64,000 nt of DNA from Stigmatella erecta (GTDB lineage: Bacteria; Myxococcota; Myxococcia; Myxococcales; Myxococcaceae). Of the stretch, positions 1 to 64,000 are shown piece after piece. Positions within the stretch are counted from its first letter, which is position 1; the number at the start of each line of letters is the position of its first letter. A model generated the notes under the pieces. The model searched no databases and was not told the DNA's origin. It saw nothing but the letters and a program-made list of their open reading frames with translations. The stretch covers positions 1,178,001 through 1,242,000 of the forward strand of contig NZ_FOIJ01000001.1 of NCBI RefSeq assembly GCF_900111745.1. Reading direction: 5' to 3'. Both the position numbers and the translations under genes were made by a program.

Positions 1-83
1 GGCACCTGGACATCTTCATGGGCCAGAACGCAGCCCGGGACGTCTTTCCTCTCATCCAGGCCGAGCTGGACAGGCCGGTGTAA
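1..83 (+). CDS. C-terminal end of an alpha/beta hydrolase (partial)
   Basis: Only the last 26 codons are in the window, ending in TAA. The frame reads HLDIFMGQNAARDVFP near the end. This looks like the C-terminus of alpha/beta hydrolases found with cholesterol-oxidase-type GMC enzymes, where the GHLD-type histidine is the catalytic one; that assignment is from memory of the family. The next gene starts 12 bases downstream on the same strand, so this is probably the upstream member of the operon that runs to 5130. Substrate cannot be told from the fragment. Confidence 0.6.
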   Translation, partial: HLDIFMGQNAARDVFPLIQAELDRPV

Positions 84-95
84 CGGAGTACCGCG

Positions 96-1670
96 ATGTG
101 GACCCGAACCAAACGGCTGAAGCAACAGACGGGACGCTACTCGAGGGTGGATGGCATCCCCTACGCGCTGCCCATCAACTCCCGGGCATCCCCCGCGCTG
201 ATGGCGGCATTCACGATCGACGCGAGCAAGGCCGCCGCGCTGATGCCTGGCCATGAGGTGCACCCGCTGCGCCTGTGGGGAAACAAGGGCGTCCTGCTCG
301 TCACGGTCATCGACTACCGGGACACGGACATCGGGCCCTACATCGAGTTCAGCGTCGCCATCGCCTGCACCCACGGCCCGAAGCCTGCCCTCCCCCTGTG
401 GCCCCTGCTCTTCCAGAAGAACCATGGGCTGGGCCAATACGTGGTGGACCTGCCGGTGAGCACGGAGATCTCCGTGAAGGGCGGCAAGGGCATCTGGGGC
501 ATGCCCAAGCACCAGGCGAACCTGGACTTCCGCATCAGCGGCCAGACCCTCAGCAGCCAGTACGACAAAGACGGGAAGCTGGCGCTGCGCATCGAGATTG
601 ACCGGCCCGGCAAGGCCTGGCTTCCCCTGCGCGCCCGCGGTGCCAACTACTGCCAGTTCCGCGGGATGCTGATGAAGTCCCTCATCTCCTTCAGGGGAAA
701 ATTCGCCTTCCGGCTGGGAAGGAAGGCCTCGGCCCAGCTCACCCTCGGAGACCATCCGCGCGTGCAGCCGCTCAAGACGCTCGGGATTGCCTCCCGGCCG
801 TTCTTCACCGGTTTCCTCCCCTCCGCGAGCGGCGAGCTGGATGACCATTTCGAGTGCTGGTTTCTCAGCTACCCCGCGCTTCCTGCCGGACCCCAGGAAG
901 GGCTGGAGAGCGTGACTGGTCTCGGCCTGAGCCAGCAGTGGCTGACGCCGCCCAGCGCCGGCGGCAGGCAGCAGCCCCCCCTCCTTCCCCTCACACCGGA
1001 GATTCCCCAAATGACCACCTCCTCCTCCGGCCTGGCCTTTCGCGAGACCATGTCCGGTCCACTGGCACTCCACGAGACCGATCCCCTCGCGGGGGCGATC
1101 AAGGGCCGCCACACCCCCTTCACCTTCCACGCCACCATCCGCATCGACGACATGGAGGCGTTCCTCCGGGACCCTCTGCATGAGGCCCACCTCGCCGCCC
1201 ACGTCTCCTACCCGCCCTTCGGGGACAACCTCCCGGTGAAGCGGGGGAGCTTCAACCTCTTCAAGTCCGGCGACAACCCGGGCACCCGGCTGATGACCTA
1301 TGGCATGGCCTTCGAGCACCAAGGCCGCGAGTACTACCTGGCGGGCACGAAGACGATCCACGACGATCCAGGCTCGGATCTGTGGCACGACACCACCCGG
1401 CTCTACTGCCGGCTCCATGAAGGCCCGGACGAGCGCGGCCCCACGGTGGGCGCGGGCGTTCTCAAGCTGGGCCTGGGAGAGCTGCTCAAGCTCGTCTCCA
1501 GCATGCGCTCGTCCCGCGAGGGGGCCGCTGGCATCCAGGCCGTGATGCACTTCGGCCGGTTCTTCCTCGGAGCCCTCTGGGAAATCTATCTCCCCCTCGC
1601 CCGCGGGCCCGGCGCGGCGGCGCACGAGCCGCTGTCGCCTCCCGTGAATGAACCTGGAGCCCCCCGATGA
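96..1670 (+). CDS. Acetoacetate decarboxylase-fold protein fused to a GMC-associated domain
   Basis: 524 aa. Residues about 15-275 look like an acetoacetate decarboxylase (ADC) fold; the KGIWGMPKHQ segment places Lys138 where ADC enzymes carry the Schiff-base lysine. After a Pro-rich linker (about 275-305), residues about 310-500 form a second domain starting near FRETMSGPLAL, of a type I associate with cholesterol-oxidase-like proteins. No signal peptide is evident. The ATG is 12 bases after the previous stop, behind an ACGGAG element. The stop overlaps the start of the GMC gene (ATGA), so the two are translationally coupled. A role in processing an oxidised lipid or keto-acid is inferred from context only. 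Confidence 0.65.
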   Translation: MWTRTKRLKQQTGRYSRVDGIPYALPINSRASPALMAAFTIDASKAAALMPGHEVHPLRLWGNKGVLLVTVIDYRDTDIGPYIEFSVAIACTHGPKPALPLWPLLFQKNHGLGQYVVDLPVSTEISVKGGKGIWGMPKHQANLDFRISGQTLSSQYDKDGKLALRIEIDRPGKAWLPLRARGANYCQFRGMLMKSLISFRGKFAFRLGRKASAQLTLGDHPRVQPLKTLGIASRPFFTGFLPSASGELDDHFECWFLSYPALPAGPQEGLESVTGLGLSQQWLTPPSAGGRQQPPLLPLTPEIPQMTTSSSGLAFRETMSGPLALHETDPLAGAIKGRHTPFTFHATIRIDDMEAFLRDPLHEAHLAAHVSYPPFGDNLPVKRGSFNLFKSGDNPGTRLMTYGMAFEHQGREYYLAGTKTIHDDPGSDLWHDTTRLYCRLHEGPDERGPTVGAGVLKLGLGELLKLVSSMRSSREGAAGIQAVMHFGRFFLGALWEIYLPLARGPGAAAHEPLSPPVNEPGAPR

Positions 1671-3439
1671 CCCCCCGGCGGGAACACTTCGACGCCATCA
1701 TCGTCGGCTCGGGCTTTGGCGGCTCGGTGATGGCCTGGCGGTTGGCGGAGGCAGGCCTGCGCGTCTGCCTCCTGGAGCGCGGCAAGGCCTATCCGCCCGG
1801 CTCCTTCCCCCGCAGCCCCTATGCCATGCGCAGCAACTTCTGGGACCCGAGCATGGGACTGCACGGGCTCTTCAACCTGTGGTCCTTCAAGCGGCTGGGC
1901 GGCGTGGTGGCCAGTGGGCTCGGGGGGGGCTCGCTCATCTATGCCAACGTGCTGCTGCGCAAGGACGAGCGGACCTTCGTCCACGAGAACCTGCAGGACG
2001 GCGGGTATGAGGACTGGCCCGTCACCCGCGAGGACTTGGAGCCGCACTACGACGCCGTGGAGAAGATGCTCGGGCCCCAGCGCTACCCCTTCGAGCACGA
2101 GCCCTACCGCCACACCTCGAAGACGATCGCGATGAAGCTGGCCTCCGAGCGGATGGGCCTTCAGGACGACTGGCAGCTGCCTCCCCTGGGGGTGACGTTC
2201 GCCAACCCGGGACAGCGCCCTGTGCCAGGAGAGCCCATCCGGGAGCGGTTCCCGAACCTGCACGGGCGCACGCGCCTGACGTGCCGGCTGTGCGGCGAGT
2301 GTGACATCGGCTGCAACGACGGCAGCAAGAACACGCTCGACTACACATACCTCTCGGCCGCGAAACGGCTCGGGGCGGAGCTGCGCGTACGGGCCGAGGT
2401 GAAGGCCTTCTGGCCCGAGGACGGCGAGTATGCCGTCGAGTACGTGGACCATTCGGAGGCACGGGAGGGCGAACGGCCCGAGGTGCCCACCTCGATGTTG
2501 CCCCGGACGATCATCTCCGCGGACCAGCTCGTCCTGGCGGCGGGAACCTTCGGCTCGACGTACCTGCTGCTCAAGAACCGGGCGGCCTTCCCGGGCCTCA
2601 GCGGCCAGCTCGGGACGCGGTTCTGCGGCAACGGCGACCTGCTGGGGTTCCTCTTCAAGTGTACGGACAGCAGCAAGGGCAAGCGCGAGCCGCGCATCCT
2701 CGATGGGGGCCACGGCCCGGTCATCACCAGCGCCCTGCACATCCGGGATGCCACCGAAGGGGGCACGGGGCGCGGCTACTACGTGGAGGACGCGGGCTAC
2801 CCGGAGTTCGTCAACTGGCTCTACGAGGGCAGCGGCCAGCTCGCCCTGCTGCGCCGCTTCATGGGCCTGGGCCAGCGGCTCGTGAAGGGGTGGCTCGGCC
2901 TCAACCGGGATACCGACGTGAGCGCCGAGATCGCCAGCGTCCTCGGCGACTGCGTGGGCTCGGCCAGCTCGCTGCCGCTGCTCGCCATGGGCCGGGACAT
3001 CCCGGATGGGCGGATGTCCCTGAACCGCGATGGGCTGCTGGACATCGACTGGAGCATGCGCCGCTCGTCCAGCTACTTCCGGCGCGTCCGCCAGACCATG
3101 GCGGAGATCGCCGATGCGCTCGGAGGCAAGATGATCCACAACCCGCTCAGCTACCTCAGCCGCGTCATCACCGTGCACCCGCTCGGCGGCTGTCCCATGG
3201 GCCGCACCGCCGGACAGGGGGTGGTGGACGCCCAGGGCCAGGTCTTCAACCACCCCGGCCTCTATGTGGCCGATGGTGCGGTGATGCCAGGCCCCACCGG
3301 ACCCAATCCCAGCCTCACCATCGCCGCCCTGGCCGACCGCTTCGCCGATCACCTCATCGATCGTGCCCGCCGTCCCACCCCTCACCCCTCGTCTCATGTC
3401 CCTGAGAAGGAAGCACCATGGCCTCACACGCCCACGTGA
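1667..3439 (+). CDS. GMC-family FAD oxidoreductase, cholesterol-oxidase-like
   Basis: 590 aa. An FAD-binding GSGFGG loop lies at residues 14-19 and a second GLGGGS glycine motif near 85. The C-terminal HPLGGCPMG and NPSLTIAALADR motifs carry the conserved GMC His and Asn. Residues 206-216 contain four Cys spaced CX2CX2CX3C, a ferredoxin-like pattern also seen in mycobacterial ChoD-type proteins. Expected reaction: oxidation of a sterol or other hydrophobic alcohol. There is no signal peptide, so it should be cytoplasmic or membrane-associated. Its start overlaps the preceding stop by 4 bases and its end overlaps the next gene by 22 bases, so this is a tight operon. Confidence 0.85.
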   Translation: MTPRREHFDAIIVGSGFGGSVMAWRLAEAGLRVCLLERGKAYPPGSFPRSPYAMRSNFWDPSMGLHGLFNLWSFKRLGGVVASGLGGGSLIYANVLLRKDERTFVHENLQDGGYEDWPVTREDLEPHYDAVEKMLGPQRYPFEHEPYRHTSKTIAMKLASERMGLQDDWQLPPLGVTFANPGQRPVPGEPIRERFPNLHGRTRLTCRLCGECDIGCNDGSKNTLDYTYLSAAKRLGAELRVRAEVKAFWPEDGEYAVEYVDHSEAREGERPEVPTSMLPRTIISADQLVLAAGTFGSTYLLLKNRAAFPGLSGQLGTRFCGNGDLLGFLFKCTDSSKGKREPRILDGGHGPVITSALHIRDATEGGTGRGYYVEDAGYPEFVNWLYEGSGQLALLRRFMGLGQRLVKGWLGLNRDTDVSAEIASVLGDCVGSASSLPLLAMGRDIPDGRMSLNRDGLLDIDWSMRRSSSYFRRVRQTMAEIADALGGKMIHNPLSYLSRVITVHPLGGCPMGRTAGQGVVDAQGQVFNHPGLYVADGAVMPGPTGPNPSLTIAALADRFADHLIDRARRPTPHPSSHVPEKEAPWPHTPT

Positions 3440-5130
3440 GCACCGCTCCAGCCTCCTCCGCCGCACCGCCGCCCCGGCCCCCGGGCCGAAAGATGGTGTC
3501 CTGGTTGGATCCCCTCCTCCTCGCGAAGACGAGCCTGAGGGCCACCATCTCCGCCACGATCGGGAAACAGGCCGACCGGCGGCTGCTCGACGCGTTGGCG
3601 GCTCCCGAGGTGAAGCCCTTCGACCTCTCCGTCGATGCAGCGGGCAACCCCCGGGAGGAGCTGTGGTTCGACTATGTCTCGGACCTGGGGGATGGCTGGG
3701 ACCCCACCTACGCGGTGGCCCAGGCGGTCTCCCGGCCCACCCTGCCGGTACGGGACGCGTCAGGAACCACCTACGAGACGCGCGGCGGCGAGCTGCTCGT
3801 GTTCGGTGGAGACGAGGTGTACCCGGCCGCCAGCGTGGCGGAGTACGAGGAGCGAACCCTCCACCCCTGGATCTGTGCCATCCGTGGGCAGCGGCCGCCC
3901 CCTCACCTGTTCGCCGTCCCGGGAAACCATGACTGGTACGATGGGCTCGTTTCCTTCATGCGCCTGTTCTGCCAGGGCCGCACCCTCGACGGGTTCAAGA
4001 CCCACCAGCGGCGCAGCTACTTCTCCGTGAAGTTGCCCCAGGGGTGGTGGCTGCTCGGCGTGGACATGCAGCTCGAGTCGGACATCGATCGGCCTCAGGT
4101 CTCCTACTTCGAGAAGCTCGCGAAGCAGATGCATGAAGACGACCGCATCATCCTGTGCCTGGCGGAGCCCGCCTGGCTGGCCTCCCAGGGCCACTCCCAG
4201 GAGAGCCGCTTCCGCTTGGAGAACAACCTCCGCTACCTCGAGAAGCACGTGCTGGGAAAGAAGGTCAGCATCTTCCTCGCGGGAGATATCCACCATTACC
4301 ACCGCCACGCCAACGCGGAGGGCCGGCAGAAGATCGTTGCCGGCGGGGGCGGTGCCTTCCTGCACCCGACCCACGCGTACCCGGAGGAGGCCACCCCCCA
4401 GGAGGGCTTCACCCCGCGCAAGAGCTTCCCGAGCCCCCGGGAGTCCCGGCGGCTGTGCTGGCGCAACCTCGGGCTCGCGGCCACCAGTCCCCGGTTTGGG
4501 GTGCTCACCGGCCTGCTCTATCTGCTCTTGGCCTGGGCGCTCCCAGTGAACCTCGGCAGTGCGAACGTGGCGCAGTCCCTGGGGCTCGTGGCGCTCACGC
4601 TGCTCTCCAGCCCCGGGCTCGTGCTCATCACCGTGCTCGCCCTCCTGGGCTTGATCGGTTTCGCGGACCAACGCTTTGGCCGCTGGCGCTGGGCCGCCGG
4701 GGGACTGCACGGCCTGGCGCACCTGGCCGCGGTGTTTCTGCTCGCCCTGGGCGTGGCGCACCTGATGGGCTCCGTCCTGCATCTGCCCTTCCGGAGCCCA
4801 GGAAGGGACTTGCTCAGCGCAGGGTTGTTCTTCGCGGGCGGCTTCCTGGCCGGACCGACGATCATGGGGCTCTACCTGCTCCTCTCGCTCAACGTCTTCG
4901 GTGTCCACGCGAACGAGGCGTTTTCCTCCCTGGCGATCCCGGACTGGAAGAACTTCATCCGGCTGCACATCGGCAAGAACGGGGAGCTGCGCCTCTTTCC
5001 CATCGGCATCCGGCGCGTGCCCCGGGCCTGGAAGCCGGGGGCGACCGTTCGCGAGCCGGCGTGGGTCGCGGATCCCCAGGATCGGCGGGCCACGCCCCCA
5101 GCGCTCATCGAGCCCCCCATCGTCCTGTGA
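3418..5130 (+). CDS. Calcineurin-like metallophosphoesterase with C-terminal membrane domain
   Basis: 570 aa. Metallophosphoesterase motifs appear in order: DLGDGW (Asp89, Asp92), GGDEVYP (Asp132), GNHD (169-172) and AGDIHHYHRH (289-298). These are the di-metal ligands and general acid of the fold. Residues about 360-497 contain several hydrophobic segments predicted as membrane helices, followed by a soluble tail. The catalytic domain would sit on the cytoplasmic face unless the topology is unusual. A strong GAAGGA ribosome site precedes the ATG inside the end of the GMC gene. Substrate unknown. It converges on the radical SAM gene with 17 bases between the stops. Confidence 0.85.
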   Translation: MASHAHVSTAPASSAAPPPRPPGRKMVSWLDPLLLAKTSLRATISATIGKQADRRLLDALAAPEVKPFDLSVDAAGNPREELWFDYVSDLGDGWDPTYAVAQAVSRPTLPVRDASGTTYETRGGELLVFGGDEVYPAASVAEYEERTLHPWICAIRGQRPPPHLFAVPGNHDWYDGLVSFMRLFCQGRTLDGFKTHQRRSYFSVKLPQGWWLLGVDMQLESDIDRPQVSYFEKLAKQMHEDDRIILCLAEPAWLASQGHSQESRFRLENNLRYLEKHVLGKKVSIFLAGDIHHYHRHANAEGRQKIVAGGGGAFLHPTHAYPEEATPQEGFTPRKSFPSPRESRRLCWRNLGLAATSPRFGVLTGLLYLLLAWALPVNLGSANVAQSLGLVALTLLSSPGLVLITVLALLGLIGFADQRFGRWRWAAGGLHGLAHLAAVFLLALGVAHLMGSVLHLPFRSPGRDLLSAGLFFAGGFLAGPTIMGLYLLLSLNVFGVHANEAFSSLAIPDWKNFIRLHIGKNGELRLFPIGIRRVPRAWKPGATVREPAWVADPQDRRATPPALIEPPIVL

Positions 5131-5147
5131 CGCCGCTGGCGGGCAGC

Positions 5148-6239
5148 TCAGCGGGTCATGTCGAGCTGGCCGTCAGAGGCCCCGCGCCGCAACCGCGAGG
5201 GCGCATACCGCTCATCCAGCCAGGCACTCTGGACCACCTCGGCGACGATCTCCTTGTAATGCTCGCGGATGACCCGTGCGATGCGCGGATCCCGGTAGAG
5301 CATCTGACACGCCTGGCAGTGGTGGCCGAAGCGGCCTTCCCACTGGATGGAGGGGTCCCGCTCGGCGGCCCAGGCCAGGATCTTCTCGGGCCCCTTGTAG
5401 CGGATCCACAGCTTCAGGAAGTCGTTCTCCGCGGCTTCGATGGCCTCCCTCAGGAACGCGCTGCCTTCCTGGGCCGTGGCCACGTTCAGCTCGGGGATGA
5501 CGCGAAGCCCCAGGCCGCAGCAGGAGCCAATCCGGCCATCGGACTGCAGGGTATAGGTCTGCAAGACGCTGTCACAACCGGTCCGGCTGGGAAGGTTGGC
5601 CGCGGTCACGGCGACGTGGTCCGGGTAGCGTTGCGTCTCGCCAGGTGACAGCGGCATCCAGGGGCTCTCGATCACCCGGAGGCACTCCCGCAGCTCCGGG
5701 GCCAGCGCGGCGATAGCGGGTTGTCCGAGGAGCAGCTCCCGGGTGACGCGGCGCTCGGCTCGGAGCTCGACCATGATATGCGTGGGGAGATGCCGCTCGG
5801 CGGCGGCCACCGTGGCGTGGACCACCCGTTCCAGGGGAATGAAGCGCACGTGCTCATCCCCCGTGCTGTAGTTGATCTCCGACAGGCCCGCGTCCATGAG
5901 CCGGGCGATCTTCTCGTGAGCGGCCTCCCGGGAGTGGGCCCAGTGCGCGTTGGTGACAATGCGCGTGGGAAACCCGAGCGAGTCCGCTTCGCGGATGGCG
6001 GCCAGCAGATCATCCCACCGCAAGGTCGCCTCCCCTCCGGTGAAGACCACGTTGTAAAAGCCCAGCTCCTTCGCCTGGTGGATGGCATCGAGGATGGTGC
6101 TCAGCGCCAACCGGGTCCGATCCTTCGGGCTGCTGAGCGTTCCACAATCCTTGCACGCGGCGGGACACGTGAAGGTGGGCATGATGGACAGGGTCTTGCG
6201 CCCTTGAAACAACCCGGCCGCCAGTGGGGACGTGTGCAT
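5148..6239 (-). CDS. Radical SAM enzyme
   Basis: 363 aa. Cys25, Cys29 and Cys32 (CPAACKDC) form the CX3CX2C motif that binds the radical-SAM [4Fe-4S] cluster. The FTGGEATLRW stretch is the SAM-contacting GGE motif of the TIM-barrel. Further Cys occur near GSCCGLGL and HHCQACQM, possibly for an auxiliary cluster, but they are too few for a clear SPASM domain. The start has a GAGG ribosome site and lies 7 bases after the stop of the 229-aa upstream gene, so the two are co-transcribed. The reaction is not predictable. Peptide modification is plausible from the pairing; a tRNA- or cofactor-modifying role is the alternative. Confidence 0.8.
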   Translation of the reverse strand: MHTSPLAAGLFQGRKTLSIMPTFTCPAACKDCGTLSSPKDRTRLALSTILDAIHQAKELGFYNVVFTGGEATLRWDDLLAAIREADSLGFPTRIVTNAHWAHSREAAHEKIARLMDAGLSEINYSTGDEHVRFIPLERVVHATVAAAERHLPTHIMVELRAERRVTRELLLGQPAIAALAPELRECLRVIESPWMPLSPGETQRYPDHVAVTAANLPSRTGCDSVLQTYTLQSDGRIGSCCGLGLRVIPELNVATAQEGSAFLREAIEAAENDFLKLWIRYKGPEKILAWAAERDPSIQWEGRFGHHCQACQMLYRDPRIARVIREHYKEIVAEVVQSAWLDERYAPSRLRRGASDGQLDMTR

Positions 6240-6246
6240 GAGGTCC

Positions 6247-6936
6247 TCACCGGATCCGGGCGGAGAGATCGGCCAGCGTTCCCGCGTCCTTCAGCTCCTG
6301 GGCACGGGCGAGCAGCTGCTCGGAGAGGGAGCGCAGGATGGCGGGGTTGATGAGCTGGCCCAGATCGCCAAAGCCCAGACCGTTGAAGTTCTGGCTGGAC
6401 CTCAGGGTCTGGTCGCTGGTGCTCGGCGAGTTGACAGGCGTGGCGACGGCCGTTCCCGCCGCGTTGTTGATGAGGATTTGCTGGGCACGGTCTCCCATGC
6501 CCGGAATGCCGAAGCCCAGGCTCGCATTGCTCACCACGCTCAGCAGCAGCTCGTGGTCTCCGAACTCCAGGAGCGCCTTGGCGAAGTCCTGGTTGAACTC
6601 ATCCTTGCCGACCCGCTGCCCCTGGTGCTCGCTCGCGTACTGATCCATCCAGCGGAGGAACTGCTTGTTGGCGAGCACCGAGAAGAGCAGGCGGTTCGCC
6701 TCGGAGGCGCGCTGCGGTGGCAACTTCTCCTGGAAGACCCGGTCCATGATGATGCCAGAAGGGTCCTGGATGAAGCGCTGCTGGGCCTTCTCATCCGTGT
6801 CGAGTTCCTGGAAGAGCGCCGCCATGCTCTGACGGAACTCCTTGCGGCTCAAAACCAGGGGTGGCTTCGAGGGTTCGCTGAGACCGGATTTCGTGGAGGG
6901 GAGGACACGTCGGGTCTGGGTGCTCTTGGTGGCCAT
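6247..6936 (-). CDS. Unrecognised 229-aa protein paired with the radical SAM enzyme (candidate peptide substrate)
   Basis: No family recognised. The N-terminal 30 residues are basic and Ser/Thr/Pro-rich. Residues about 30-130 are helical and charged, with an acidic FRQSMAALFQELDTDEKAQQ segment followed by FIQDPSGI, reminiscent of the leader regions of Nif11/NHLP-type RiPP precursors. Residues about 135-195 are Gly/Asn/Ser-rich (GLGFGIPGMGD, FNGLGFGDLGQ), and the tail is helical. There is no signal peptide, Cys or TM segment. It is much longer than most RiPP precursors, so it may instead be a structural or partner protein. A GAGAGAAG ribosome site precedes the ATG. It heads a two-gene operon with the radical SAM gene. 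Confidence 0.55.
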   Translation of the reverse strand: MATKSTQTRRVLPSTKSGLSEPSKPPLVLSRKEFRQSMAALFQELDTDEKAQQRFIQDPSGIIMDRVFQEKLPPQRASEANRLLFSVLANKQFLRWMDQYASEHQGQRVGKDEFNQDFAKALLEFGDHELLLSVVSNASLGFGIPGMGDRAQQILINNAAGTAVATPVNSPSTSDQTLRSSQNFNGLGFGDLGQLINPAILRSLSEQLLARAQELKDAGTLADLSARIR

Positions 6937-7075
6937 GGGGCTTCTCTCGGAAGCAAGTGGGTAATCCCACTTCAGTCAGAGGACGCGGCAACGTCTTGTG
7001 ACGGAGTGACCCGGACGCGCCCCTGTGAGCCCCACGCCCCGCCTGCAACCGGCCGCGGCGCTGAGAAAGCCCGCC

Positions 7076-7564
7076 TTACGGGGCGGAAGGCACCGGCGCT
7101 GGCTCCGCCGCACCGGCGGGCGGCGCGTACCCCTGGGGAGCCGACGGTTGCGGCATGAAGTCCTGCTGCTGCCCGCGAGACTCCGGGACACAGGTGTACT
7201 TCACCGTGCGCGAGCCGAGCAGAAAGGGAATGAGGGTGGCGCCGGTCGCCGCGCAGGAAGACACCCGCTCATCGGATTCGTCCTTGCAGATCGCCGCGCC
7301 CGCGAAGGCCCCCGCGACCCCCAGCCCGATGTTGATGAGCCAGTCCGTGCCGCTCAGCTCGCTGTCCGCCCGGGCCAGGCCGTTGGGGCACTCGCCTCCC
7401 GCGGGGGACGACAGCGGCACCAGGCCCGCGATGGTGAACCACTGGCGGTCCGAGTACTCCCGGCCCCCCGGCGCGCGATCCGTGACGATGCTCGTGTGGT
7501 AACACCCCGCCTGGCTCATCAGCACTGCCCCGGCGACCGCCACCGCTCCAAACCGTTTCAACAT
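7076..7564 (-). CDS. Bor-like lipoprotein
   Basis: 162 aa. The N-terminus is a lipoprotein signal with the modified Cys at about residue 21 (SQAGCYHTS). The following region (WFTIAGLVPLSS, a conserved Cys, a hydrophobic GLGVAGAFAG segment) resembles the Bor family of outer-membrane lipoproteins. The tail beyond about residue 130 is Pro/Ala/Gln-rich. Bor of phage lambda is a surface serum-resistance lipoprotein; in free-living bacteria the role is unknown. Four Cys after the lipobox could form disulfides. It stands alone, transcribed away from the GMC gene at 7847 across a 282-base intergenic region. Confidence 0.55.
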   Translation of the reverse strand: MLKRFGAVAVAGAVLMSQAGCYHTSIVTDRAPGGREYSDRQWFTIAGLVPLSSPAGGECPNGLARADSELSGTDWLINIGLGVAGAFAGAAICKDESDERVSSCAATGATLIPFLLGSRTVKYTCVPESRGQQQDFMPQPSAPQGYAPPAGAAEPAPVPSAP

Positions 7565-7846
7565 GAGTCCCTCTCCCGAAGTGAGCCTGGGCAGCCGCGC
7601 CCGGCATGTCCGCGCACGGACCGGGAGAATCCGCGTCTGTCCGCGCTCTCCCTCAATTAGGGCTTAGCGAATCCCCTTCGGGGAAGCCATACTCCTTTTG
7701 CGGCACCCCGCGTCCCGTGGGGGGCTGCCCGCGGGAACGCTGACCTTCCGGCAGCAACACGGCGCGTCAACAGCAGCCGCTGGGGAAACCCACCGCTCCC
7801 CACCCCGTAGCGCCCCCTGAATTCCAGTCCGTTCACGCGAGCCCCC

Positions 7847-9484
7847 ATGACCCAGAAGCCCTCCTCCGGACGTCCCCACAAGGACCGCCTCCTCCAGCAG
7901 CTCCAGCAAGGAACCCTCTCCCGCCGCGGCTTCCTGACGCTGCTCGGCCTGTCGGCCACCACCGTGGGAACCCAGACCCTGTTCGGCTGTGGGGATGCCT
8001 CCTCCGAGTACGACTACATCATCGTGGGCGCGGGCTCGGCGGGGTGTACCCTGGCGGCCCGGCTGCTCACGGACTCGGATGCGCGCGTGCTGCTGATCGA
8101 AGCCGGGGGCACGCAGGACCGGGAAGAGATCCGCGACTTCAGCCAGTCCTGGAAGCTGACGCAGCCCGGCTCCGAGACCGACTGGGGCTACAAGTCCGTG
8201 CCCCAGCCCACGCTGCTGGACAAGGTCCAGTCCTACTCCTGCGGCAAGGTGCTGGGGGGCAGCAGCTCCATCAACGGCATGGTCTGGGTGAAGGGCAATC
8301 CGGCCGACTTCGATGGCTGGGCCGCGGCCGGATGCCCGGGGTGGGACGCCCGCAGCGTTCAGCCCTCGTTCCAGACCTTGAGCCAGGCGATTCAGCCGTC
8401 CGCCGCGCTCACGTCGCGCAACGCGCTGGCCCAGGCGGTCTTCGAGGCCGCCGCCGGGCTCGGCCATGCCCGCAACACGGACTACAACGGCGAGAGCCAG
8501 CGGGGCGTGAGCTACACCCAGCTCAATGTGTGGGAAGACGGCCGGCGCCAGGACGCCTTCACCGCCTTCGTGGCGCCGCACGCGGACAACCCCCGGCTGA
8601 GCCTCCTGACCGGGGCCCGGGTCAAGCGCATCTCCGTGCGGGGAAAGAAGGCGGACGGCGTCATCCTGGACCAGGACGGCGCGGAGCAGACGCTGACGGC
8701 GAACCGGGAAGTCATCATCTGCGCGGGTACCGTGCACACCCCCCACCTGCTGATGCTCTCGGGGATTGGCGCTCCGGCGGACCTGGAGCCCCATGGCATT
8801 CCCGTGGTGGCGGCGGTGCCGGGCGTGGGACAGAACCTGCACGATCACCTCATCTCGGTGGCGGCCCGGAAGCTGCGGCAGCCCGAGCCGGCCTCTCACA
8901 TCACCGCGATGGACGTGAACGTCTTCTTCGGCGAGGGGCCCCGGCCTGGCATGCCGAGGTTCCAGGCGCAGGCCTATTACATGCGCTACGGCTGGGGCAC
9001 GTACCCCTCCGAGGCGGTGGCCTTCGGCCTCATCCACCTGCACCCGACGAGCCGGGGCACCGTGAAGCTGCGCTCGGCGGACTTCCGGGACGCGCCGCTC
9101 ATCGATCCGGCCCTGCTCTCCACGGAGGAGGACCTGGCCCATCAGCTCGAAGGCTACAAGGCCATCCGGGGCATGCTCGCCGCGCCCGGCCTGCGCGACT
9201 GGGTGGAGGACGTGGAACACACCCCCGGGCCGGACGTCTCCACGGACGAGCAGCTGCTGGCCGCCCTGCGCCAGCACTCCGAGAGCGACTTCCATCCGGT
9301 GGGCACGTGCCGCATGGGCCAGGATGACCTGGCGGTGGTGGATCCCCAGCTCCGGGTGAAGGGCCTGGAGGGGCTGCGGCTGGCGAGCGCCGCCATCATG
9401 CCCACCGTCCCCTCGGGCAACACCAACGCGCCCAGCATGATGGTGGGCGACCACGCGGGCCGGCGGATCCTCGGGCGCGGCTGA
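7847..9484 (+). CDS. Exported GMC oxidoreductase (choline-dehydrogenase-like)
   Basis: 545 aa. A twin-arginine-type signal with LSRRGFLTLLGLSA is followed by a Cys-containing segment (LFGCGDAS), so the enzyme may be exported folded with FAD and possibly lipid-anchored. Motifs: GAGSAGC dinucleotide loop at about residue 65, GGSSSINGMVW signature, FHPVGTCRMG (His483) and SGNTNAPSMM (catalytic-type Asn near 527). Family members oxidise alcohols such as choline, polyethylene glycol or benzyl alcohols; the substrate here is open. It lacks the CX2CX2CX3C motif of the 1667 gene, so it belongs to a different GMC subgroup. Start chosen to include the Tat signal; the ribosome site is weak. Confidence 0.85.
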   Translation: MTQKPSSGRPHKDRLLQQLQQGTLSRRGFLTLLGLSATTVGTQTLFGCGDASSEYDYIIVGAGSAGCTLAARLLTDSDARVLLIEAGGTQDREEIRDFSQSWKLTQPGSETDWGYKSVPQPTLLDKVQSYSCGKVLGGSSSINGMVWVKGNPADFDGWAAAGCPGWDARSVQPSFQTLSQAIQPSAALTSRNALAQAVFEAAAGLGHARNTDYNGESQRGVSYTQLNVWEDGRRQDAFTAFVAPHADNPRLSLLTGARVKRISVRGKKADGVILDQDGAEQTLTANREVIICAGTVHTPHLLMLSGIGAPADLEPHGIPVVAAVPGVGQNLHDHLISVAARKLRQPEPASHITAMDVNVFFGEGPRPGMPRFQAQAYYMRYGWGTYPSEAVAFGLIHLHPTSRGTVKLRSADFRDAPLIDPALLSTEEDLAHQLEGYKAIRGMLAAPGLRDWVEDVEHTPGPDVSTDEQLLAALRQHSESDFHPVGTCRMGQDDLAVVDPQLRVKGLEGLRLASAAIMPTVPSGNTNAPSMMVGDHAGRRILGRG

Positions 9485-9529
9485 GGCCTCGCCCTCCCCT
9501 CCAGCGTCATGCAGGCCATCGAAACGACC

Positions 9530-9557
9530 CCTCTGTAGGCGATGATGCCAGCAGAGG
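9530..9557. terminator. Possible bidirectional hairpin between converging genes
   Basis: CCTCTG and CAGAGG arms flank an inner GGC/GCC pair in the short gap between the converging GMC oxidoreductase and hybrid kinase genes. There is no clear T-run on either side, so it is weak as a Rho-independent terminator. Confidence 0.25.
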
Positions 9558-9561
9558 CTGA

Positions 9562-12500
9562 CTACACGCCCTCCCCTGGCCGCTCCTTCTGTTTCCGCTC
9601 GATCATCTCGCGGATCTTCGCCGCCAGGACATCCAGCGCGAAGGGCTTGGTGATCATCTCCATGCCGGGGGCCAGGAAGCCCCCGCGCACCGAGGCCCCT
9701 TCCGCGTAGCCGGTGATGAACAGCACCTGGAGACCGTGGCGGCGCTGGCGCGCGATCTCCGCGAGCTGGCGCCCGTTCATCCCCCCGGGCAGGCCCACGT
9801 CCGTCACCAGCAGATCGATGCGCCCCGGCCCCTCGATGAAGGGCAACGCGGAGCGGGCATCCTTCGCCTCGAGCGCCGCGTAGCCCAGGTCCCCGAGGAT
9901 GTCCGTCACCAGCATGCGCACCGCGGGCTCGTCCTCCACCACGAGCACCGTCTCGCCCTCCTGAGCGCGGGGGGGCTCGCCGGCGCGCGGGGCCTTGCCC
10001 GCCTCGGCGCTCTCCCCCACATGGCGTGGCATGTACAGCTTGACGGTCGTGCCCTGCCCCACCTCCGAGTAGATGCGGACGTGGCCGCCCACCTGCTTGG
10101 CGAAGCCGTAAATCATCGACAGGCCGAGGCCCGTACCCTGGCCAATGGGCTTGGTGGTGAAGAATGGCTCGAAGGCACGCGCGATGACCTCCGGCGGCAT
10201 GCCCTGGCCCGTGTCGCTCACGCTCATGACCACGTAATCCCCCGGCTTGAGCCCATCGAAGCCGTGGGCATAGGCCGCGTCGAGCCGGGTGTTGTGGCTC
10301 TCCACCGTGAGCTTGCCGCCGTCGGGCATGGCGTCCCGGGCGTTGATGGCCAGGTTGAGCAGCGCGTTCTCGAACTGGTTGGCGTCGGTGGTCGCCGGCC
10401 ACAGCTCCGGTGCGAGCAGGGTCTTCAGCGAGACGCTCTCGCCCAGGGTGCGGCGCAGCAGCTCCACCATGGACAGGACGAGCGCGTTGATGTCCGCGGG
10501 CTTCACGTCGAGCGATTGGCGGCGGCCAAAGGCCAGCAGGCGCGCGGTGAGCGCGGCGGCCCGGTTCGCCGAGTTCACGGTGGCGGTGATGTACTTCTCC
10601 GTCTCGGTGTAGCGGCCCGCCTCGATGCGCCGCCGCAGCATCTCCATGGCGCCGATGATGCCGCCCAGCAGGTTGTTGAAGTCGTGCGCGATGCCGCCGG
10701 TGAGCTGCCCCACCGCCTCCATCTTCTGGGACTGGCGCAGCTTCTCCTCCACCTCGCGCAGGACCTGCTCGTGCTGGAGCAGCCCGGAGATGTCCTGGGT
10801 CACCGTCCCCAGGCCGCTGAGTTCTCCCCGCTCGTTCCGCGTCGCGAACACGCTGTACTCGACCGGAATCTCCGCCCCCGTCTTGAAGTGGCGGAAGCGG
10901 CTGCGGCCCACCCACTTGCCTTCGCGCAGGACGGTGGGCAGCGCCGTGCCCTCGATGAGCGGCCGCTCCCCGGGGGTGAAGTATTCGAGGACGGTGCGCT
11001 CCCCCACCTCGGAGGGCCCCTCCATGCCCATCATCCGCTGGCCCGCCGCGTTGACATAGAGCACGCGGCCTTGGAGATCCGAGAAGCCGATGAAGTCGGG
11101 CGACTGGTCGATGATGCTGAACAGCCGCTGCTGGAGCGCGGTGGCCTCGCGCTCCGCGGTGACATCCCGGGCGATCGCATAGAAGATGCCATTCGCGGGC
11201 ACCGCGGTCCAGGAGAAGGACCGGTAGACGCCATCCGCCCGCCGCAAGCGATCCTCCAGCCCCTGGATGCGCTCCCCCCGGGCCAGGCTCGCCATGACGT
11301 CGAGCACGTTGGTGTGGTCCTCCGGGTGGATGAGCTCCATGAAGGGACGCGCCAGCAGCTCCTGCTCGCTGTATCCCAGCAGCCGGGTCCAGGCGGGGTT
11401 GATGGACTTGAGGTAGCCATCCAGGCCGATGACGCCCATCAGCTCGTCCGAGTGGTTCCAGATGCGGTCCCGCTCGCGCGTGCGCTCCTCCACGCGCTGC
11501 TCCAGGCGCTCGTTCGCCTCGCGCAGCATGCGCTCGATCCGCTTGCGCTCCGTGGTGTCCAGGATGAAGAGATAGGCGCCCTGGATGGCGCCTTGCGCGT
11601 CCCGGCGGGGAAAGAAGCGCAGCTCCAGGTCCCGGCGGGGCAAGCCCGGCGTGTCCAGGCTCCCCTCGAAAATGACCGCCTCGCCCGCGAGCGCACGCCG
11701 GAAGTAGCGCTCGCGCTGCGCGAAGGCCTCCTTGCCCACCAGTTCCTCCACGGTCGTGCCCAGGATCTGCTCCCGGGGCCGGGCGAACCACTTCTCGTAG
11801 GTGCGGTTGACGAAGCGGTAGACCATGTTCTGATCGACGTAGCCGATCATCTCGGGCGCCTCGTCCGTCAGCAGGCGCAGGTCCTGCTCGCGCTCGCGCA
11901 ACGCCAGCTCGGCGCGCCGCTCGTGGTCGATGTCCAGGATGGCGACGACCGCGCCGGTGACCGTGCCCTGCTCGTCACGGATGGGCGCGCCCATGAGCCG
12001 CACCCAGGCCTGGGTGCGGTCCCCACGCATGTAGAGGACCTCCAACGCACAGGGCCCCTCGCCGCCATGGATGATGCGTGAGAGCGGGTACTCGTGCCCC
12101 TCCACCCGGCGCCCATCCGGATGGTAGGACTCCCAGTTCCGGTAGCTCTCGATGTCCGGCGTCTCGGGCAGGGGGTGGCGGAGGATCTCCTCGGAGCGGC
12201 GGTTGCCTCCGATGATGCGCCCGGAGGGGGCCTCCGCGATGACGATGCCCACCGGCACCGTTTCCAGGATGACCCGCAGCCGGGCCTCACTCTCGCGCAG
12301 CCGCTGCTCGGCCTGGGCCCGCTCGATGGCCTCCCAGGTCCGCGAGGAGATCTCCCGGATGAAGGCCACGTCGGCCTCCGTCCAGGAGCGGGGCGAATCG
12401 CTGTGCGCGTAGACGAAGCCCACGAGCCGGTCCTGGCGCAGGAGCGGCAGGACGATGAAGCCCCGGATGTCCAGGCCGCGCAGGTTCGGAAGCTCCTCGG

Positions 12501-14028
12501 GGGCCACCCACCGCGCCGTCTCGGCATCCGGCTCGACGATGGGCAGGCCCTGCCGCAGCCGCGCCACGGAGGAGCCGAAGACGGCGATGGGATAGCTCCC
12601 CGCGATCCCCGCGACCCGGCCGTTGGACCAGTCACGCTCGATGAGGAGGGTCTGCGTCTCCAGCTCGGCCCGGGCGAAGCCCGCCCGGGTCAGGCCCAGC
12701 GTCTCGCCGAGCAGCTGCGCGGCCAGGGCGGCGATCTCTCCCGAGTCGCTCAGGTCCCGCAGCCGGTCGCTCAGGTCCAGCAGCGCGCGCTGGCGCAGCT
12801 CCGCCTGCTTGCGCTGGGTGATGTCGAGGATGATGCCCGGAAAACGGGCGGGCTTGCCATCCGGGCCCGGGTAAGCGCGCCCCCGGACCTGGACCCACCG
12901 CACCTCGCCCCCGCTGGGCCGCACCCGGTACTCGTTCTCGTGCTCCTCGCCCGTCTCGATGCAGCGCTCAATCCACTGGCGCACCCGCGGCACATCCTCG
13001 GGATGGATGCCGGGAAGATAGGCCTCCAGCGGCGCCCCGCCGGCCGCCGCCTCCGGCGACACGGAGTACAGCCAGGCGCATCGCGCGTCCGTGTAGAGCT
13101 TGTTGGCCTGCATGTCCCAGTCCCAGACCCCGAGGGTGCCCGAGGACTTCAGGGCCAACTGCAAGCGCTCATCGCTCCGGCGCAGCGCGGACTCGGCCTG
13201 CTCGGCGGCGGTGAGGTCGCGGCTGATGGTCGCGTAGCCGGTGAGCGCGCCCGTCCCGTCGCGCAGGACAAAGGCGTTGTAGTCCATCGGGATGCGCGCT
13301 CCGGTGCCCCGGTGCAGGAAGTGCATCCGGCCCCGCCAGTGGCCCTGGGCGCGCTGGGTGGGCAGGATGACGTCCCGCACGAAGGCGCGCTCCTCGGGCG
13401 GGAAGATGTCCGCGATGCTCACGCCGCGGGTCTCCCCGTCCGCGACCCCCACCATGCGGCGTCCCGCCCGGTTGATGAAGACCCCCTGTCCCTGGGCGTC
13501 GGCGAGGCCCACGAAGTCGGGCGATTGCTCGGCCAGGAGGATGAAGCGCTCGCGCTCCTCCTCCAGCTGCTTCTGCGCGGTGCGGTCGCGCAAAATCTTC
13601 ACGAAGCCGATGGGCGCGCCCTGCTCGTCCTTGAGCGGCATCATCTCGCCGCTTGCCCAGAACCGGGAGCCATCGCGCCGCTGGTGCCAGCGCTCATCGA
13701 TGGCCCGGCCCTGCTCCAGGGCCGTGCGCATCTCCAGCTCTGGAATCCCCAGCGCGCGATCCTCCTCGGTGAAGAACGCCGCAGGGCTCTCGCCGATGAT
13801 CTCCTCCGGCGTCCACCCGAGAATGCGCCGGGCCCCCTCGCTCCAGCGGGTGATCCGCCCCTGGCGATCCATGGCGACGACCGCGAAGTCGATCGCGCTC
13901 TCGACGATGCGCCGGTAGCTCGCATCTCCGGTGCCACTCGGATCGATTCCCTCCCGAAGCAACAGTCCGCGCAGACGTTCGATCTCGGCACGCAGGAGCC
14001 GCGCTTCATCGGGCTGGGAAAGACTCAT
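9562..14028 (-). CDS. Hybrid sensor histidine kinase with seven PAS modules and one GAF
   Basis: 1488 aa, no TM segments, so cytoplasmic. By eye the order is: three PAS modules (about 35-400), a GAF (about 410-570), four further PAS modules (about 580-1080), HisKA with [11 protein letters not shown] (His1115), HATPase with [10 protein letters not shown] and [10 protein letters not shown], and a receiver domain with TDVGLPGG (Asp1410). PAS2 and PAS7 both begin with QSPDF and look like internal duplicates. The start at MSLSQPDE was chosen because the 76 codons upstream in frame are low-complexity and unlike any domain. It is divergent from and paralogous to the kinase at 14313. The receiver has one extra Gly after LPG compared with that paralogue. 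Signal and output partner unknown. Confidence 0.88.
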
Positions 14029-14312
14029 CGAACGCTCGCGACCCAGAGGCAGTGATTCAACCGGAAACCATGTGCATTCACTTCCGGACACGCAACAACC
14101 CGCTGGCTGCTCTTGCCCGGAGGCATGGGGTGCCAATGCCCACAGGGCCACACTTCTGGAGGATGGCCGCCCGCTTGCCTTCCGCAGGATTTCACTTCCG
14201 GAAACAACGCCCCGTCCTCCGCTGGGAGACACGGCCGGGCAGGGACGCAGCGTCATTGTTCCGGGTGGCGGTGACGGTTAAGAGAAATCCCTGCCGTCCC
14301 GTGCGCCCCATC
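14029..14312. promoter_or_regulatory. Divergent control region between two hybrid kinase genes
   Basis: This 284-base non-coding gap separates two divergent paralogous kinase genes and must hold both promoters. It is less GC-rich than its flanks. No confident -35/-10 pair or operator was identified, and although both frames read open through part of it, neither extension looks like a domain. Confidence 0.4.
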
Positions 14313-17243
14313 ATGCCGCCCCCCTCGCTCCCGCCCCGTCCTCCTGACAGCCGCTTTCCTTCCGCTGAAGGCGAGATGGCTGACCGCATCCGCGCTTTTG
14401 ACTGGCCGGCCACCCCCCTGGGCCCCCTGGAGGGCTGGTCCCCGCAGCTCAGGGCGATGGTGGAGCTGCTGCTGCGCTCGCCCCTGCCGATGACGCTGCT
14501 GTGGGGCCCCGAGGGCATCCTCATCTACAACAGCGGTTACGCGGTCATCTCCGGTGCCCGGCACCCCGGGAACCTGGGCCGCTCGGCGCTGGACGCGTGG
14601 CCCGAGGCGGTGGACTTCAACCGCCACGTCATCACCGCGGGCCTGCGGGGCGAGTCCCTGTCCTTCAAGGATCAAACCCTCGTCCTCTACCGCAATGGGG
14701 TTCGCGAAGAGGTCTGGATGGACCTGACCTACACGCCGGTGCTCGACGAGCACCAGCGGCCCGTGGGCGTCCTGGCCATCCTGACGGAGAACACCACGCG
14801 GGTGCAGGAGGAACAGCGCCGCCAGGCGGCCGAGGCGAGGCTGCGCGAGGCCAACGAGCGCATCCAGCTGGCCCTGGACGCCGGCGCGGTGATCGGCACC
14901 TGGATGTGGGACGTGCCACGAGACCACTTCACGGCCGATGTCCGGTTCGCTCGCAGCTTCTCGATGCCCCCCGAGCACCTCGCCGAGGGCCGGCCGCTGT
15001 CGCAGGTGGTGCAGTCCATTCATCCGGAGGACCAGCCACGCGTCGAGGCCCTCATCGGCAAGGCCCTGCGCCAGGGGGGCCCCTACCGGGCCGAGTACCG
15101 CGTCCGGCAGATCGACGGCTCGTGGCTGTGGATCGAAGCGAACGGCCACGTCGAGCTCGACGCCCAGGGGCAGGCCCTGCGGTTTCCCGGGGTGCTGCTC
15201 AACATCGATGCGCGCAAGAAGGCCGAGATGCGCCAGGCCTTCGTCCTGTCACTCACCGACCGGCTGCGCACGCTCTCCGAGCCCCGGCAGCTCCTGGCCG
15301 CGGCGACCGAGATGCTGGGGCGCAAGCTGGGGGTTCACCGGGTGAGCTACTCCGAGGCAGACCTCACGGCCGGCGAGACGGCGCTCCTGGCGAGCTGGAG
15401 CGAGGACCCGGACCCGCCCGGAGACGGCCTGGACACGCTGGCCCCCGGGCTGACCGCGCGGCTCGAGCAGGGCTTGACGGTGGCCCATCCGGGAGGAGGG
15501 TTGGAGCAGGGCCCGCGCGGCGGGTTCCTGGCGGTGCCCCTGCTGCGCGAGCAGCGGCTGCGCGCGGTCCTCGCCCTCAGCCAGCCCGGCCCCCGCGAAT
15601 GGCGTCCAGAGGACATCTCCCTCGCCGAGGAGGTGGCCACGCGCACCTGGGAGGCCGCCGAGCGGGCCCGCGCCGAGGCGGCGCTGCGGGAGCTCAACGT
15701 CACCCTGGAGCAGCAGATCCGCGAGCGCACCCAGGAGCGCAACCGCTTGTGGGAGCTGTCGCTGTCGCCCTTCCTCGTCACGGACCTGGAAGGGCACTGG
15801 CTGAGCGCCAGCCCCACCTGGAACCAGGCGCTGGGGTGGACGGAGAAGGAGCTGCTGGGCCGCACCTCGCTGTGGCTGTCCCATCCGGAGGATGAGGCAC
15901 GGCTGCGCGAAGTCCTCTCGCACCTGGCCGGGGGCCAGAAAGTCCAGGGCTTCGAGAACCGCCTGCGCCACCGCGACGGCTCCTACCGGTGGTTCTCCTG
16001 GTGGGCCATGCCCTCCGACGGCCTGGTCTACTGCGTGGCCCGCGACGTGACGGCGGAGAAGCAGCGCCAGGCGGAGCTGGAGAAGACCCAGGAGCAGCTG
16101 CGCCATGCCCAGAAGATGGAGGCGGTGGGACAGCTCACCGGCGGCATCGCGCACGACTTCAACAACCTGCTGGCCGGCATCGTCGGGGCGCTCAACCTGC
16201 TGGACCGGCGCCTCAAGGCCGGCAAGCTGGACAACGTCCAGCGCTACATCGAGGCCGCGACGTCCTCCGCCATGCGCGCCGCGTCCCTCACCCACCGGCT
16301 ACTCGCCTTCGCGCGCCGGCAGTCGCTCGACGTGAAGCCCACGGACATCAACGCCCGGGTGGCCTCCATGGAGGAGCTGCTGCGCCGCACCCTGGGCGAG
16401 AACATCGTGCTGCACATGGCGCTCGAGCCCCGGCTGTGGCCTGCACTCACCGACTCCAACCAGTTCGAGAACGCGCTGCTCAACCTGGTCATCAACGCCC
16501 GGGACGCCATGCCAGACGGCGGCAAGCTGACCGTGGCGACCTCCAACACCCACCTGGACGAGGCGGCCGCCCGCGCGTTCGATGAGCTGGCGCCGGGGGA
16601 CTACGTGCTGCTGAGCGTGAGCGACACGGGCCAGGGCATGCCGCCGGAGGTCATCGCGCGCGCCTTCGAGCCGTTCTTCACCACCAAGCCCATTGGCCAG
16701 GGCACGGGCCTCGGCCTGTCGATGATCTACGGCTTCGTGCGCCAATCCGGTGGCCACGTGCGCATCGAGAGCCAGGTGGGCCAGGGCACCACCCTCTCGC
16801 TGCTTCTGCCCCGGCATGTGACGGAGGTGGCCGCGTCCGAGGAGCCACTTCCGGGAGAGCCGCCCCGCGCGCGCCTGGGGGAGACGATCCTCGTGGTGGA
16901 GGATGACGCCGCGGTGCGCATGGTGGTGATGGATGTGCTGGCCGACCTGGGCTACCAGGCGGTGGAGGCGGGAGATGCCCAGCAAGCCCTGCCGTACATC
17001 GAAGGCCGGGAGCGGTTGGACTTGCTCATCACGGACGTGGGCTTGCCGGGCATGAATGGCCGGCAGCTCGCGGAGATCGCCCGGCAGCGGCGGCCAGGCC
17101 TCCGGGTGCTCTTCGCCACGGGCTATGCGGAGGGGGCGGCGGTGCGCGGGGGCTTCCTGGAGCCGGGCATGGAGATGATCACCAAGCCCTTCTCGCTCGA
17201 AGCGCTGGCCGAGCGGGTGCGCTCCATGCTGCCCTCCTCCTGA
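14313..17243 (+). CDS. Hybrid sensor histidine kinase (PAS-PAS-GAF-PAS-HisKA-HATPase-REC)
   Basis: 976 aa, soluble. The N-terminus has the [12 protein letters not shown] / TPLGP signature of a PAS-like module common in large bacterial kinases, followed by a PAS_3-type module (about 155-280), GAF (about 290-450), another PAS (about 480-575), HisKA with [13 protein letters not shown] (His614), HATPase and a receiver domain (Asp908 in [10 protein letters not shown]). From the kinase core onward it is closely similar to the divergent kinase at 9562-14028, so the two arose by inverted duplication. The ATG at 14313 keeps the residues that normally precede the GEM motif; ATG 14376 is an alternative. 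Phosphorelay partner not visible. Confidence 0.87.
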
Positions 17244-17374
17244 CGCCTCTCCCATCACCAGGCGGACAGGCAAGCCCTCGCGCTGGCGAAGCGCGGGGCC
17301 GCTCCCGCCGCCCGTGACGGCCTCCTACCTTGAGAGGCACGGCCACCGGCCCTACGCCGGGGGCCGTCACGCCC

Positions 17375-18946
17375 ATGATGATTCCCAAGGACAGGACCGC
17401 GGCAGCAGGCGCCCCCGCTTTCCGGCGGCCGTCGTGGAAGCAGCTCATGGCCGAAGCCCAGGCCCGCTTCGGCGTGGAGGAGCTGCGGCCCGGCCAGCGG
17501 GAGATCATCGCCGCGCTGCTGGACGGCGAGGATGTGCTGGGGGTGATGCCCACGGGCGCCGGCAAGTCGCTGTGCTTCCAGCTGCCCGCCCTCTTCCTGC
17601 CCAAGGCCACGGTTGTCGTCTCGCCGCTGCTGGCGCTGATGCGCGACCAGCACGACAAGCTCTCCGAGGCGGCGGTGGCCGTGGTGAAGCTGGACTCCAC
17701 CCTCACGGCCCGGGAAGCGGATGCGCTCGCCGGCGAGGTGCGCCGCGGCGAGCACGAGATCATCTACGTCACCCCCGAGCAGCTGGAGAAGCCCGAGCGC
17801 ATCGAGGCGCTGCGCAAGGCGGGCGTGTCCCTCTTCGTGGTGGACGAGGCGCACTGTGTCTCCCAGTGGGGGCACGACTTCCGCCCGGCGTTCCTCTCCC
17901 TGCGCGACGCGGTACAGCAGCTGGGGCATCCGCCCGTCCTGGCCCTGACGGCCACCGCCACGCCCCAGGTGCGTGAGGACGTGCTCGAACAGCTCGGCAT
18001 GCGGGACGCCCGGGTGGTGAACACCGGCATCCGGCGCGACAACCTCTTCCTGGAGGTGGCCCGCACGGTGAACCCCGAGGCCAAGCGCGCCCGGATGGTG
18101 AAGCTGCTCCAGGACGAGCCGGGCACGGGCATCATCTACACCTCCACGGTCCGCAAGGCCGAGGAGGTGTGGAAGTGGCTCCAGGAGGCCGGCATCGAGG
18201 CGGGCCGCTACCACGGGAAGATGAAGGCCCGCGAGCGCGAGGAGACGCAGCAGCGCTTCATGGAGAATGGCTACCGCGTCATCGTGGCCACCAAGGCGTT
18301 CGGCCTGGGCATCGACAAGCCGGACATCCGCTTCGTGGCGCACTGGCAGTTCCCGGACTCGCTGGAGAGCTACTACCAGGAGGCGGGGCGCGCCGGGCGC
18401 GACGGGGAGCCCGCGCGCGCGGTGCTCTTCTACCGGCTGGAGGACCGGCGCATCCAGAGCTACTTCCTCGGGGGCAAGTACCCCCGGCGGGATCAGTCCC
18501 AGGCGCTCTACGGGGTGCTGCGGGCGCTGTGGGCTCAGCGCCAGGGCAAGCCCGTGTCCCTCAAGGTCCTCACGGAGGCCTCGGGCCTGCCGGCCTCCCG
18601 GGTGAAGGTGCTGGTGGCGCAGCTCGCGGGGGCGGGCATTCTCGATCGCGGCACGCGGGGGCTTCGGCAACTGCGCGGCTTCGAGACCCCGGAGGAGCTC
18701 GACGGGTACCTCACCGCCTACGAGAAGCGCCACCAGAGCGACCGGGAGCGGCTCAAGCAGATGATGCACTACGGGCAGACCACCGGCTGCCGCTGGCGGC
18801 TGCTCAACGAGTACTTCGGCGAGCCCGAGCCCGCGGACTGCGGACGCTGCGACAACTGCGTGGAACGGGCCGCCGGGCACTTCGATGCGGCCAGCCCCAC
18901 CCGGCTGGCCACGCCGCCCCAGGTGAGCGCCCCCAGCGCGGCGTAG
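17375..18946 (+). CDS. recQ: RecQ-like ATP-dependent DNA helicase
   Basis: 523 aa from ATG 17375; a TTG at 17330 would add 15 residues. Superfamily 2 helicase motifs are clear: RPGQREII (Q/motif 0), MPTGAGKSLCFQLPA (Walker A), VVDEAHCVSQWGHDFRP (DEAH box), TATATP, and QEAGRAGRDG (motif VI). The C-terminal CRWRLL and DCGRCDNC cysteines form the RecQ zinc-binding subdomain. The protein is shorter than E. coli RecQ (about 610 aa) and shows no HRDC domain; the winged helix is at most reduced. Expected role: 3'-5' unwinding in recombination and fork repair. The genome may carry another full-length RecQ, so the symbol is tentative. Confidence 0.85.
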   Translation: MMIPKDRTAAAGAPAFRRPSWKQLMAEAQARFGVEELRPGQREIIAALLDGEDVLGVMPTGAGKSLCFQLPALFLPKATVVVSPLLALMRDQHDKLSEAAVAVVKLDSTLTAREADALAGEVRRGEHEIIYVTPEQLEKPERIEALRKAGVSLFVVDEAHCVSQWGHDFRPAFLSLRDAVQQLGHPPVLALTATATPQVREDVLEQLGMRDARVVNTGIRRDNLFLEVARTVNPEAKRARMVKLLQDEPGTGIIYTSTVRKAEEVWKWLQEAGIEAGRYHGKMKAREREETQQRFMENGYRVIVATKAFGLGIDKPDIRFVAHWQFPDSLESYYQEAGRAGRDGEPARAVLFYRLEDRRIQSYFLGGKYPRRDQSQALYGVLRALWAQRQGKPVSLKVLTEASGLPASRVKVLVAQLAGAGILDRGTRGLRQLRGFETPEELDGYLTAYEKRHQSDRERLKQMMHYGQTTGCRWRLLNEYFGEPEPADCGRCDNCVERAAGHFDAASPTRLATPPQVSAPSAA

Positions 18947-18974
18947 GCGGACATCCCCCGCGGAGTTCAGGCGA

Positions 18975-19544
18975 TCAGCACGGGACCGTGCTCGTCCAAA
19001 CGCCCGTGCGGACACGCCCCTTGAAGAGACCCAGCGCTGCTGCGGAGCCCGCCACACGGACCTTGGAGTAGCCGCTGGCGCTCGCGATGTTGAAACGGAC
19101 CTGGCAGGTGGAGGGCTCGCAGAAGAGTCCCCCACAGCCGCCCGGATGCCAGACGCCCGTCGTGGAAATGGAGCCCAGCTGCGTCCACGCCGTGCCGTTG
19201 TAGCCCCAGGCGGTGCCTGAGATGGCTTGGCCTTCACAGACGCTCTGGGTGTCCACGGTGGACGCGGGGAGGAACTCCACGAACGCGGTGAAAGGCCGGT
19301 TGTTCACGGCCCGCACCTCGGTGACGAAGTGGTTGGGGCACAGCGTCTGATCATAGGTCCCATCGGGCGAACTGGCCGCGCTGTCCGTGCAGGTGGACGT
19401 CAGCGCCTGGGCCACGGCGCCGGGCTCCTGCGCGGTGTCCGGCGAGGGCCGCTGCGCTTCCTCCAGTCCGGCGCCACACCCAGACATGAGGGCTCCCATG
19501 CCCAGCAGCACCGCCATGGATCGCGCCTTGTGTCTCGACAACAT
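18975..19544 (-). CDS. Secreted lipoprotein of unknown function
   Basis: 189 aa. The signal peptide has a lipobox (LMSGC, Cys23), then a Pro/Gln-rich linker, then a compact domain with paired Cys and aromatic residues (YDQTLCPNHFVTEV; WHPGGCGGLFCEP). Six or more Cys after the lipobox suggest disulfides and an extracellular or periplasmic location. No family recognised. Start set at the ATG giving the signal peptide; a GGAGGAG ribosome site lies just upstream. It converges on the RecQ-like gene with 28 bases between them. Confidence 0.6.
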   Translation of the reverse strand: MLSRHKARSMAVLLGMGALMSGCGAGLEEAQRPSPDTAQEPGAVAQALTSTCTDSAASSPDGTYDQTLCPNHFVTEVRAVNNRPFTAFVEFLPASTVDTQSVCEGQAISGTAWGYNGTAWTQLGSISTTGVWHPGGCGGLFCEPSTCQVRFNIASASGYSKVRVAGSAAALGLFKGRVRTGVWTSTVPC

Positions 19545-19618
19545 GACTCCTCCTTCCGGACACGCGGGATGCGTGCCGAGGACAGAAGGGAGCCTCGCGA
19601 AAAGCTTCCCGGTGAGCC

Positions 19619-20281
19619 TCACTCGTAAACGAACTCGTGGTTCCAGGTCCCCACCGGCTGAGCGTGCAGCCGCCAGTACTCCTCGGCGATGCGGTCCGGG
19701 TCGAACCGCGTCCCGGCCTGGATGAAGCCGCAGATCGTCACCGTGGCCACGTGGATGCCCTGGGGCTCCATCTCCTTGGCGAGGCTGAAGGCCAGGTTGC
19801 GCAGGCCCGCCTTGCCGATGGCCAGCGAGGCATAGAGCGGCATGGGGTCCACCGCCAGCGCGCCCCCCGTCAACAGGACGGTGCCATGGCCCTGCTGCTT
19901 CATGACGGGATACACCTGCTGCGTGGCCACCAGCGCCCCCGCCACGTTGACCTTGAAGTCCTCGACGAGGTTCTCGAAGCGCTCCTCCAGCACGTGGCCC
20001 GTCTTGCGAAGCGCGGCGGCGTTGTAGATGAGGATGCCGGCCTTCCCCAGGGCCGTCTGGGCGTGCTCCAGCCCGTGGATGAGGGAGCCTGGATCCGAGG
20101 CATCCGCGGAGAAGGCGCGGGCGTGGACATTGGCCTCGCGCAGCTCCTGGAGCTGCGCTTCCAACGGCTCCAGCCGACGGCCCAACAGGGCCACGGGGTG
20201 CCCCTCCTGGCCGAAGCGCTTCGCCACGGCGAGCCCCAACCCCGGCCCCGCCCCCACCACGATGCACGTCCCCTTCTTCAT
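19619..20281 (-). CDS. Atypical short-chain dehydrogenase
   Basis: 220 aa Rossmann protein. GAGPGLGLAVAKRF (residues about 9-22) is the N-terminal dinucleotide-binding loop and LIYNAAAL corresponds to the NNAG motif. The catalytic region reads LLTGGALAVDP and YASLAIGKAGLR. The Lys is present, but the residue four before it is Leu rather than Tyr and the Ser position is Gly/Thr, so the classical Ser-Tyr-Lys triad is incomplete. NAD(P)-dependent function is likely but the chemistry is uncertain. The MKKGTC start sits directly before the Rossmann fold. Divergent from the Gfo/Idh/MocA gene at 20500. Confidence 0.75.
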   Translation of the reverse strand: MKKGTCIVVGAGPGLGLAVAKRFGQEGHPVALLGRRLEPLEAQLQELREANVHARAFSADASDPGSLIHGLEHAQTALGKAGILIYNAAALRKTGHVLEERFENLVEDFKVNVAGALVATQQVYPVMKQQGHGTVLLTGGALAVDPMPLYASLAIGKAGLRNLAFSLAKEMEPQGIHVATVTICGFIQAGTRFDPDRIAEEYWRLHAQPVGTWNHEFVYE

Positions 20282-20499
20282 CACGGGCTCCCTGTGGCCG
20301 GGCAGGAGTGCCCAGCCCGGGACGCGAGGCATACCCGGATCGGCCCTCCCCGGGCCGCCGCGCTGGATAGAAGGTGAACGGTTAGGCCCGGGGGGTGTCC
20401 ACCAGCACACGCCCGCGCGCTGCCCCTGGACCTCAGGGGTCGCCGTCCTCGAGGGCGCTGGGCTTGGCTGCCGGCGAACCCCCTCGAGAGGAACTTCCC

Positions 20500-21771
20500 A
20501 TGGACGAGACTCCCCGGTTGTGGACGCGCAGGCGGGTGCTGGGCACGACGGGCGGCTTGCTGGCCGCGAGCACCTGGGCCCCTGGCACCGTGCTGGCCGC
20601 GGCCCCCTCCCAGCCTCCCAAGGTGCAGCTGCCCGCCATCGACGCGCCCACCGAGGGCGAGCCGGAGCCCCTGCCCAACCCCTTCCCCCCGAACCAGCGC
20701 GTGGGCTGGGCCATCGTGGGGCTGGGCCACCTGTCGCTGGAGGAGCTGGTGCCTGGTTTCGCCCAGTGCAAGCGCAGCCGCCTGGTGGCGCTGGTGAGCG
20801 GTGACCGGGCCAAGGCCCAGACCGTGGCCCGGCAGTATGGGGTCTCCGAGAAAGCCATCTACGACTACAAGTCGTTCGATCAGCTCCGGGACAACCCGGA
20901 GGTGCAGGTGGTCTACATCGTGCTGCCCAACAGCATGCACGCCGAGTACACGGTGCGCGCCGCCCAGGCCGGCAAGCACGTCTTCTGCGAGAAGCCCATG
21001 GCCAACTCCGTGGCCGAGTGCCAGCAGATGATCGACGCGTGCGCCAAGGCGAACCGCAAGCTGGCGGTGGCGTACCGGCTCCAGTACGAGCCGCACCACC
21101 GGGCCCTCATCGAGATGGCGCGCAAGAAGGAGCTGGGCACCCTGAAGTTCTTCGGCGCGGACAACGGCCAGAACCAGGGAGACCCCAACCACTGGCGGCT
21201 CAAGAAGGCGCTCTCCGGGGGCGGCGCGCTGCCGGACGTGGGCATCTACTGCCTGAACGCGGCGCGCTACCTGAGCGGCGAGGAGCCCGTGGAGGTCCAA
21301 GCCACCCTGTACAGCACCCCCGGCGATGCGCGCTTCAAGGAGGTGGACGAGAGCGTCGCGTTCCACCTGCGCTTCCCCTCGGGAATGCTCGCCTCGTGCA
21401 CCACGAGCTATGGCCTGCACAGATCCCAGCGGATGCGGCTGATGGGCTCGGAGGCCTGGGCGGAGATGAACCCCGCCTTCGCCTACGAGGGGCAGCGGTT
21501 GATGATCGGCCGCAAGTCCCAGGCCAACCCCAAGGCCGAGGACATCATCGAGCGCCGCTTCTCCGGAGGCAGCCAGTTCGCCCGGGAGATGGACCACTTC
21601 TCCCAATGCGTCCAGGAGAACCTGGTGCCGCACACCCCCGGCGAGGAGGGCATGGCGGACATGCGCATCATCGACGCCATCTACCGCGCGGCCCGGGAAG
21701 GCCGCCCCCAGAAGCTGGAGGCAGCCAAGCGGTTGGATGCATTTCGCGGGCCCGCGCCCAAGGAATCCTGA
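20500..21771 (+). CDS. Tat-exported Gfo/Idh/MocA oxidoreductase (glucose-fructose-oxidoreductase-like)
   Basis: 423 aa. The N-terminal TRRRVLGTTGGLLAAS is a twin-arginine signal, so the enzyme should be periplasmic with its NADP bound, as in Zymomonas GFOR. The Rossmann domain shows AIVGLGHLS, then CEKPMA with the Lys that usually assists catalysis, and DVGIYCLNAARY in the C-terminal domain. Start at ATG 20500 with a GAGAGGA ribosome site. Likely a sugar or sugar-acid oxidoreductase; the substrate cannot be read from sequence. Stands alone between a divergent SDR and a small conserved gene. Confidence 0.85.
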   Translation: MDETPRLWTRRRVLGTTGGLLAASTWAPGTVLAAAPSQPPKVQLPAIDAPTEGEPEPLPNPFPPNQRVGWAIVGLGHLSLEELVPGFAQCKRSRLVALVSGDRAKAQTVARQYGVSEKAIYDYKSFDQLRDNPEVQVVYIVLPNSMHAEYTVRAAQAGKHVFCEKPMANSVAECQQMIDACAKANRKLAVAYRLQYEPHHRALIEMARKKELGTLKFFGADNGQNQGDPNHWRLKKALSGGGALPDVGIYCLNAARYLSGEEPVEVQATLYSTPGDARFKEVDESVAFHLRFPSGMLASCTTSYGLHRSQRMRLMGSEAWAEMNPAFAYEGQRLMIGRKSQANPKAEDIIERRFSGGSQFAREMDHFSQCVQENLVPHTPGEEGMADMRIIDAIYRAAREGRPQKLEAAKRLDAFRGPAPKES

Positions 21772-21883
21772 GCCTGCGGGCTGAAGAAGCACTACACTGT
21801 CTGGACTCTGGCGCGGTCGGCTTCAGCCAAAGGCATGGCCGCGCAGGGATTCGCTCTGCGCCGGTATCAAGGGTGACGGAAGC

Positions 21884-22261
21884 ATGAGCGACGAAACGAA
21901 GGAGCGCGTCCGCTACGGACGCGCGCAGAAGTTCCAACTCTCCCCCCGGGGCTCCGAGGCCGTGGCCGCCTATGAGCTCATGCTCGCGGAGGCCCGCTCC
22001 GGCTCGGGACGGGCCCAGTTCGACGCGGCCCGCGCCTCCTGGGGGACTCCCCGGGGGCTCACCGCCGAGGATGGGCTCTTTCTGGTGGAGTTCGGCGCCG
22101 GGGATCGCACCCTCGCCGAAGCGATGAGCAACCTCGAGGACTGCGGCACCACCGTGAAGGAGCTCAAGGCCGCCGTCGAGCGGCTGCTGGGCTGCGGCAT
22201 GCTGCAACCGGTGGCCGCGCCGCCGCCGACGCCGGCTCCGCCTCCTCGCCGTTACTGGTAG
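21884..22261 (+). CDS. Small hypothetical protein with Pro-rich tail
   Basis: 125 aa, no recognised family. The N-terminal half is charged and helical, with a QKFQLSPRGSEAVAAYELML segment that could form a small helix bundle; the last 20 residues are a Pro/Ala linker ending in Trp. No signal peptide or membrane segment. Codon use matches its neighbours. It converges on the pseudouridine synthase gene with 10 bases between stops. A candidate TACACT -10 box lies about 90 bases upstream. Confidence 0.55.
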   Translation: MSDETKERVRYGRAQKFQLSPRGSEAVAAYELMLAEARSGSGRAQFDAARASWGTPRGLTAEDGLFLVEFGAGDRTLAEAMSNLEDCGTTVKELKAAVERLLGCGMLQPVAAPPPTPAPPPRRYW

Positions 22262-22271
22262 CCCGCGGGCC

Positions 22272-23219
22272 TCAGGCGCCCGCCCGCAGCACCCGCATGC
22301 AGGCGGTGAGGTCCTCCGGAACGGGGGCCTCCAGCGTCAGCACCTTGCCCGTCCTCGGGTGGGCGAAGCTCAGCCGCCACGCGTGCAGCGCCTGGCGGCC
22401 CAGCTGGGCCTGGGCCTCCGCCACCTGCCCCTTCGCCTTGCGCCCCGCGCCGTACAGCGCGTCGCACAGCAGCGGGTGCCCGGACTCGGAGAGGTGCACG
22501 CGGATCTGGTGCGTCCGGCCCGTGAGCAGGTCCACCTCCACCAGCGCCGCCCCTTCGAAGAGCTCGCGCGTGCGGAACACCGTCACCGCGCTCTTGCCCT
22601 CCTTCACCTTGCCCGTGAAGCGCTGGCGGTGCACCGGGTGGCGCCCGTACAGCGTCTCGATGCGCCCCTCGGCCTTCGGGTGCCCGTGCACCAGCGCCAG
22701 GTACGTCTTCTCCACCGCCCGCGTCTTGAAGGCCTTCTGCAGCGCCACCAGCGCCTGCTCGTTCTTCGCCACGGCCATGCACCCGGTCGTGTCCTTGTCG
22801 AGCCGGTGGACGATGCCCGGCCGGAGCTCTCCACCCACCCCCGCCAGGTCCTTCACCCGGTGCAGCAGCGCGTTCACCAGCGTGCCCGAGGCGTGTCCCG
22901 CCCCTGGGTGCACCACCATGCCCGCGGCCTTGTTCACCACCACCAAGTCCCGGTCCTCGTGCAGCACCTCCAGCGGCAGCGCTTCAGCCTGCGGGACGGC
23001 GGCCACCGGAGGGGGCACGTGGAGCGACAGGAGCTCTCCGCCCCGGAGGCGAGCCGAGGCCTTCATGGGGCGGCCGTCCGCCAGCACATGACCGGCGTCG
23101 ATCAGCCCCTGAATCCGGGAACGGGTCAGCTCGGGAAACGCGCGCGCCAGGTGTTGATCCAACCGCTCGCCCCGGGCTTCGGGCGGAGCGCGGTGCTCGC
23201 GCGAATCCGGGGCTACCAA
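22272..23219 (-). CDS. rluD: RluD-like 23S rRNA pseudouridine synthase
   Basis: 315 aa. An N-terminal S4 RNA-binding domain (RLDQHLARAFPELTRSRIQG, about 19-75) is followed by the RluA-family catalytic domain. HRLDKDTTG carries the catalytic Asp141, and GRTHQIRVHL is the second family signature. It should isomerise uridines in helix 69 of 23S rRNA during 50S maturation; RluC or RluA specificity cannot be excluded. The frame begins with TTG at 23219, overlapping the stop region of the upstream 87-aa gene by 7 bases, which implies translational coupling. No better in-frame start lies before the S4 domain. Confidence 0.88.
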   Translation of the reverse strand: MVAPDSREHRAPPEARGERLDQHLARAFPELTRSRIQGLIDAGHVLADGRPMKASARLRGGELLSLHVPPPVAAVPQAEALPLEVLHEDRDLVVVNKAAGMVVHPGAGHASGTLVNALLHRVKDLAGVGGELRPGIVHRLDKDTTGCMAVAKNEQALVALQKAFKTRAVEKTYLALVHGHPKAEGRIETLYGRHPVHRQRFTGKVKEGKSAVTVFRTRELFEGAALVEVDLLTGRTHQIRVHLSESGHPLLCDALYGAGRKAKGQVAEAQAQLGRQALHAWRLSFAHPRTGKVLTLEAPVPEDLTACMRVLRAGA

Positions 23220-23476
23220 ATCTTGGACTTCACGTGCGCCTTGGAGCGCAGGACGATGTCGTTGATGGCGCGCTCGAAGAAGTTCGCACGCGTGAAGATC
23301 TCCGCGCTCACGCGGCTCTTGTAGAGATCGCGCCCTTCGTCCAGCTCGTCCTTGAGGACCTCGAAGAGGTTGTCCTGCTCGATGCCTTTGATGATCTTCT
23401 GCTCGTTGTAGAGCGAGATATCCGAGGCGATCGCGCGGGCCAAACGCATCGCTTTGACCTTCTCTTCCTCTGTCAT
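23213..23476 (-). CDS. Small helical conserved protein upstream of the pseudouridine synthase
   Basis: 87 aa, charged and almost wholly helical (MTEEEKVKAMRLARAIAS), with no Cys, signal or membrane segment. Not assigned to a family. An AAAGAAG ribosome site precedes the ATG. Its TAG overlaps the TTG start of rluD, so the two are co-translated. A role tied to ribosome assembly is possible but only inferred from coupling. Confidence 0.6.
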   Translation of the reverse strand: MTEEEKVKAMRLARAIASDISLYNEQKIIKGIEQDNLFEVLKDELDEGRDLYKSRVSAEIFTRANFFERAINDIVLRSKAHVKSKIW

Positions 23477-23555
23477 TGTACTTCTTTCATATGCACGGTA
23501 CCGCGGAGAGTCAACTTTTCTGCCAGGTTCCCCCCGCGGCGGCCGGTCCAAGGGC

Positions 23556-25169
23556 TCACTTCTTCTGGGCTCCGGAGGCCAGGGTGAGGTAACTGCGCGA
23601 CACCTTGAGCGGGTCCAGCCCCAGCTCGCGCGCCAGGCTCATCAGGAAGCCGCGCAGGTACACCGTCGCCGGGAGCGCGGCGTAGCGGTCCGCCTCCACG
23701 TTCTCCAGGTGCTTGGCGGAGATGCGGGTGCGCTCGGCCAGCTGGTGCAGTGACAGCCCCCTGCCCTCGCGGACCTGGCGCAACACCTCCCCGTTGAACT
23801 CGGTGTTGGGGGGAATCTCCGGGGGCTTGGGCCGGGGCTCGCGGGCCTTGGCCGCCACCACCGCGAGCGCCGCCTCCGCCGTGGCGATGGCGGACTCCTG
23901 GGCCAGTTGCTGGGCCTCGCCCAGGTTCCGTCCTCCGGAGGAACCGGCGGCCGGGGGCGCCTTGTCGGGTTCCACCGCCACGTTTCGCGAGTGCGCGGGC
24001 GCGGGCGTGGGCCGGTGGAAGCGCCGGCCTCCCGGCGGCAACGGGGGGGGCGTGGCGGCCCGCTCGGGGCGGGAGGGCCGGGCCGGACCGGCCACGGGCG
24101 CGCGGGGCTCTTCCCGGAGCGGCAGGGGCGCCCCGACACCGGACACCTCCTCGTGCTGCGACATGGCGGGCACCGGGGTGGGTGTGGCCACCGCAGGCTC
24201 TGGAACAGGCGCGGGCGCCGCCACGGCCGGAACCACCGGCTCCACGGGGGGCGCCGCGAGGGCCACGGGCGCCGGAGGCTCGGCCGCCACCGGCTGGGGC
24301 GGCACCTCGGGCACGGCCTTCTCCCGGACCTCCCCGGGAGGGCTCGCCACGGCAGGACTCGCCACGGGGGATGCCGCCGTCTGGGGGGCAGCGGCCACCG
24401 CCGTGGGCTCCGGGGCTTGCGCCTCCGGGGCGGGGACGGGGGCCCCGGCGGATACCGGATCCGTGGAAGCCACCAGACCCGCCGAGCCCGTCAGGGACGG
24501 CGCTGGGACCAGGAGGGGCACGTACGAGAGGGCGTAGCTGCGGAACGCCGCGTGGATCTGCTGGGGCGAGACCGTGGGCGCGGCCGCTACCGGGGCCGAC
24601 GGCGCAGGTTCCGGCGCCGGTGCTGCCGGAGCTGGCTCGGGCAAAGCCCCCGCCGAGGCCGCCAGGGCCGCCACCGCAGGCGCCTGCTCCGCGGGAGGTG
24701 TCTCCACGGCGGCCACCGCCGGCGCTGCACGCTCCTCGGGAGGCGGCTCCACCGGGGCCCTGTCCGCGGCGAGCCGCACCGGGGGCGCCGCGGGGCTGGC
24801 CACGGCCTCTGCACCGGGGGGCGTGGAAGGCGCGGGGGCCACCACGGCCGGCGGTGCGGGCTTGGCCACGGGCGTCGCGGGCGCCAGGGCCTGGGCAGGA
24901 GCCGCCAGCGTGTTCGGCTGGGCCTGCTTCAGGCCGATCATCTGGTCATACTCTTCCCGCAGCTCCGGCTCGGTGAGGATCTCCATCGCCTCGGTGAGAC
25001 GGGCCCTCAACGAATCCAGCTGCCCTGGATCCACCAGCATGTACACCGCCACGGAATCCGGCGAGTACGTTTCGAGCGCCCGCTCGAACGCGGCGCGGAT
25101 CTCCGCACCGGGCGCGGTGACGGGCACTTCGAGGAGTTCGTAATAGGTCTGCTGCTCGAAGGGCTTCAT
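23556..25169 (-). CDS. J-like domain protein with long Pro/Ala linker and RodZ-like HTH
   Basis: 537 aa. Residues about 5-80 resemble a J domain (TYYELLEV; AMEILTEPELREEYD), but the HPD tripeptide that stimulates DnaK is SPD here, so chaperone activity is doubtful. Residues about 85-430 are a low-complexity Pro/Ala/Val linker. The C-terminal 80 residues (LRQVREGRGLSLHQLAERT; GFLMSLARELGLD) match the helix-turn-helix found in RodZ and polar-scaffold proteins, though no TM helix follows. Its ATG overlaps the stop of the MinD-like ATPase gene (ATGA), a strong hint the products work together in polar or cell-division positioning. Confidence 0.6.
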   Translation of the reverse strand: MKPFEQQTYYELLEVPVTAPGAEIRAAFERALETYSPDSVAVYMLVDPGQLDSLRARLTEAMEILTEPELREEYDQMIGLKQAQPNTLAAPAQALAPATPVAKPAPPAVVAPAPSTPPGAEAVASPAAPPVRLAADRAPVEPPPEERAAPAVAAVETPPAEQAPAVAALAASAGALPEPAPAAPAPEPAPSAPVAAAPTVSPQQIHAAFRSYALSYVPLLVPAPSLTGSAGLVASTDPVSAGAPVPAPEAQAPEPTAVAAAPQTAASPVASPAVASPPGEVREKAVPEVPPQPVAAEPPAPVALAAPPVEPVVPAVAAPAPVPEPAVATPTPVPAMSQHEEVSGVGAPLPLREEPRAPVAGPARPSRPERAATPPPLPPGGRRFHRPTPAPAHSRNVAVEPDKAPPAAGSSGGRNLGEAQQLAQESAIATAEAALAVVAAKAREPRPKPPEIPPNTEFNGEVLRQVREGRGLSLHQLAERTRISAKHLENVEADRYAALPATVYLRGFLMSLARELGLDPLKVSRSYLTLASGAQKK

Positions 25170-26215
25170 GGCGTCGAAGAGGTGGGAAAGGCGGTACCGT
25201 CGAGGGCCAGGATACGTCCGGCGATGCGCTGCAGTCCCTGGGCGGCGGGAGACTCGGGCCGCTCCAGCAACACGGGCCTGCGCTTGCGGATCGCCCGCCA
25301 GGCCTCGTCGTCGTAGCGGATGGCCCCCAGGTCATCCATCTCCAGGCCGAAGAACTTCTTCCAGGCGGACACCACGGCATTGCCCACCGTCATGTCCGCG
25401 TCCGTGCGCGCCTGGTTCACCACCAGGCGGATGCGGAACGACATCAGGTCCTTCTCCAGCCGCGCCCCCGCCGCCGGATCATCCTTGCGGACCTGGGCGA
25501 TGAAGTCGTGCGGCGTGCGCAGGTTGCCCTCGCGCGTGGTGAGGGCGCTCTCCACCAAGTCCTCGATGCCGTACTGGGCCTCCACCTGCTGGAGCTTCCG
25601 GAAGAAGGCCGCCTTGACGAAGCGGTACGCGTTCTCCACCGCGGTGGGCTCCGGCAACACCACCAGCACGCCGTGGTCGGCCACGAGGAAGAAGTCGAGC
25701 GTGTTGAAGCTGGTGCCCGCGCCGAGATCCAGGAGCAGGTAGTCCACCGGCAGCGCCGTCAGCGAGCGCAGCAGCTTCTGCTTCTGGGCGTACTTGATGT
25801 TGGCCGCGTCCAGCACGTCCTGCGCGCCCGCGATGAGCGAGAGGTGGGGCACGCCCGTGGGCAGGATGATGTCCTCGATGCGCGTCTTGCTGCTGCGCAC
25901 GAAGTCCGACAGCGTCGCGCTCGGCTGACCCACGCCCAGACAGGTGTGCAGGTTGGCCCCGCCCAGGTCCGCGTCCACCAGGAGCACGCGCATGCCGGCC
26001 TGCGCCAGCGCGATGCCGAGGTTGGCCGAGACGAGCGTCTTGCCGATACCGCCTTTCCCACCGCCCACGGCGATGATGCGCCGGGGCCGGGCACGCTTGG
26101 AGAGCCCTGGCGGGCCGGCGCTCGCCGACAGGACCGGAGCCCCCACGTCCCGGACGTCCTTGGCGGGAGGGGCAATGCGGCGGGGATCGACAGAAATGGA
26201 TGTGACGGGTTTCAA
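25166..26215 (-). CDS. MinD/ParA/FlhG-like ATPase
   Basis: 349 aa. GGGKGGIGKT (51-60) is the deviant Walker A of MinD/ParA ATPases; LLVDADLGGANLH and LLLDLGAG supply the switch and Walker B motifs. The C-terminal half (residues about 200-340) is longer than MinD and closer to the FlhG/MotR-type proteins. These ATPases form ATP-dependent dimers that position cellular structures. The first 40 residues are basic and variable. The frame starts with TTG at 26215. Coupled by a 4-base overlap to the J-like/RodZ-like gene; no flagellar genes are nearby, as expected in a gliding bacterium. Confidence 0.8.
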   Translation of the reverse strand: MKPVTSISVDPRRIAPPAKDVRDVGAPVLSASAGPPGLSKRARPRRIIAVGGGKGGIGKTLVSANLGIALAQAGMRVLLVDADLGGANLHTCLGVGQPSATLSDFVRSSKTRIEDIILPTGVPHLSLIAGAQDVLDAANIKYAQKQKLLRSLTALPVDYLLLDLGAGTSFNTLDFFLVADHGVLVVLPEPTAVENAYRFVKAAFFRKLQQVEAQYGIEDLVESALTTREGNLRTPHDFIAQVRKDDPAAGARLEKDLMSFRIRLVVNQARTDADMTVGNAVVSAWKKFFGLEMDDLGAIRYDDEAWRAIRKRRPVLLERPESPAAQGLQRIAGRILALDGTAFPTSSTP

Positions 26216-26306
26216 GCAGCCGTATCAAAACCCGTCCTGCCCTCCGCGTCGACTCCCTGGCCGTTTCAGGCCCTGCGGGCCCTAGCAAGCAGGCGAAGGA
26301 GCGCTC

Positions 26307-26900
26307 CTACTCGTCCAGCAGCTCCACGTTCCAGTACGAGGCGTCCTCCACCCGCAGGAACGGCAGCCACTCCCGGTAGGTGACGCGCCGGATGGCGCCC
26401 CGGAACAGCGGCGTCCACCGCGGGCGGAAGGGCCGGCGCAGCAGCCTCATCCCCGCCCGCTCCGGGGTCCGTCCCCCCTTCTTCAGGTTGCAGGGCACGC
26501 AGGAGCAGACGACGTTCTCCCACGTCGTCTTGCCGCCCTCGCAGCGGGGGTTCACGTGGTCCAGGTTCAACTCCGAGCGCGGCAGGGTGCGCCCGCAGTA
26601 CTGGCAGGTGTCGTGATCCCTCGCGTAGATGTTGAGCCGGGAGAAGCGCACCCGCCCCTTGGGGAGGTACTCGTAGGCGGAGAGCACCAGCACCCGGGGC
26701 ACCCGGATCGCCCGGTTCACCGTGACGATGCAGTCGCCCGTGGTGCTCAGCGCCGCCCAGTCCTCGAACTCATACAGCTTGTATTGATCGTCGATCGCCT
26801 TGGCCACGCCCTGGTAGAGCAGGGAAAAGGCGCGCTTCACCGAGGTGACGTGGACCGGCTGATAATTCCGGTTAAGAACCAGGACGGCGCTTTCGATCAT
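26307..26900 (-). CDS. HNH endonuclease-domain protein
   Basis: 197 aa. An N-terminal region (LVLNRNYQPVHVTSVKRAF) leads to an HNH domain with CQYCGRTLPRSELNLDHVNP and a second Cys pair (CSCVPCNLKKG), giving the zinc-supported beta-beta-alpha metal fold. This architecture is widespread in proteobacteria as a housekeeping HNH protein of unknown role and is not tied to a methyltransferase here, so it is unlikely to be a restriction enzyme. Its ATG overlaps the stop of selA by 4 bases. Confidence 0.8.
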   Translation of the reverse strand: MIESAVLVLNRNYQPVHVTSVKRAFSLLYQGVAKAIDDQYKLYEFEDWAALSTTGDCIVTVNRAIRVPRVLVLSAYEYLPKGRVRFSRLNIYARDHDTCQYCGRTLPRSELNLDHVNPRCEGGKTTWENVVCSCVPCNLKKGGRTPERAGMRLLRRPFRPRWTPLFRGAIRRVTYREWLPFLRVEDASYWNVELLDE

Positions 26901-28297
26901 GGGCCTCTTTCCTGTCCCGCGGTGCCACCGACGGCCTCGGCCACCAGGACCAAGTCGTCCTCCGCAAGACAACGGACGTCGAGGAGCACCTCGCCGTCCG
27001 CAATCCTTCCAATAACCGGCACCTGGGCACCACGCAGGGCCTCCAGGAATCCCTCCGGTTCCTGGACCGGGAGGATGCAGGCGAAGGACGGCAGCCGCGC
27101 CAACGGCATCGCCCCGCCTCCCACTTGCCCTGACACCGCGCCCACCCGCACCCGCACGCCCCGCGCCGCCAGCAGCTCCCGGAGCCGCTCGGCCCGCGCC
27201 TGCAGTACCTCGGACGGTTGGGCGAGCAGCCGCCAGGTGGGCACGGCCTCCGGCCGGCCATCCCGGTACAGCTCCAGGGTGGCCTCCAGCGCCGCCACCG
27301 TCATCTTGTCCACCCTCAGCGCCCGGGTGAGGGGGTGTGTCTTGATGCGGGACAGCAGGGCCTTGCGTCCCACGATGATGCCCGCCTGGGGGCCTCCCAG
27401 GAGCTTGTCGCCCGAGAAGGCCACCACCTCCACCCCCGCCGCCACGGAGTGGCGCACGGAGGGCTCGGCGGTGAGCCCCTCCCCGCTCAGCGGCACCAGC
27501 AGCCCCGAGCCGAGATCCTGGAACACCGGCACCCCATGCGCCTGCCCGAGCGTGGCCAACTCCCCCACCGCCACCTCCTCGGTGAAGCCCACCATCTCGA
27601 AGTTGGAGCGGTGCACCTTCACCAGCAGGCCCGTGTCCGGCGTGAGGGCCGACGCGTAGTCCGAGCGGCGCGTGCGGTTGGTGGTGCCCACCTCCACCAG
27701 CCGCGCCCCGGACTGGCGCATGACGTCCGGCACCCGGAAGCCGCCGCCAATCTCCACCAGCTCCCCGCGCGAGACGATGCACTCCTTGCCCGCCGCCAGC
27801 GCCGCCAGCACCAGCAGCGCCGCGCCCGCGCCGTTGTTCACGACGAGGACGTCCTCCGCGCCGGTCAGCTCCCGGAGCAGCTCCACCACCGGCGCGTAGC
27901 GGCTGCCGCGCTCGCCCTCCTCCAAGTCATACTCGAGGTTGGAGTAGCCCCGGGCCACCTCCGCCACGCGCGCCACCGCCTCGGCGGCCAGCGGCGCACG
28001 GCCCAGGTTGGTGTGCAGCACCACGCCCGTGGCGTTGAGTACCGGACGCAAGCGCGGGGTGAGCAGGCTGCGCAGGGCGCCCTCCACGTCCGCGTCCTCG
28101 AAGGGCTTTGCCTCTCCGCGCAGCAGCCGCCCGCGCACCCGCTCCACCGCCAGCCGCAGCGCGGCCACGGCGCGGGCCCGGGGGAGTGCCGCCAGCCGGG
28201 GCTCCAGCGAAGGGCGGCGCAGGAGCTGCTCGATGGACGGAAGCGAGCGCAGGAGCGCGTTCTTCCCGCTCTCCCCTCTCTTAGAAGGTGCGCCCAT
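26897..28297 (-). CDS. selA: L-seryl-tRNA(Sec) selenium transferase
   Basis: 466 aa, the usual SelA length. An N-terminal domain (SLPSIEQLL) precedes the PLP-dependent transferase: LNATGVVLHTNLGRAPL, YSNLEYDLEEGERGSR, and SGDKLLGGPQAGII with the PLP lysine. SelA converts Ser-tRNA(Sec) to Sec-tRNA(Sec) using selenophosphate. No selB, selC, selD or UGA-interrupted frame was noticed in this window. A TAGACT box 6 bases before the ATG suggests a near-leaderless transcript. The last four bases overlap the HNH gene. Confidence 0.9.
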   Translation of the reverse strand: MGAPSKRGESGKNALLRSLPSIEQLLRRPSLEPRLAALPRARAVAALRLAVERVRGRLLRGEAKPFEDADVEGALRSLLTPRLRPVLNATGVVLHTNLGRAPLAAEAVARVAEVARGYSNLEYDLEEGERGSRYAPVVELLRELTGAEDVLVVNNGAGAALLVLAALAAGKECIVSRGELVEIGGGFRVPDVMRQSGARLVEVGTTNRTRRSDYASALTPDTGLLVKVHRSNFEMVGFTEEVAVGELATLGQAHGVPVFQDLGSGLLVPLSGEGLTAEPSVRHSVAAGVEVVAFSGDKLLGGPQAGIIVGRKALLSRIKTHPLTRALRVDKMTVAALEATLELYRDGRPEAVPTWRLLAQPSEVLQARAERLRELLAARGVRVRVGAVSGQVGGGAMPLARLPSFACILPVQEPEGFLEALRGAQVPVIGRIADGEVLLDVRCLAEDDLVLVAEAVGGTAGQERGP

Positions 28298-28303
28298 GGC
28301 CTG

Positions 28304-28309
28304 AGTCTA
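28304..28309 (-). promoter_or_regulatory. Candidate -10 box (TAGACT) for selA
   Basis: On the minus strand TAGACT lies 6 bases before the selA ATG, so transcription would begin at or next to the start codon. No clear -35 match was found. Confidence 0.4.
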
Positions 28310-28348
28310 GGGGACCCAGGCCCCGGGCGCCAGCGAGCCCCCCTCCGG

Positions 28349-30730
28349 TCAGAGCCCCGCGGTCTTCACCACGGGCACCTTCGCGGGGCGCCCGTAGAGC
28401 AACTGGTAAGTGTTGTACGAACGCAGCACGCGCTTGATGTAGCCGCGCGTCTCGGCGATGGGCACCTCCTCCACCCACGCGTCCAGCGGCATCCCCGGGC
28501 GCTCGGAGCGCCAGCGGTTCACCGCCCCCGAGCCCGCGTTGTAGCTGCCCACCGCGAAGGGCGTGTGCCCGTCGAACTTCTTGATCAGCTCGCCCAGGTA
28601 GTGCGCGCCCAGGCGGATGTTGAGGTCCGGCTCCAGCAGGGCCTCCACCCGGAAGTTCTTGATCTTCAGCTGCTGGGCCACGCCCTTGGCCGTGTACGGC
28701 ATGAGCTGCGTGAGCCCCAGCGCCCCCGCCCACGAGAGCGCCTTGGGATCCAACGCGCTCTCCTCGCGCATCAGCGCCTGCAGCAGGTCCGGCTCCACCC
28801 CCGCCGTCCGGGTGTGCTTTTCGATCAGCTCCCGGAACGCATTGGGGTAGGCGATCTCCCACACGGACCGCGTCTGTGGGGTAATCCGCCCGCCCAGGTC
28901 CCGGCGCAGGGCCACGCGGGCCACGGCGTGGGCGGAGCGCTCGTCCCCGCCCAGGGACAGCAGGTGAACGATGAGGCGCACGGATTCAGGGGGAAGCCCG
29001 GTGCGGTTGACCGCGAGCAGCTCGGAGGACACCGCCTCCGGGAAGCCCAGGCGCATCATCTCCACGCCGGCCAGGAAGTGGGGATCCTTCTGCATGGTGC
29101 CCGCGTGCAGGGGCCAGGGGCTGGCGGTCTCCGGGGCGAAGACGAGCTGTGGGGCGATGCGCTCCAGGCGCTCCTTGTCCACCTCGCCGAGCTGCGTGCG
29201 CGCCATCAGCCCGTAGTAGGTGGCCGGGTGCTCCACGGCCAGCTTCTCGAAGAGGGCCACCGCGCCGGGCATGTCCCCGCGCTCCTGCAGCGTGCGCGCC
29301 CGCCAGTACTGGGCCCGCTCCACGTCATAGGACTCGTCCGCGTCCGCGAAGCGCTGCTCGATGCGCGACAGCAGCTCCAGCCCTCCGTCCGGGGCCTTCC
29401 GGGTGCGGGCGATCCAGAACGCCTTGAAGAGCGCCTCGCCCAGGAAGTCACCCTTCGGGTAGTTGCGCTCCAGCTCCTCCAGCCGCGCGAGCGCCGGATC
29501 CAACTGGCCCGTCTTCACGTACAGGTCGGCCGCGTAGAAGAGCGCGTCGTCCGCGAAGGAGTGGCCGGGGAACTCGCGGGCCAGGCGCTCGTACGTCTCG
29601 GTGCCGCGCTTGAGCTCCACGATGGAGCGCGAGGAGCCGAGCACGTACAGCGCCCGGGGCAGCAGATCCGCGTCCTGGCACTTCTCCACCACGGGCACGA
29701 GCGTGGCGATGGCGCGCGTGTGCTGGCGCTCCTTGCGCATGCCCTTGCCGAAGGCGAAGTGCGCCCGGCACGCCAGCGGCTCCGGCAGCTTCAGCGCGGG
29801 CAGGAGCGGCTCGAGCGCGGTGAGCCCCTGCTTGTTGCGGTGCAGCTCGATGAGCTGCTCGGCGCGCGCCACCTGGGCCTCCAGGGGCGGCTTGAGCCCC
29901 TTGAGCCGGCGCTCGGCCTGCTTGGCCATCGCCGACAGGGGGTAGCGGGCCCACAGCTTCCAGAGCGCCTCGCGCTCGCGCTCGCGGTCCTTCTTCTCCA
30001 GGGCGATGTCGGCGGTGGCCAGGAGCGCCTCGGCGCCCACGCTGCGGCCAAAGGACACCGCGGGCCGGGCCGTCAACGGCGCGAGCGCCGCCATGGCCCC
30101 GTCATGGTCCTTCTTCTTGCGCAGCACGCGCGCCATGCCCAGCCGGGCGTCCACGTACAGCTTCGAGTCCTCCGGTACCTGGCCCAGCAGCGCCGCCGAC
30201 TCCTCGAAGCGCCCCAGCTGCTCGAGCGCCATGCCGGCATGCGTGAGGCACCGGTCGCGCAGCGCGGGGTAGTCCTCCGCCAGGGCCGTCATCTCCTCGG
30301 CCGCGCGCGCATCGTCCCCGGCCCGCACGGCGCTCAGCGCCCGCAGGTACCGCACGGGCGGCGCGTTGCCCTCCAGGTGCAGCAGGGCCCGGGCGCGGAC
30401 ATAGAGGCCGCGGTCGAACGCCTCCTTGGCCTCCTTGAGCCGCCCCTCGGCGAAGTACGGCGACAGATCGTTCAGCCCGTACGCCCGGCCCTTGTCCACC
30501 CGGACCTTGGCGGGCTCGACCCACGGCAAGGGGAAGGCGGGGTTGAATACCTCCACATACCCCTCGGGCAGCGGCGTCTTCTCGGCGTCCGGCGGCGGCC
30601 CCAGCAAGGCCTCCGAGGGAGCACCCTCGGTGCGTGGCTGCGGGGCGTTGGTGGGCTCGGAGGCCACGGGCTGTGCGGCCGCGAGCGACACGAAGGAAGC
30701 AAGAGCGAGGAGGAAGAGGACGGATTTCAT
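28349..30730 (-). CDS. Soluble lytic murein transglycosylase with TPR-like superhelix
   Basis: 793 aa. Signal peptide at residues 1-19 (LLALASFVSLAAAQ), so periplasmic. Residues about 90-560 are TPR-like helical repeats comparable to the ring of Slt70. The C-terminal SLT domain has the catalytic Glu in LMREESALDP (about residue 657), then GALGLTQLMP, DLNIRLGAHYL and SYNAGSGAVNRW. It should cleave the MurNAc-GlcNAc bond to make 1,6-anhydro ends during peptidoglycan turnover. The start is the ATG giving the signal peptide. It is divergent from the histidine kinase at 30839 with 108 bases between. Confidence 0.9.
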   Translation of the reverse strand: MKSVLFLLALASFVSLAAAQPVASEPTNAPQPRTEGAPSEALLGPPPDAEKTPLPEGYVEVFNPAFPLPWVEPAKVRVDKGRAYGLNDLSPYFAEGRLKEAKEAFDRGLYVRARALLHLEGNAPPVRYLRALSAVRAGDDARAAEEMTALAEDYPALRDRCLTHAGMALEQLGRFEESAALLGQVPEDSKLYVDARLGMARVLRKKKDHDGAMAALAPLTARPAVSFGRSVGAEALLATADIALEKKDREREREALWKLWARYPLSAMAKQAERRLKGLKPPLEAQVARAEQLIELHRNKQGLTALEPLLPALKLPEPLACRAHFAFGKGMRKERQHTRAIATLVPVVEKCQDADLLPRALYVLGSSRSIVELKRGTETYERLAREFPGHSFADDALFYAADLYVKTGQLDPALARLEELERNYPKGDFLGEALFKAFWIARTRKAPDGGLELLSRIEQRFADADESYDVERAQYWRARTLQERGDMPGAVALFEKLAVEHPATYYGLMARTQLGEVDKERLERIAPQLVFAPETASPWPLHAGTMQKDPHFLAGVEMMRLGFPEAVSSELLAVNRTGLPPESVRLIVHLLSLGGDERSAHAVARVALRRDLGGRITPQTRSVWEIAYPNAFRELIEKHTRTAGVEPDLLQALMREESALDPKALSWAGALGLTQLMPYTAKGVAQQLKIKNFRVEALLEPDLNIRLGAHYLGELIKKFDGHTPFAVGSYNAGSGAVNRWRSERPGMPLDAWVEEVPIAETRGYIKRVLRSYNTYQLLYGRPAKVPVVKTAGL

Positions 30731-30820
30731 GCGGGGGGGCCCAAGGCCCTGTGGGATGCGCTCGGGCACGCCCGAGGACAACGGAGAGCAGTCGAAAAAT
30801 TTCCGGAGGCGGACACAGGT

Positions 30821-30826
30821 TAGACT
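30821..30826 (+). promoter_or_regulatory. Candidate -10 box (TAGACT) for the membrane histidine kinase
   Basis: TAGACT lies 12 bases before the ATG at 30839, leaving a leader of only a few bases if used. No convincing -35 hexamer at 17 bases upstream. Confidence 0.4.
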
Positions 30827-30838
30827 GTTCGCCCACCC

Positions 30839-33085
30839 ATGGATATCCCCACCCAGAACGCGCTGTTCGCCTCGGTTGTCGGCCTGGCGCTGGCACTGGC
30901 CATGCTCCTGCGGTCGGGCCGATCCCCGGCGATGACGCTGTACTCGCTCTTCGCCCTGAACGTGGCGGGGTACTACCTCGCCTCCTTCGTCCACAGCATC
31001 GTCCCGGCCGCAGACTATCCGTGGATTGCCCGCATCTCGCTGGGCGCCGTCCTCCTGCTGCTGGCGCTGGTGCCGGGCGCGGCCGTGGGGTTCTTCCTGG
31101 AATTCCTGAGCGTCGGCAAGGGCACCCATGTGGCCGCCCGCCGGCTTGCCCTGCTGTCGGCGGTGCTGGGGCTGGCGGTGGCGGTGACGCCGCTGGCGGA
31201 GCGCTCGTGGGCCCAGTTCGGCCTGAGCGTGTGGGTGCTGGGGGTCCTGCTCATCTCGGTGAGCTTGTTGTTTCTACGGGTCCGCACCCAGCAGTCGCGC
31301 ATCGAGCGGCTGCGGCTGACGTACCTGGCCATCGGCGCCGGGGTCTGCATCCTCCTGTCCCTGGTGGACCTGGTCAGCAGCCACTACGGGCTTCCCCTGC
31401 CCTCGCTGGGGGCGGTCTTCACCACGTTCTACCTGGTCTTCCTGTACCAGACGCTCCGCAAGCTGCGGCTGATGGACCTGAACGAGCTGCTGGGCAAGCT
31501 CGCCGCGCAGGCGGTGCTGGCGCTGCTGCTCGCGGCCGTGTTCTCGGTGCTCACCTCGTGGGTGAAGGAGAACACCCTCCAGCTGCTCTTCAACACGGTG
31601 GTGGCGACCTTCATCATCATCATCCTGCTGGAGCCCCTGGGAGCCAAGGTCGACGCGCAGATGGTGCGCATCCTCTTCCGCGAGCGCTTCGAGCTGCTCG
31701 GGGCCCTGGGCGCGCTCCAGGCGCGCATGGCCACCGTCATCGACATTGGCGAGGTGACGCGGATGACGCTGGACACCCTCCACGAGACGGGCCGCGTCAC
31801 TCACGTCTCCATCTACCTGCTGGCGGAGGACAAGCCCGGCTACCGGCTGCTGGACTCCCGGGGGCCCCCGCCGGAGGGGTTCCTGGACACGGCCGCGGCG
31901 CGCGGCCTGCTCTTGATAGTGGCCTCCGGACAGAAGGCAGTGCTGCTGGAGAACCTGGACAGCCGGATGAAGGCGCTCCGGGCCCAGCTCACCGAGGGCA
32001 AGCGCTTCCGCGACGAGCTCAAGCGGCTCAACGACACCCGGGGCGCGCTGGTGAAGATGCTGGCGGGCATCACCGTGCCCCTGATGGGCAATGACCGCGT
32101 CATCGGCTTTCTGAACCTGTGGGACGAGCGCGTGCCGGAGGCGTACGCGTCCGACGAGATCGCTCTCATCCTCAAGGTCGCCGAGCGCCTGGCCACCGTG
32201 CTGGAGAACTCGAAGCTGTACGAGAAGATCCGCGAGCGCGACCGCCTGGCGGCCCTGGGCGAGATGGCGGCGGGCCTGGCGCATGAAATCCGCAACCCGC
32301 TGGGCGCCATCAAGGGCGCCGCGCAGTGCCTGGACCCCCGGCGGCTGCCGGGCGAGGACGGGGAGTTCCTGGGCGTCATCGTCGAGGAGGTCAACCGGCT
32401 CAACGGCGTCGTCACCGCGTTTCTCGACTACGCGCGCCCGCTCAAGCAGAACTTCGGGCCCACGGACCTCAACGAGGTGGTGACGCGCACCATGCGCCTC
32501 ATCCAGAACGACGTGCCCAAGGAGATGAACCTCGCGGTGGAGCTGGACCTGACCGTGCCCAAGGTGGACGCGGACGCCGAGCAGCTCAAGCAGGTGCTCA
32601 TCAACCTGGTGCAGAACGCCGTGCAGGCCATCGGCACCGCCGGGGGGCGCATCACCGTGCGCACCCTGAAGCCGGACCGCTTCGGCGCGTTCCGCAGCAA
32701 CGTGGCCGAGTCCGTCGAGGTGCACGTGTTCGACACCGGACCGGGCATCCCCGTGGATCAGCAGCAGCACATCTTCGTGCCCTTCTTCACCACCAAGCAG
32801 AAGGGCACGGGGCTGGGGCTGGCCATCTGCCAGCGCATTGTCAAGAATCACGGCGGCAGCATCTCGGTGCAGAGCAAGCCCGGCGAGGGGTGTACCTTCA
32901 TCGTCCGGTTTCCCGCGCTTCCGTCCGAACAGCCGCCCGCGGAGGCGGCTCCTGCTCCGGAGTGGACACCCATGCTGCCCCCCGCATCCTCCCAGAGTCT
33001 GTCCCAGGAGACACTCCGGGAGGGCCCCCTTCCCCTACCCGCCGAGACCCAGTCAAAACGGGAAAAGAAGAGCAAGTCCCTGTAA
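30839..33085 (+). CDS. Membrane-bound sensor histidine kinase with GAF domain
   Basis: 748 aa. Residues 1-245 contain about eight hydrophobic segments (7TMR-like sensor region). A GAF-like domain follows (about 270-455), then HisKA with LGEMAAGLAHEIRNPLGAI (phospho-acceptor His482), the N box NLVQNAVQAIG and HATPase GTGLGLAICQRIV. The tail is Pro/Ser-rich with a basic end. The core resembles NtrB-type kinases. It has no receiver domain, so a separate response regulator is needed; the CheB-like gene starts 68 bases downstream on the same strand and carries a receiver, making it a candidate partner. Confidence 0.87.
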   Translation: MDIPTQNALFASVVGLALALAMLLRSGRSPAMTLYSLFALNVAGYYLASFVHSIVPAADYPWIARISLGAVLLLLALVPGAAVGFFLEFLSVGKGTHVAARRLALLSAVLGLAVAVTPLAERSWAQFGLSVWVLGVLLISVSLLFLRVRTQQSRIERLRLTYLAIGAGVCILLSLVDLVSSHYGLPLPSLGAVFTTFYLVFLYQTLRKLRLMDLNELLGKLAAQAVLALLLAAVFSVLTSWVKENTLQLLFNTVVATFIIIILLEPLGAKVDAQMVRILFRERFELLGALGALQARMATVIDIGEVTRMTLDTLHETGRVTHVSIYLLAEDKPGYRLLDSRGPPPEGFLDTAAARGLLLIVASGQKAVLLENLDSRMKALRAQLTEGKRFRDELKRLNDTRGALVKMLAGITVPLMGNDRVIGFLNLWDERVPEAYASDEIALILKVAERLATVLENSKLYEKIRERDRLAALGEMAAGLAHEIRNPLGAIKGAAQCLDPRRLPGEDGEFLGVIVEEVNRLNGVVTAFLDYARPLKQNFGPTDLNEVVTRTMRLIQNDVPKEMNLAVELDLTVPKVDADAEQLKQVLINLVQNAVQAIGTAGGRITVRTLKPDRFGAFRSNVAESVEVHVFDTGPGIPVDQQQHIFVPFFTTKQKGTGLGLAICQRIVKNHGGSISVQSKPGEGCTFIVRFPALPSEQPPAEAAPAPEWTPMLPPASSQSLSQETLREGPLPLPAETQSKREKKSKSL

Positions 33086-33153
33086 TGGACCTCGGAGCCA
33101 TAGGCGCGCACCGCAGGGTGGAGTAGAAAAGGCACCAAGCCTGGAGATCCTTC

Positions 33154-34191
33154 ATGAGCAAGCCCATTCAAGTCCTCCTCACCGATGATTCGCCCACGAT
33201 GCTCCAGGTGCTCACGCGGCTGCTGTCCGCGCAGCCGGACGTGAGCGTGGTGGGCACGGCCCGAGACGGCGAGGAGGCCGTGGCCCTCTCGCGCTCGCTG
33301 AAGCCGGACGTCATCACCCTGGACGTGCAGATGCCGGGCATGGACGGCCTGGGCGCCACCGAGCGCATCATGTCCGAGTCGCCCTGCCGCATCCTCATGG
33401 TGTCGGGCGCGCCGGACACGGACCTGTCCTTCCGGGCGCTCCAGGCCGGCGCCCTGGAAGTGATTGCCAAGCCGCAGGGCGCCCCGGAGGACGTGGCGCG
33501 CTTCGGCGTCCGGCTGCTGTCGGCCATCCGGCTGCTGGCCGAGGTACCGCTGGTGACCCAGCGCCACGAGGGCCGCGCCACCGCGCCGGCGCTGCCGCCG
33601 GGCTCGCGCGTGGCGGGCTTCGGCCTGACGGCGTCCATCGGCGGGCCCACGGCGCTGGCCTCGCTCCTGTGGCTGCTGCCGCGCAGCCTGCCCTTCCCGC
33701 TGTTCATCGCCCAGCACATCACCCCGGGCTTCACCGTGGGCCTGCACCGGTGGCTCTCCTCGCTGTCGCCGCTGCCGGTGGAGATCGCCCGCGCCACGGA
33801 GCAACCCCGGGCGGGCACCGTGTACCTGCCGCCGGATGGGCACCACCTGCGCGTGGGGCCCCAGGGCGAACTCGTGGTGGAGCGCGCCTCGGGCAGCACG
33901 TTCCCCTCGGGCGACTTGCTGCTCGCCTCGATGGCGCGCGCTTATGGCGTGCACTCGGCGGGCGCGGTGCTCAGCGGCATGGGTGAGGAGGGCGCGGTAG
34001 GGCTGATGGCCATCCGGCGCGCGGGCGGTCTCACCTTCGCCCAGGAGCCGGAGACGTGTCTCGTGGCGGGAATGCCGGAGGCGGCACTCCGCAACAAGGC
34101 CACCGAGCAGATCGTCTCGCCCGAGACGCTGGCCACGGTGCTGCGGTCGCTGGAAGGCGTGCAGCTCGTGCCGAGCACGCCGGGCATGTAG
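33154..34191 (+). CDS. CheB-like protein: receiver plus methylesterase domain with altered catalytic acid
   Basis: 345 aa. The receiver domain (1-125) shows TDDS, LDVQMPGMDG with the phospho-Asp, and a conserved KPQG lysine. The methylesterase domain follows: Ser161 (TASIGGP) and His188 (IAQHITPGF) match the CheB triad, but the position normally filled by Asp in GMGxDG is Glu279 (GMGEEGA). CheB removes methyl esters from chemoreceptors. No CheA, CheW, CheR or MCP gene is adjacent, so it may serve a dispersed chemosensory pathway or a different partner. A GGAG ribosome site precedes the ATG. Confidence 0.82.
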   Translation: MSKPIQVLLTDDSPTMLQVLTRLLSAQPDVSVVGTARDGEEAVALSRSLKPDVITLDVQMPGMDGLGATERIMSESPCRILMVSGAPDTDLSFRALQAGALEVIAKPQGAPEDVARFGVRLLSAIRLLAEVPLVTQRHEGRATAPALPPGSRVAGFGLTASIGGPTALASLLWLLPRSLPFPLFIAQHITPGFTVGLHRWLSSLSPLPVEIARATEQPRAGTVYLPPDGHHLRVGPQGELVVERASGSTFPSGDLLLASMARAYGVHSAGAVLSGMGEEGAVGLMAIRRAGGLTFAQEPETCLVAGMPEAALRNKATEQIVSPETLATVLRSLEGVQLVPSTPGM

Positions 34192-34202
34192 CCCCGAACG
34201 GT

Positions 34203-35648
34203 TCAGGAGCCCGAACCACATGCCTTGGGAGGAACGATCTCCGACGCCATCGTTCCCCCCACCACCAACACCTTGTCCCCTGGCAGAAGCGTGGCCGAAT
34301 GGTGGCCACGCGGCGTGCTCAGGCTCCTGAGGGCCGTCCAGGCATCGGTTGCCAGATCGTAGACCTCTGCCTTCGCCAAAGAAGTGCCTCCGCCAAAGCC
34401 TCCCACCACCATCACCTTTCCAGAGCGCAGGAGCGTCGCGGTGTGATGGCTGACGCGCCCTGTTATCAAAGGCTTGGCCATGCCCCATGCACCCGCCACG
34501 GGGTCGTAGATCTCGGCGCCCTGAGGATCATTGTGCCCGCCGATGACCAGGACCTCTCCGGAGGGCAACCCCACGGCCGCGTGGAGCCACCGATCGAAAA
34601 GCATGGGCTCCGCTTGGGTCCATGCCGCTGTCTTGGGGTCGTACACCTCCACGGATGAAAGCGAAGTCCCGCTGGTACGCCCGCCCGCGACCATCACCTT
34701 GCCCGACGCCATCACCACGGCCGTGTGTTCGGAGCGTGGGGTGTGCATGCTTCGCGTGAGCGTCCACGCGTTCGTCGCGGGATCGTAGAGCTCCGCCGAA
34801 GCCAGCCACATCCCCGCTTCTTCCCCTCCCACGACCAAGACCTTGCCCGAGGGAAGAAGCACGGCGGCATGCCCAGAGCGCGGCGTATGCAGGCTCCCTG
34901 CTTTCGACCAGGTCCTCTTCGCGGGATGATAAATCTCGGCCGAAGAAAGCCATTCCTTGCCATCGCGGCCACCCGCCACCAGCACCTTGCCTGAAGAAAG
35001 CATCGTGGCGGTATGGTGGATTCTAGGTGAGGCCATGGCTCTCACCGGCCCCCACTTTCTCAGCGAAGGTTCGTAGAGCTGGGCATCCGTGGTGGCACTG
35101 CTCTTGGGTGTAGAGCCTCCACACACCAAGAGCTGATTGGACCGCAAGGCCACCGACGTGTGTCCAGCACGAGGCAGGGTAAGGGGTGTCACCGGACTCC
35201 AGGTTCCTGTGCGCAGCTCAAGCACCTCCGCCTTCGCGAGCTGGACACCCGCCCAGGCATTGTCTTGAGAGACGCTCTTTTCGAGTGCGCTGCGGACGGC
35301 GGTGAAACATTCCTCGATTTTGGGGGCAACCTTGATGGGAAGCGTCCCGCTCTTCCGCGAGAACAGCATCGCCAGGGACAGGCCTTCTCTGAAGGATACG
35401 GAAGCTTCCTCGGGCCGGTTCAACTCCGCCAGCAGCGCTCCTTCATACAGAAAAAGCCTGATGTTCTCGTCGACGGACCGCGAAAGGCGCCGGGTGCGCT
35501 GGATCTGCTCCAGCGCCTTTTCATACTCAAGCTTTTCATAAAGCCCGTGGACGAGGCCAATCTTCCCCTCTACCTCCGCGCTGCCTGCCTCCGCCCCCAT
35601 TGAGAAGAGCACGCAAGCGACACAGCCCCACAACGCCTTCCGTGTCAT
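34203..35648 (-). CDS. Exported Kelch-repeat protein
   Basis: 481 aa. Signal peptide MTRKALWGCVACVLFSMGAEA. Residues about 25-125 are helical (TPR-like: YEKLEYEKALEQI, EGALLAELNRPEEA). From about 150 to the end there are six or seven Kelch motifs, each with a paired Gly (VLVAGGRDG, VLVVGGEEA, VMVAGGRTS, VLVIGGHND, VMVVGGFGG, VLVVGG) and a Y-P-W pattern, enough for one beta-propeller. Location periplasm or cell surface; likely binding rather than catalysis. Base composition is visibly less GC-rich than the flanking kinase genes. Confidence 0.8.
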   Translation of the reverse strand: MTRKALWGCVACVLFSMGAEAGSAEVEGKIGLVHGLYEKLEYEKALEQIQRTRRLSRSVDENIRLFLYEGALLAELNRPEEASVSFREGLSLAMLFSRKSGTLPIKVAPKIEECFTAVRSALEKSVSQDNAWAGVQLAKAEVLELRTGTWSPVTPLTLPRAGHTSVALRSNQLLVCGGSTPKSSATTDAQLYEPSLRKWGPVRAMASPRIHHTATMLSSGKVLVAGGRDGKEWLSSAEIYHPAKRTWSKAGSLHTPRSGHAAVLLPSGKVLVVGGEEAGMWLASAELYDPATNAWTLTRSMHTPRSEHTAVVMASGKVMVAGGRTSGTSLSSVEVYDPKTAAWTQAEPMLFDRWLHAAVGLPSGEVLVIGGHNDPQGAEIYDPVAGAWGMAKPLITGRVSHHTATLLRSGKVMVVGGFGGGTSLAKAEVYDLATDAWTALRSLSTPRGHHSATLLPGDKVLVVGGTMASEIVPPKACGSGS

Positions 35649-35724
35649 CCCAACTCCCCAATTCCCATCATAGTGCGCAACTCAAGCGTCACCGGTACGA
35701 GTGCTCCGTGAGGACGGGAGCGGC

Positions 35725-35730
35725 TATACT
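35725..35730 (+). promoter_or_regulatory. Candidate -10 box (TATACT) for the zinc-ribbon gene
   Basis: TATACT lies 11 bases upstream of the ATG at 35742, predicting a leader of about 5 bases. No clear -35. Confidence 0.45.
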
Positions 35731-35741
35731 CCAGAGCCGCC

Positions 35742-36389
35742 ATGAGTTCTTGCCCCTTCTGCTACGGGACGCTGCTGCCGACCTTCACCCACGGACTTCC
35801 GCGGGAGAAGTGCGGCCGGTGCGCCGCGCTCTGGTTCGAGGGCGAAGGGCTGGAGACGGTGATGGGCGCCCCCGCCACGCGCGCGCTCCTGGCGAAGGCC
35901 CAGGGCAAGCATGGAGAGTGCAAGGATTGCGACACTCCCTTGACGGCCCAGGAGCCCCGGTGCCCGGAGTGTGGCCGGGACGCGCCGAGCTGTCCCAAGT
36001 GCGGCATCGCCCCGCTGTCGGTGACGCACATCCGGGGCGTGGAGGTGGATGTCTGCGTCCGCTGCCACGGCATGGCGCTGGACACCGGTGAGCTGGAGCA
36101 ACTGCTGGAGCGGGCGGGAGACGAGCCTGCCCCCGTGCCCCCTGCCCCGGCCGCCCCGGCCCGGAAGAAGGACACGCTGCGCTGTGCCTCCTGCCAGCGG
36201 GCCCTCCGGGCCGAACACGCCTTCACCTCGGGCGGCAAGCTCTACTGCGGAAGCTGTGCGCCAGAGGAGGCCTCGCCCTACGACGCCGAACGGGCGTCCC
36301 ACGCATCTCCGGACGGCGACCGCCCCACCGCCTCAACGGATCCGGTCTCACGCGCACTGGGCTGGCTCTTCTCGCATATCAACGGCTGA
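35742..36389 (+). CDS. Multi-zinc-ribbon protein
   Basis: 215 aa. Four or five CxxC pairs: CPFC with CGRC (TFIIB-type zinc ribbon with ALWFEG), CKDC with CPEC, CPKC with CVRC (a second ribbon ending in DTGELEQLL), and CASC with CGSC. A Pro/Ala linker separates the third and fourth. The zf-TFIIB-like repeats suggest nucleic-acid or protein contact, but there is no enzymatic motif. Cytoplasmic. It converges with the DUF2721 gene, 18 bases apart. Confidence 0.7.
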   Translation: MSSCPFCYGTLLPTFTHGLPREKCGRCAALWFEGEGLETVMGAPATRALLAKAQGKHGECKDCDTPLTAQEPRCPECGRDAPSCPKCGIAPLSVTHIRGVEVDVCVRCHGMALDTGELEQLLERAGDEPAPVPPAPAAPARKKDTLRCASCQRALRAEHAFTSGGKLYCGSCAPEEASPYDAERASHASPDGDRPTASTDPVSRALGWLFSHING

Positions 36390-36407
36390 GCCCGGAGCCG
36401 CAGTACT

Positions 36408-36806
36408 TCACGGCTTTCGGGGCTCCAGATCGCCAAGCTGGATTTGCAGCGCCCGGATGGAGATCTGAATCTCCCAGATGGACAGGGCCAGGGATGCCAG
36501 GAGCAGCAGCAAGCTCCCGGCGAAGACCGCCTCTCCGGCGCGCCCCATGCCCGCGAAGAGCAGGAGCATGCACACCACGCACAGGAACAAGCTGGAGACG
36601 CCCAGGAACTGCATGTCCCGGATAAGCCGAACCCGGACCTTCAGATTCTCGATCTGAGGCAGCAGCAAGGGGTCGGGGTTCGCCTTGTATTGCGCGTGCA
36701 TCGTCCGGCTCAGCGCAGCGAGGGCGAGGAACCGGTTGGTGTACGCCAGCAACAACAACGACACGGTCGGGAAGAGCAGGCCGGGCGTGGTGAGCGTCAG
36801 TTCCAT
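36408..36806 (-). CDS. DUF2721-like membrane protein
   Basis: 132 aa with three predicted membrane helices: residues about 8-30, 68-92 and 95-115. The LLLAYTNRFLALAALSR and LIRDMQFLG segments fit the DUF2721 family as I remember it. Function unknown. On its strand TATCAT lies 6 bases ahead of the ATG, suggesting a leaderless mRNA. It is divergent from the toxin-like lipoprotein gene with only 41 bases between. Confidence 0.65.
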   Translation of the reverse strand: MELTLTTPGLLFPTVSLLLLAYTNRFLALAALSRTMHAQYKANPDPLLLPQIENLKVRVRLIRDMQFLGVSSLFLCVVCMLLLFAGMGRAGEAVFAGSLLLLLASLALSIWEIQISIRALQIQLGDLEPRKP

Positions 36807-36812
36807 CCCGGC

Positions 36813-36818
36813 ATGATA
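36813..36818 (-). promoter_or_regulatory. Candidate -10 box (TATCAT) for the DUF2721 gene
   Basis: On the minus strand TATCAT is followed by GCCGGG and then the ATG, a 6-base gap that places the expected start of transcription on the start codon. It sits in the 41-base gap shared with the divergent toxin-like gene. Confidence 0.4.
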
Positions 36819-36847
36819 AACCCGGCCAGCCACCTCGACGAGAACCC

Positions 36848-37762
36848 ATGAAGCTGCGTGTCCACGCCTGCCTTGTCTTGCTGTTCCTTCTCCCGGCATG
36901 CGCGACGACCGCGCCGGCTCCGAGAGGAGCGGGAGCCCGAACTCAAAGAATCGCCAACCTCCAGCGAGCAGCGGCCCTTCCTTGGAAAGACGAGGGACGG
37001 TGCATCGTCCGGGAGGCGTCTCATGCCTGGCCCATGGTGGTGGAGCGATGCTTCCACGCACTCGACCACGAGAAGATCCGCTTTCGGGACCCCACCGGGA
37101 AATGCGCCATCGCTTCCGCCGGTGCGGCGGCCATGGGAATCGGTGTCTGCGCCCTGGTGGCACCCGAGATCATCGTGGGGGCGGTCATCATCACCGGTGT
37201 GGTGGTGGTGACAGCCGCCATCCAAGACGAACTGGACAGTCCTACCTCGAAGGGGGTCCATCCCGGGAAGACTGAGCCTGGGCTGCAAGCGAAGCCCGCT
37301 CCACACGCGCTCCTGGCCAACAAACGAAGGCCCCAATCGGAGCCCTCTGGACAAGGATGGCCTCCTCTCACCCCACCTGGACCTACGCGGGCAAGAGCCC
37401 CTGATTGCACCCCTCGGCCAGTGCCACACTTGGGCGGTGACGCCTTGCACAATACCTGTGCCGATAGGGTTCCGCAGAATGCCTTCCCCGGCTCGGACGT
37501 GCTCGTCAATGGCAAAAACTTCGATGCGCTTCAACTGCGCGCACGTGTTTTATGGGAAGTCAAAACTGACAACTTCGCGACGTACACAGCCGACCTTCAA
37601 GACATCGTGATCGATAAACAAGCCGTGGAGTTGAAGCGTGAGCGCGAACTTGCCAGGGCTTGTGGTTTCGACTTTCGCGTTGGAGTGCGCAGTCCCCTGC
37701 ATCAGTCGGCCTTGCTCGAAGTGGAACCCGATCTCGACATCGTTGTCATGGATTGGTGCTGA
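36848..37762 (+). CDS. Lipoprotein with C-terminal PD-(D/E)XK-like nuclease domain; candidate contact-spread toxin (DUF6310-like)
   Basis: 304 aa. Lipobox LPAC places the lipidated Cys at residue 18, without Asp at +2. Residues about 90-125 are a hydrophobic Gly/Ala/Val stretch (IIVGAVIITGVVVV). A Pro-rich linker follows, then a C-terminal domain (about 200-304) beginning near HNTCADRVPQN. Within it, Asp226 and Glu237-Val-Lys239 (LWEVKTD) match the D-Xn-ExK core, followed by a helix DKQAVELKRERELA, a typical PD-(D/E)XK layout. It resembles myxobacterial DUF6310 proteins. The next gene starts 1 base after the stop and looks like its immunity partner. Base composition is less GC-rich than the flanks. 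Confidence 0.65.
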   Translation: MKLRVHACLVLLFLLPACATTAPAPRGAGARTQRIANLQRAAALPWKDEGRCIVREASHAWPMVVERCFHALDHEKIRFRDPTGKCAIASAGAAAMGIGVCALVAPEIIVGAVIITGVVVVTAAIQDELDSPTSKGVHPGKTEPGLQAKPAPHALLANKRRPQSEPSGQGWPPLTPPGPTRARAPDCTPRPVPHLGGDALHNTCADRVPQNAFPGSDVLVNGKNFDALQLRARVLWEVKTDNFATYTADLQDIVIDKQAVELKRERELARACGFDFRVGVRSPLHQSALLEVEPDLDIVVMDWC

Positions 37763-37763
37763 C

Positions 37764-38525
37764 ATGACGGCCACAGCCAGTTCCTTGATCCTCAACGTCT
37801 ATGCACCTGCGCTCGGGGGTAACACCAGCCGTGCAATCGCTGTAGTCCGTGGAATGGAACATGCGCTTCCAGGTCTGCGCATGGAGTGGACAATTTCTGA
37901 TGAGGGTCAGCGCATTCCCCTCGCGGATCGCGATGCATGGATTGCCCGAGGCAGGCCCGAGGGAGGGGGATTTCCGCTCCTTTGCAACGGAGATGACCAC
38001 TTCCGGGTGACCCTCTCCGGATGGGAGGTTCCAGCGGGCAATTCGCCGGACGGAAAGCCGTTGCTCCACATCCATGCGAAGCTTCCCTTGGACGAGACCG
38101 TTATCGCTGTGGCAGCCGATGTGCTGGAACGAGTCGCAGAGAGCACGCACGCACTGTGGGGGCATGCGACACCACAACGCGCAGCAAGAGAGATAGCAGA
38201 GCAAACGAGCCGCCCATTGAAGGGCCCTCACCGTCCGCCTCGGGGACTTCCCGTACTCAAAAAATCGGAGCACATCCGGTCCCCGGAAATTCCGCATCGA
38301 TTGGGGTGGATGAATCACTGGTCGGCCGCTACCGCAGAGCGCATCGGCTTCCCGGATCCGGTCCGCGACGTGGACTTACTCTCGCGAACGCGGCGTACCC
38401 CAACGGGAGGGTGGGTTGTCTGGCTCACGGATGCGCCGCTTGACCTCGACAATCCCACTCATCTTGACGTGCTCCTGCGTACTTATGAGCGATTCCCAGA
38501 GATTGGCGGGCGCACAGCGCCCTAA
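37764..38525 (+). CDS. Putative immunity protein for the upstream lipoprotein (DUF5953-like)
   Basis: 253 aa, soluble, no signal peptide, so cytoplasmic as an immunity protein to a nuclease should be. It resembles the myxobacterial DUF5953 family as I recall it (SLILNVYAPAL near the N-terminus; GWMNHWSAATAERIGFPDP and WVVWLTDAPLDLDNP near the end). The ATG follows the toxin-gene stop by one base, so the two are translationally coupled. Direct evidence for immunity is lacking; the call rests on arrangement, size and location. Confidence 0.6.
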   Translation: MTATASSLILNVYAPALGGNTSRAIAVVRGMEHALPGLRMEWTISDEGQRIPLADRDAWIARGRPEGGGFPLLCNGDDHFRVTLSGWEVPAGNSPDGKPLLHIHAKLPLDETVIAVAADVLERVAESTHALWGHATPQRAAREIAEQTSRPLKGPHRPPRGLPVLKKSEHIRSPEIPHRLGWMNHWSAATAERIGFPDPVRDVDLLSRTRRTPTGGWVVWLTDAPLDLDNPTHLDVLLRTYERFPEIGGRTAP

Positions 38526-38526
38526 C

Positions 38527-38922
38527 ATGCCTGGCGAGAGTTCCCTCAGTGCGCTCTTGCGCGGCCTCTCCCCCACGCTGAACCCCGGCGAGTATGTCTT
38601 CTGCACCGTGAGCGATGAGCACGTGCTGCAAGGCACCCGGCCTCTTGGCAGCTTCCAGGAGCGTGAAGGCCTGACGGTCATTCTGGAGCGCCCGCAGGCC
38701 GACCGGCTTCAGCTCCCCTACACGTACGTCGCGGCCTGGATCACCATCTCCATCCACTCGGCACTGGAGGCCGTGGGGCTCACCGCGGCCCTGTCCACGG
38801 CCCTGGCCCAGGCGGGCATCAGCTGCAATGTCGTGGCTGGCTTCTACCACGACCATCTGTTCGTCAGCGCAGCCGAGGGTCCCCGGGCGCTCCAGGTGCT
38901 GCGCGGGCTGGCCGCGCGGTAG
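38527..38922 (+). CDS. ACT-domain-like protein (DUF2241-type)
   Basis: 131 aa. LSPTLNPGEYVFCTV at the N-terminus and AISCNVVAGFYHDHLFV near the end fit small proteins with two ACT-like folds. Such domains bind amino acids, but no partner enzyme is fused. The ATG at 38527 begins one base after the immunity-gene stop; ATG 38485 would add 14 residues overlapping that gene. Its composition is GC-rich like the rest of the chromosome, unlike the pair before it, so it probably marks the right edge of the inserted pair. Confidence 0.65.
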   Translation: MPGESSLSALLRGLSPTLNPGEYVFCTVSDEHVLQGTRPLGSFQEREGLTVILERPQADRLQLPYTYVAAWITISIHSALEAVGLTAALSTALAQAGISCNVVAGFYHDHLFVSAAEGPRALQVLRGLAAR

Positions 38923-38926
38923 CGGA

Positions 38927-40903
38927 TTACCCCAGGGAGGCGGCCGCTTCGGCCAGCTTCTCCTGGGCCGTCTCCCAGGCCGCGTAGAGGGCTTCCAGCT
39001 CTTCCTTGCCCGCGCGGTGGGTGTCCATCAGCGGCTTGGCCCTCGCGAAGTCGTTGTAGAGCTCCGGGTCCGCCAGCTGCGCCTCCCGCTCCTTCTGGGT
39101 GGCTTCCAGCTTGGCGATGCGCTCTTCGATCTTGGCGATCTCCTTCTTGATGGGCCCTTCCACCGTGTTCCGGCGCTGACGGGCCTCGGCCTCCAGCCGC
39201 TTGCGATCCTTCTCGCTCACGGGCGCCGCCGAGGCCTTGTCCCCGGGCTTGCCCTTCTCCCCTGCCCCGGCCGCCTCGGCCTCCGCCTTCAGGCGGAGCT
39301 GCTCCTGGTGGTAGAGGTACTCGTCCAGGTTGCCCGCGTACGGCACCACCTTGCCGTCCACCACGTCCCACACCGTCGTGGCCAGGCTGTTCACGAAGCC
39401 CCGGTTGTGGGAGACGAACAGCAGCGTCCCGCCGTAGCCCTGCAGCGCCTCGATGAGCATCTCGGTCGAGTCCAGGTCCAGGTGGTTGGTGGGCTCGTCC
39501 ATCAGCAGGAAGTTCGAGGGCCGCAGCAGCAGCTTCGCCAGCGCCACGCGGGCTCGCTCTCCACCGGACAGCACGCCGATAGGCTTGTCCACGTCATCCC
39601 CCGAGAAGAGGAACGCGCCCAGCACCCCGCGCACGTAGCTCTGGGGCTTGTCCGCCGCCAGCGGCTGCACCTCCTCCAGGATGGAGTTGCGCTTGTCGAG
39701 CGTGTCCGCGTGGTGCTGGGCGTAGTAGCCCATCACCACGTTGTGCCCCAGCGACACCTCCCCGCCATCCGCCGCCAGCTCCCCGGCCAGGATTTTCAGG
39801 AGCGTCGTCTTTCCGGCCCCGTTGGCCCCCACCACCGCGATGCGCTGGCCGCGCTCCAGGCGCGCATCCAGCCCCGAATACACCACCTGCGTGCCATAGC
39901 GCTTGCTCACGCCCTTGAGCGTGGCCACGTCCCGGCCCGAGCGCTCCACCTCCGGAAAGCGGAAGTGCACCGTGGAGCGCTCCTCCAGCAGGTGGACCTC
40001 CTCCAGCCGCTCCAGCATCTTCTCGCGGCTCTTGGCCTGCCGGGCCTTGGTCGCCTTGGCGCCGAACCGGTCGATGAAGGACTGGAGCTCGGCTCGGCGG
40101 GCCTCCACCTTCGCGGCGCGCGCCTTGAGCTGCTCCATCTCCTCGGCGCGCTGCCGCTTGTAGTCGTTGTAGTTGCCCACGTACGAGCGCAACCCTTCAA
40201 TCTCCAGCGAGACGATCCGGTTGACCTGCCGGTTGAGGAAGTCCCGGTCGTGGGAGATGAGCACCAGCGCCTTGTTGCTGCGGCGCATGAACCCGTCGAA
40301 CCACGTCAGCGTGGGCACATCCAGGTGGTTGGTGGGCTCGTCCAGGAGCAGCAGGTCCGGGTCCTGGAGCAGCAGCCCCGCCAGCGCAGCGCGCATCCGC
40401 CAGCCTCCGGACAGGGCGCTGGTGGGCTTGGCCAGGTCCGCGTCCCGGAACCCCAGCCCCTTGAGGATGCGCTCGGCGTGGTGGCGGCCGTAGTGGTCCT
40501 CGAAGTGGTCCAGCTCCGTGTGCAGGTCCGCCAGCTCCTGCGACAGCTCCAGCTGCGCGGCCTCATCCGTCTCCTGGGCGAGCTCCGCCTCGGTCTTATT
40601 CAGCCGGGCCTCCAGCGCGTCCCGGCCGGGCACGGTGCTCATCACCGCCTCCACCACCGAGCCCTCGGGCAAGCCCGCCAGCTCCTGAGGCAAGTAGCCC
40701 ACCCGGGCCCCCCGCGCATAGATGATGGTGCCCGAGTCGGCGTGCTGCGCGCCGGCCAGGAGCTTCATCAGCGAGCTCTTTCCGGTTCCGTTGGCACCCA
40801 CCAACCCCACGCGATCCCGGGGGCCGAGGGTGAAACTGGTGTCGTCGAAGAGGACCTTCTTACCGTAAGCGAGGCAGAGGTCCTGGGCGATGATGAGGCT
40901 CAT
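38927..40903 (-). CDS. ABC-F family ATPase
   Basis: 658 aa with two ABC domains and no membrane segment. Walker A motifs are GANGTGKSS (about 37-45) and GANGAGKTT (about 358-366); signatures are LSGGWRMR and LSGGERARV; Walker B/switch DEPTNHLD appears twice. The inter-domain linker is helical (EEMEQLKARAAKVEARRAE), and the C-terminal 120 residues are a charged coiled coil as in Uup. ABC-F proteins act on the ribosome or in genome maintenance. Uup is the closest architecture; antibiotic resistance cannot be excluded. It converges with the ACT-like gene, 4 bases apart. Confidence 0.88.
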   Translation of the reverse strand: MSLIIAQDLCLAYGKKVLFDDTSFTLGPRDRVGLVGANGTGKSSLMKLLAGAQHADSGTIIYARGARVGYLPQELAGLPEGSVVEAVMSTVPGRDALEARLNKTEAELAQETDEAAQLELSQELADLHTELDHFEDHYGRHHAERILKGLGFRDADLAKPTSALSGGWRMRAALAGLLLQDPDLLLLDEPTNHLDVPTLTWFDGFMRRSNKALVLISHDRDFLNRQVNRIVSLEIEGLRSYVGNYNDYKRQRAEEMEQLKARAAKVEARRAELQSFIDRFGAKATKARQAKSREKMLERLEEVHLLEERSTVHFRFPEVERSGRDVATLKGVSKRYGTQVVYSGLDARLERGQRIAVVGANGAGKTTLLKILAGELAADGGEVSLGHNVVMGYYAQHHADTLDKRNSILEEVQPLAADKPQSYVRGVLGAFLFSGDDVDKPIGVLSGGERARVALAKLLLRPSNFLLMDEPTNHLDLDSTEMLIEALQGYGGTLLFVSHNRGFVNSLATTVWDVVDGKVVPYAGNLDEYLYHQEQLRLKAEAEAAGAGEKGKPGDKASAAPVSEKDRKRLEAEARQRRNTVEGPIKKEIAKIEERIAKLEATQKEREAQLADPELYNDFARAKPLMDTHRAGKEELEALYAAWETAQEKLAEAAASLG

Positions 40904-40991
40904 GGCGGGTGTGGGGTGTAGCAGCCCGGAGCCTCCTCGGAAACGGTTTGCATGCCTGCTCGCCTACTCGCCGCGTCCTGACGGGCTTGCG

Positions 40992-40997
40992 TATACT
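40992..40997 (+). promoter_or_regulatory. Candidate -10 box (TATACT) for the Ser/Thr kinase gene
   Basis: A perfect TATACT lies 8 bases before the ATG at 41006, so the mRNA would be leaderless or nearly so. There is no Shine-Dalgarno sequence in the gap. Confidence 0.45.
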
Positions 40998-41005
40998 GGC
41001 CTGCA

Positions 41006-42721
41006 ATGGCCTCTCCTTGCGTTCACTGCGGAAGCACCGCCGGTCCTGACCACCTCTGTTCGGGGGCCAACTTGGCACTGGTGGGGCAGGTGCTCGATGG
41101 CCGGTACAAGATCGACAGCGTGCTCGGCCATGGCGGCATGGGCATGGTGTTCCGGGCCACGCAGACCTCCGTGCAGCGGCCCGTGGCCGTCAAGACGCTG
41201 AACTCGGCGCTGGCCGTCGCCCCCACCTTCTTCGAGCGCTTCCGCCGTGAGGCCGAGGTGGCCAGCCGCCTGCGCCACCCCAACGTCATCACCATCTTCG
41301 ACTTTGGCCGGGCGCCCGACGGCACCTGCTACTTCGTGATGGAGCTCTTGGGTGGCGAGAGCCTCAAGGAGATCGTCAAGCGCGACGGGCCCATGCCCCT
41401 GCGGCGCGCGGTGAACATCCTGGAGCAGGCCGCGCGGGGGCTCGCCCACGCGCACGCGGAGAACTGCGTCCACCGGGACCTCAAGCCGCACAACATCATG
41501 GTGCAGCAGCTCGACGGGAAGGACTTCGTCAAGGTGCTGGACTTCGGCCTCGTCAAGGCGATGGAGCAGGACGAGGAGGAGCAGCTCACCTCCACCGGCC
41601 AGGTGCTCGGCACCCCGCAGTACATGCCCCCGGAGCAGGCCGGCGGCGAGCTGGTGGATGCCCGCTCGGACCTGTACGCCCTCACGGGCGTGCTCTTCTA
41701 TTGCCTCACGGGCACCTCCCCCTACGGCGCCAACACGGTGCGCAAGGCGCTCACCGCCGCGCTCACGCAGACCGTGCCCGCCGTGAACAGCAAGCGCCAG
41801 GGGGCGCCCGTCCCACCCTCCGTCGACGCCTTCATGCAGAAGGGGCTCGCGCGCGAGAAGGAGGACCGCTTCCAGTCCGCCGAGGAGTTCATCGAGGAGA
41901 TGCTGGACGCGGTGGAGGGCCTCTCCAACGAGGAGCTGGACGCGGCCCCCTCGGGCGGCGCCACCGGGCGCGAGAACAGCAGTGGCAGCAAGCCCAGCGT
42001 CTCCAAGCCCCGCAAGCCCGGCAGCCCGGTGGGAAGCTCCGGCGCCCGCGCGTCCCGGCCTTCCTCGGGGGCCTCCGGCCGGTCCCCCAACGTCATCGTC
42101 GCCAAGGGCTCCTCGGGCACCCCCTCCTCGAACCGGAGCAGATCCTCGGGGGGGGCTTCCCCGCGGTCCGCCCCCGGGCGGGCCGGAGAGCGCGCCCCCG
42201 CCCCGGAAGGCATGCCCCTGGCGAAGAAGGCCGCGTGGGTGGGCCTCCCCGCGATCCTGCTCCTGGCGGGGCTCGGGGTGGTGGCCGTGAAGATGCGCGG
42301 CCAGGACAAGGCGCCCGCCCGGCCGCAGCAGGCCGAACGTGCCCTGGCGGAGGCGCCCCGGCCCTCGGAGCCCCCCGCCCAGGCCGCCACGGAGGTGCTG
42401 CCCCCCGCGGCCCCCTCTTCCACGGTGCTGGTGAAGTGCAACACCACGCCCGACGGCGCCGCCATCTTCAACGAGCAGGACGAGCAGATCGGCACCACGC
42501 CCGGGATGCTGGCCCTGCCACGGGGCCAGAAGCACCGGCTCACCTTCCGGCTGGCGGGCCACCAGGACGCGGAGCGCCCACTGGACCTCAGCATCGCCGC
42601 GGGGGACATGCTCGCGGTGGACGTGCCGCTCACCCCGCTGCGCGCGGCCCCCGCGCCGGGCAAGCCCAAGCCCGCCCGCCCGGCCAGTCCGCCCCCCTCC
42701 GACATCTCCATCTTCGAATAG
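41006..42721 (+). CDS. Eukaryote-like Ser/Thr protein kinase with PEGA tail
   Basis: 571 aa. A short Cys-containing N-terminus (CVHCGSTAGPDHLC) may bind zinc. The kinase domain (about 30-300) has GHGGMGMVF, Lys63 (VAVKTL), HRDLKPHN with Asp158, DFGLVK and PPEQ. A Ser/Pro-rich linker leads to one TM helix (about 409-429), then a Pro-rich stretch and a PEGA-type beta domain (about 475-545). The kinase is cytoplasmic with the PEGA domain outside the inner membrane. All catalytic residues are present. Target unknown; the genes on either side give no clue. Confidence 0.92.
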   Translation: MASPCVHCGSTAGPDHLCSGANLALVGQVLDGRYKIDSVLGHGGMGMVFRATQTSVQRPVAVKTLNSALAVAPTFFERFRREAEVASRLRHPNVITIFDFGRAPDGTCYFVMELLGGESLKEIVKRDGPMPLRRAVNILEQAARGLAHAHAENCVHRDLKPHNIMVQQLDGKDFVKVLDFGLVKAMEQDEEEQLTSTGQVLGTPQYMPPEQAGGELVDARSDLYALTGVLFYCLTGTSPYGANTVRKALTAALTQTVPAVNSKRQGAPVPPSVDAFMQKGLAREKEDRFQSAEEFIEEMLDAVEGLSNEELDAAPSGGATGRENSSGSKPSVSKPRKPGSPVGSSGARASRPSSGASGRSPNVIVAKGSSGTPSSNRSRSSGGASPRSAPGRAGERAPAPEGMPLAKKAAWVGLPAILLLAGLGVVAVKMRGQDKAPARPQQAERALAEAPRPSEPPAQAATEVLPPAAPSSTVLVKCNTTPDGAAIFNEQDEQIGTTPGMLALPRGQKHRLTFRLAGHQDAERPLDLSIAAGDMLAVDVPLTPLRAAPAPGKPKPARPASPPPSDISIFE

Positions 42722-42847
42722 GTCCCCGCTCCTGCCGTCCCGGACGCCCAGCGTCCAGGCAGACAGGCGGTGGGGGGCCTGGCAACCCCCGCACCCGGTT
42801 TTTCCGGTGAATTGCAGGAGGGCGTTCCCAGCCCCATTTCACTGGGG

Positions 42848-43918
42848 ATGCTCTCGACCTCTCAGATTACCTTCCGCGAAAAGACCCTCGCCGATCCACA
42901 CGAGGCGGAGGAGTCCCCGCGCCGCACGGAGCGCGAGACGCTTCTTCAGGCGCGCATCAAGGATCTGAAGCTGCACCTCCAGGGCACCCCGCTGGAGCGG
43001 CACATCCAGCAGCTCTACACGGAGCTCGAAGCCAAGGGCATCTCCTTCCGGCCCGAGTGCTACCTGTCGGACCAGTGGGGGTGTCCCTCCGGCGTGCCCG
43101 TCATCGGCCTGCCCTTCTACCTGGCGGACCCTCGCCTGCACACCTTGGAGGCGGAGCTGGGGGGAGACGCGGAGACGGAGAGCGACATCCTCATGTACCT
43201 GCGTCACGAGGCCGGCCACGCCTTCAACTACGCCTACCGCCTCTACGACACCGAGGAGTGGCGCAAGGTGTTCGGGGACTACTCCAAGCCCTACCAGGAC
43301 GACTACAAGCCGCGTCCCTTCAGCCGCAAGTACGTGGTGCACATCTCCGGCTGGTACGCGCAGAAGCACCCGGACGAGGACTTCGCGGAGACGTTCGCCG
43401 TGTGGCTGACCCCGGGCATGGACTGGGGCAAGCGCTACCTGGGCTGGGCCGCGCTCAAGAAGCTCCAGTACGTGGATGAGGTCATCCGGCGCATCGGCCG
43501 GACGCCCCCGGCCGTCCAGCTGGCCGACCGGGACCTGGACGTGGAGCAGATGGAGGAGACGGTCTCCGACCACTACCGCCAGCGCCAGCTCGAAGAGCGC
43601 GTGGAGCTGAAGCTGCGGGAGCACCTCGACCACGATCTCCTGGGCCTCTTCGAGCCCGCGGACGCGCCCTCCGCCGCCAGCGCGGAGACGCTCGTGCGGG
43701 CCGAGCGTCAGGCACTCATCCAGTCCGTCACGCGCTACAGCGGCGTGAATCGCGCCGTCATCGTCGCGCTCGTGGACCACCTGCTGGAGCGCACGGCCGC
43801 GCTGCGCCTCACCGTGCAGCTGGACAAGACGCGCGAGTACCTCACCAAGCTCACCTCGCTCGTGACGGCACTGGCGATGAACTACCTCTACACGGATCAT
43901 TTCTTCGAGGTGGATTGA
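42848..43918 (+). CDS. Putative zinc metallopeptidase
   Basis: 356 aa from ATG 42848. RHEAGHAFNYAY contains the HExxH zinc-binding motif, and DEDFAETFAVWLTPG about 60 residues later supplies the downstream acidic ligand seen in this family of putative zinc-binding metallopeptidases. The N-terminal 60 residues are charged and helical; the C-terminal 130 residues are also helical. No signal peptide, so cytoplasmic. An ATP-grasp ligase gene starts 52 bases downstream on the same strand, and I recall similar pairs elsewhere. Substrate unknown. Confidence 0.72.
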   Translation: MLSTSQITFREKTLADPHEAEESPRRTERETLLQARIKDLKLHLQGTPLERHIQQLYTELEAKGISFRPECYLSDQWGCPSGVPVIGLPFYLADPRLHTLEAELGGDAETESDILMYLRHEAGHAFNYAYRLYDTEEWRKVFGDYSKPYQDDYKPRPFSRKYVVHISGWYAQKHPDEDFAETFAVWLTPGMDWGKRYLGWAALKKLQYVDEVIRRIGRTPPAVQLADRDLDVEQMEETVSDHYRQRQLEERVELKLREHLDHDLLGLFEPADAPSAASAETLVRAERQALIQSVTRYSGVNRAVIVALVDHLLERTAALRLTVQLDKTREYLTKLTSLVTALAMNYLYTDHFFEVD

Positions 43919-43970
43919 GGCCGCGCCCCGGGGTGCGCGGAGGGCGTTCGATACCTACCCTTGGAACACC

Positions 43971-45005
43971 ATGCCGCTACCGCCCTTGAAGATCGCCATC
44001 CTCCACTACCAGCTGGAGGGAGACCCGGTGGACCCCGTCGTCACGCAGGTGGGCGAGTCCCTCCGGGAGCTGGGCCACCAGCCCAGCTTCATCGCGGTGA
44101 GCGATCGCGTCTCCGATCTTCTTCAGGAAATCCAAGCCGCGCAGTGTGATCTCGTCTTCAACCTCTGCGAGACGTTCGCGGAGGACTACCGCCTGGAGGT
44201 GAACGTCGCGGCGCTGATGGAGATGGCGCGCGTGAAGTTCACGGGCTCGGGCACGGCGGGGCTGCTGCTGGCCCAGGACAAGATCCTCACCAAGCAGCTG
44301 CTCGAGTACCACGAGATTCCCACCCCGGACTTCGCCACCTTCGACGGCATCTCCATGGAGACCAACGGGGATCTGGACTTCCCGCTCATCGTGAAGCCGG
44401 CCCGGAGCGATGCCTCCATCGGCATCGGCGGCAAGTCGCTGGTGCACAACTGGGAGCAGCTCACCACCCGGGTGCGGGCGATCCGCAAGGAGCTTCAGGA
44501 CGAGGCGCTGGCCGAGGAGTTCATCAAGGGGCGCGAGGTGTACGTCGGCGTCATCGGGCCCAAGGAGCTGCCGGAGATCCTCCCCATCGTGGAGCTGGAC
44601 TTCGGCAACTGGGACAAGAACAAGCCGACCATCTCCGACCGCGAGGTGAAGTTCGCCCCCGAGACGGAGGGCTCGCCCCGGCTCGTCATCGCCCGGGACA
44701 TCTCCCCGGTGCTGCGCCAGCGCGTGGAGCGGGCCGCCCTGCTCGCGTACCGGGGCCTCAAGCTCCAGGACTACGCGCGCATCGACCTGCGCATCTCCGA
44801 GGAGGGAGACCCCTACATCCTCGAGGTGAACCCCAACCCGTACCTGGAGGACAAGAGCGAGCTGGCGATGGCGGCCCGGGAGAAGGGGATGTCCTACACC
44901 CAGCTCATCGGCCGCATCCTGGACTCGGCGGCCCACCGCTACGGGCTGGAGAAGCGGCAGGCCACCGGACTCCCGGATTCCGCGACAGTCCCGGCCATCG
45001 GGTGA
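43971..45005 (+). CDS. ATP-grasp ligase, D-Ala-D-Ala ligase-like
   Basis: 344 aa. N-terminal domain (LKIAILHYQLEG; DLVFNLCETFAED), then the ATP-grasp fold with FTGSGTAGLLLAQDK, PLIVKPARSDAS, EEFIKGREVYVGV and metal-binding EVNPNPYLED. It is similar to D-alanine-D-alanine ligase but lacks the exact Ddl substrate signatures, so it probably joins an amino acid or peptide to another acid. Adjacent to the metallopeptidase gene. TACCCT lies 9 bases before the ATG and may be a -10 box. Confidence 0.82.
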   Translation: MPLPPLKIAILHYQLEGDPVDPVVTQVGESLRELGHQPSFIAVSDRVSDLLQEIQAAQCDLVFNLCETFAEDYRLEVNVAALMEMARVKFTGSGTAGLLLAQDKILTKQLLEYHEIPTPDFATFDGISMETNGDLDFPLIVKPARSDASIGIGGKSLVHNWEQLTTRVRAIRKELQDEALAEEFIKGREVYVGVIGPKELPEILPIVELDFGNWDKNKPTISDREVKFAPETEGSPRLVIARDISPVLRQRVERAALLAYRGLKLQDYARIDLRISEEGDPYILEVNPNPYLEDKSELAMAAREKGMSYTQLIGRILDSAAHRYGLEKRQATGLPDSATVPAIG

Positions 45006-45105
45006 GGAAGCCTGCGCGGAGTCCTGCCGCGCGGGGGATTTCTCGCTAAAAGAGAAGCCCGGCGCCCCGGCGCCCGCGAGTTCCCCCTCCCGAGGAAGTC
45101 TCACC

Positions 45106-45600
45106 ATGGCCGAAGTCACCTTGGACCTGCGTGGTACGCCGAAAACCGCGGCGTACGCGGAGCTGCAGAAGCACGTCGAGGCAGTGCTGGAAGGCATCGA
45201 CGACGAGATCACCGCGATGGCGACCATGAGTTGCCTGTTGCACCACGCCTTCGGGCACCTGTGGACGGGCTTCTACCGGGTGGTACAGCCCGGGAAGCTG
45301 CTCCGGGTGGGCCCCTACCAGGGCACGCTGGGATGCCTGGAGATCACCTTCGGCAAGGGCGTGTGCGGGGTCTCCGCGGCCACGCGCGAGACGGTGGTGG
45401 TGCCCGATGTGCACGCCTTCCCGGGCCACATCACGTGCGACGGCCGCTCGCAGTCGGAGATCGTCGTTCCGGTGTTTGGCAAGAACCGCGAGCTCATCGC
45501 GGTGCTGGACATCGACTCGGAGCACAAGGCCACCTTCGACGCGGTGGATCAGCAGGCACTCGAAACGATGATGGGGTGGTTCTCGCGCCCGCGCGGCTAG
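45106..45600 (+). CDS. msrC: Free methionine-(R)-sulfoxide reductase (GAF domain)
   Basis: 164 aa GAF protein. The TLGCLEITFGKGVCGVSA and FPGHITCDGRSQSEIVVPV segments carry the three conserved Cys of the fRMsr family. The enzyme reduces free methionine-R-sulfoxide with thioredoxin-derived electrons and contributes to oxidative-stress defence. Length and ordering match E. coli MsrC. The GAGGAAG ribosome site lies just upstream of the ATG. The stop overlaps the end of the converging Nudix gene by 4 bases. Confidence 0.9.
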   Translation: MAEVTLDLRGTPKTAAYAELQKHVEAVLEGIDDEITAMATMSCLLHHAFGHLWTGFYRVVQPGKLLRVGPYQGTLGCLEITFGKGVCGVSAATRETVVVPDVHAFPGHITCDGRSQSEIVVPVFGKNRELIAVLDIDSEHKATFDAVDQQALETMMGWFSRPRG

Positions 45601-46133
45601 AGCGGCCGGTGCACGCGCAGCAGGGCGTAGGCCGCCAGTGTGCTCGCGTCCTTGATGCGCCCCTCCCGGACCAGGGCCTCGAACTCGCGCACCGTCACCT
45701 GCGTGCAGACGAGGCCCGCCTCCTCCTGCTCCAGCTTCTGGGGGCCCCGCGTGAGCGCCTCCGCCAGGAAGACGTGCATGCCCTGGTTCGAATAGCCCGG
45801 GGCCTCGAACAGGCGGCCCAGGTACGTCATGCGTCCGGCCACCAGCCCCGTCTCCTCCTGGAGCTCTCCGGCGGCGACCGCCTCGGGGGAGGCGTCCGCC
45901 TGGGTCTCCCACGCGCCCTGGGGAAATTCCAGAGACTGGGCCTGCACGGGGTAGCGGTACTGCTCCACCAGGTGGAACGTGCCGTGCTCGTAGGGAATGA
46001 CGAGCGCGAAGTCCACCTTGCACACCACGCCGTAGATGCCCGTCGAGCCATCCGGCCTGCGGATGGCGTCCTCGCGCACGGTCATCCACCGGTTACGGTA
46101 GACCTCCCTCGAACCGAGCGTTTCGATCGTCAT
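45597..46133 (-). CDS. Nudix hydrolase, ADP-ribose-pyrophosphatase-like
   Basis: 178 aa. The Nudix segment reads FPQGAWETQADASPEA followed by AAGELQEETGL; the EExG metal-binding core is intact and the RE position is GE, as in some ADP-sugar pyrophosphatases. The N-terminal beta region (EVYRNRWMTVREDAIRRPDG) fits ADP-ribose pyrophosphatases. Likely hydrolyses a nucleoside diphosphate linked to a sugar. TAGCCT is 7 bases before the ATG. Confidence 0.85.
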   Translation of the reverse strand: MTIETLGSREVYRNRWMTVREDAIRRPDGSTGIYGVVCKVDFALVIPYEHGTFHLVEQYRYPVQAQSLEFPQGAWETQADASPEAVAAGELQEETGLVAGRMTYLGRLFEAPGYSNQGMHVFLAEALTRGPQKLEQEEAGLVCTQVTVREFEALVREGRIKDASTLAAYALLRVHRPL

Positions 46134-46140
46134 GGGCCCG

Positions 46141-46146
46141 AGGCTA
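46141..46146 (-). promoter_or_regulatory. Candidate -10 box (TAGCCT) for the Nudix gene
   Basis: On the minus strand TAGCCT, then CGGGCCC, then ATG: a 7-base gap predicts a leaderless transcript. The surroundings closely match the box upstream of psuG (GGTAGGCTCGGGGGG). Confidence 0.4.
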
Positions 46147-46252
46147 CCCCGAGGGCGAGCCTGCGGGCGAGCGTGGGAATGGCCGCTCTGCTCCCCGTGT
46201 AGACTCGGTGGATCGAGGTTGTTAGTGGACGTGTCCTGCTCAAGGAGCCGAC

Positions 46253-46726
46253 GTGTTCCGACTTGAAACAGACCGGACGCTCATCGAGTCTTTCCGGCCC
46301 CGTGACCGCCGGGTCATCGAGATGCCCGCGGACATCCGCTTCCCGCTCTTCGTGCGCGATTACCTGGCCTGGACGGAGACGTCCGGCGGGCGCGTGTACC
46401 TCGTCTTCGCCGCGCCTGGAAGCCGCAAGCCCATTGGCATCATCTTCCGCCGGGAGGCCTCCGGCGGAGGCCCGCCCACCACGCAGATGTGCGACTGGTG
46501 CCACTCCTCCGGCTCATCGAACGAGGTGGGCCTGCTCACCGCAGACGTGAACAGCAAGCGCCGCGTGGGGGTGAACCTCTGCATGGACCTGCGCTGCCAG
46601 GCGAAGCTGGAGGACGCCGCGGATCGCACCGGGCGCCATCCACTCGAAGCCCTCGAACGGCTCCGGGAGCGCATGTCCCGCTTCGCCCACGAGGCGCTCG
46701 GCATCCAGGTTCAGCCGGCCGCGTGA
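46253..46726 (+). CDS. FusB/FBP-type zinc-finger protein (EF-G-binding-like)
   Basis: 157 aa, starting at GTG 46253 behind CAAGGAG. The C-terminal half has CDWCHSSG and, about 35 residues later, CMDLRCQAK, the four-Cys treble-clef of the FBP C-terminal domain. That fold in FusB binds elongation factor G and rescues it from fusidic-acid-stalled ribosomes. Many free-living bacteria carry such proteins without antibiotic exposure, so the role may be ribosome quality control. The N-terminal FusB helical bundle is not obvious. Confidence 0.72.
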   Translation: MFRLETDRTLIESFRPRDRRVIEMPADIRFPLFVRDYLAWTETSGGRVYLVFAAPGSRKPIGIIFRREASGGGPPTTQMCDWCHSSGSSNEVGLLTADVNSKRRVGVNLCMDLRCQAKLEDAADRTGRHPLEALERLRERMSRFAHEALGIQVQPAA

Positions 46727-46749
46727 GCCAACGCACCGCCCAAGAGGGC

Positions 46750-47247
46750 TCACCGGAACTCATCGACGATGAAGGCCATTGAACTTGAGAAGTCGAGGAT
46801 GGCGGTTCCCGGTTTGGAATCCGGGTGCTTTCTGAGCTGCCCCTTGGATGATCGGGCGACCGCACAGATGGGCACCCTGTCTCCATCAGGTGGCTTCGCT
46901 TCGTAGTACCGGATGACAGCCTGTTGACCGCGTGTCCAGACCCGTCCGTAAAGCCGGGTGGGCGACTCCAGAACACCGAGGTTGCCCTCCAGCATGCTCT
47001 CGATGGGTCCGTCGTACAGCGTGATGGGGCTGACATCGTCTTGGTTCATGTCGAGTTCCACCAACGCGGCGTCTCCAACGGAGAGACGCAGGTACCGCAT
47101 CGCCTTGAGTGCTTCCTCGGAACACTTTTCAGGGCCCGGAGTTCCGTCCGGGCGCAGAGCCACCCCACCCGTGCCCGTCGCTGGACAGCCGGAGGACGTC
47201 ACGAGCAGGAGGGTGAAGCACCAAAGAACACGCTTGTTGACGCTCAT
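46750..47247 (-). CDS. Small lipoprotein of unknown function
   Basis: 165 aa. Lipobox TSSGC with Cys21, then a Gly/Pro-rich linker. The rest is a compact mixed fold containing YLRLSVGDAALVELD and YGRVWTRGQQAVIRYYEAK. No family recognised. It is the second gene of a two-gene operon, 13 bases behind the DUF2381-like gene. Base composition is less GC-rich than the flanks. Confidence 0.55.
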   Translation of the reverse strand: MSVNKRVLWCFTLLLVTSSGCPATGTGGVALRPDGTPGPEKCSEEALKAMRYLRLSVGDAALVELDMNQDDVSPITLYDGPIESMLEGNLGVLESPTRLYGRVWTRGQQAVIRYYEAKPPDGDRVPICAVARSSKGQLRKHPDSKPGTAILDFSSSMAFIVDEFR

Positions 47248-47260
47248 GAGGCCGCTCTTA

Positions 47261-48178
47261 CTAACGGGCAAGAGAAGGATCCAGCCTCACGAAGGCTTGT
47301 ACAAGACCATCATCGCGGATGATTTGAAGTGCCAAGGTCTCAGGCCCTTCCCCCGAGAGAAACGCTCTTTTGTCCGCGACAATCGCCACCGCACCGGACG
47401 CACCAGGAGGAATCGAACTGGGCACCATATGCATGGCGCACTGACGTACTTCGGCGGAGGGCTTATAAAATTCTGAGCCAGACGTCAGACGCGCTTCCCT
47501 CAAGGTCCAAAACCGGTCCAGGTGATTCTTGATCCGGACCAAAGCCGCGGCCTTCGATTTACCTGTGTAAACAACGATCGTGATTTCCACATCCCCTTCC
47601 CTGTACGAATACGCACGCTTCGCCCGGAATGGGGTCTGCTCCTCGGCACCGTTTGCCAAGAGCGCGGCAAGGGCATGGTCTGGCGAGTTCTGCTCCTGCT
47701 CATACCGCTCGTTCTCCTCCAGCGCGGTGCGCTCCCTCAGGAGCGCATCCTCCAACCTTGCACGCAGGTAATCGCCGCTCTCCCGGTCCCAATACAGGTT
47801 CACCTGATGATCCACCCGCTCCCTTTCCGCCGCTTGGACGGTAAAGGGCACTTGCGTTCCGTCCATCAGCGTCACCACGAGCGGGAAGCGATCCTCCTCC
47901 GTGAGGTCGTAGAGCGGTTCGATGACGACCTTCTTGCCCCCCGCCAGAAGGGGTTCAAAGCGGCCTTTCCAGCCCACCATCTCTGTCCGCACCGGGTCCA
48001 CCTCTTTCTCGAAGCGAAGGACGGTGGCGATGGCCGCAGCAACAAAGACCGGACGGGCTATCTCCTCGGGCCCGTCCGGGAGGGTGACGTTTCGGATCTT
48101 CGGCTCGCGTTCCTTGGCGATGGCCATGGAAGCCACGAGAGCAAATAGCAGGACCAGCCGACTTGAAAGGTTGCACAT
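47261..48178 (-). CDS. DUF2381-like exported protein (myxobacterial paralogous family)
   Basis: 305 aa. Signal peptide (LVLLFALVASMAIAKE). The mature part begins with REPKIRNVTLPDG and contains RVDHQVNLYWDRESGDYLRARL and WTLREARLTSG, matching the Myxococcus-specific family TIGR02268/DUF2381 as I remember it. Paralogues often sit beside Ser/Thr kinase genes; here the nearest kinase is 5 kb away. Function unknown. Coupled to the lipoprotein gene downstream. The 198 bases between this gene and 48377 show no gene. Confidence 0.72.
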   Translation of the reverse strand: MCNLSSRLVLLFALVASMAIAKEREPKIRNVTLPDGPEEIARPVFVAAAIATVLRFEKEVDPVRTEMVGWKGRFEPLLAGGKKVVIEPLYDLTEEDRFPLVVTLMDGTQVPFTVQAAERERVDHQVNLYWDRESGDYLRARLEDALLRERTALEENERYEQEQNSPDHALAALLANGAEEQTPFRAKRAYSYREGDVEITIVVYTGKSKAAALVRIKNHLDRFWTLREARLTSGSEFYKPSAEVRQCAMHMVPSSIPPGASGAVAIVADKRAFLSGEGPETLALQIIRDDGLVQAFVRLDPSLAR

Positions 48179-48376
48179 GGCGTATCAAACCTACCAAGAC
48201 AGCTTGTCCAAGTCCAAGCCGATGCCGCTACACCTGGAACCCATCCTGGAACGAAAGAGGTCCTAACGAGGCTTCTCTTTCAATACAGAGAATGAATGCA
48301 GACACGGGGCAAGAAGGAGGCAAAGTCACCTGCCCCCTCCAAGCCGGTCATCTCATGATTCGTTACAAAGGTATGG

Positions 48377-49861
48377 TCAGGGCTCCATCTTCCAGTAGAG
48401 GAGATCTGTATTGCCTGCGGACGTCCATGGCTGGCCGTCCAGTTCCAGCGTGCCGGACAGCGTGGTGCCCAGCACCAGGCCCCCCGCGGGCTGCGGGGCC
48501 ATGAGGAAGAGCCGGTCGTGGGCGACCACGCGGGCCCACTGGAACTGCCCTGCCTCGGAGTAGCGCGCCACGAAGGGCCGTCCGGCTTGAGGAAAGGGCT
48601 CGCCGTCGGCGTTGCCCAAAGTCCCGCCTCCGAGATCGAACTCCCCCACGCCCCAGCCCGACACCGTCAGGGTCCGGTCATCCCCCATGCGGAGCTCCTC
48701 GAACGTGAGGTTGGCCCCGTTCCCGGTTCCCACGGAGGTGAGCCACGCATCGGTGCCCGTCGCGCTCAATTGCCCGATAAAGCCATTGGTGTTGGGAGGG
48801 GCGGGAGGGCCCCAGCGGGGATCTCCTCCCAGATGGCGGCTCCCCCCGAAGGTGAAGCTCCCCCCGAAGTTGCCCACGAAGGCCACCTGGCTCGTGCCTT
48901 GGGCCTGAAGGTCCATCACATCGCCGTAGGCCCCCCGGAAGAGCCGCTTCCACAGCAGGCGGCCCGTGGCGCTGTACTTCGCGATGAAGGGCGCCTGCAC
49001 GCCGAGGGCACCATCGCCCAGGTTCATCCAGGCTCCAGAGGAGCCTCCGAGCAGGACATTGCCCTCGGGGTCCGTGGTGACGCTCCGGATGCGCGGCGTC
49101 TTCTCGGGCGTGTCGAACACCCCGCTCTGGAGCGCCGCGGACCACTGGTGCTTGCCCTCCCAGGAGAACTTCGCGATGAAGCCTCCCTCCCCCCACGCCT
49201 CGCCCGTATTGCCCGTGAGGTGCGAGCTCAAGGGCCCGCCGCCCAGGTCCAGCGTGCCCCGGAACGCCCCCGTCACCACCAGGCTCCCGGCCGCATCGGT
49301 GGCCACCGCGGCCGGCGCCACCCGCTGAAGCTGGCCGCGGATGCCCTGGGCCGAGAAGCCCCGGGTCCACACCGTCTGGCCCGTGGGCGAGAACTTGGCG
49401 ATGAAGAGCCCTTCCCAGCTCGCGCTGCCGGTGACGGCGGGCAAGGGCCCCGCGCCCAGATCGGGCGCGCCGCGATACCTCCCCACCAGGAGGATGTTGC
49501 CCAGCGAGGTCAGCGTGACGGAGGTGGCGTGCACCGCCTCCGTCGTCACCACCCGGCTCCACGCGAGGCTGCCGTCCGCGTTGTAGCGCCCCAGGGCGAG
49601 CCCCTCTTCCCGGGGAAAGGCCACCGCCCCGAACCGCCCCACCGCGAGGAACCCGCCCTGAGGGTGCGCCGACAGGGCATCCAGGTGCTCGGCCCCCATG
49701 CCGCCGTACTTGCGGATCCACGCCGTCCCCCCGCTTGCCGCCGTCTGAGCAACCCCTGTCTCAAGGGCTTCATTGCCTGCTGGCTCACGCCATCCCCCCG
49801 TGAGGAGCAGTACCCCCAGCGCCACTGCACACCGTCCACGTATCCCCAATTCCTGTGCCAT
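48377..49861 (-). CDS. Exported beta-propeller-like repeat protein
   Basis: 494 aa. N-terminal hydrophobic signal segment (CAVALGVLLLTGG). The rest consists of at least seven repeats of about 45-60 residues built around FIAKFSPTGQTVWTR, FIAKYSATGRLLWKR and FVARYSEAGQFQWAR, each followed by D-x-GGG-type loops (DLGGGPL, DLGGGTL). This suits a beta-propeller of the SBBP type found in secreted myxobacterial proteins. No catalytic motif; probably a binding or surface protein. A CAGGAGA ribosome site precedes the ATG. Confidence 0.68.
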   Translation of the reverse strand: MAQELGIRGRCAVALGVLLLTGGWREPAGNEALETGVAQTAASGGTAWIRKYGGMGAEHLDALSAHPQGGFLAVGRFGAVAFPREEGLALGRYNADGSLAWSRVVTTEAVHATSVTLTSLGNILLVGRYRGAPDLGAGPLPAVTGSASWEGLFIAKFSPTGQTVWTRGFSAQGIRGQLQRVAPAAVATDAAGSLVVTGAFRGTLDLGGGPLSSHLTGNTGEAWGEGGFIAKFSWEGKHQWSAALQSGVFDTPEKTPRIRSVTTDPEGNVLLGGSSGAWMNLGDGALGVQAPFIAKYSATGRLLWKRLFRGAYGDVMDLQAQGTSQVAFVGNFGGSFTFGGSRHLGGDPRWGPPAPPNTNGFIGQLSATGTDAWLTSVGTGNGANLTFEELRMGDDRTLTVSGWGVGEFDLGGGTLGNADGEPFPQAGRPFVARYSEAGQFQWARVVAHDRLFLMAPQPAGGLVLGTTLSGTLELDGQPWTSAGNTDLLYWKMEP

Positions 49862-50011
49862 GACGGATCTCCTGAAAAGAGGAGAAATCCATAGGCAGTG
49901 CGCGGCGCATGGACCTGGGGAGCGGCGAATCTCAAGAACGCCGATGTGCGCTTCCCAGCGGGACAATCCTTCCGTGTTCAGAAGAAGTGCATCCAGGGCG
50001 GCCTTGGTAGC

Positions 50012-51733
50012 ATGCGCCGCATGATCCGTTCCTTCTCGAAGTTCCTCCCGGCCCTGGCGGTCTCGGCAGGGCTGGCGGCCCCCACGGCGCTCGCCTGCAC
50101 CAGCCTGCTGGTGAGCAAGGGTGCCTCGGCCGACGGCTCCACCTTCATCACCTACGCGGCCGACTCGCACGAGCTCTACGGCGAGCTGTACTACACGCCC
50201 GCGCGCCGCAACGCCGCGGGCGCCCAGCGCGACATCTTCGAGTGGGACACGGGCAAGTTCCTGGGCCGCATCCCCGAGGCCCCCGTCACCTACTCGGTGG
50301 TGGGCAACATGAACGAGCACCAGCTCTCCATCAGCGAGTCCACGTTCTCCGGCCGCAAGGAGCTGGAGGCCCCCAACGGCATCATCGACTACGGCTCGCT
50401 CATGTACATCGGCCTGGAGCGCGCGAAGACCGCGCGCGAGGCCATCCAGGTGATGACCAGCCTTCTGGCCGAGCACGGCTATGCCTCCACCGGCGAGTCC
50501 TTCTCCATCGCCGATCCGAAGGAGGCGTGGATCCTGGAGCTGATCGGCAAGGGCGAGGGCACGAAGGGCGTGGTCTGGGTCGCGCGCCGCCTGCCCGAGG
50601 GCTACCTGTCCGCGCACGCCAACCAGGCCCGCATCCGCCAGTTCCCCCTGAAGGATCCGGAGACCACCCTCTACTCGCCCGACGTCATCTCCTTCGCGCG
50701 CGAGAAGGGCTGGTTCACCGGGGCGGACAAGGACTTCAGCTTCGCCGACACCTACCACCCGCTGGACTTCGAGGGGGCGCGCTTCGCCGAGGCCCGCGTG
50801 TGGAGCATCTTCCGCCGGGCGGCGCCCTCACTGGGGCTGGGCGTGGAGAGCGTGAATGGCTCGGATCCCTCCAAGCGGCTGCCCCTGTGGGTGAAGCCCG
50901 AGCGCAAGGTGTCCGTGCAGGACGTGATGGGGCTGATGCGCGACCACTTCGAGGGCACCGCGCTGGACATGTCGAAGGACGTGGGGGCGGGCCCCTACGC
51001 GGTGCCCTACCGCTGGCGGCCGATGACGTGGGAGGTGGACGGCAAGAAGTACGTCCACGAGCGCGCCATCTCCACGCAGCAGACGGGCTTCTCCTTCGTG
51101 GCGCAGATGCGCTCCTGGATGCCCGCCCCCGTGGGCGGCGTGCTCTGGTTCGGCGTGGACGACACGTACACCACCGTCTACACGCCCATGTACGCGGGCA
51201 TCCGCCGCGCGCCGAAGAACTTCGCCCAGGGCGTGGCCCACCGCGGCCAGTTCTCCTGGGACTCGTCCTTCTGGGTGTTCAACTGGGTGTCCAACCAGGC
51301 CTACGCGCGCTGGAGCGACATGATCGTCGATGTGCGCAAGACGCAGGGCGAGCTGGAGGGCCAGTTCCTCGCGGATCAGGCGGACATCGAGAAGGTGGCC
51401 CTGGAGCTGTACAAGACGACGCCCGAGCAGGCCCGCACCTACCTCACCGACTACTCGGTGCAGCAGGGCGAGAAGGTCCACACCCGCTGGCGCCACCTGG
51501 GTGAGCAGCTGCTCGTGAAGTACATCGACGGCAACGTCCGGGACGAGTCGGGCAAGGTAAACCACCCCGCCTACCCGGACTCCTGGTACCGGCGCATCGT
51601 CCGGGACGCGGGAGACACGCTGGCGATGCCCGCAGAGAAGACCCCTGGGCCGAAGCCCACCCCGCCGGCACCCGCCGCGACTCCGCCCGCGCCCCCGGCG
51701 CAGCCGAAGCCCACCGTCGCCCCGCCGCAGTAA
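50012..51733 (+). CDS. C69-family dipeptidase (exported Ntn-hydrolase)
   Basis: 573 aa from ATG 50012. A signal peptide ends at PTALA followed by CTSLLVSKGASADGS, so cleavage exposes an N-terminal Cys, the nucleophile of Ntn-hydrolases of peptidase family C69. Family motifs YAADSHE, VVGNMNEHQ and STGESFSIADPKEAWILEL follow. The C-terminal 35 residues are Pro/Ala-rich. It should act in the periplasm or outside the cell on di- or tripeptides. If the signal were a lipobox the Cys would instead be acylated; the residues around it do not make a good lipobox. Confidence 0.85.
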   Translation: MRRMIRSFSKFLPALAVSAGLAAPTALACTSLLVSKGASADGSTFITYAADSHELYGELYYTPARRNAAGAQRDIFEWDTGKFLGRIPEAPVTYSVVGNMNEHQLSISESTFSGRKELEAPNGIIDYGSLMYIGLERAKTAREAIQVMTSLLAEHGYASTGESFSIADPKEAWILELIGKGEGTKGVVWVARRLPEGYLSAHANQARIRQFPLKDPETTLYSPDVISFAREKGWFTGADKDFSFADTYHPLDFEGARFAEARVWSIFRRAAPSLGLGVESVNGSDPSKRLPLWVKPERKVSVQDVMGLMRDHFEGTALDMSKDVGAGPYAVPYRWRPMTWEVDGKKYVHERAISTQQTGFSFVAQMRSWMPAPVGGVLWFGVDDTYTTVYTPMYAGIRRAPKNFAQGVAHRGQFSWDSSFWVFNWVSNQAYARWSDMIVDVRKTQGELEGQFLADQADIEKVALELYKTTPEQARTYLTDYSVQQGEKVHTRWRHLGEQLLVKYIDGNVRDESGKVNHPAYPDSWYRRIVRDAGDTLAMPAEKTPGPKPTPPAPAATPPAPPAQPKPTVAPPQ

Positions 51734-51751
51734 CCGGCGGGAACGGACCGG

Positions 51752-52711
51752 CTAGCGGTGGTGATTCCCGCCCCCGTGGCCACCCCCGTGGCCACCCCCG
51801 TGGCCACCGCCATGGCCACCGCCGTGGCCGCCCCCGTGAGGGCCCCGGCCGCCGTGCGGCGGACGGGCCGGGGAGGCATCGTGGTGGCGATAGGGGCGGC
51901 CCCCGCCCGGGGCCCGGTAGTAGTGGCCCGAGCCGCGCCGGCCGTAGTCATACGAGCGGTAGCGCACCACCGGGTGACGGCGCCAGGAGTGGAAGAAGTA
52001 GTTCGGGTGCCCCCACCGCACCGACACGTGGGAGTGGCGGTACTCGGGGACGACGACCCGGACAGAGCCGCGGGGAGCCCAGCCGCCCGCCACGAAGGCC
52101 CACGACGGGCCCCGGCGGACCCACCGGGGGGCGATGAAGCGCAGACCCGCACGGGGCGGCGCCACCCAGCTTCCCTGGATCCACGCCCACTCGACGCCCG
52201 ACCAGTACCAGTAGCCCGGAGCCCACGTGTAGGCCGCGGAGGGCGCGGGCGGAGGGGTCTCCACCTGCACCTGCGGCGGCGCCTGGGCGCTCATCACTTC
52301 CTCGCCGCTGACCTCGATGGGGATCTCCACCTGCGTGGAGCCCGACGGCGCCCAGCCGCCCGGCACCCAGCGCCAGATGTTCCCATCCTGCTGCCAGTAC
52401 CCGTTGATGAACTGGTAGCCGGGCATGCGCGCCACCCAGGCACCGGGCTTGAAGCGCCACTGGCCGTCATCCCAGTACCAGTGGCCGGAGGTCCACACGG
52501 CATCGGAGAAGGGACGGACGGAGGGGGACTCCGGAGGCAGGGCGGGTGGCGGGCCCGGGGCATAGGGCTCTTCGTCCACATCCTCGCCGTCCCCGTAATA
52601 GCCGTCGTCCGGAGCGGCCTCGAAGCCCGGCGAGGCCACGGGCGCGGTCTGCGCGTAAACGGCCGGGGCTGTCAGCGCCATCGCACAGCACAGCAACCAT
52701 CGAGGACTCAT
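51752..52711 (-). CDS. Exported WXXGXW-repeat protein with Gly/His tail
   Basis: 319 aa. Signal peptide (LLCCAMALTAPAVYAQ). Residues about 65-235 carry repeated aromatic motifs of the WXXGXW type (HWYWDDGQWRFKPGAW, INGYWQQDG, WAPGYWYWSG, WIQGSWVAPP). Residues about 285-319 are tandem GGGH units ending in NHHR. Similar proteins are outer-membrane or periplasmic with unknown role; the His-rich tail could bind divalent metal. Start chosen for the signal peptide. It converges on the C69 peptidase, 18 bases apart. Confidence 0.7.
   Translation of the reverse strand: MSPRWLLCCAMALTAPAVYAQTAPVASPGFEAAPDDGYYGDGEDVDEEPYAPGPPPALPPESPSVRPFSDAVWTSGHWYWDDGQWRFKPGAWVARMPGYQFINGYWQQDGNIWRWVPGGWAPSGSTQVEIPIEVSGEEVMSAQAPPQVQVETPPPAPSAAYTWAPGYWYWSGVEWAWIQGSWVAPPRAGLRFIAPRWVRRGPSWAFVAGGWAPRGSVRVVVPEYRHSHVSVRWGHPNYFFHSWRRHPVVRYRSYDYGRRGSGHYYRAPGGGRPYRHHDASPARPPHGGRGPHGGGHGGGHGGGHGGGHGGGHGGGNHHR
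51773..51836. repeat. 12-base tandem repeat inside the WXXGXW gene
   Basis: About five imperfect copies of a GTGGCCACCCCC-type unit. On the minus strand they encode the GGGH repeats of the C-terminal tail. Copy number could vary by slippage without shifting the frame. Confidence 0.75.
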
Positions 52712-52887
52712 GACATCTCTCCGCTGAATCACCCAACCCAGGACTTCGCGAGGGCCACGGTGTGCCTTGGTGGCAGGGTCTGCGCTCTGGACTCTGCCGC
52801 CCGTTGATTTATTCATCGTTCCCGCTGCGAGCGCCGCCCCGGGAGACTGCTCACAAGCCGGCGAAAGGCCGCCGTCTCCCCCAGCAC

Positions 52888-53793
52888 TTAGCCATGGCCC
52901 AGGGCCACGGCCAGCTCCCCCGCGAAGCGGGCGTTGTTCGTCAGCAGCGCGATGTTCGTCTTGAGGCTCTTGCCCCCGGTGCGCTGGGCCATGCCCGACA
53001 GCAGGAACGGGGTGACAGCCTTGCCCCGGATGCTCTGGCGCTCGGCCTCGGCGAGCACGGAGGCGATGTGCAGCTCCACCTCGGCCCGCGGCAGGGCCAC
53101 GTCCTCCGGGGGCGGCACCGTGAAGAGCAAGCCCCCCTGCCCCAGCTCCTGCCGGGCCTGGACGATACGGGCGGCCATGGCGGCATCCTCGACGCGGTGC
53201 TCCAGCGGCAGGCCCGAGCCCCGGCTGTAGAAGGACGGCAGCTCGCTGGTGCCCACGCCGATGACGGGCACGCCCGCGGTCTCCAGCGCCTCCAGCGTCT
53301 TGGGCAAGTCCAGCACGGACTTGGCCCCCGCGCACACCACCGCCACGGGGTAGCGGGCCAGCGCGCCGATGTCCTGGGAGATGTCCATGTGCTCACTGGC
53401 CCCCCGGTGGACGCCGCCAATGCCCCCGGTGGAGAAGACCCGGATGCCCGCCGCAGCGGCCAGCTCGCACGTGGCGCTCACCGTGGTGCCCCCCGAGGCC
53501 TTCTGGGCCACGGCCACGGCCAGATCCCTCGAGCCCAGCTTCAGCAGCCGCTCCTTGCCCTCCGCGAGCCGCCGCAGGGAGGGCTCGTCGAGCCCGATGC
53601 AGATCCGGCCATCCACCACGGCGATGGGCGCGGGCACGGCGCCCGCGCGCCGGATGGCCTCCTCGCACGCCCGCGCGGCGGTGAGGTTGTCCGGGTACGG
53701 CAGGCCCTGCGCCACGACGCTGGTCTCCAGCGCCACCAGGGGCCGCTTCCCGGCCCGGGCGCGCTGCACTTCCTCGGAGAAATGGAGGTTCAT
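52888..53793 (-). CDS. psuG: Pseudouridine-5'-phosphate glycosidase
   Basis: 301 aa. Clear family motifs: ALETSVVAQGLPYP, KASGGTTVSATCELA, VFSTGGIGGVHRGA, VCAGAKSVLDLPKTLE and VTPFLLSGMAQRTGG, the last two with the catalytic Lys and metal-site residues. It splits pseudouridine 5'-phosphate to uracil and ribose 5-phosphate. The kinase PsuK is not adjacent; the operon instead contains a deoxynucleoside kinase two genes upstream. TAGGCT lies 7 bases before the ATG, so psuG may also be transcribed on its own. Confidence 0.92.
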   Translation of the reverse strand: MNLHFSEEVQRARAGKRPLVALETSVVAQGLPYPDNLTAARACEEAIRRAGAVPAPIAVVDGRICIGLDEPSLRRLAEGKERLLKLGSRDLAVAVAQKASGGTTVSATCELAAAAGIRVFSTGGIGGVHRGASEHMDISQDIGALARYPVAVVCAGAKSVLDLPKTLEALETAGVPVIGVGTSELPSFYSRGSGLPLEHRVEDAAMAARIVQARQELGQGGLLFTVPPPEDVALPRAEVELHIASVLAEAERQSIRGKAVTPFLLSGMAQRTGGKSLKTNIALLTNNARFAGELAVALGHG

Positions 53794-53800
53794 CCCCCCG

Positions 53801-53806
53801 AGCCTA
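53801..53806 (-). promoter_or_regulatory. Candidate -10 box (TAGGCT) for psuG
   Basis: On the minus strand TAGGCT is followed by CGGGGGG and the ATG, giving a 7-base gap. The run of G could alternatively act as a weak ribosome site. Confidence 0.35.
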
Positions 53807-53814
53807 CCCCGGGC

Positions 53815-54990
53815 CTACATCGGCCGTTCGGCATTCAGCAGCGCGCGCATCTCCTCTTCGTCCAGGGTGCGGCCTTCGCGGCTGATGGCCAGGGCGTTGA
53901 CCTGCTCCGCGTCCACCTCCACGTGCGCGCCCTTGCGCCACTCGGTGGTGTGGACGGCCCCGTCCACCAGCTTGCCCACCAGCGTGCCCTCTTCCCAGGC
54001 CACCACTTCCAGCCAGAGCTTCTCCACCACCGTCTCGCCCTCGGGGTGCGTCTCGAAGGGCGCCCGCGCCAGGAAGGTGAGCGGCTCCATCAGCCCCTTG
54101 CGGTGGAAGCGGGCCAGGAAGGCCGGCATCAGCGCCTGCGCCTCGCGCCGCAGCGCGTCCGTGCGATCCTCGGGCTCGGGAATGAAGCGCTCGCGGTAGG
54201 GCCGCAGCAGCTCCGCGGTGTTGTGCCGCCCCAGCGGCGACACCACGCTCAGGAACAGGGCCTCATGGCCCTCGAACGTCTCCAGCGGCACGCCCAGCAG
54301 GTTGGTGCGCGCCTCCTCGGAGGGCACGAGCATGAACGCCTGGCCCTCGCTGGTGCCCACCATGGTGCGGGGCTCGGGCCCCTGCCCGAAGGCCAGGTCC
54401 GTGCACAGCTCGTGCAGGAACGTCTCGGCCGGCAGCAGATCGTCCTCCCCGAGGTGGAAGATCTCCAGGTCCCGCGACCCGAACTTCTCCATGCCGTGGG
54501 AGTGCACCCACAGCGGGGTGTCCCCCTCGATGGCCTCCACCGCGTGGAGGTTGACGTGGTCCCGGATGTCGAAGTCCAGCTCGGTGATTTCCACCACGTC
54601 CGCCACATCGTGCAGCTTGTGCGCGGTGAGGTCCGCCAGGACGCCGGGGGCGTGCTCCATGAGGGTGCGCGCGCACCACAGCGCCTCGAAGACGGGCACG
54701 GTGGGCTGGGGCCCCGTGCCGGGCTCCACGGAGATGCGGTAGAAGCCCTGCGCCCGGCCCAGCAGCTGCCGGGACTCCTCGCTGCCGGTCAGCAGGTCCT
54801 TGCGCAGCCCCCCGGGGAGCGTGCCCGCATCGAAGCGCACCTCCACCCGGGTGCCTTCGGCGTGGATGGAGAACCCGCCGCCCTCGGCCTCCGGCACGAA
54901 GCGGACCTCGTCCGAGGCGAACGTCGTGCGCAGCGTCTCGATGGGGACCGGGGCAGCGGCCTCGATGGCGAGCAGGTAGATCTCGTTCAC
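53815..54990 (-). CDS. DUF2314-like protein in the nucleoside operon
   Basis: 391 aa from a GTG at 54990, which overlaps the stop of the deoxynucleoside kinase gene by 4 bases. Residues about 300-385 (FLARAPFE; EKLWLEVVAWEEGTLVGKLVDG) resemble DUF2314. The N-terminal 280 residues (MNEIYLLAIEA; LWVHSHGMEKFGSRDLEIF) form a separate domain possibly related to DUF4261. No signal or TM segment. Function unknown. Its place between a deoxynucleoside kinase and psuG may be incidental. Confidence 0.65.
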   Translation of the reverse strand: MNEIYLLAIEAAAPVPIETLRTTFASDEVRFVPEAEGGGFSIHAEGTRVEVRFDAGTLPGGLRKDLLTGSEESRQLLGRAQGFYRISVEPGTGPQPTVPVFEALWCARTLMEHAPGVLADLTAHKLHDVADVVEITELDFDIRDHVNLHAVEAIEGDTPLWVHSHGMEKFGSRDLEIFHLGEDDLLPAETFLHELCTDLAFGQGPEPRTMVGTSEGQAFMLVPSEEARTNLLGVPLETFEGHEALFLSVVSPLGRHNTAELLRPYRERFIPEPEDRTDALRREAQALMPAFLARFHRKGLMEPLTFLARAPFETHPEGETVVEKLWLEVVAWEEGTLVGKLVDGAVHTTEWRKGAHVEVDAEQVNALAISREGRTLDEEEMRALLNAERPM

Positions 54991-55601
54991 AGGTGCTTCT
55001 CGATCTGGCGGAAGAGATCCACGCGGTCCACCAGGTTGGTCAGATAATCCAGCTTGTCCGTCGAGAGGACGAGGACGGGCGACATCTTGTAGTTGCTGAA
55101 CCACTCCTCGTACAGGGCATTGAGGCGCTTGAGATAAGCCACCGGAATGTCCTTCTCCATGGACCGGCCCCGCAGGCGGATGCGCTCGCGCAGCGTCTGC
55201 ACGGGGCAACGCAGGTAGATCATGAGATCCGGCGGCGCCAGGGCCTGGGCGATCGTCTCATAGAGCTCCCGGTACGTCTGATAGTCCCGCCGGTCGATGA
55301 AGCGCTGGCGGTGGAGGTTCTTGGCGAAGATCTCCGCGTCCTCGTAGATGGTCCGGTCCTGGAGCACGGTGCCCGCATGGCGCTCCAGCTCCCGGTGCAG
55401 CCGGAACTTGTGCGTGAGGAAGAAGATCTGTGAGCGGAAGGCCCACGTCTTCATGTCCTTGTAGAAGGAGGCCAGATACGGGTTCTGGTCGTTCGGCTCG
55501 AAGTACGGGGTGAGATCGTACTTTCGGCAGAGAAATGAGGTGAGTTCCGTTTTCCCGGCACCGATGTTGCCCGCAACGGCGATGAACTTTTTTCTGGCCA
55601 C
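54987..55601 (-). CDS. Deoxynucleoside kinase
   Basis: 204 aa from GTG 55601 (product begins ARKKFIAVAGN). P-loop GNIGAGKT at 11-18; FEPNDQNPYL resembles the dNK substrate motif; LQDRTIYEDAEIFA carries the DR catalytic pair; RIRLRGRSMEKDIP is the lid arginine region. Family members phosphorylate deoxyadenosine/deoxyguanosine or deoxycytidine with ATP. ATG 55664 in frame would add 21 unlikely residues. First gene of the operon with the DUF2314 protein and psuG, and divergent from plsC. Confidence 0.87.
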   Translation of the reverse strand: MARKKFIAVAGNIGAGKTELTSFLCRKYDLTPYFEPNDQNPYLASFYKDMKTWAFRSQIFFLTHKFRLHRELERHAGTVLQDRTIYEDAEIFAKNLHRQRFIDRRDYQTYRELYETIAQALAPPDLMIYLRCPVQTLRERIRLRGRSMEKDIPVAYLKRLNALYEEWFSNYKMSPVLVLSTDKLDYLTNLVDRVDLFRQIEKHL

Positions 55602-55867
55602 GCCACCCCTGCTTGTAACCCCGCCGGACGGCGCGCACCAGAAACAAGGTGAGAAGAGAGCCATGGTACAACGCGCCGTGATGCTCCTGCTGCTTCCGCC
55701 CACCCCTCTCCCCCTGGGACCCACCTTCGCGCTTGCCCGGTCCGGGAAAGGACGTGGCGCCACCCGCCCGGGTGCTCTCCCGCTCCCCCGGAAGGCCTTC
55801 CCGGACAGGAGCCCCGGCGCCTTCACGCTCCGTGAGCCGGCCGCCTCCTGCGGCAGGAAGGTTTCGA

Positions 55868-56647
55868 ATGCCCCGTAAGCTTTTCTGTATGTTCGTCGCC
55901 GCGGTGTGGACGGCGCTCATCTTTCCCCTCGCCGTGCTGGCCTCGGTCGTCCTCGGGGGCGACATCTGGGTCTGCCGCCACATCTGGTCCCCCGTGCTGG
56001 TGTGGGCCGGCGGGGGCAAAATCGTGGTGCACGGCATGGAGAACGTGGACCCGAAGCGGCCCACCATCTACGTGTCCAACCACCAGTCCACGCTGGACAT
56101 CCCCGTGCTCTTCATGGCCGTGCCGGTGAACTTCCGCTACGTGGCCAAGAGCCAGCTGGCCTGGGTGCCCTTCATCGGCTGGTACCTGTGGGTGGCGGGG
56201 CACATCTTCGTCAACCGCTCCAACCGCTCGGGCGCCATCGAGTCGTTGCGCGCCGCGGCGCGGAAGATCCGGGCCGGGGCCAGCATCTTCCTCTACCCCG
56301 AGGGCACCCGCTCGCCGGATGGCCGCATCCTGCCCTTCAAGAAGGGCCCCTTCGCCCTGGCCCTCGAGGCGCGCGTGCCCATCTGCCCCGTGACCGTGGA
56401 GGGGACCGCGCGGATCATGCCCAAGAACTCCTGGAACATCACCCCGGGGCCCATCCATGTGAAGATCGGCAAGCCCATCGACACCACGGGCTTTGCCGAG
56501 AATGACCGCGCGGGCCTGGCCCGGGCGGTCCGGGACGTCATCATCGCGCAGAGCCTGGAGCTGGGCGGGCGCGGGGGTGATCCGGAAAACGCCATCGCCG
56601 CCTCGGGCGCCGAAGGCGTCAGCTCCCTGCCGGACTCCGCCGCCTAG
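55868..56647 (+). CDS. plsC: 1-acylglycerol-3-phosphate O-acyltransferase
   Basis: 259 aa. An N-terminal membrane segment (FVAAVWTALIFPLAVLASVV) is followed by acyltransferase motifs NHQSTLD (NHx4D), IFVNRSNRSGAI, FLYPEGTRSPDG and VTVEGTARIMPK. PlsC acylates lysophosphatidic acid to phosphatidic acid at the inner membrane. ATG 55868 directly precedes the TM helix, with AGGAAGG upstream; the longer open frame before it is low-complexity. A TPR lipoprotein gene begins 16 bases after the stop. Confidence 0.9.
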   Translation: MPRKLFCMFVAAVWTALIFPLAVLASVVLGGDIWVCRHIWSPVLVWAGGGKIVVHGMENVDPKRPTIYVSNHQSTLDIPVLFMAVPVNFRYVAKSQLAWVPFIGWYLWVAGHIFVNRSNRSGAIESLRAAARKIRAGASIFLYPEGTRSPDGRILPFKKGPFALALEARVPICPVTVEGTARIMPKNSWNITPGPIHVKIGKPIDTTGFAENDRAGLARAVRDVIIAQSLELGGRGGDPENAIAASGAEGVSSLPDSAA

Positions 56648-56663
56648 CCCACCTGATTCGACC

Positions 56664-58043
56664 GTGAAAATCCGCTCGCTCCGCCGCCCTTCCCTGCTCC
56701 GCCGATGGACGCCCGCCGTGCTGGCCCTGGGCCTCCTCACGGGCTGTCAGCATGCCTCCCCGGGCGCACGCGCCCTGGGGCCCGCGGACCAGGCACGCCT
56801 CTACCTGGAGCAGAACCAGCCGGACCGGGCCCTTCCCCTGCTGGAGAAGCTTCACGCCCAGAGCCCGGAGGATCTCGCCGTGGCGCGCGCCCTGACCGAG
56901 GCGCAGGTCAAGGCAGGCCGCGTGGAGGCATGGATCGCCGAGTTGCAGCGGCGCAACGGCCAGGGCGAGCGGGCGGTGAACCAGTACATGCTGGGCCTCG
57001 CCCTGTTCTCCCGGGCCTCCGGCGCGGGGGCGCCCGCGGTGGCCGCCTTCGAGCGGGCCATCGCCCTGGCCCCCTCCGAGGCCGAGTTTCACTACCGGCT
57101 CGGCATCGCCCACCTGGAGTCCGAGCAGTACGCGGCCGCGTTGGGCCCCCTGCGGCGGGCGGCGGAGCTGGCCCCGGAGCGCGCCGGGGTGCGCCTTCCG
57201 CTCGCCAAGGCGCTGTACCGCACGGGGGATGCGCCGGGCGCGGTGGCCGCGTTGAATGCCCTGGTGAGGGCCTCCCCCTCGCCCGCCGAGGTCGCCACCG
57301 CCCGGGCGCTGATGAACCAGATCGCCGACCCGTTCGTGGGCTTTCCCAAGGCGGCCGAGGCCAAGCTCGAAGAGGGCATGCGGCTGCTCCAGGAGCTGGA
57401 CATTCCCCAGCAGGCCATCCTGGCCTTCGAGGAAATCCTCCAGAACTACCCGGACCTGGCGGTGGTGCACGCCCTGCTGGGGCTCGCCTACCAGCGGCTG
57501 GACGACGCGGGCCGGGCCGTGGACGAGTTCAAGCAGGCCATCGAGCTGGCGCCGCGGGACGGCAAGAACCACCTCTACCTGGGCGAGCTGTACCTGACGC
57601 GCCAGCGCGCCGATGCGGCCCGGGAGGCCTACGCGAAGGCGGTGGCCCTCAACCCCCTCCTGGATGCGGCCTGGTTCCGCCTGGGAGACCTCCACCTGGA
57701 CCGCCGGGAGCTGACCGCCGCCCATGAGGCGTTCCAGGTGCTCACCTCGCTCCAGCCGGACGCGGTGCCACCCCGGGGCAAGCTGGCGCTGGTGTACCAG
57801 CTGGAGGGCGACTACCCAGCCGCCCAGCGCGAGCTGCTGCGCGTGGTGGAGAAGGATCCCGAGAACCTCGAGTTCACCCTGCGCCTGGGGCTGCTCTTCA
57901 CCGAGCAGGCGCTGCGCGCCCGGACGGCGGAGAGCCGGCGGACCTCCGCGGGGGAGGCCGAGCAGTGGCTCCTCAAGGTCCTCGAGGCCCAGCCGGACAA
58001 CGTGCAGGCGTCCCGGGCGCTGCAACAGCTCAAGGCACAGTAG
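56664..58043 (+). CDS. TPR-repeat lipoprotein
   Basis: 459 aa from GTG 56664. The lipobox LLTGC puts the modified Cys at residue 28. The rest is a chain of about ten TPR units, for example EFHYRLGIAHLESEQYAAAL, VVHALLGLAYQRLDDAGRAV and NHLYLGELYLTRQRADAA. Likely a periplasmic or outer-membrane scaffold. The genome context (16 bases after plsC) suggests shared transcription but not a clear shared function. Longer than the pilus-assembly lipoprotein Tgl/PilF (about 250 aa), so it is not assigned to that family. Confidence 0.78.
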   Translation: MKIRSLRRPSLLRRWTPAVLALGLLTGCQHASPGARALGPADQARLYLEQNQPDRALPLLEKLHAQSPEDLAVARALTEAQVKAGRVEAWIAELQRRNGQGERAVNQYMLGLALFSRASGAGAPAVAAFERAIALAPSEAEFHYRLGIAHLESEQYAAALGPLRRAAELAPERAGVRLPLAKALYRTGDAPGAVAALNALVRASPSPAEVATARALMNQIADPFVGFPKAAEAKLEEGMRLLQELDIPQQAILAFEEILQNYPDLAVVHALLGLAYQRLDDAGRAVDEFKQAIELAPRDGKNHLYLGELYLTRQRADAAREAYAKAVALNPLLDAAWFRLGDLHLDRRELTAAHEAFQVLTSLQPDAVPPRGKLALVYQLEGDYPAAQRELLRVVEKDPENLEFTLRLGLLFTEQALRARTAESRRTSAGEAEQWLLKVLEAQPDNVQASRALQQLKAQ

Positions 58044-58064
58044 CCACCGAGCGGCCGGGGCTTC

Positions 58065-58070
58065 TACACT
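58065..58070 (+). promoter_or_regulatory. Candidate -10 box (TACACT) for the 58080 gene
   Basis: TACACT lies 9 bases before the ATG at 58080, in a 36-base gap after the TPR lipoprotein gene. A very short leader would result. Confidence 0.35.
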
Positions 58071-58079
58071 CCGGCACCG

Positions 58080-58730
58080 ATGAGCGACGGTCCAAAGGTG
58101 CCTGAACGCGGCGGTGCTCCCCGGGAGAACGCCCCCAGTACGTCCCCGGGTGCCTCCCGCTCGGGGACCAGCCCCCCGGGGGGCCGGGTGATGAGTGCCG
58201 CCCGCCCGAGCCCTGCCAAGAAAGAGGGCGCCGAGCGCCCGGTGGGCAAGCGCGTGGCCTCCGAGGCCTCCAACGTGGTGCTCAACGCCTTCTCCGTGCT
58301 CAAGGAGAAGGTGGAGGAGTTCCGCGAGCAGGACCGGTTCTTCAAGTACAAGGCCGGCATCGTGGGAGGCTGGGTGGCCATCTCGCTGGTGAGCCTGGTC
58401 ATCGCCTGCCCGAGCCGCAGCATCGAGACGACGAACCTGGGGGCGCGCGTCACCGTGCTGCCCAATCCGGAGCGCCCCACCGCCAGCCCCAGCCTCACCG
58501 TCACCAACACGGACGATGAGCCCTGGGAGAACGTCATCTTCGTGGTGAACGGCAAGTACCGGGCAACCGTGGAGCGGATCGACGCGGGGGGCATCTTCAC
58601 CCTCACGCCCAAGAGCGTGCTGAGCCCCGAGGGGGCCATGCCCTCCAACGAGCGCTTCATCAACGCGGAGATGCGCACGAGCGAGGGCCGCTCGGAGCTG
58701 GTGCGCGAGGGCCAGCCCCTCACGCAATGA
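58080..58730 (+). CDS. Single-pass membrane protein of unknown function
   Basis: 216 aa. Residues 1-65 are Pro/Ser/Gly-rich and basic; about 68-88 are a charged helix (LKEKVEEFREQDRFFKYKAG); about 92-110 form one TM helix (IVGGWVAISLVSLVIACPS). The C-terminal 100 residues look like a beta domain (SLTVTNTDDEPWENVIFVVNG), probably periplasmic. No family recognised. It converges on the ribosomal operon terminator. Confidence 0.6.
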   Translation: MSDGPKVPERGGAPRENAPSTSPGASRSGTSPPGGRVMSAARPSPAKKEGAERPVGKRVASEASNVVLNAFSVLKEKVEEFREQDRFFKYKAGIVGGWVAISLVSLVIACPSRSIETTNLGARVTVLPNPERPTASPSLTVTNTDDEPWENVIFVVNGKYRATVERIDAGGIFTLTPKSVLSPEGAMPSNERFINAEMRTSEGRSELVREGQPLTQ

Positions 58731-58761
58731 GCGGCGCCCCCGCCAGGCCCTGAAAACACAA

Positions 58762-58791
58762 GAGCGTCCTTCCCACGGGGGAAGGACGCTC
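58762..58791 (-). terminator. Rho-independent terminator of the alpha operon
   Basis: A perfect 13-base stem (GAGCGTCCTTCCC with its complement) and 4-base loop lie just beyond the rplQ stop. On the minus strand the stem is followed by TTGTGTTTTC. The plus side has no T-run, so it mainly ends the ribosomal operon. Confidence 0.85.
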
Positions 58792-58817
58792 CCATGCGGC
58801 TTCCATGAAACGAAAGG

Positions 58818-59249
58818 CTACTCGGCCTTCGTCTCTTCGGCCTGCGCGGCGCCCTCGCCACCCTCGGTGGCCTCGGCGGGCTTCGCCTTCGCCGGACGGT
58901 CCACCAGCTCCAGCAGGGCCACCTCCGCCGCGTCACCCCGGCGGAAGCCGAGCTTGACGATGCGGGTGTAACCGCCGTTGCGGGTGTTGTAGCGGTCCTT
59001 GTACTCGCTGAAGACCTTCTGCAGGACGTCCTTGTTCTTCACGGTCCGGGCCGCCAGACGGACGTTGGCGAGTCCGCCCCGCTTGCCGAGCGTGATGATG
59101 CGCTCCGCCAGCTTCCGGGCCTCCTTGGCCTTGGGCAGCGTGGTGCGGATGGCCTCGTGCTCGAGCAGCGAGGTGACCATGTTGTTGAGCATCGCGAGCC
59201 GGTGGCTCGTGGTGCGGTGCAGCTTCCTCTGTCCAAGCCTGTGACGCAT
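58818..59249 (-). CDS. rplQ: 50S ribosomal protein L17
   Basis: 143 aa. The [21 protein letters not shown]-terminus and [15 protein letters not shown] are diagnostic of L17. The C-terminal 25 residues are an Ala/Glu-rich extension beyond the core ([16 protein letters not shown]). Last gene of the alpha operon; a GGAGTGA ribosome site precedes the ATG. A 180-base gap separates it from rpoA and shows no gene. Confidence 0.97.
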
Positions 59250-59429
59250 GTCCGTTCACTCCGGAGCCTCGGGAGGCTCCACCACTCCGGCCGTATCAGG
59301 TACCGGGTGGGAAGGGCAGGCCCGGCACGGGGGCTGCCATTGCCAATGGGCCTCGAGGGCCCCCTCTCCCCCCGCCGCGTGAAGCCGTGCCGCGGCGAAG
59401 GGCGAGGTACAGCGGAACCACGGGAAAGA

Positions 59430-60461
59430 CTAGGCCTTGGGCTGCGCGCTCGGGGCGGCGGCCGGAGGCGTCTTCGGCGGCCAGTTCTCCAGCTTCATGC
59501 CGAGCGACAAGCCCATCTCCGCGAGGATCTCCTTGATCTCCTTGAGCGACTTGCGGCCGAAATTCTTCGTCTTGAGCATCTCGGCCTCGGTGCGCTGCAC
59601 CAGGTCGCCGATGCTCTTGATGTTGGCCTGCTGCAGGCAGTTGGCGGAGCGCACCGAGAGCTCCAGTTCGTCCACCGAGCGGAACAGGTTCTCGTTGAGC
59701 TTGGCCTCTTCCTTCGGGGCCTCGGCCACCACGGGCTCCTCGGTCTCGTCGAAATTCACGAAGACCGTGAGCTGCTCCTTGATGATCTTCGCCGCGTACG
59801 CCACCGCGTCCTGCGGGGTGACGGAACCATCGGTCCACACCTCGAGGGTCAGCTTGTCGTAGTCCGTGACCTGGCCGACGCGGGCGTTGGTGACCTGGTA
59901 GTTCACCTTGCGGATAGGAGCGAAGAGCGAGTCGATGGGGATGGTGCCGATGGGGGCGCCCGCCACCTTGTTGACGGAAGCCGGCACGTAGCCCCGGCCC
60001 CGGCGGCACGAGAGCTCCATGCGCACCTTGCCACCCTCGGACACCGTGCAGATGTGGTGGCCGGGGTTGAGGATCTCCACGTCCTGGTCGGCGATGATGT
60101 CGCCGGCCTTGATCTCCTTGGGCCCTTCCGCCTCGATGCGCAGCGTCTTCGTCTCGTTCGTGTGCATCCGAAGGAGGACTTCCTTCAGGTTCAGCACGAT
60201 GTCGGTGACGTCCTCGGCCACCTCGGGGAGGGTGGTGAACTCGTGGTCCACATTCTCCATCTTCACCGAGATGATGGCCGAGCCCTGCAGGGAGGACAGG
60301 AGCACCCGGCGCAGCGAGTTGCCCAGCGTGGTGCCGAAACCGCGCTCCAGGGGCTCCGCCACGAACTTCCCGTACGTGGTGGTCAGCGAGTCCTGATCCA
60401 CTTCCAGCCGGCGCGGCTTGATGAGGTCGCGCCAGTTCTTCGCAATGAACGTGTCAGCCAT
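59430..60461 (-). CDS. rpoA: RNA polymerase alpha subunit
   Basis: 343 aa. Alpha-NTD (1 to about 235) has [18 protein letters not shown] for dimerisation. The alpha-CTD (about 265-330) has [17 protein letters not shown] and [16 protein letters not shown] for UP-element and activator contact. A Pro/Ala-rich tail ends the protein. The [10 protein letters not shown] start has a GAGGAG ribosome site. A hairpin-plus-T-run lies between rpsD and this gene, so rpoA level may be set separately. Confidence 0.97.
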
Positions 60462-60618
60462 GTTGCTGCTCCTCGAAGCGTGCGCCACCACCCACATCCC
60501 CGCCGGTGAGGCGGGAGGATGGGCACGCGGGGGTTACTGCCAGAACACCGGCCCGCGACAAGCGAGGCCGGACAGAAGCACGACGCCCCGGCGGAGACCG
60601 CCAGGGCGCGTGAGCCAG

Positions 60619-60640
60619 AAAAACGGGCCCCGAAGGGCCC
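60619..60640 (-). terminator. Terminator-like hairpin between rpsD and rpoA
   Basis: On the minus strand GGGCCC-TTCG-GGGCCC forms a 6-base GC stem with a UUCG-type tetraloop, followed by GTTTTT. It lies 7 bases beyond the rpsD stop. It has the features of an intrinsic terminator and would partly stop transcription within the operon. Confidence 0.65.
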
Positions 60641-60646
60641 TGGTGC

Positions 60647-61273
60647 CTACTTGGAGTAGAGCTCCACGATGAGCTGCTCCTGGATCGGCATGGTCAGGTC
60701 CTCGCGGTTCGGAACGGTCTTCACCGTGCCCTTGAAGGACTTCTTGTCCAGATCGATCCACTGCGGAACGCCCCGGCGGTCCACCGTCTCCAGCGCCTCG
60801 GAGATGCGAAGCACCTTGCGGCTCTTCTCGACGACTTCCACCGTGCTGCCCGGCTTCACGGCGAACGAAGGGATGTTCACCTTCTTGCCGTTGACGGAGA
60901 AGTGGCCGTGACGCACCAGCTGGCGGGACTCGTTCCGGGTGTCCGCGAAACCCATGCGGAACACGACGTTGTCCAGGCGCAGCTCCAGCTGCTGCAGCAG
61001 GTTCTCACCCGTCTTGCCCTTGGCCGCGGAGGCGCGGTGGTAGTAGCCCCGGAACTGGCTCTCCAGCAGGCCATACATGCGCTTGACCTTCTGCTTCTCG
61101 CGCAGCTGCACGCCGTAGCCGGAGAACTTCACCCGGCCCTGGCCGTGCTGGCCGGGGGGATACGGACGCCGCTCGATCGCACACTTGTCGGTGTAGCAGC
61201 GGTCGCCCTTCAGGTACATCTTGAGGTTCTCGCGCCGGCAGATGCGGCAGGCGCTCGCGGTGTAACGGGCCAC
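60647..61273 (-). CDS. rpsD: 30S ribosomal protein S4
   Basis: 208 aa from GTG 61273 with a strong CCAAGGAGAAG ribosome site. The N-terminus has CRICRRE and CYTDKC, the four-Cys zinc-binding form of S4. [15 protein letters not shown] and [20 protein letters not shown] are the S4 RNA-binding core. Primary 16S rRNA binder; in E. coli S4 also represses the alpha operon. Confidence 0.97.
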
Positions 61274-61333
61274 GGAACTTCTCCTTGGAGAGGTGGTCTG
61301 AGGCCGCCCCAATGGGCGCGGCCCGGATGGGGT

Positions 61334-61771
61334 TTAGACGCGGCGGCGCTTGGGCTGACGGCAACCGTTGTGGGGAATGGGCGTCACGTCGCGGATGAGG
61401 CTGATCTTCAGCCCCGCGGCGGCCAGCGCGCGCAGCGCGGACTCGCGCCCGGCGCCCGGACCCTTCACCAGCACCGTCACGTTCTTCAGGCCGTGCTCCA
61501 TGGCCTTGGCGGCCGCATCGCCCGCCGCCACCTGCGCGGCGAACGGCGTCGACTTGCGGCTTCCCTTGAAGCCACGCGCGCCCGCGGAGGACCAGGAGAT
61601 GACGTTCCCGGACACGTCCGTGATGGTGATGATGGTGTTGTTGAACGTGGACTGGATGTGGACCACGCCGTTGAGAATGTTCTTCTTGCCCTTGCGCTTG
61701 GCCTTCTTCGCCGCAGCGGTCTCGCCACCTTCGGTGGCGGGGGCAGCAGAGGTGTTGACTTCTTCAGCCAT
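61334..61771 (-). CDS. rpsK: 30S ribosomal protein S11
   Basis: 145 aa. [33 protein letters not shown] and [17 protein letters not shown] are S11 hallmarks. An extra Ala/Lys-rich N-terminal extension of about 28 residues ([19 protein letters not shown]) precedes the core. Confidence 0.97.
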
Positions 61772-61842
61772 GAGAGTCGCTGCTCCTCAGCAGTAGATGA
61801 TCGACGCCGCTCCGCAAACGGAACGGCGCAGGTGGGAACGGA

Positions 61843-62229
61843 TTAGCGGCCCGCCGGAGCCGCCGGCTTGGCCCGAACGATGCCGCGCTTGGGGCCCTTG
61901 CGGGTGCGCGAGTTGGTGTGGGTGCGCTGGCCGCGGACGGGCAGACCCTTGCGGTGACGCAGGCCACGGTAGCAGCCCAGGTCCATCAGCCGCTTGATGT
62001 TCATCGTCACTTCGCGCCGGAGATCACCCTCGACCTTGAGGTTGGCCTCGATGTAGTCGCGGATCTTCCGGGCCTGGTCGTCCGTGAGATCCTTGGTCCG
62101 GGTGGTGAGATCAATGCCCGCGGAGGCGCAGATCTCGTGGGCGGTCTTGTTGCCGATCCCGTAGATGTACTGGAGCGAAATCACCGCGCGCTTGGCGGGC
62201 GGAAGATCGACACCGGCGATACGAGCCAT
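61843..62229 (-). CDS. rpsM: 30S ribosomal protein S13
   Basis: 128 aa. [40 protein letters not shown] and the basic tail [11 protein letters not shown] are typical of S13, which contacts the A- and P-site tRNAs and bridges to the 50S subunit. An AGAAGGAACG ribosome site precedes the ATG. Confidence 0.97.
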
Positions 62230-62277
62230 CGTTCGTTCCTTCTGAGTGGAGTTGGTCTGGAGCCAACGGCCGAGCCG

Positions 62278-62394
62278 TTAGCCCTGGCGCTGCTTGTGCC
62301 GGGGGTTGGAGGCGCAGATGACACGCACGATGCCCTTACGGCGAATCACCTTGCACTTGTCGCAAATCTTCTTGACGGACGCCCGAACCTTCAT
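62278..62394 (-). CDS. rpmJ: 50S ribosomal protein L36
   Basis: 38 aa, reading [20 protein letters not shown] at the N-terminus. It is the zinc-binding (C+) form with CDKC, a later Cys and a His. It lies between infA and rpsM as in many bacteria. AGAAGGA is the ribosome site. Confidence 0.96.
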
Positions 62395-62469
62395 GGCGCT
62401 ACATCCTTCTTTCGAGAAAAGAGAAGCTCTTCAGGGGAAGTCCCACCCCTGTGGGGCGGGACTCCCGTG

Positions 62470-62688
62470 TTACTTCGCCCGGTACGTGATCCGGCCTCGG
62501 GTCAAGTCGTAGGGCGACAGTTCGACCTTGACCTTGTCCCCCGGCAGGATGCGGATGAAGTGCATCCGCATCTTTCCGGAGATGTGCGCGAGCACCTTGT
62601 GGCCGTTGTCCAGCACCACGCGGAACATCGCGTTGGGCAGGGGCTCCATTACGGTCCCCTCGACTTCGATGGAATCATCCTTCGGCAA
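62470..62688 (-). CDS. infA: Translation initiation factor IF-1
   Basis: 72 aa OB-fold protein. [37 protein letters not shown] and LTRGRITYR are clear IF-1 motifs. The initiation codon is TTG (the product begins PKDDS after the initiator Met), with AGAGGG about 7 bases upstream; no nearer ATG or GTG would preserve the N-terminus. A rare start on an initiation factor may be a form of control. Followed by rpmJ. Confidence 0.95.
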
Positions 62689-62839
62689 TCAGAAACCCTC
62701 TTCCGGACCAGCACGAACCCTAGGAAGCGCGGCGGGATAACACTTTGGTCCCGAAGTGGCAAGCACCCAGCGCGCTGAAATTCTGAACCTTTACCAACCC
62801 CTCGACTTCACACCATATTTCACCCAGCGTCGAGCCCTT

Positions 62840-63595
62840 TCAGCCTCGCCGGGTGAGAACTTCCGGCCCCGCCTCCGTGATCGCGATGGTGTGCTCGAAG
62901 TGGGCGGAGAGCTTGCGATCAAGCGTCACCTCCGTCCAATCGTCCTCGAGTACTTCCACCTCCGAAGTCCCCAGGTTGACCATGGGCTCCACCGCCAAGA
63001 CCATCCCGGGCCGCAGTTTCATTCCGGACCCCTGCTGTCCGTAGTTGGGCACTTCCGGCTGCTCGTGGAGCTTGCGGCCGATGCCATGACCGGACAACGT
63101 GCGCACCACGGAATAACCGCGCACCTCCACGTGGCTCTGCACCGCGTGACCGATGTCGCCCATGCGATTGCCCGGCACCATGACCGCGATGGCTTTGTTC
63201 AGGGCCTCACGGGTGGCCTTCACCAGGCCCTCGGCCTCGGGGCTTACCTTCCCCACCGGAACCGTGCGGGCGGAGTCTCCATAGAACCCACGGTAGACCA
63301 CCCCAAAGTCCAGCTTCATCAAGTCCCCGGGCACCAGCTTCCGCCGCTTCGAGGGGATGCCGTGGACCACCTCATGGTTCACCGAGGCGCACAAACAGCA
63401 GGGAAATCCCCGGTATCCCTTGAAAGCAGGCTTTGCCCCCTTCTTGTAGATGAGCTTCTCGGCCAGGGCATCCAGTTCCCAGGTCGTCACCCCGGGGGCC
63501 ACGGCCTTCTCAAGCTCATCGAGGATCTCGCACACGATGCGGCCGGCGTCCCGCATGAGGGCGATCTCGTCCTGACTCTTGAGTTCGATGCTCAT
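62840..63595 (-). CDS. map: Methionine aminopeptidase
   Basis: 251 aa, type [11 protein letters not shown] (His), [18 protein letters not shown] (two Asp ligands), [21 protein letters not shown] (His) and the Glu ligands in AVEPMVNLG and FEHTIAIT complete the di-metal site. It removes N-terminal Met from new proteins. Start taken as [10 protein letters not shown]; an ATG six codons upstream is possible. Located between adk and infA as in many operons. Confidence 0.96.
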
Positions 63596-63683
63596 GCGTT
63601 TGGGCCCCGGCACACCTGGCAGAAGCTATAAGCGGCCAGGAGCCACCTGGCAGGCGGCTCTGGCCCGGCGGCCCGGCCTCCGG

Positions 63684-64000
63684 TCAGGCGGGGGCGACGA
63701 TGGCCTGGAGTTCCGCGTAGATGCCCTCGGGCGTCCCGACGCCATCGATGCTCTTGAGAATTCCCTTCTTGGCGTAGAACGCCTTCAGCGGGGAGGTCTC
63801 GGCGTCGTACTTCTGCAGCCGCTTCTCGATGACCTCTGGATGGTCATCTTCGCGCTGGATGAGGCCGGCGTTGCAATTGTCGCAGTACCCTGCCCGCTTC
63901 GGCGGGTTCTGGTAGACGTGGTACACGCTGCCATCCACTGGGCAGGAGCGCCGCCCCGAACCGCGCTCGATCAGCTTGGCGTGCGGCACCTCGAGCGACA
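63684..64000 (-). CDS. adk: Adenylate kinase, C-terminal part (gene continues past the window)
   Basis: About 105 residues from the C-terminal half; the N-terminal P-loop lies beyond 64000. The LID domain shows GRRSCPVDGSVYHV with CDNC in the next loop (CPV...CDNC, zinc-type LID), then QREDDHPEVIEKRLQKYDAE with the conserved Arg. It interconverts ATP+AMP and 2 ADP. The frame runs open to the window edge. Confidence 0.93.
   Translation of the reverse strand, partial: SLEVPHAKLIERGSGRRSCPVDGSVYHVYQNPPKRAGYCDNCNAGLIQREDDHPEVIEKRLQKYDAETSPLKAFYAKKGILKSIDGVGTPEGIYAELQAIVAPA

Follow-up and report, generated by a model that had tools for sequence, protein, structure and literature searches.

The window, a 64,000-nucleotide stretch of Stigmatella erecta DNA, carries two overlapping genes on the reverse strand. 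The upstream gene (positions 25166 to 26215) encodes a MinD/FlhG-type ATPase of 349 amino acids (aa), the TTG start codon of which is uncertain and the conserved part of which begins at about aa 43. The downstream gene (23556 to 25169) encodes a partner protein of 537 aa, composed of a J-like domain, a disordered linker, and a RodZ-type HTH. The ATPase stop codon (TGA) and the partner start codon (ATG) share a 4-bp ATGA overlap (25166 to 25169). A sequence-only reading of this DNA had described a MinD-like ATPase overlapping a J-like/RodZ-like protein, and we confirmed the open reading frames (ORFs), the overlap, and the deviant Walker A motif KGGIGKT (aa 54 to 60 of the ATPase; 26036 to 26056, reverse strand). 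Such a 4-bp overlap of start and stop is also feasible for 38 of 52 pairs in Myxococcota and for 15 of 70 pairs in a scan across named genomes (best 80 of 489 loci).

The surrounding genes lie on the same strand. Following the pair are a gene for a conserved 87-aa protein (23213 to 23476; no Pfam match up to E 0.1), found in 36 of the 52 Myxococcota loci that were fetched and carry the two partner domains, and one for an RluD-type pseudouridine synthase (22272 to 23219; Pfam PseudoU_synth_2). Upstream are an HNH endonuclease-like gene (26307 to 26900; Pfam HNH_5), selA (26897 to 28297; Pfam SelA), and a gene for an Slt-type lytic transglycosylase with TPRs (28349 to 30730; Pfam SLT). The neighbors rluD, selA, HNH, and slt vary between groups and point to no cargo.

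Pfam matches of the ATPase include the ArsA and MinD families. Among 29 aligned ATPases of the family, both Walker A lysines and the glycines were invariant, as were the motif residues. The ATPase shows the deviant Walker A with signature lysine, the Walker B, and (judged from a relative at locus L202) the MinD fold that define the ParA/MinD superfamily. By sequence, its closest relatives of solved structure are FleN/FlhG proteins (5j1j, E 9.3e-42), and the predicted fold of the L202 relative matches FleN/MinD, again with FleN/FlhG as the nearest solved relatives. The ATPase also resembles FleN/FlhG in a PEPT(S/A) region but has ∼50 extra residues between two aligned stretches. By eye, no C-terminal amphipathic helix was seen in the last 30 residues of six family members, in contrast to four FlhG-like proteins that apparently have one; the usual MinD/FlhG membrane anchor is therefore missing. 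Although the nucleotide motifs and fold class are shared with MinD of the Min system, the ATPase scored below the curated cut-offs of both MinD models (89.7 bits against 212.9 for minD_bact and 100.5 bits against 201.75 for minD_arch). An Mrp/ApbC-type iron-sulfur carrier was rejected, as the ATPase has no CxxC and a single cysteine, at residue 92.

The J-like domain of the partner (aa 8 to 75 by Pfam; 24945 to 25148, reverse strand) matched Pfam DnaJ with an E value of 9.5e-9 and was modeled with confidence (pLDDT 88 to 98 over aa 1 to 80), so that sequence and model both give it the J fold of DnaJ/Hsp40 co-chaperones. J-domain structures were among the best fold matches of the partner (Foldseek probability 1.00), with E values of at least 0.007 because most of the chain is disordered. 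SPD (aa 36 to 38; 25056 to 25064, reverse strand) stands where co-chaperones have HPD, and this replacement is family-wide: with the window included, HPD occurred at the aligned place in 0 of 60 Myxococcota J-like domains and in 0 of 75 from the named-genome scan (best 80 of 489 loci). The domain at L182 contains the letters HPD elsewhere, before helix II. As a control, two J proteins of the same genome aligned with the same profile show HPD in place. Because HPD is absent from its place throughout the family, a role of this domain as co-chaperone of DnaK is improbable, in line with the sequence-only reading, which had argued against a chaperone. After the HPD position, A-x-Y was found in 49 of the 60 Myxococcota domains and S-x-A-x-Y in 37; in the named-genome scan (best 80 of 489 loci), the corresponding counts were 68 and 57 of 75. 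A longer form of this motif, [DEG]-S-x-A-x-Y-S-[LM], proved less constant.

At the other end of the partner lies a RodZ-type HTH_25 domain (aa 463 to 520; 23610 to 23783, reverse strand; E 1.8e-20), and the predicted combination of a degenerate SPD-bearing J domain with such an HTH held up. NCBIfam matches of the partner include DnaJ and RodZ models, all under their curated cut-offs, the RodZ equivalog models among them. The nearest solved relatives of the HTH are CT009, Staphylococcus YmfM, and 2wus_R (2wus we take to be Thermotoga RodZ). Tyr504 and Phe508 of the partner fall at the RodZ/MreB contact positions described in passages of PMC4047632, which also report interaction of CT009 with MreB in two-hybrid tests. 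By a simple pattern, the first contact position was Tyr or Phe in 116 of 124 ORFs, and the second was aromatic in ∼86. The partner has in common with RodZ, YmfM, and CT009 an HTH_25, which in the window protein has aromatic residues at the positions important for MreB binding in Escherichia coli and Chlamydia; it differs from them in that the HTH is C-terminal, joined to a J-like domain, and accompanied by no evident transmembrane part (best 19-residue hydropathy mean, 1.36). Across the 124 ORFs the hydropathy maximum was 1.66, and the few values of at least 1.55 lay in or beside the Ala/Pro/Val-rich linker, with none after the HTH. The genome also encodes another HTH_25 protein, 128 aa long, that contains a hydrophobic stretch. 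On these two grounds, the lack of an evident transmembrane segment and the separate short protein, we rejected the partner as the RodZ orthologue.

Between the two Pfam domains runs a Pro/Ala-rich linker (aa 76 to 462; 23784 to 24944, reverse strand), mostly with pLDDT values of 40 to 68. Helices were predicted in it at aa 202 to 215 and aa 417 to 442, with pLDDT values of 77 to 81 in the latter region. The sequence-only reading had put the linker at about 350 residues; this stands for the window protein (372 aa, 23% Pro and 27% Ala, between our custom domain profiles, with J to aa 79 and the HTH from aa 452) but not as a general feature, since 59 of 71 partner ORFs from the named-genome scan (best 80 of 489 loci) have linkers of 20 to 137 aa. 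Very long linkers were confined to myxobacteria among the loci compared, and great linker length does not belong to the layout that the partners share.

Of the 78 MinD loci examined in Myxococcota (window included), 53 had both partner domains behind the ATPase or fused to it, and most of the others were different MinD subfamilies or cut sequences. The subfamily of the window, sorted on arrangement, score, and tree, made up 63 of these 78 loci; two end at a contig edge, and the J part, if not more, is present in 60 of the remaining 61, the exception being L117. In the named-genome scan, 71 of 80 loci (best 80 of 489) had the two domains downstream of the ATPase or within it, under titles from Myxococcota, Bdellovibrionota, Desulfobacterota groups, Nitrospirae, Acidobacteria, and SAR324. 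Of 156 Myxococcota genomes, 128 contained a match to the ATPase itself at E ≤ 1e-25, some of these matches being paralogues. In three other phyla it was matched (E ≤ 1e-60) in 64 of 94, 14 of 79, and 15 of 60 genomes, counts that include known positives used as centers; 8 of the 14 matches share only 38 to 39% identity and could be paralogues. The association has exceptions, as L166 and L170 keep the HTH with no recognizable J domain, L177 keeps J and lacks the HTH, and no partner was found beside the ATPase at L117, L146, L153, and L149. Judged from these comparisons, the two genes are a widespread, co-conserved pair. We rejected a chance overlap because the arrangement recurs widely, and a lack of co-conservation, which the sequence-only reading had named as a refutation of its proposal, was not borne out.

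At three loci the proteins are fused in one frame, each fusion resting on one assembly: L102 and L202 (both MinD-J-HTH) and L177 (MinD-J; J match E 1.2e-6). At L102 and L177 the junction is free of stops in all frames, and at L202 stops occur in the two other frames only, a pattern that we think a single shift does not explain; assembly frameshifts were rejected on this basis. L102 and L202 were not sisters in the tree, where the L102 ATPase fell on the side of paralogues and FlhG-like proteins, apparently on a long branch. Some paralogues seemed to carry a PilZ tail, but for L128 Pfam gave no support for one. The three fusions suggest that the ATPase and its partner bind each other. In the fusion-protein model (pTM 0.70), the MinD, J, and HTH parts were confident, and the model is compatible with J packed on the ATPase without demonstrating it.

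ATPases of the ParA/MinD class position chromosomes, division sites, flagella, and microcompartments, as a rule together with a partner linked to the cargo. The pair is probably an undescribed cell-organizing module. Of the interpretation in the sequence-only reading, the argument against a chaperone is supported by the data above, and the scaffold for polar or septal positioning stays a conjecture. We give about an even chance to the reading that it is a two-protein spatial-organization module of the ParA/MinD class with a soluble dedicated adaptor, MreB being the leading candidate for the HTH. The ATPase, with its intact motifs, would cycle between an ATP-bound dimer and an ADP monomer. The partner would be a soluble adaptor dedicated to it, whose J-like domain, lacking the Hsp70-activating HPD and bearing its own loop motif, may dock on or regulate the ATPase. 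A flexible linker of variable length would carry the RodZ-type HTH, which may grip a second structure, with MreB foremost, and in this way the module would serve positioning. It is doubtful, though conceivable, that the pair is an ancient positioning system of several phyla in which a J domain switches a MinD-type ATPase instead of Hsp70 and a RodZ-type domain ties the cycle to the MreB cytoskeleton. Two directly testable ideas arise from the pair: that a J domain may act for an ATPase that is not Hsp70, and that a RodZ-type domain may be soluble. Members of the myxobacteria and of the Bdellovibrio relatives, groups in which the pair is present, are genetically tractable, and the natural fusion homologues are ready single-chain constructs for structural work.

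Other functions would fit parts of this evidence. With FleN and FlhG as the nearest solved relatives of the ATPase, FleN-FleQ complex structures among the fold matches, and an HTH in the partner, the ATPase could be the anti-activator of a DNA-binding regulator, as in FleN-FleQ. We consider this unlikely, because the HTH is best described as HTH_25, with the solved relatives given above (CT009 and its MreB interaction included), and because such a scheme has no obvious place for the J-like domain; FleN/FlhG proteins themselves differ in having no J/HTH partner alongside. It is quite unlikely that the pair is a SIMIBI-class ATPase with a J-type cofactor that hands client proteins to a membrane or complex, as Get3 or FlhF/FlhG do. 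The ArsA and MinD family matches place the ATPase in the same superfamily, and passages of PMC7226244 describe SflA of Vibrio, a DnaJ-domain protein that acts on flagellation under FlhF and the MinD-like FlhG. SflA is described there as a single-pass membrane protein with a periplasmic TPR-like part, Vibrio-specific and encoded outside flagellar gene clusters. Against a delivery role, inspection of 15 neighborhoods revealed no recurring secretion, flagellar, or insertion genes, and HPD has been lost, unlike in co-chaperones.

The gene order might instead hint at ribosomes or rRNA, since rluD, which follows the pair in the window, is present in 34 of those 52 Myxococcota loci and in 46 of 80 named-genome-scan loci (best 80 of 489), many of them Bdellovibrionota. 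Such a function is very unlikely: rluD had no match (E ≤ 1e-4) in five loci titled Nitrospirae/Nitrospiria (L155, L160, L164, L193, and L198) or in seven of Syntrophaceae, Syntrophus, Syntrophales, Desulfurivibrio, Desulfobacteraceae, and Desulfuromonadales (L151, L152, L174, L182, L183, L184, and L206), and neither protein gives any hint of RNA binding. That the partner is an ordinary DnaK co-chaperone beside a MinD gene by coincidence is hardly credible; the J fold has significant sequence support and was modeled with confidence, but we rejected this reading on the loss of HPD across the family, set against its presence in the two J proteins of the same genome.

For a positioning module with a J-like/RodZ-like adaptor, no description of the pair was found in the literature searched. 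McdAB and other ParA/MinD cargo systems likewise combine an ATPase with a partner protein for cargo, but the main text of PMC10241942 does not contain DnaJ, and passages of it mention no J-like or RodZ-like partner. Neighbors of Bdellovibrio ParA1/ParA2, possible members of the family, are described, in passages of PMC7186360, as lacking strong homology to proteins of known function. HPD-less J-like domains like that of the partner occur in ZipN/ARC6 and CJD1 and are thought to be Hsp70-independent, and ZipN interacts with FtsZ; these proteins differ from the partner in architecture, and passages of PMC6391411 and PMC3196505 mention no MinD-type partner for them. In favor of the module, a two-hybrid test with RodZ of Bacillus subtilis showed a strong signal for MinD (PMC5778138). 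Each of 25 tested genomes that have the ATPase contained a strong MreB match (E ≤ 1e-120), but so did 15 of 16 selected for its absence (G015, the sixteenth, had a weak match only), and MreB presence is therefore uninformative for a link to the pair.

Both genes of the pair lie on the minus strand of the window, which belongs to a 9.2-Mb genome. The MinD-type ATPase gene (349 codons, 26215..25166) ends in a TGA that shares bases, as ATGA, with the starting ATG of the partner gene (537 codons, 25169..23556). In domain searches, aa 8 to 75 of the partner matched a DnaJ-type domain (E 9.5e-9) and aa 463 to 520 an HTH_25 domain (E 1.8e-20), which, with the ORF coordinates, confirms the overlap and the architecture of J-like domain and RodZ-type HTH described in the sequence-only reading. 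Measured between our own profiles of both domains, the linker is 372 residues long, and Pro and Ala together make up half of it. A structure model of the partner built on 63 sequences reached pLDDT values of 88 to 98 in the J-like domain and 94 to 98 in the HTH; the linker blocks were mostly at 40 to 68, with 77 to 81 around a predicted helix at aa 417 to 442. Most of this chain is disordered, and a Foldseek search of the PDB returned no hit at E ≤ 0.001; J domains and YmfM, a RodZ-like protein, came out on top, with E values from 0.007 upward and a probability of 1.00.

ATPase matches (E ≤ 1e-25) occurred in 128 of 156 Myxococcota genomes and 54 of 75 genera, part of them being paralogues only. 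We sampled 77 stretches, at least one per genus with a listed match where possible plus second copies; the profiles used to search them started from the window proteins and were grown on those same stretches. With the window included, 52 of the 78 MinD loci had an adjacent ORF with J-like and HTH domains, and one had both fused to the ATPase. In seven, the J part was present and the remainder was unrecovered (sequence end or, in locus L077, masked bases), and two ended at a contig edge. The profile search found neither a J nor an HTH partner in the other 16, which we sorted into 4 FlhG-like loci, 11 of other MinD subfamilies, and 1 genuine lack (L117). The other subfamilies without a J/HTH partner (L091, L092, L103, L104, L111, and L128 to L133) share 29 to 41% identity with the window ATPase, and some carry long C-terminal extensions.

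The ATPase family was also used to scan named genomes; at least 489 relatives were returned, and the best 80 were analyzed. Their titles include Myxococcota, Bdellovibrionota, Bacteriovoracaceae, Desulfobacterota groups, Nitrospirae, Acidobacteria, SAR324, and a few others; several of these loci are genomes already in the Myxococcota set (e.g., L144 and L094). An adjacent two-domain partner was present in 70 of the best 80, all parts were fused in one, and J was fused without the HTH in another; J was present with its end cut in two, the HTH was present with J unrecognized in two, three had no partner, and one locus was cut. Co-conservation of both genes, set beforehand as a test, thus held in both sets, and the pair is genuine and widely conserved. 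L166 (titled Betaproteobacteria) and L170 (titled Silvanigrella) have, after the ATPase, an HTH protein in which a J domain is no longer recognized in the N-terminal part. Three phylum searches with the ATPase alone (E ≤ 1e-60, central genome counted in) found it in 64 of 94 genomes in the phylum of L195 (titled Bacteriovoracaceae), 15 of 60 in that of L160 (Nitrospirae), and 14 of 79 in that of L183 (Desulfurivibrio), where 8 of the 14, at only 38 to 39% identity, may be paralogues. A literature search of titles and abstract openings, with many subscription papers outside its coverage, returned no description of the pair.

Of the 53 partner ORFs in the Myxococcota set, 11 had linkers of at least 300 residues. 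Among the best 80 of at least 489 named-genome relatives, 59 of 71 partner ORFs had linkers of 20 to 137 residues, and the eight with linkers above 300 were titled Myxococcaceae, Corallococcus, or Myxococcus or came from L221. The latter (BNCN01000021.1, titled Comamonas sp.) has the myxobacterial gene order and 74 to 91% identity to the window neighbors; its sequence and record name seem mismatched.

The J-like domain had been read as carrying SPD for HPD and as not belonging to a chaperone. None of the 60 domains of the Myxococcota set had HPD at its aligned place, and none of the 75 from the best 80 of at least 489 named-genome relatives did (window counted in each); two J proteins of the window's own genome, found by and aligned to the same profile as a control, have it in place. 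SPD is therefore one spelling of a family-wide replacement, and a role as co-chaperone is very unlikely. Five of the 75 named-genome domains had a histidine without PD at this position, and in L182 the letters HPD occur elsewhere, before helix II. The position is followed by A-x-Y in 49 of 60 Myxococcota and 68 of 75 named-genome domains, and by S-x-A-x-Y in 37 and 57, respectively (named-genome counts again from the best 80 of at least 489); patterns of the A-x-Y type are missing in, e.g., L102 and L218.

The closest solved relatives of the ATPase are FleN and FlhG, not MinD (5j1j, E 9.3e-42; best MinD chain, 1.6e-25). The ATPase has about 50 more residues between the two aligned stretches. 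Its nucleotide motif residues are invariant across 29 family members, and it has only one cysteine. By eye, a C-terminal amphipathic helix is visible in four FlhG-like paralogues but not in the ATPase.

Three loci encode natural fusions. The open frames of L102 (737 residues) and L202 (516 residues) join MinD, J-like, and HTH parts in the same order, and that of L177 (417 residues) joins MinD to a weaker J-like match (E 1.2e-6) without an HTH. Around the junction, stops are absent in every frame of L102 and L177, which therefore look unlike an ordinary overlapping pair joined through sequencing error; in L202, stops occur in the two other frames only. L102 and L202 did not group in the ATPase tree, where L102 was placed among paralogues. 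By the usual fused-gene argument, the fusions point to a putative physical interaction of the two proteins, indicated rather than proven. A model of the L202 fusion (its chain plus 11 further full-length rows; mean pLDDT 80.7, pTM 0.70) was confident in the MinD, J, and HTH parts and not in the second linker; it is compatible, if weakly, with a predicted packing of the J-like domain on the ATPase, and a fold search with it agreed that FleN/FlhG are nearest. Direct binding of the partner by the ATPase is, in our judgment, probable.

The pair is most economically read as a spatial module of the ParA/MinD type, with a soluble adaptor dedicated to it. The best 19-residue hydropathy mean of the window partner was 1.36, and a few relatives reached 1.55 to 1.66, in or beside an Ala/Pro/Val-rich linker. 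The earlier interpretation is supported in part, through the wide retention of the pair and the rejection of a co-chaperone; a scaffold role would be putative, and we give a putative positioning role about even chances. A link to MreB would come through the HTH, whose closest solved relatives are CT009 (Chlamydia), YmfM (Staphylococcus), and 2wus_R (Thermotoga RodZ in complex with MreB). Tyr504 and Phe508 of the window partner align, through CT009, with the positions that MreB interaction requires according to an excerpt of one report, F60/Y64 of Escherichia coli RodZ and Y66/F70 of CT009 (PMC4047632). By a simple pattern, 116 of 124 ORFs have Tyr or Phe at the first position, and 86 have an aromatic residue at the second. 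A strong MreB match was found in 25 of 25 tested genomes with the ATPase and also in 15 of the 16 selected for its absence. We regard the putative MreB link as rather unlikely. In Bacillus subtilis, the excerpted text of another report describes a strong two-hybrid signal for RodZ-MinD and a stronger one for RodZ-MinJ, with only the MinJ contact confirmed by pull-down (PMC5778138). Elsewhere, the window's genome (L064, 1321 to 1707, minus strand) encodes a further HTH_25 protein of 128 aa that has a hydrophobic segment close to its end. Its gene adjoins, by eye, an apparent Tgl/PilF-type TPR lipoprotein gene and recO, and the protein is possibly the short RodZ of this genome.

The constant unit is the pair, and the neighborhood names no cargo. 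The usual order among the window's relatives is slt, selA, HNH gene, ATPase, partner, 87-aa protein, and rluD. In the 52 Myxococcota loci where a single ORF carries both partner domains, on stretches of limited length, we found the 87-aa protein in 36, rluD in 34, the HNH gene in 32, and selA and slt in 27 each. Among the best 80 of at least 489 named-genome relatives, rluD was present in 46 loci and in 0 of the 12 listed from Nitrospirae and Desulfobacterota. A 4-bp overlap of selA and the HNH gene (26897 to 26900, minus strand) suggests that a single operon extends from selA or slt in the direction of rluD. The 87-aa protein (23213 to 23476, minus strand) is without a Pfam match and may be a third component; it is 56 to 100% identical across the 36 loci that have it near the pair and also lies behind the fused gene of L102.
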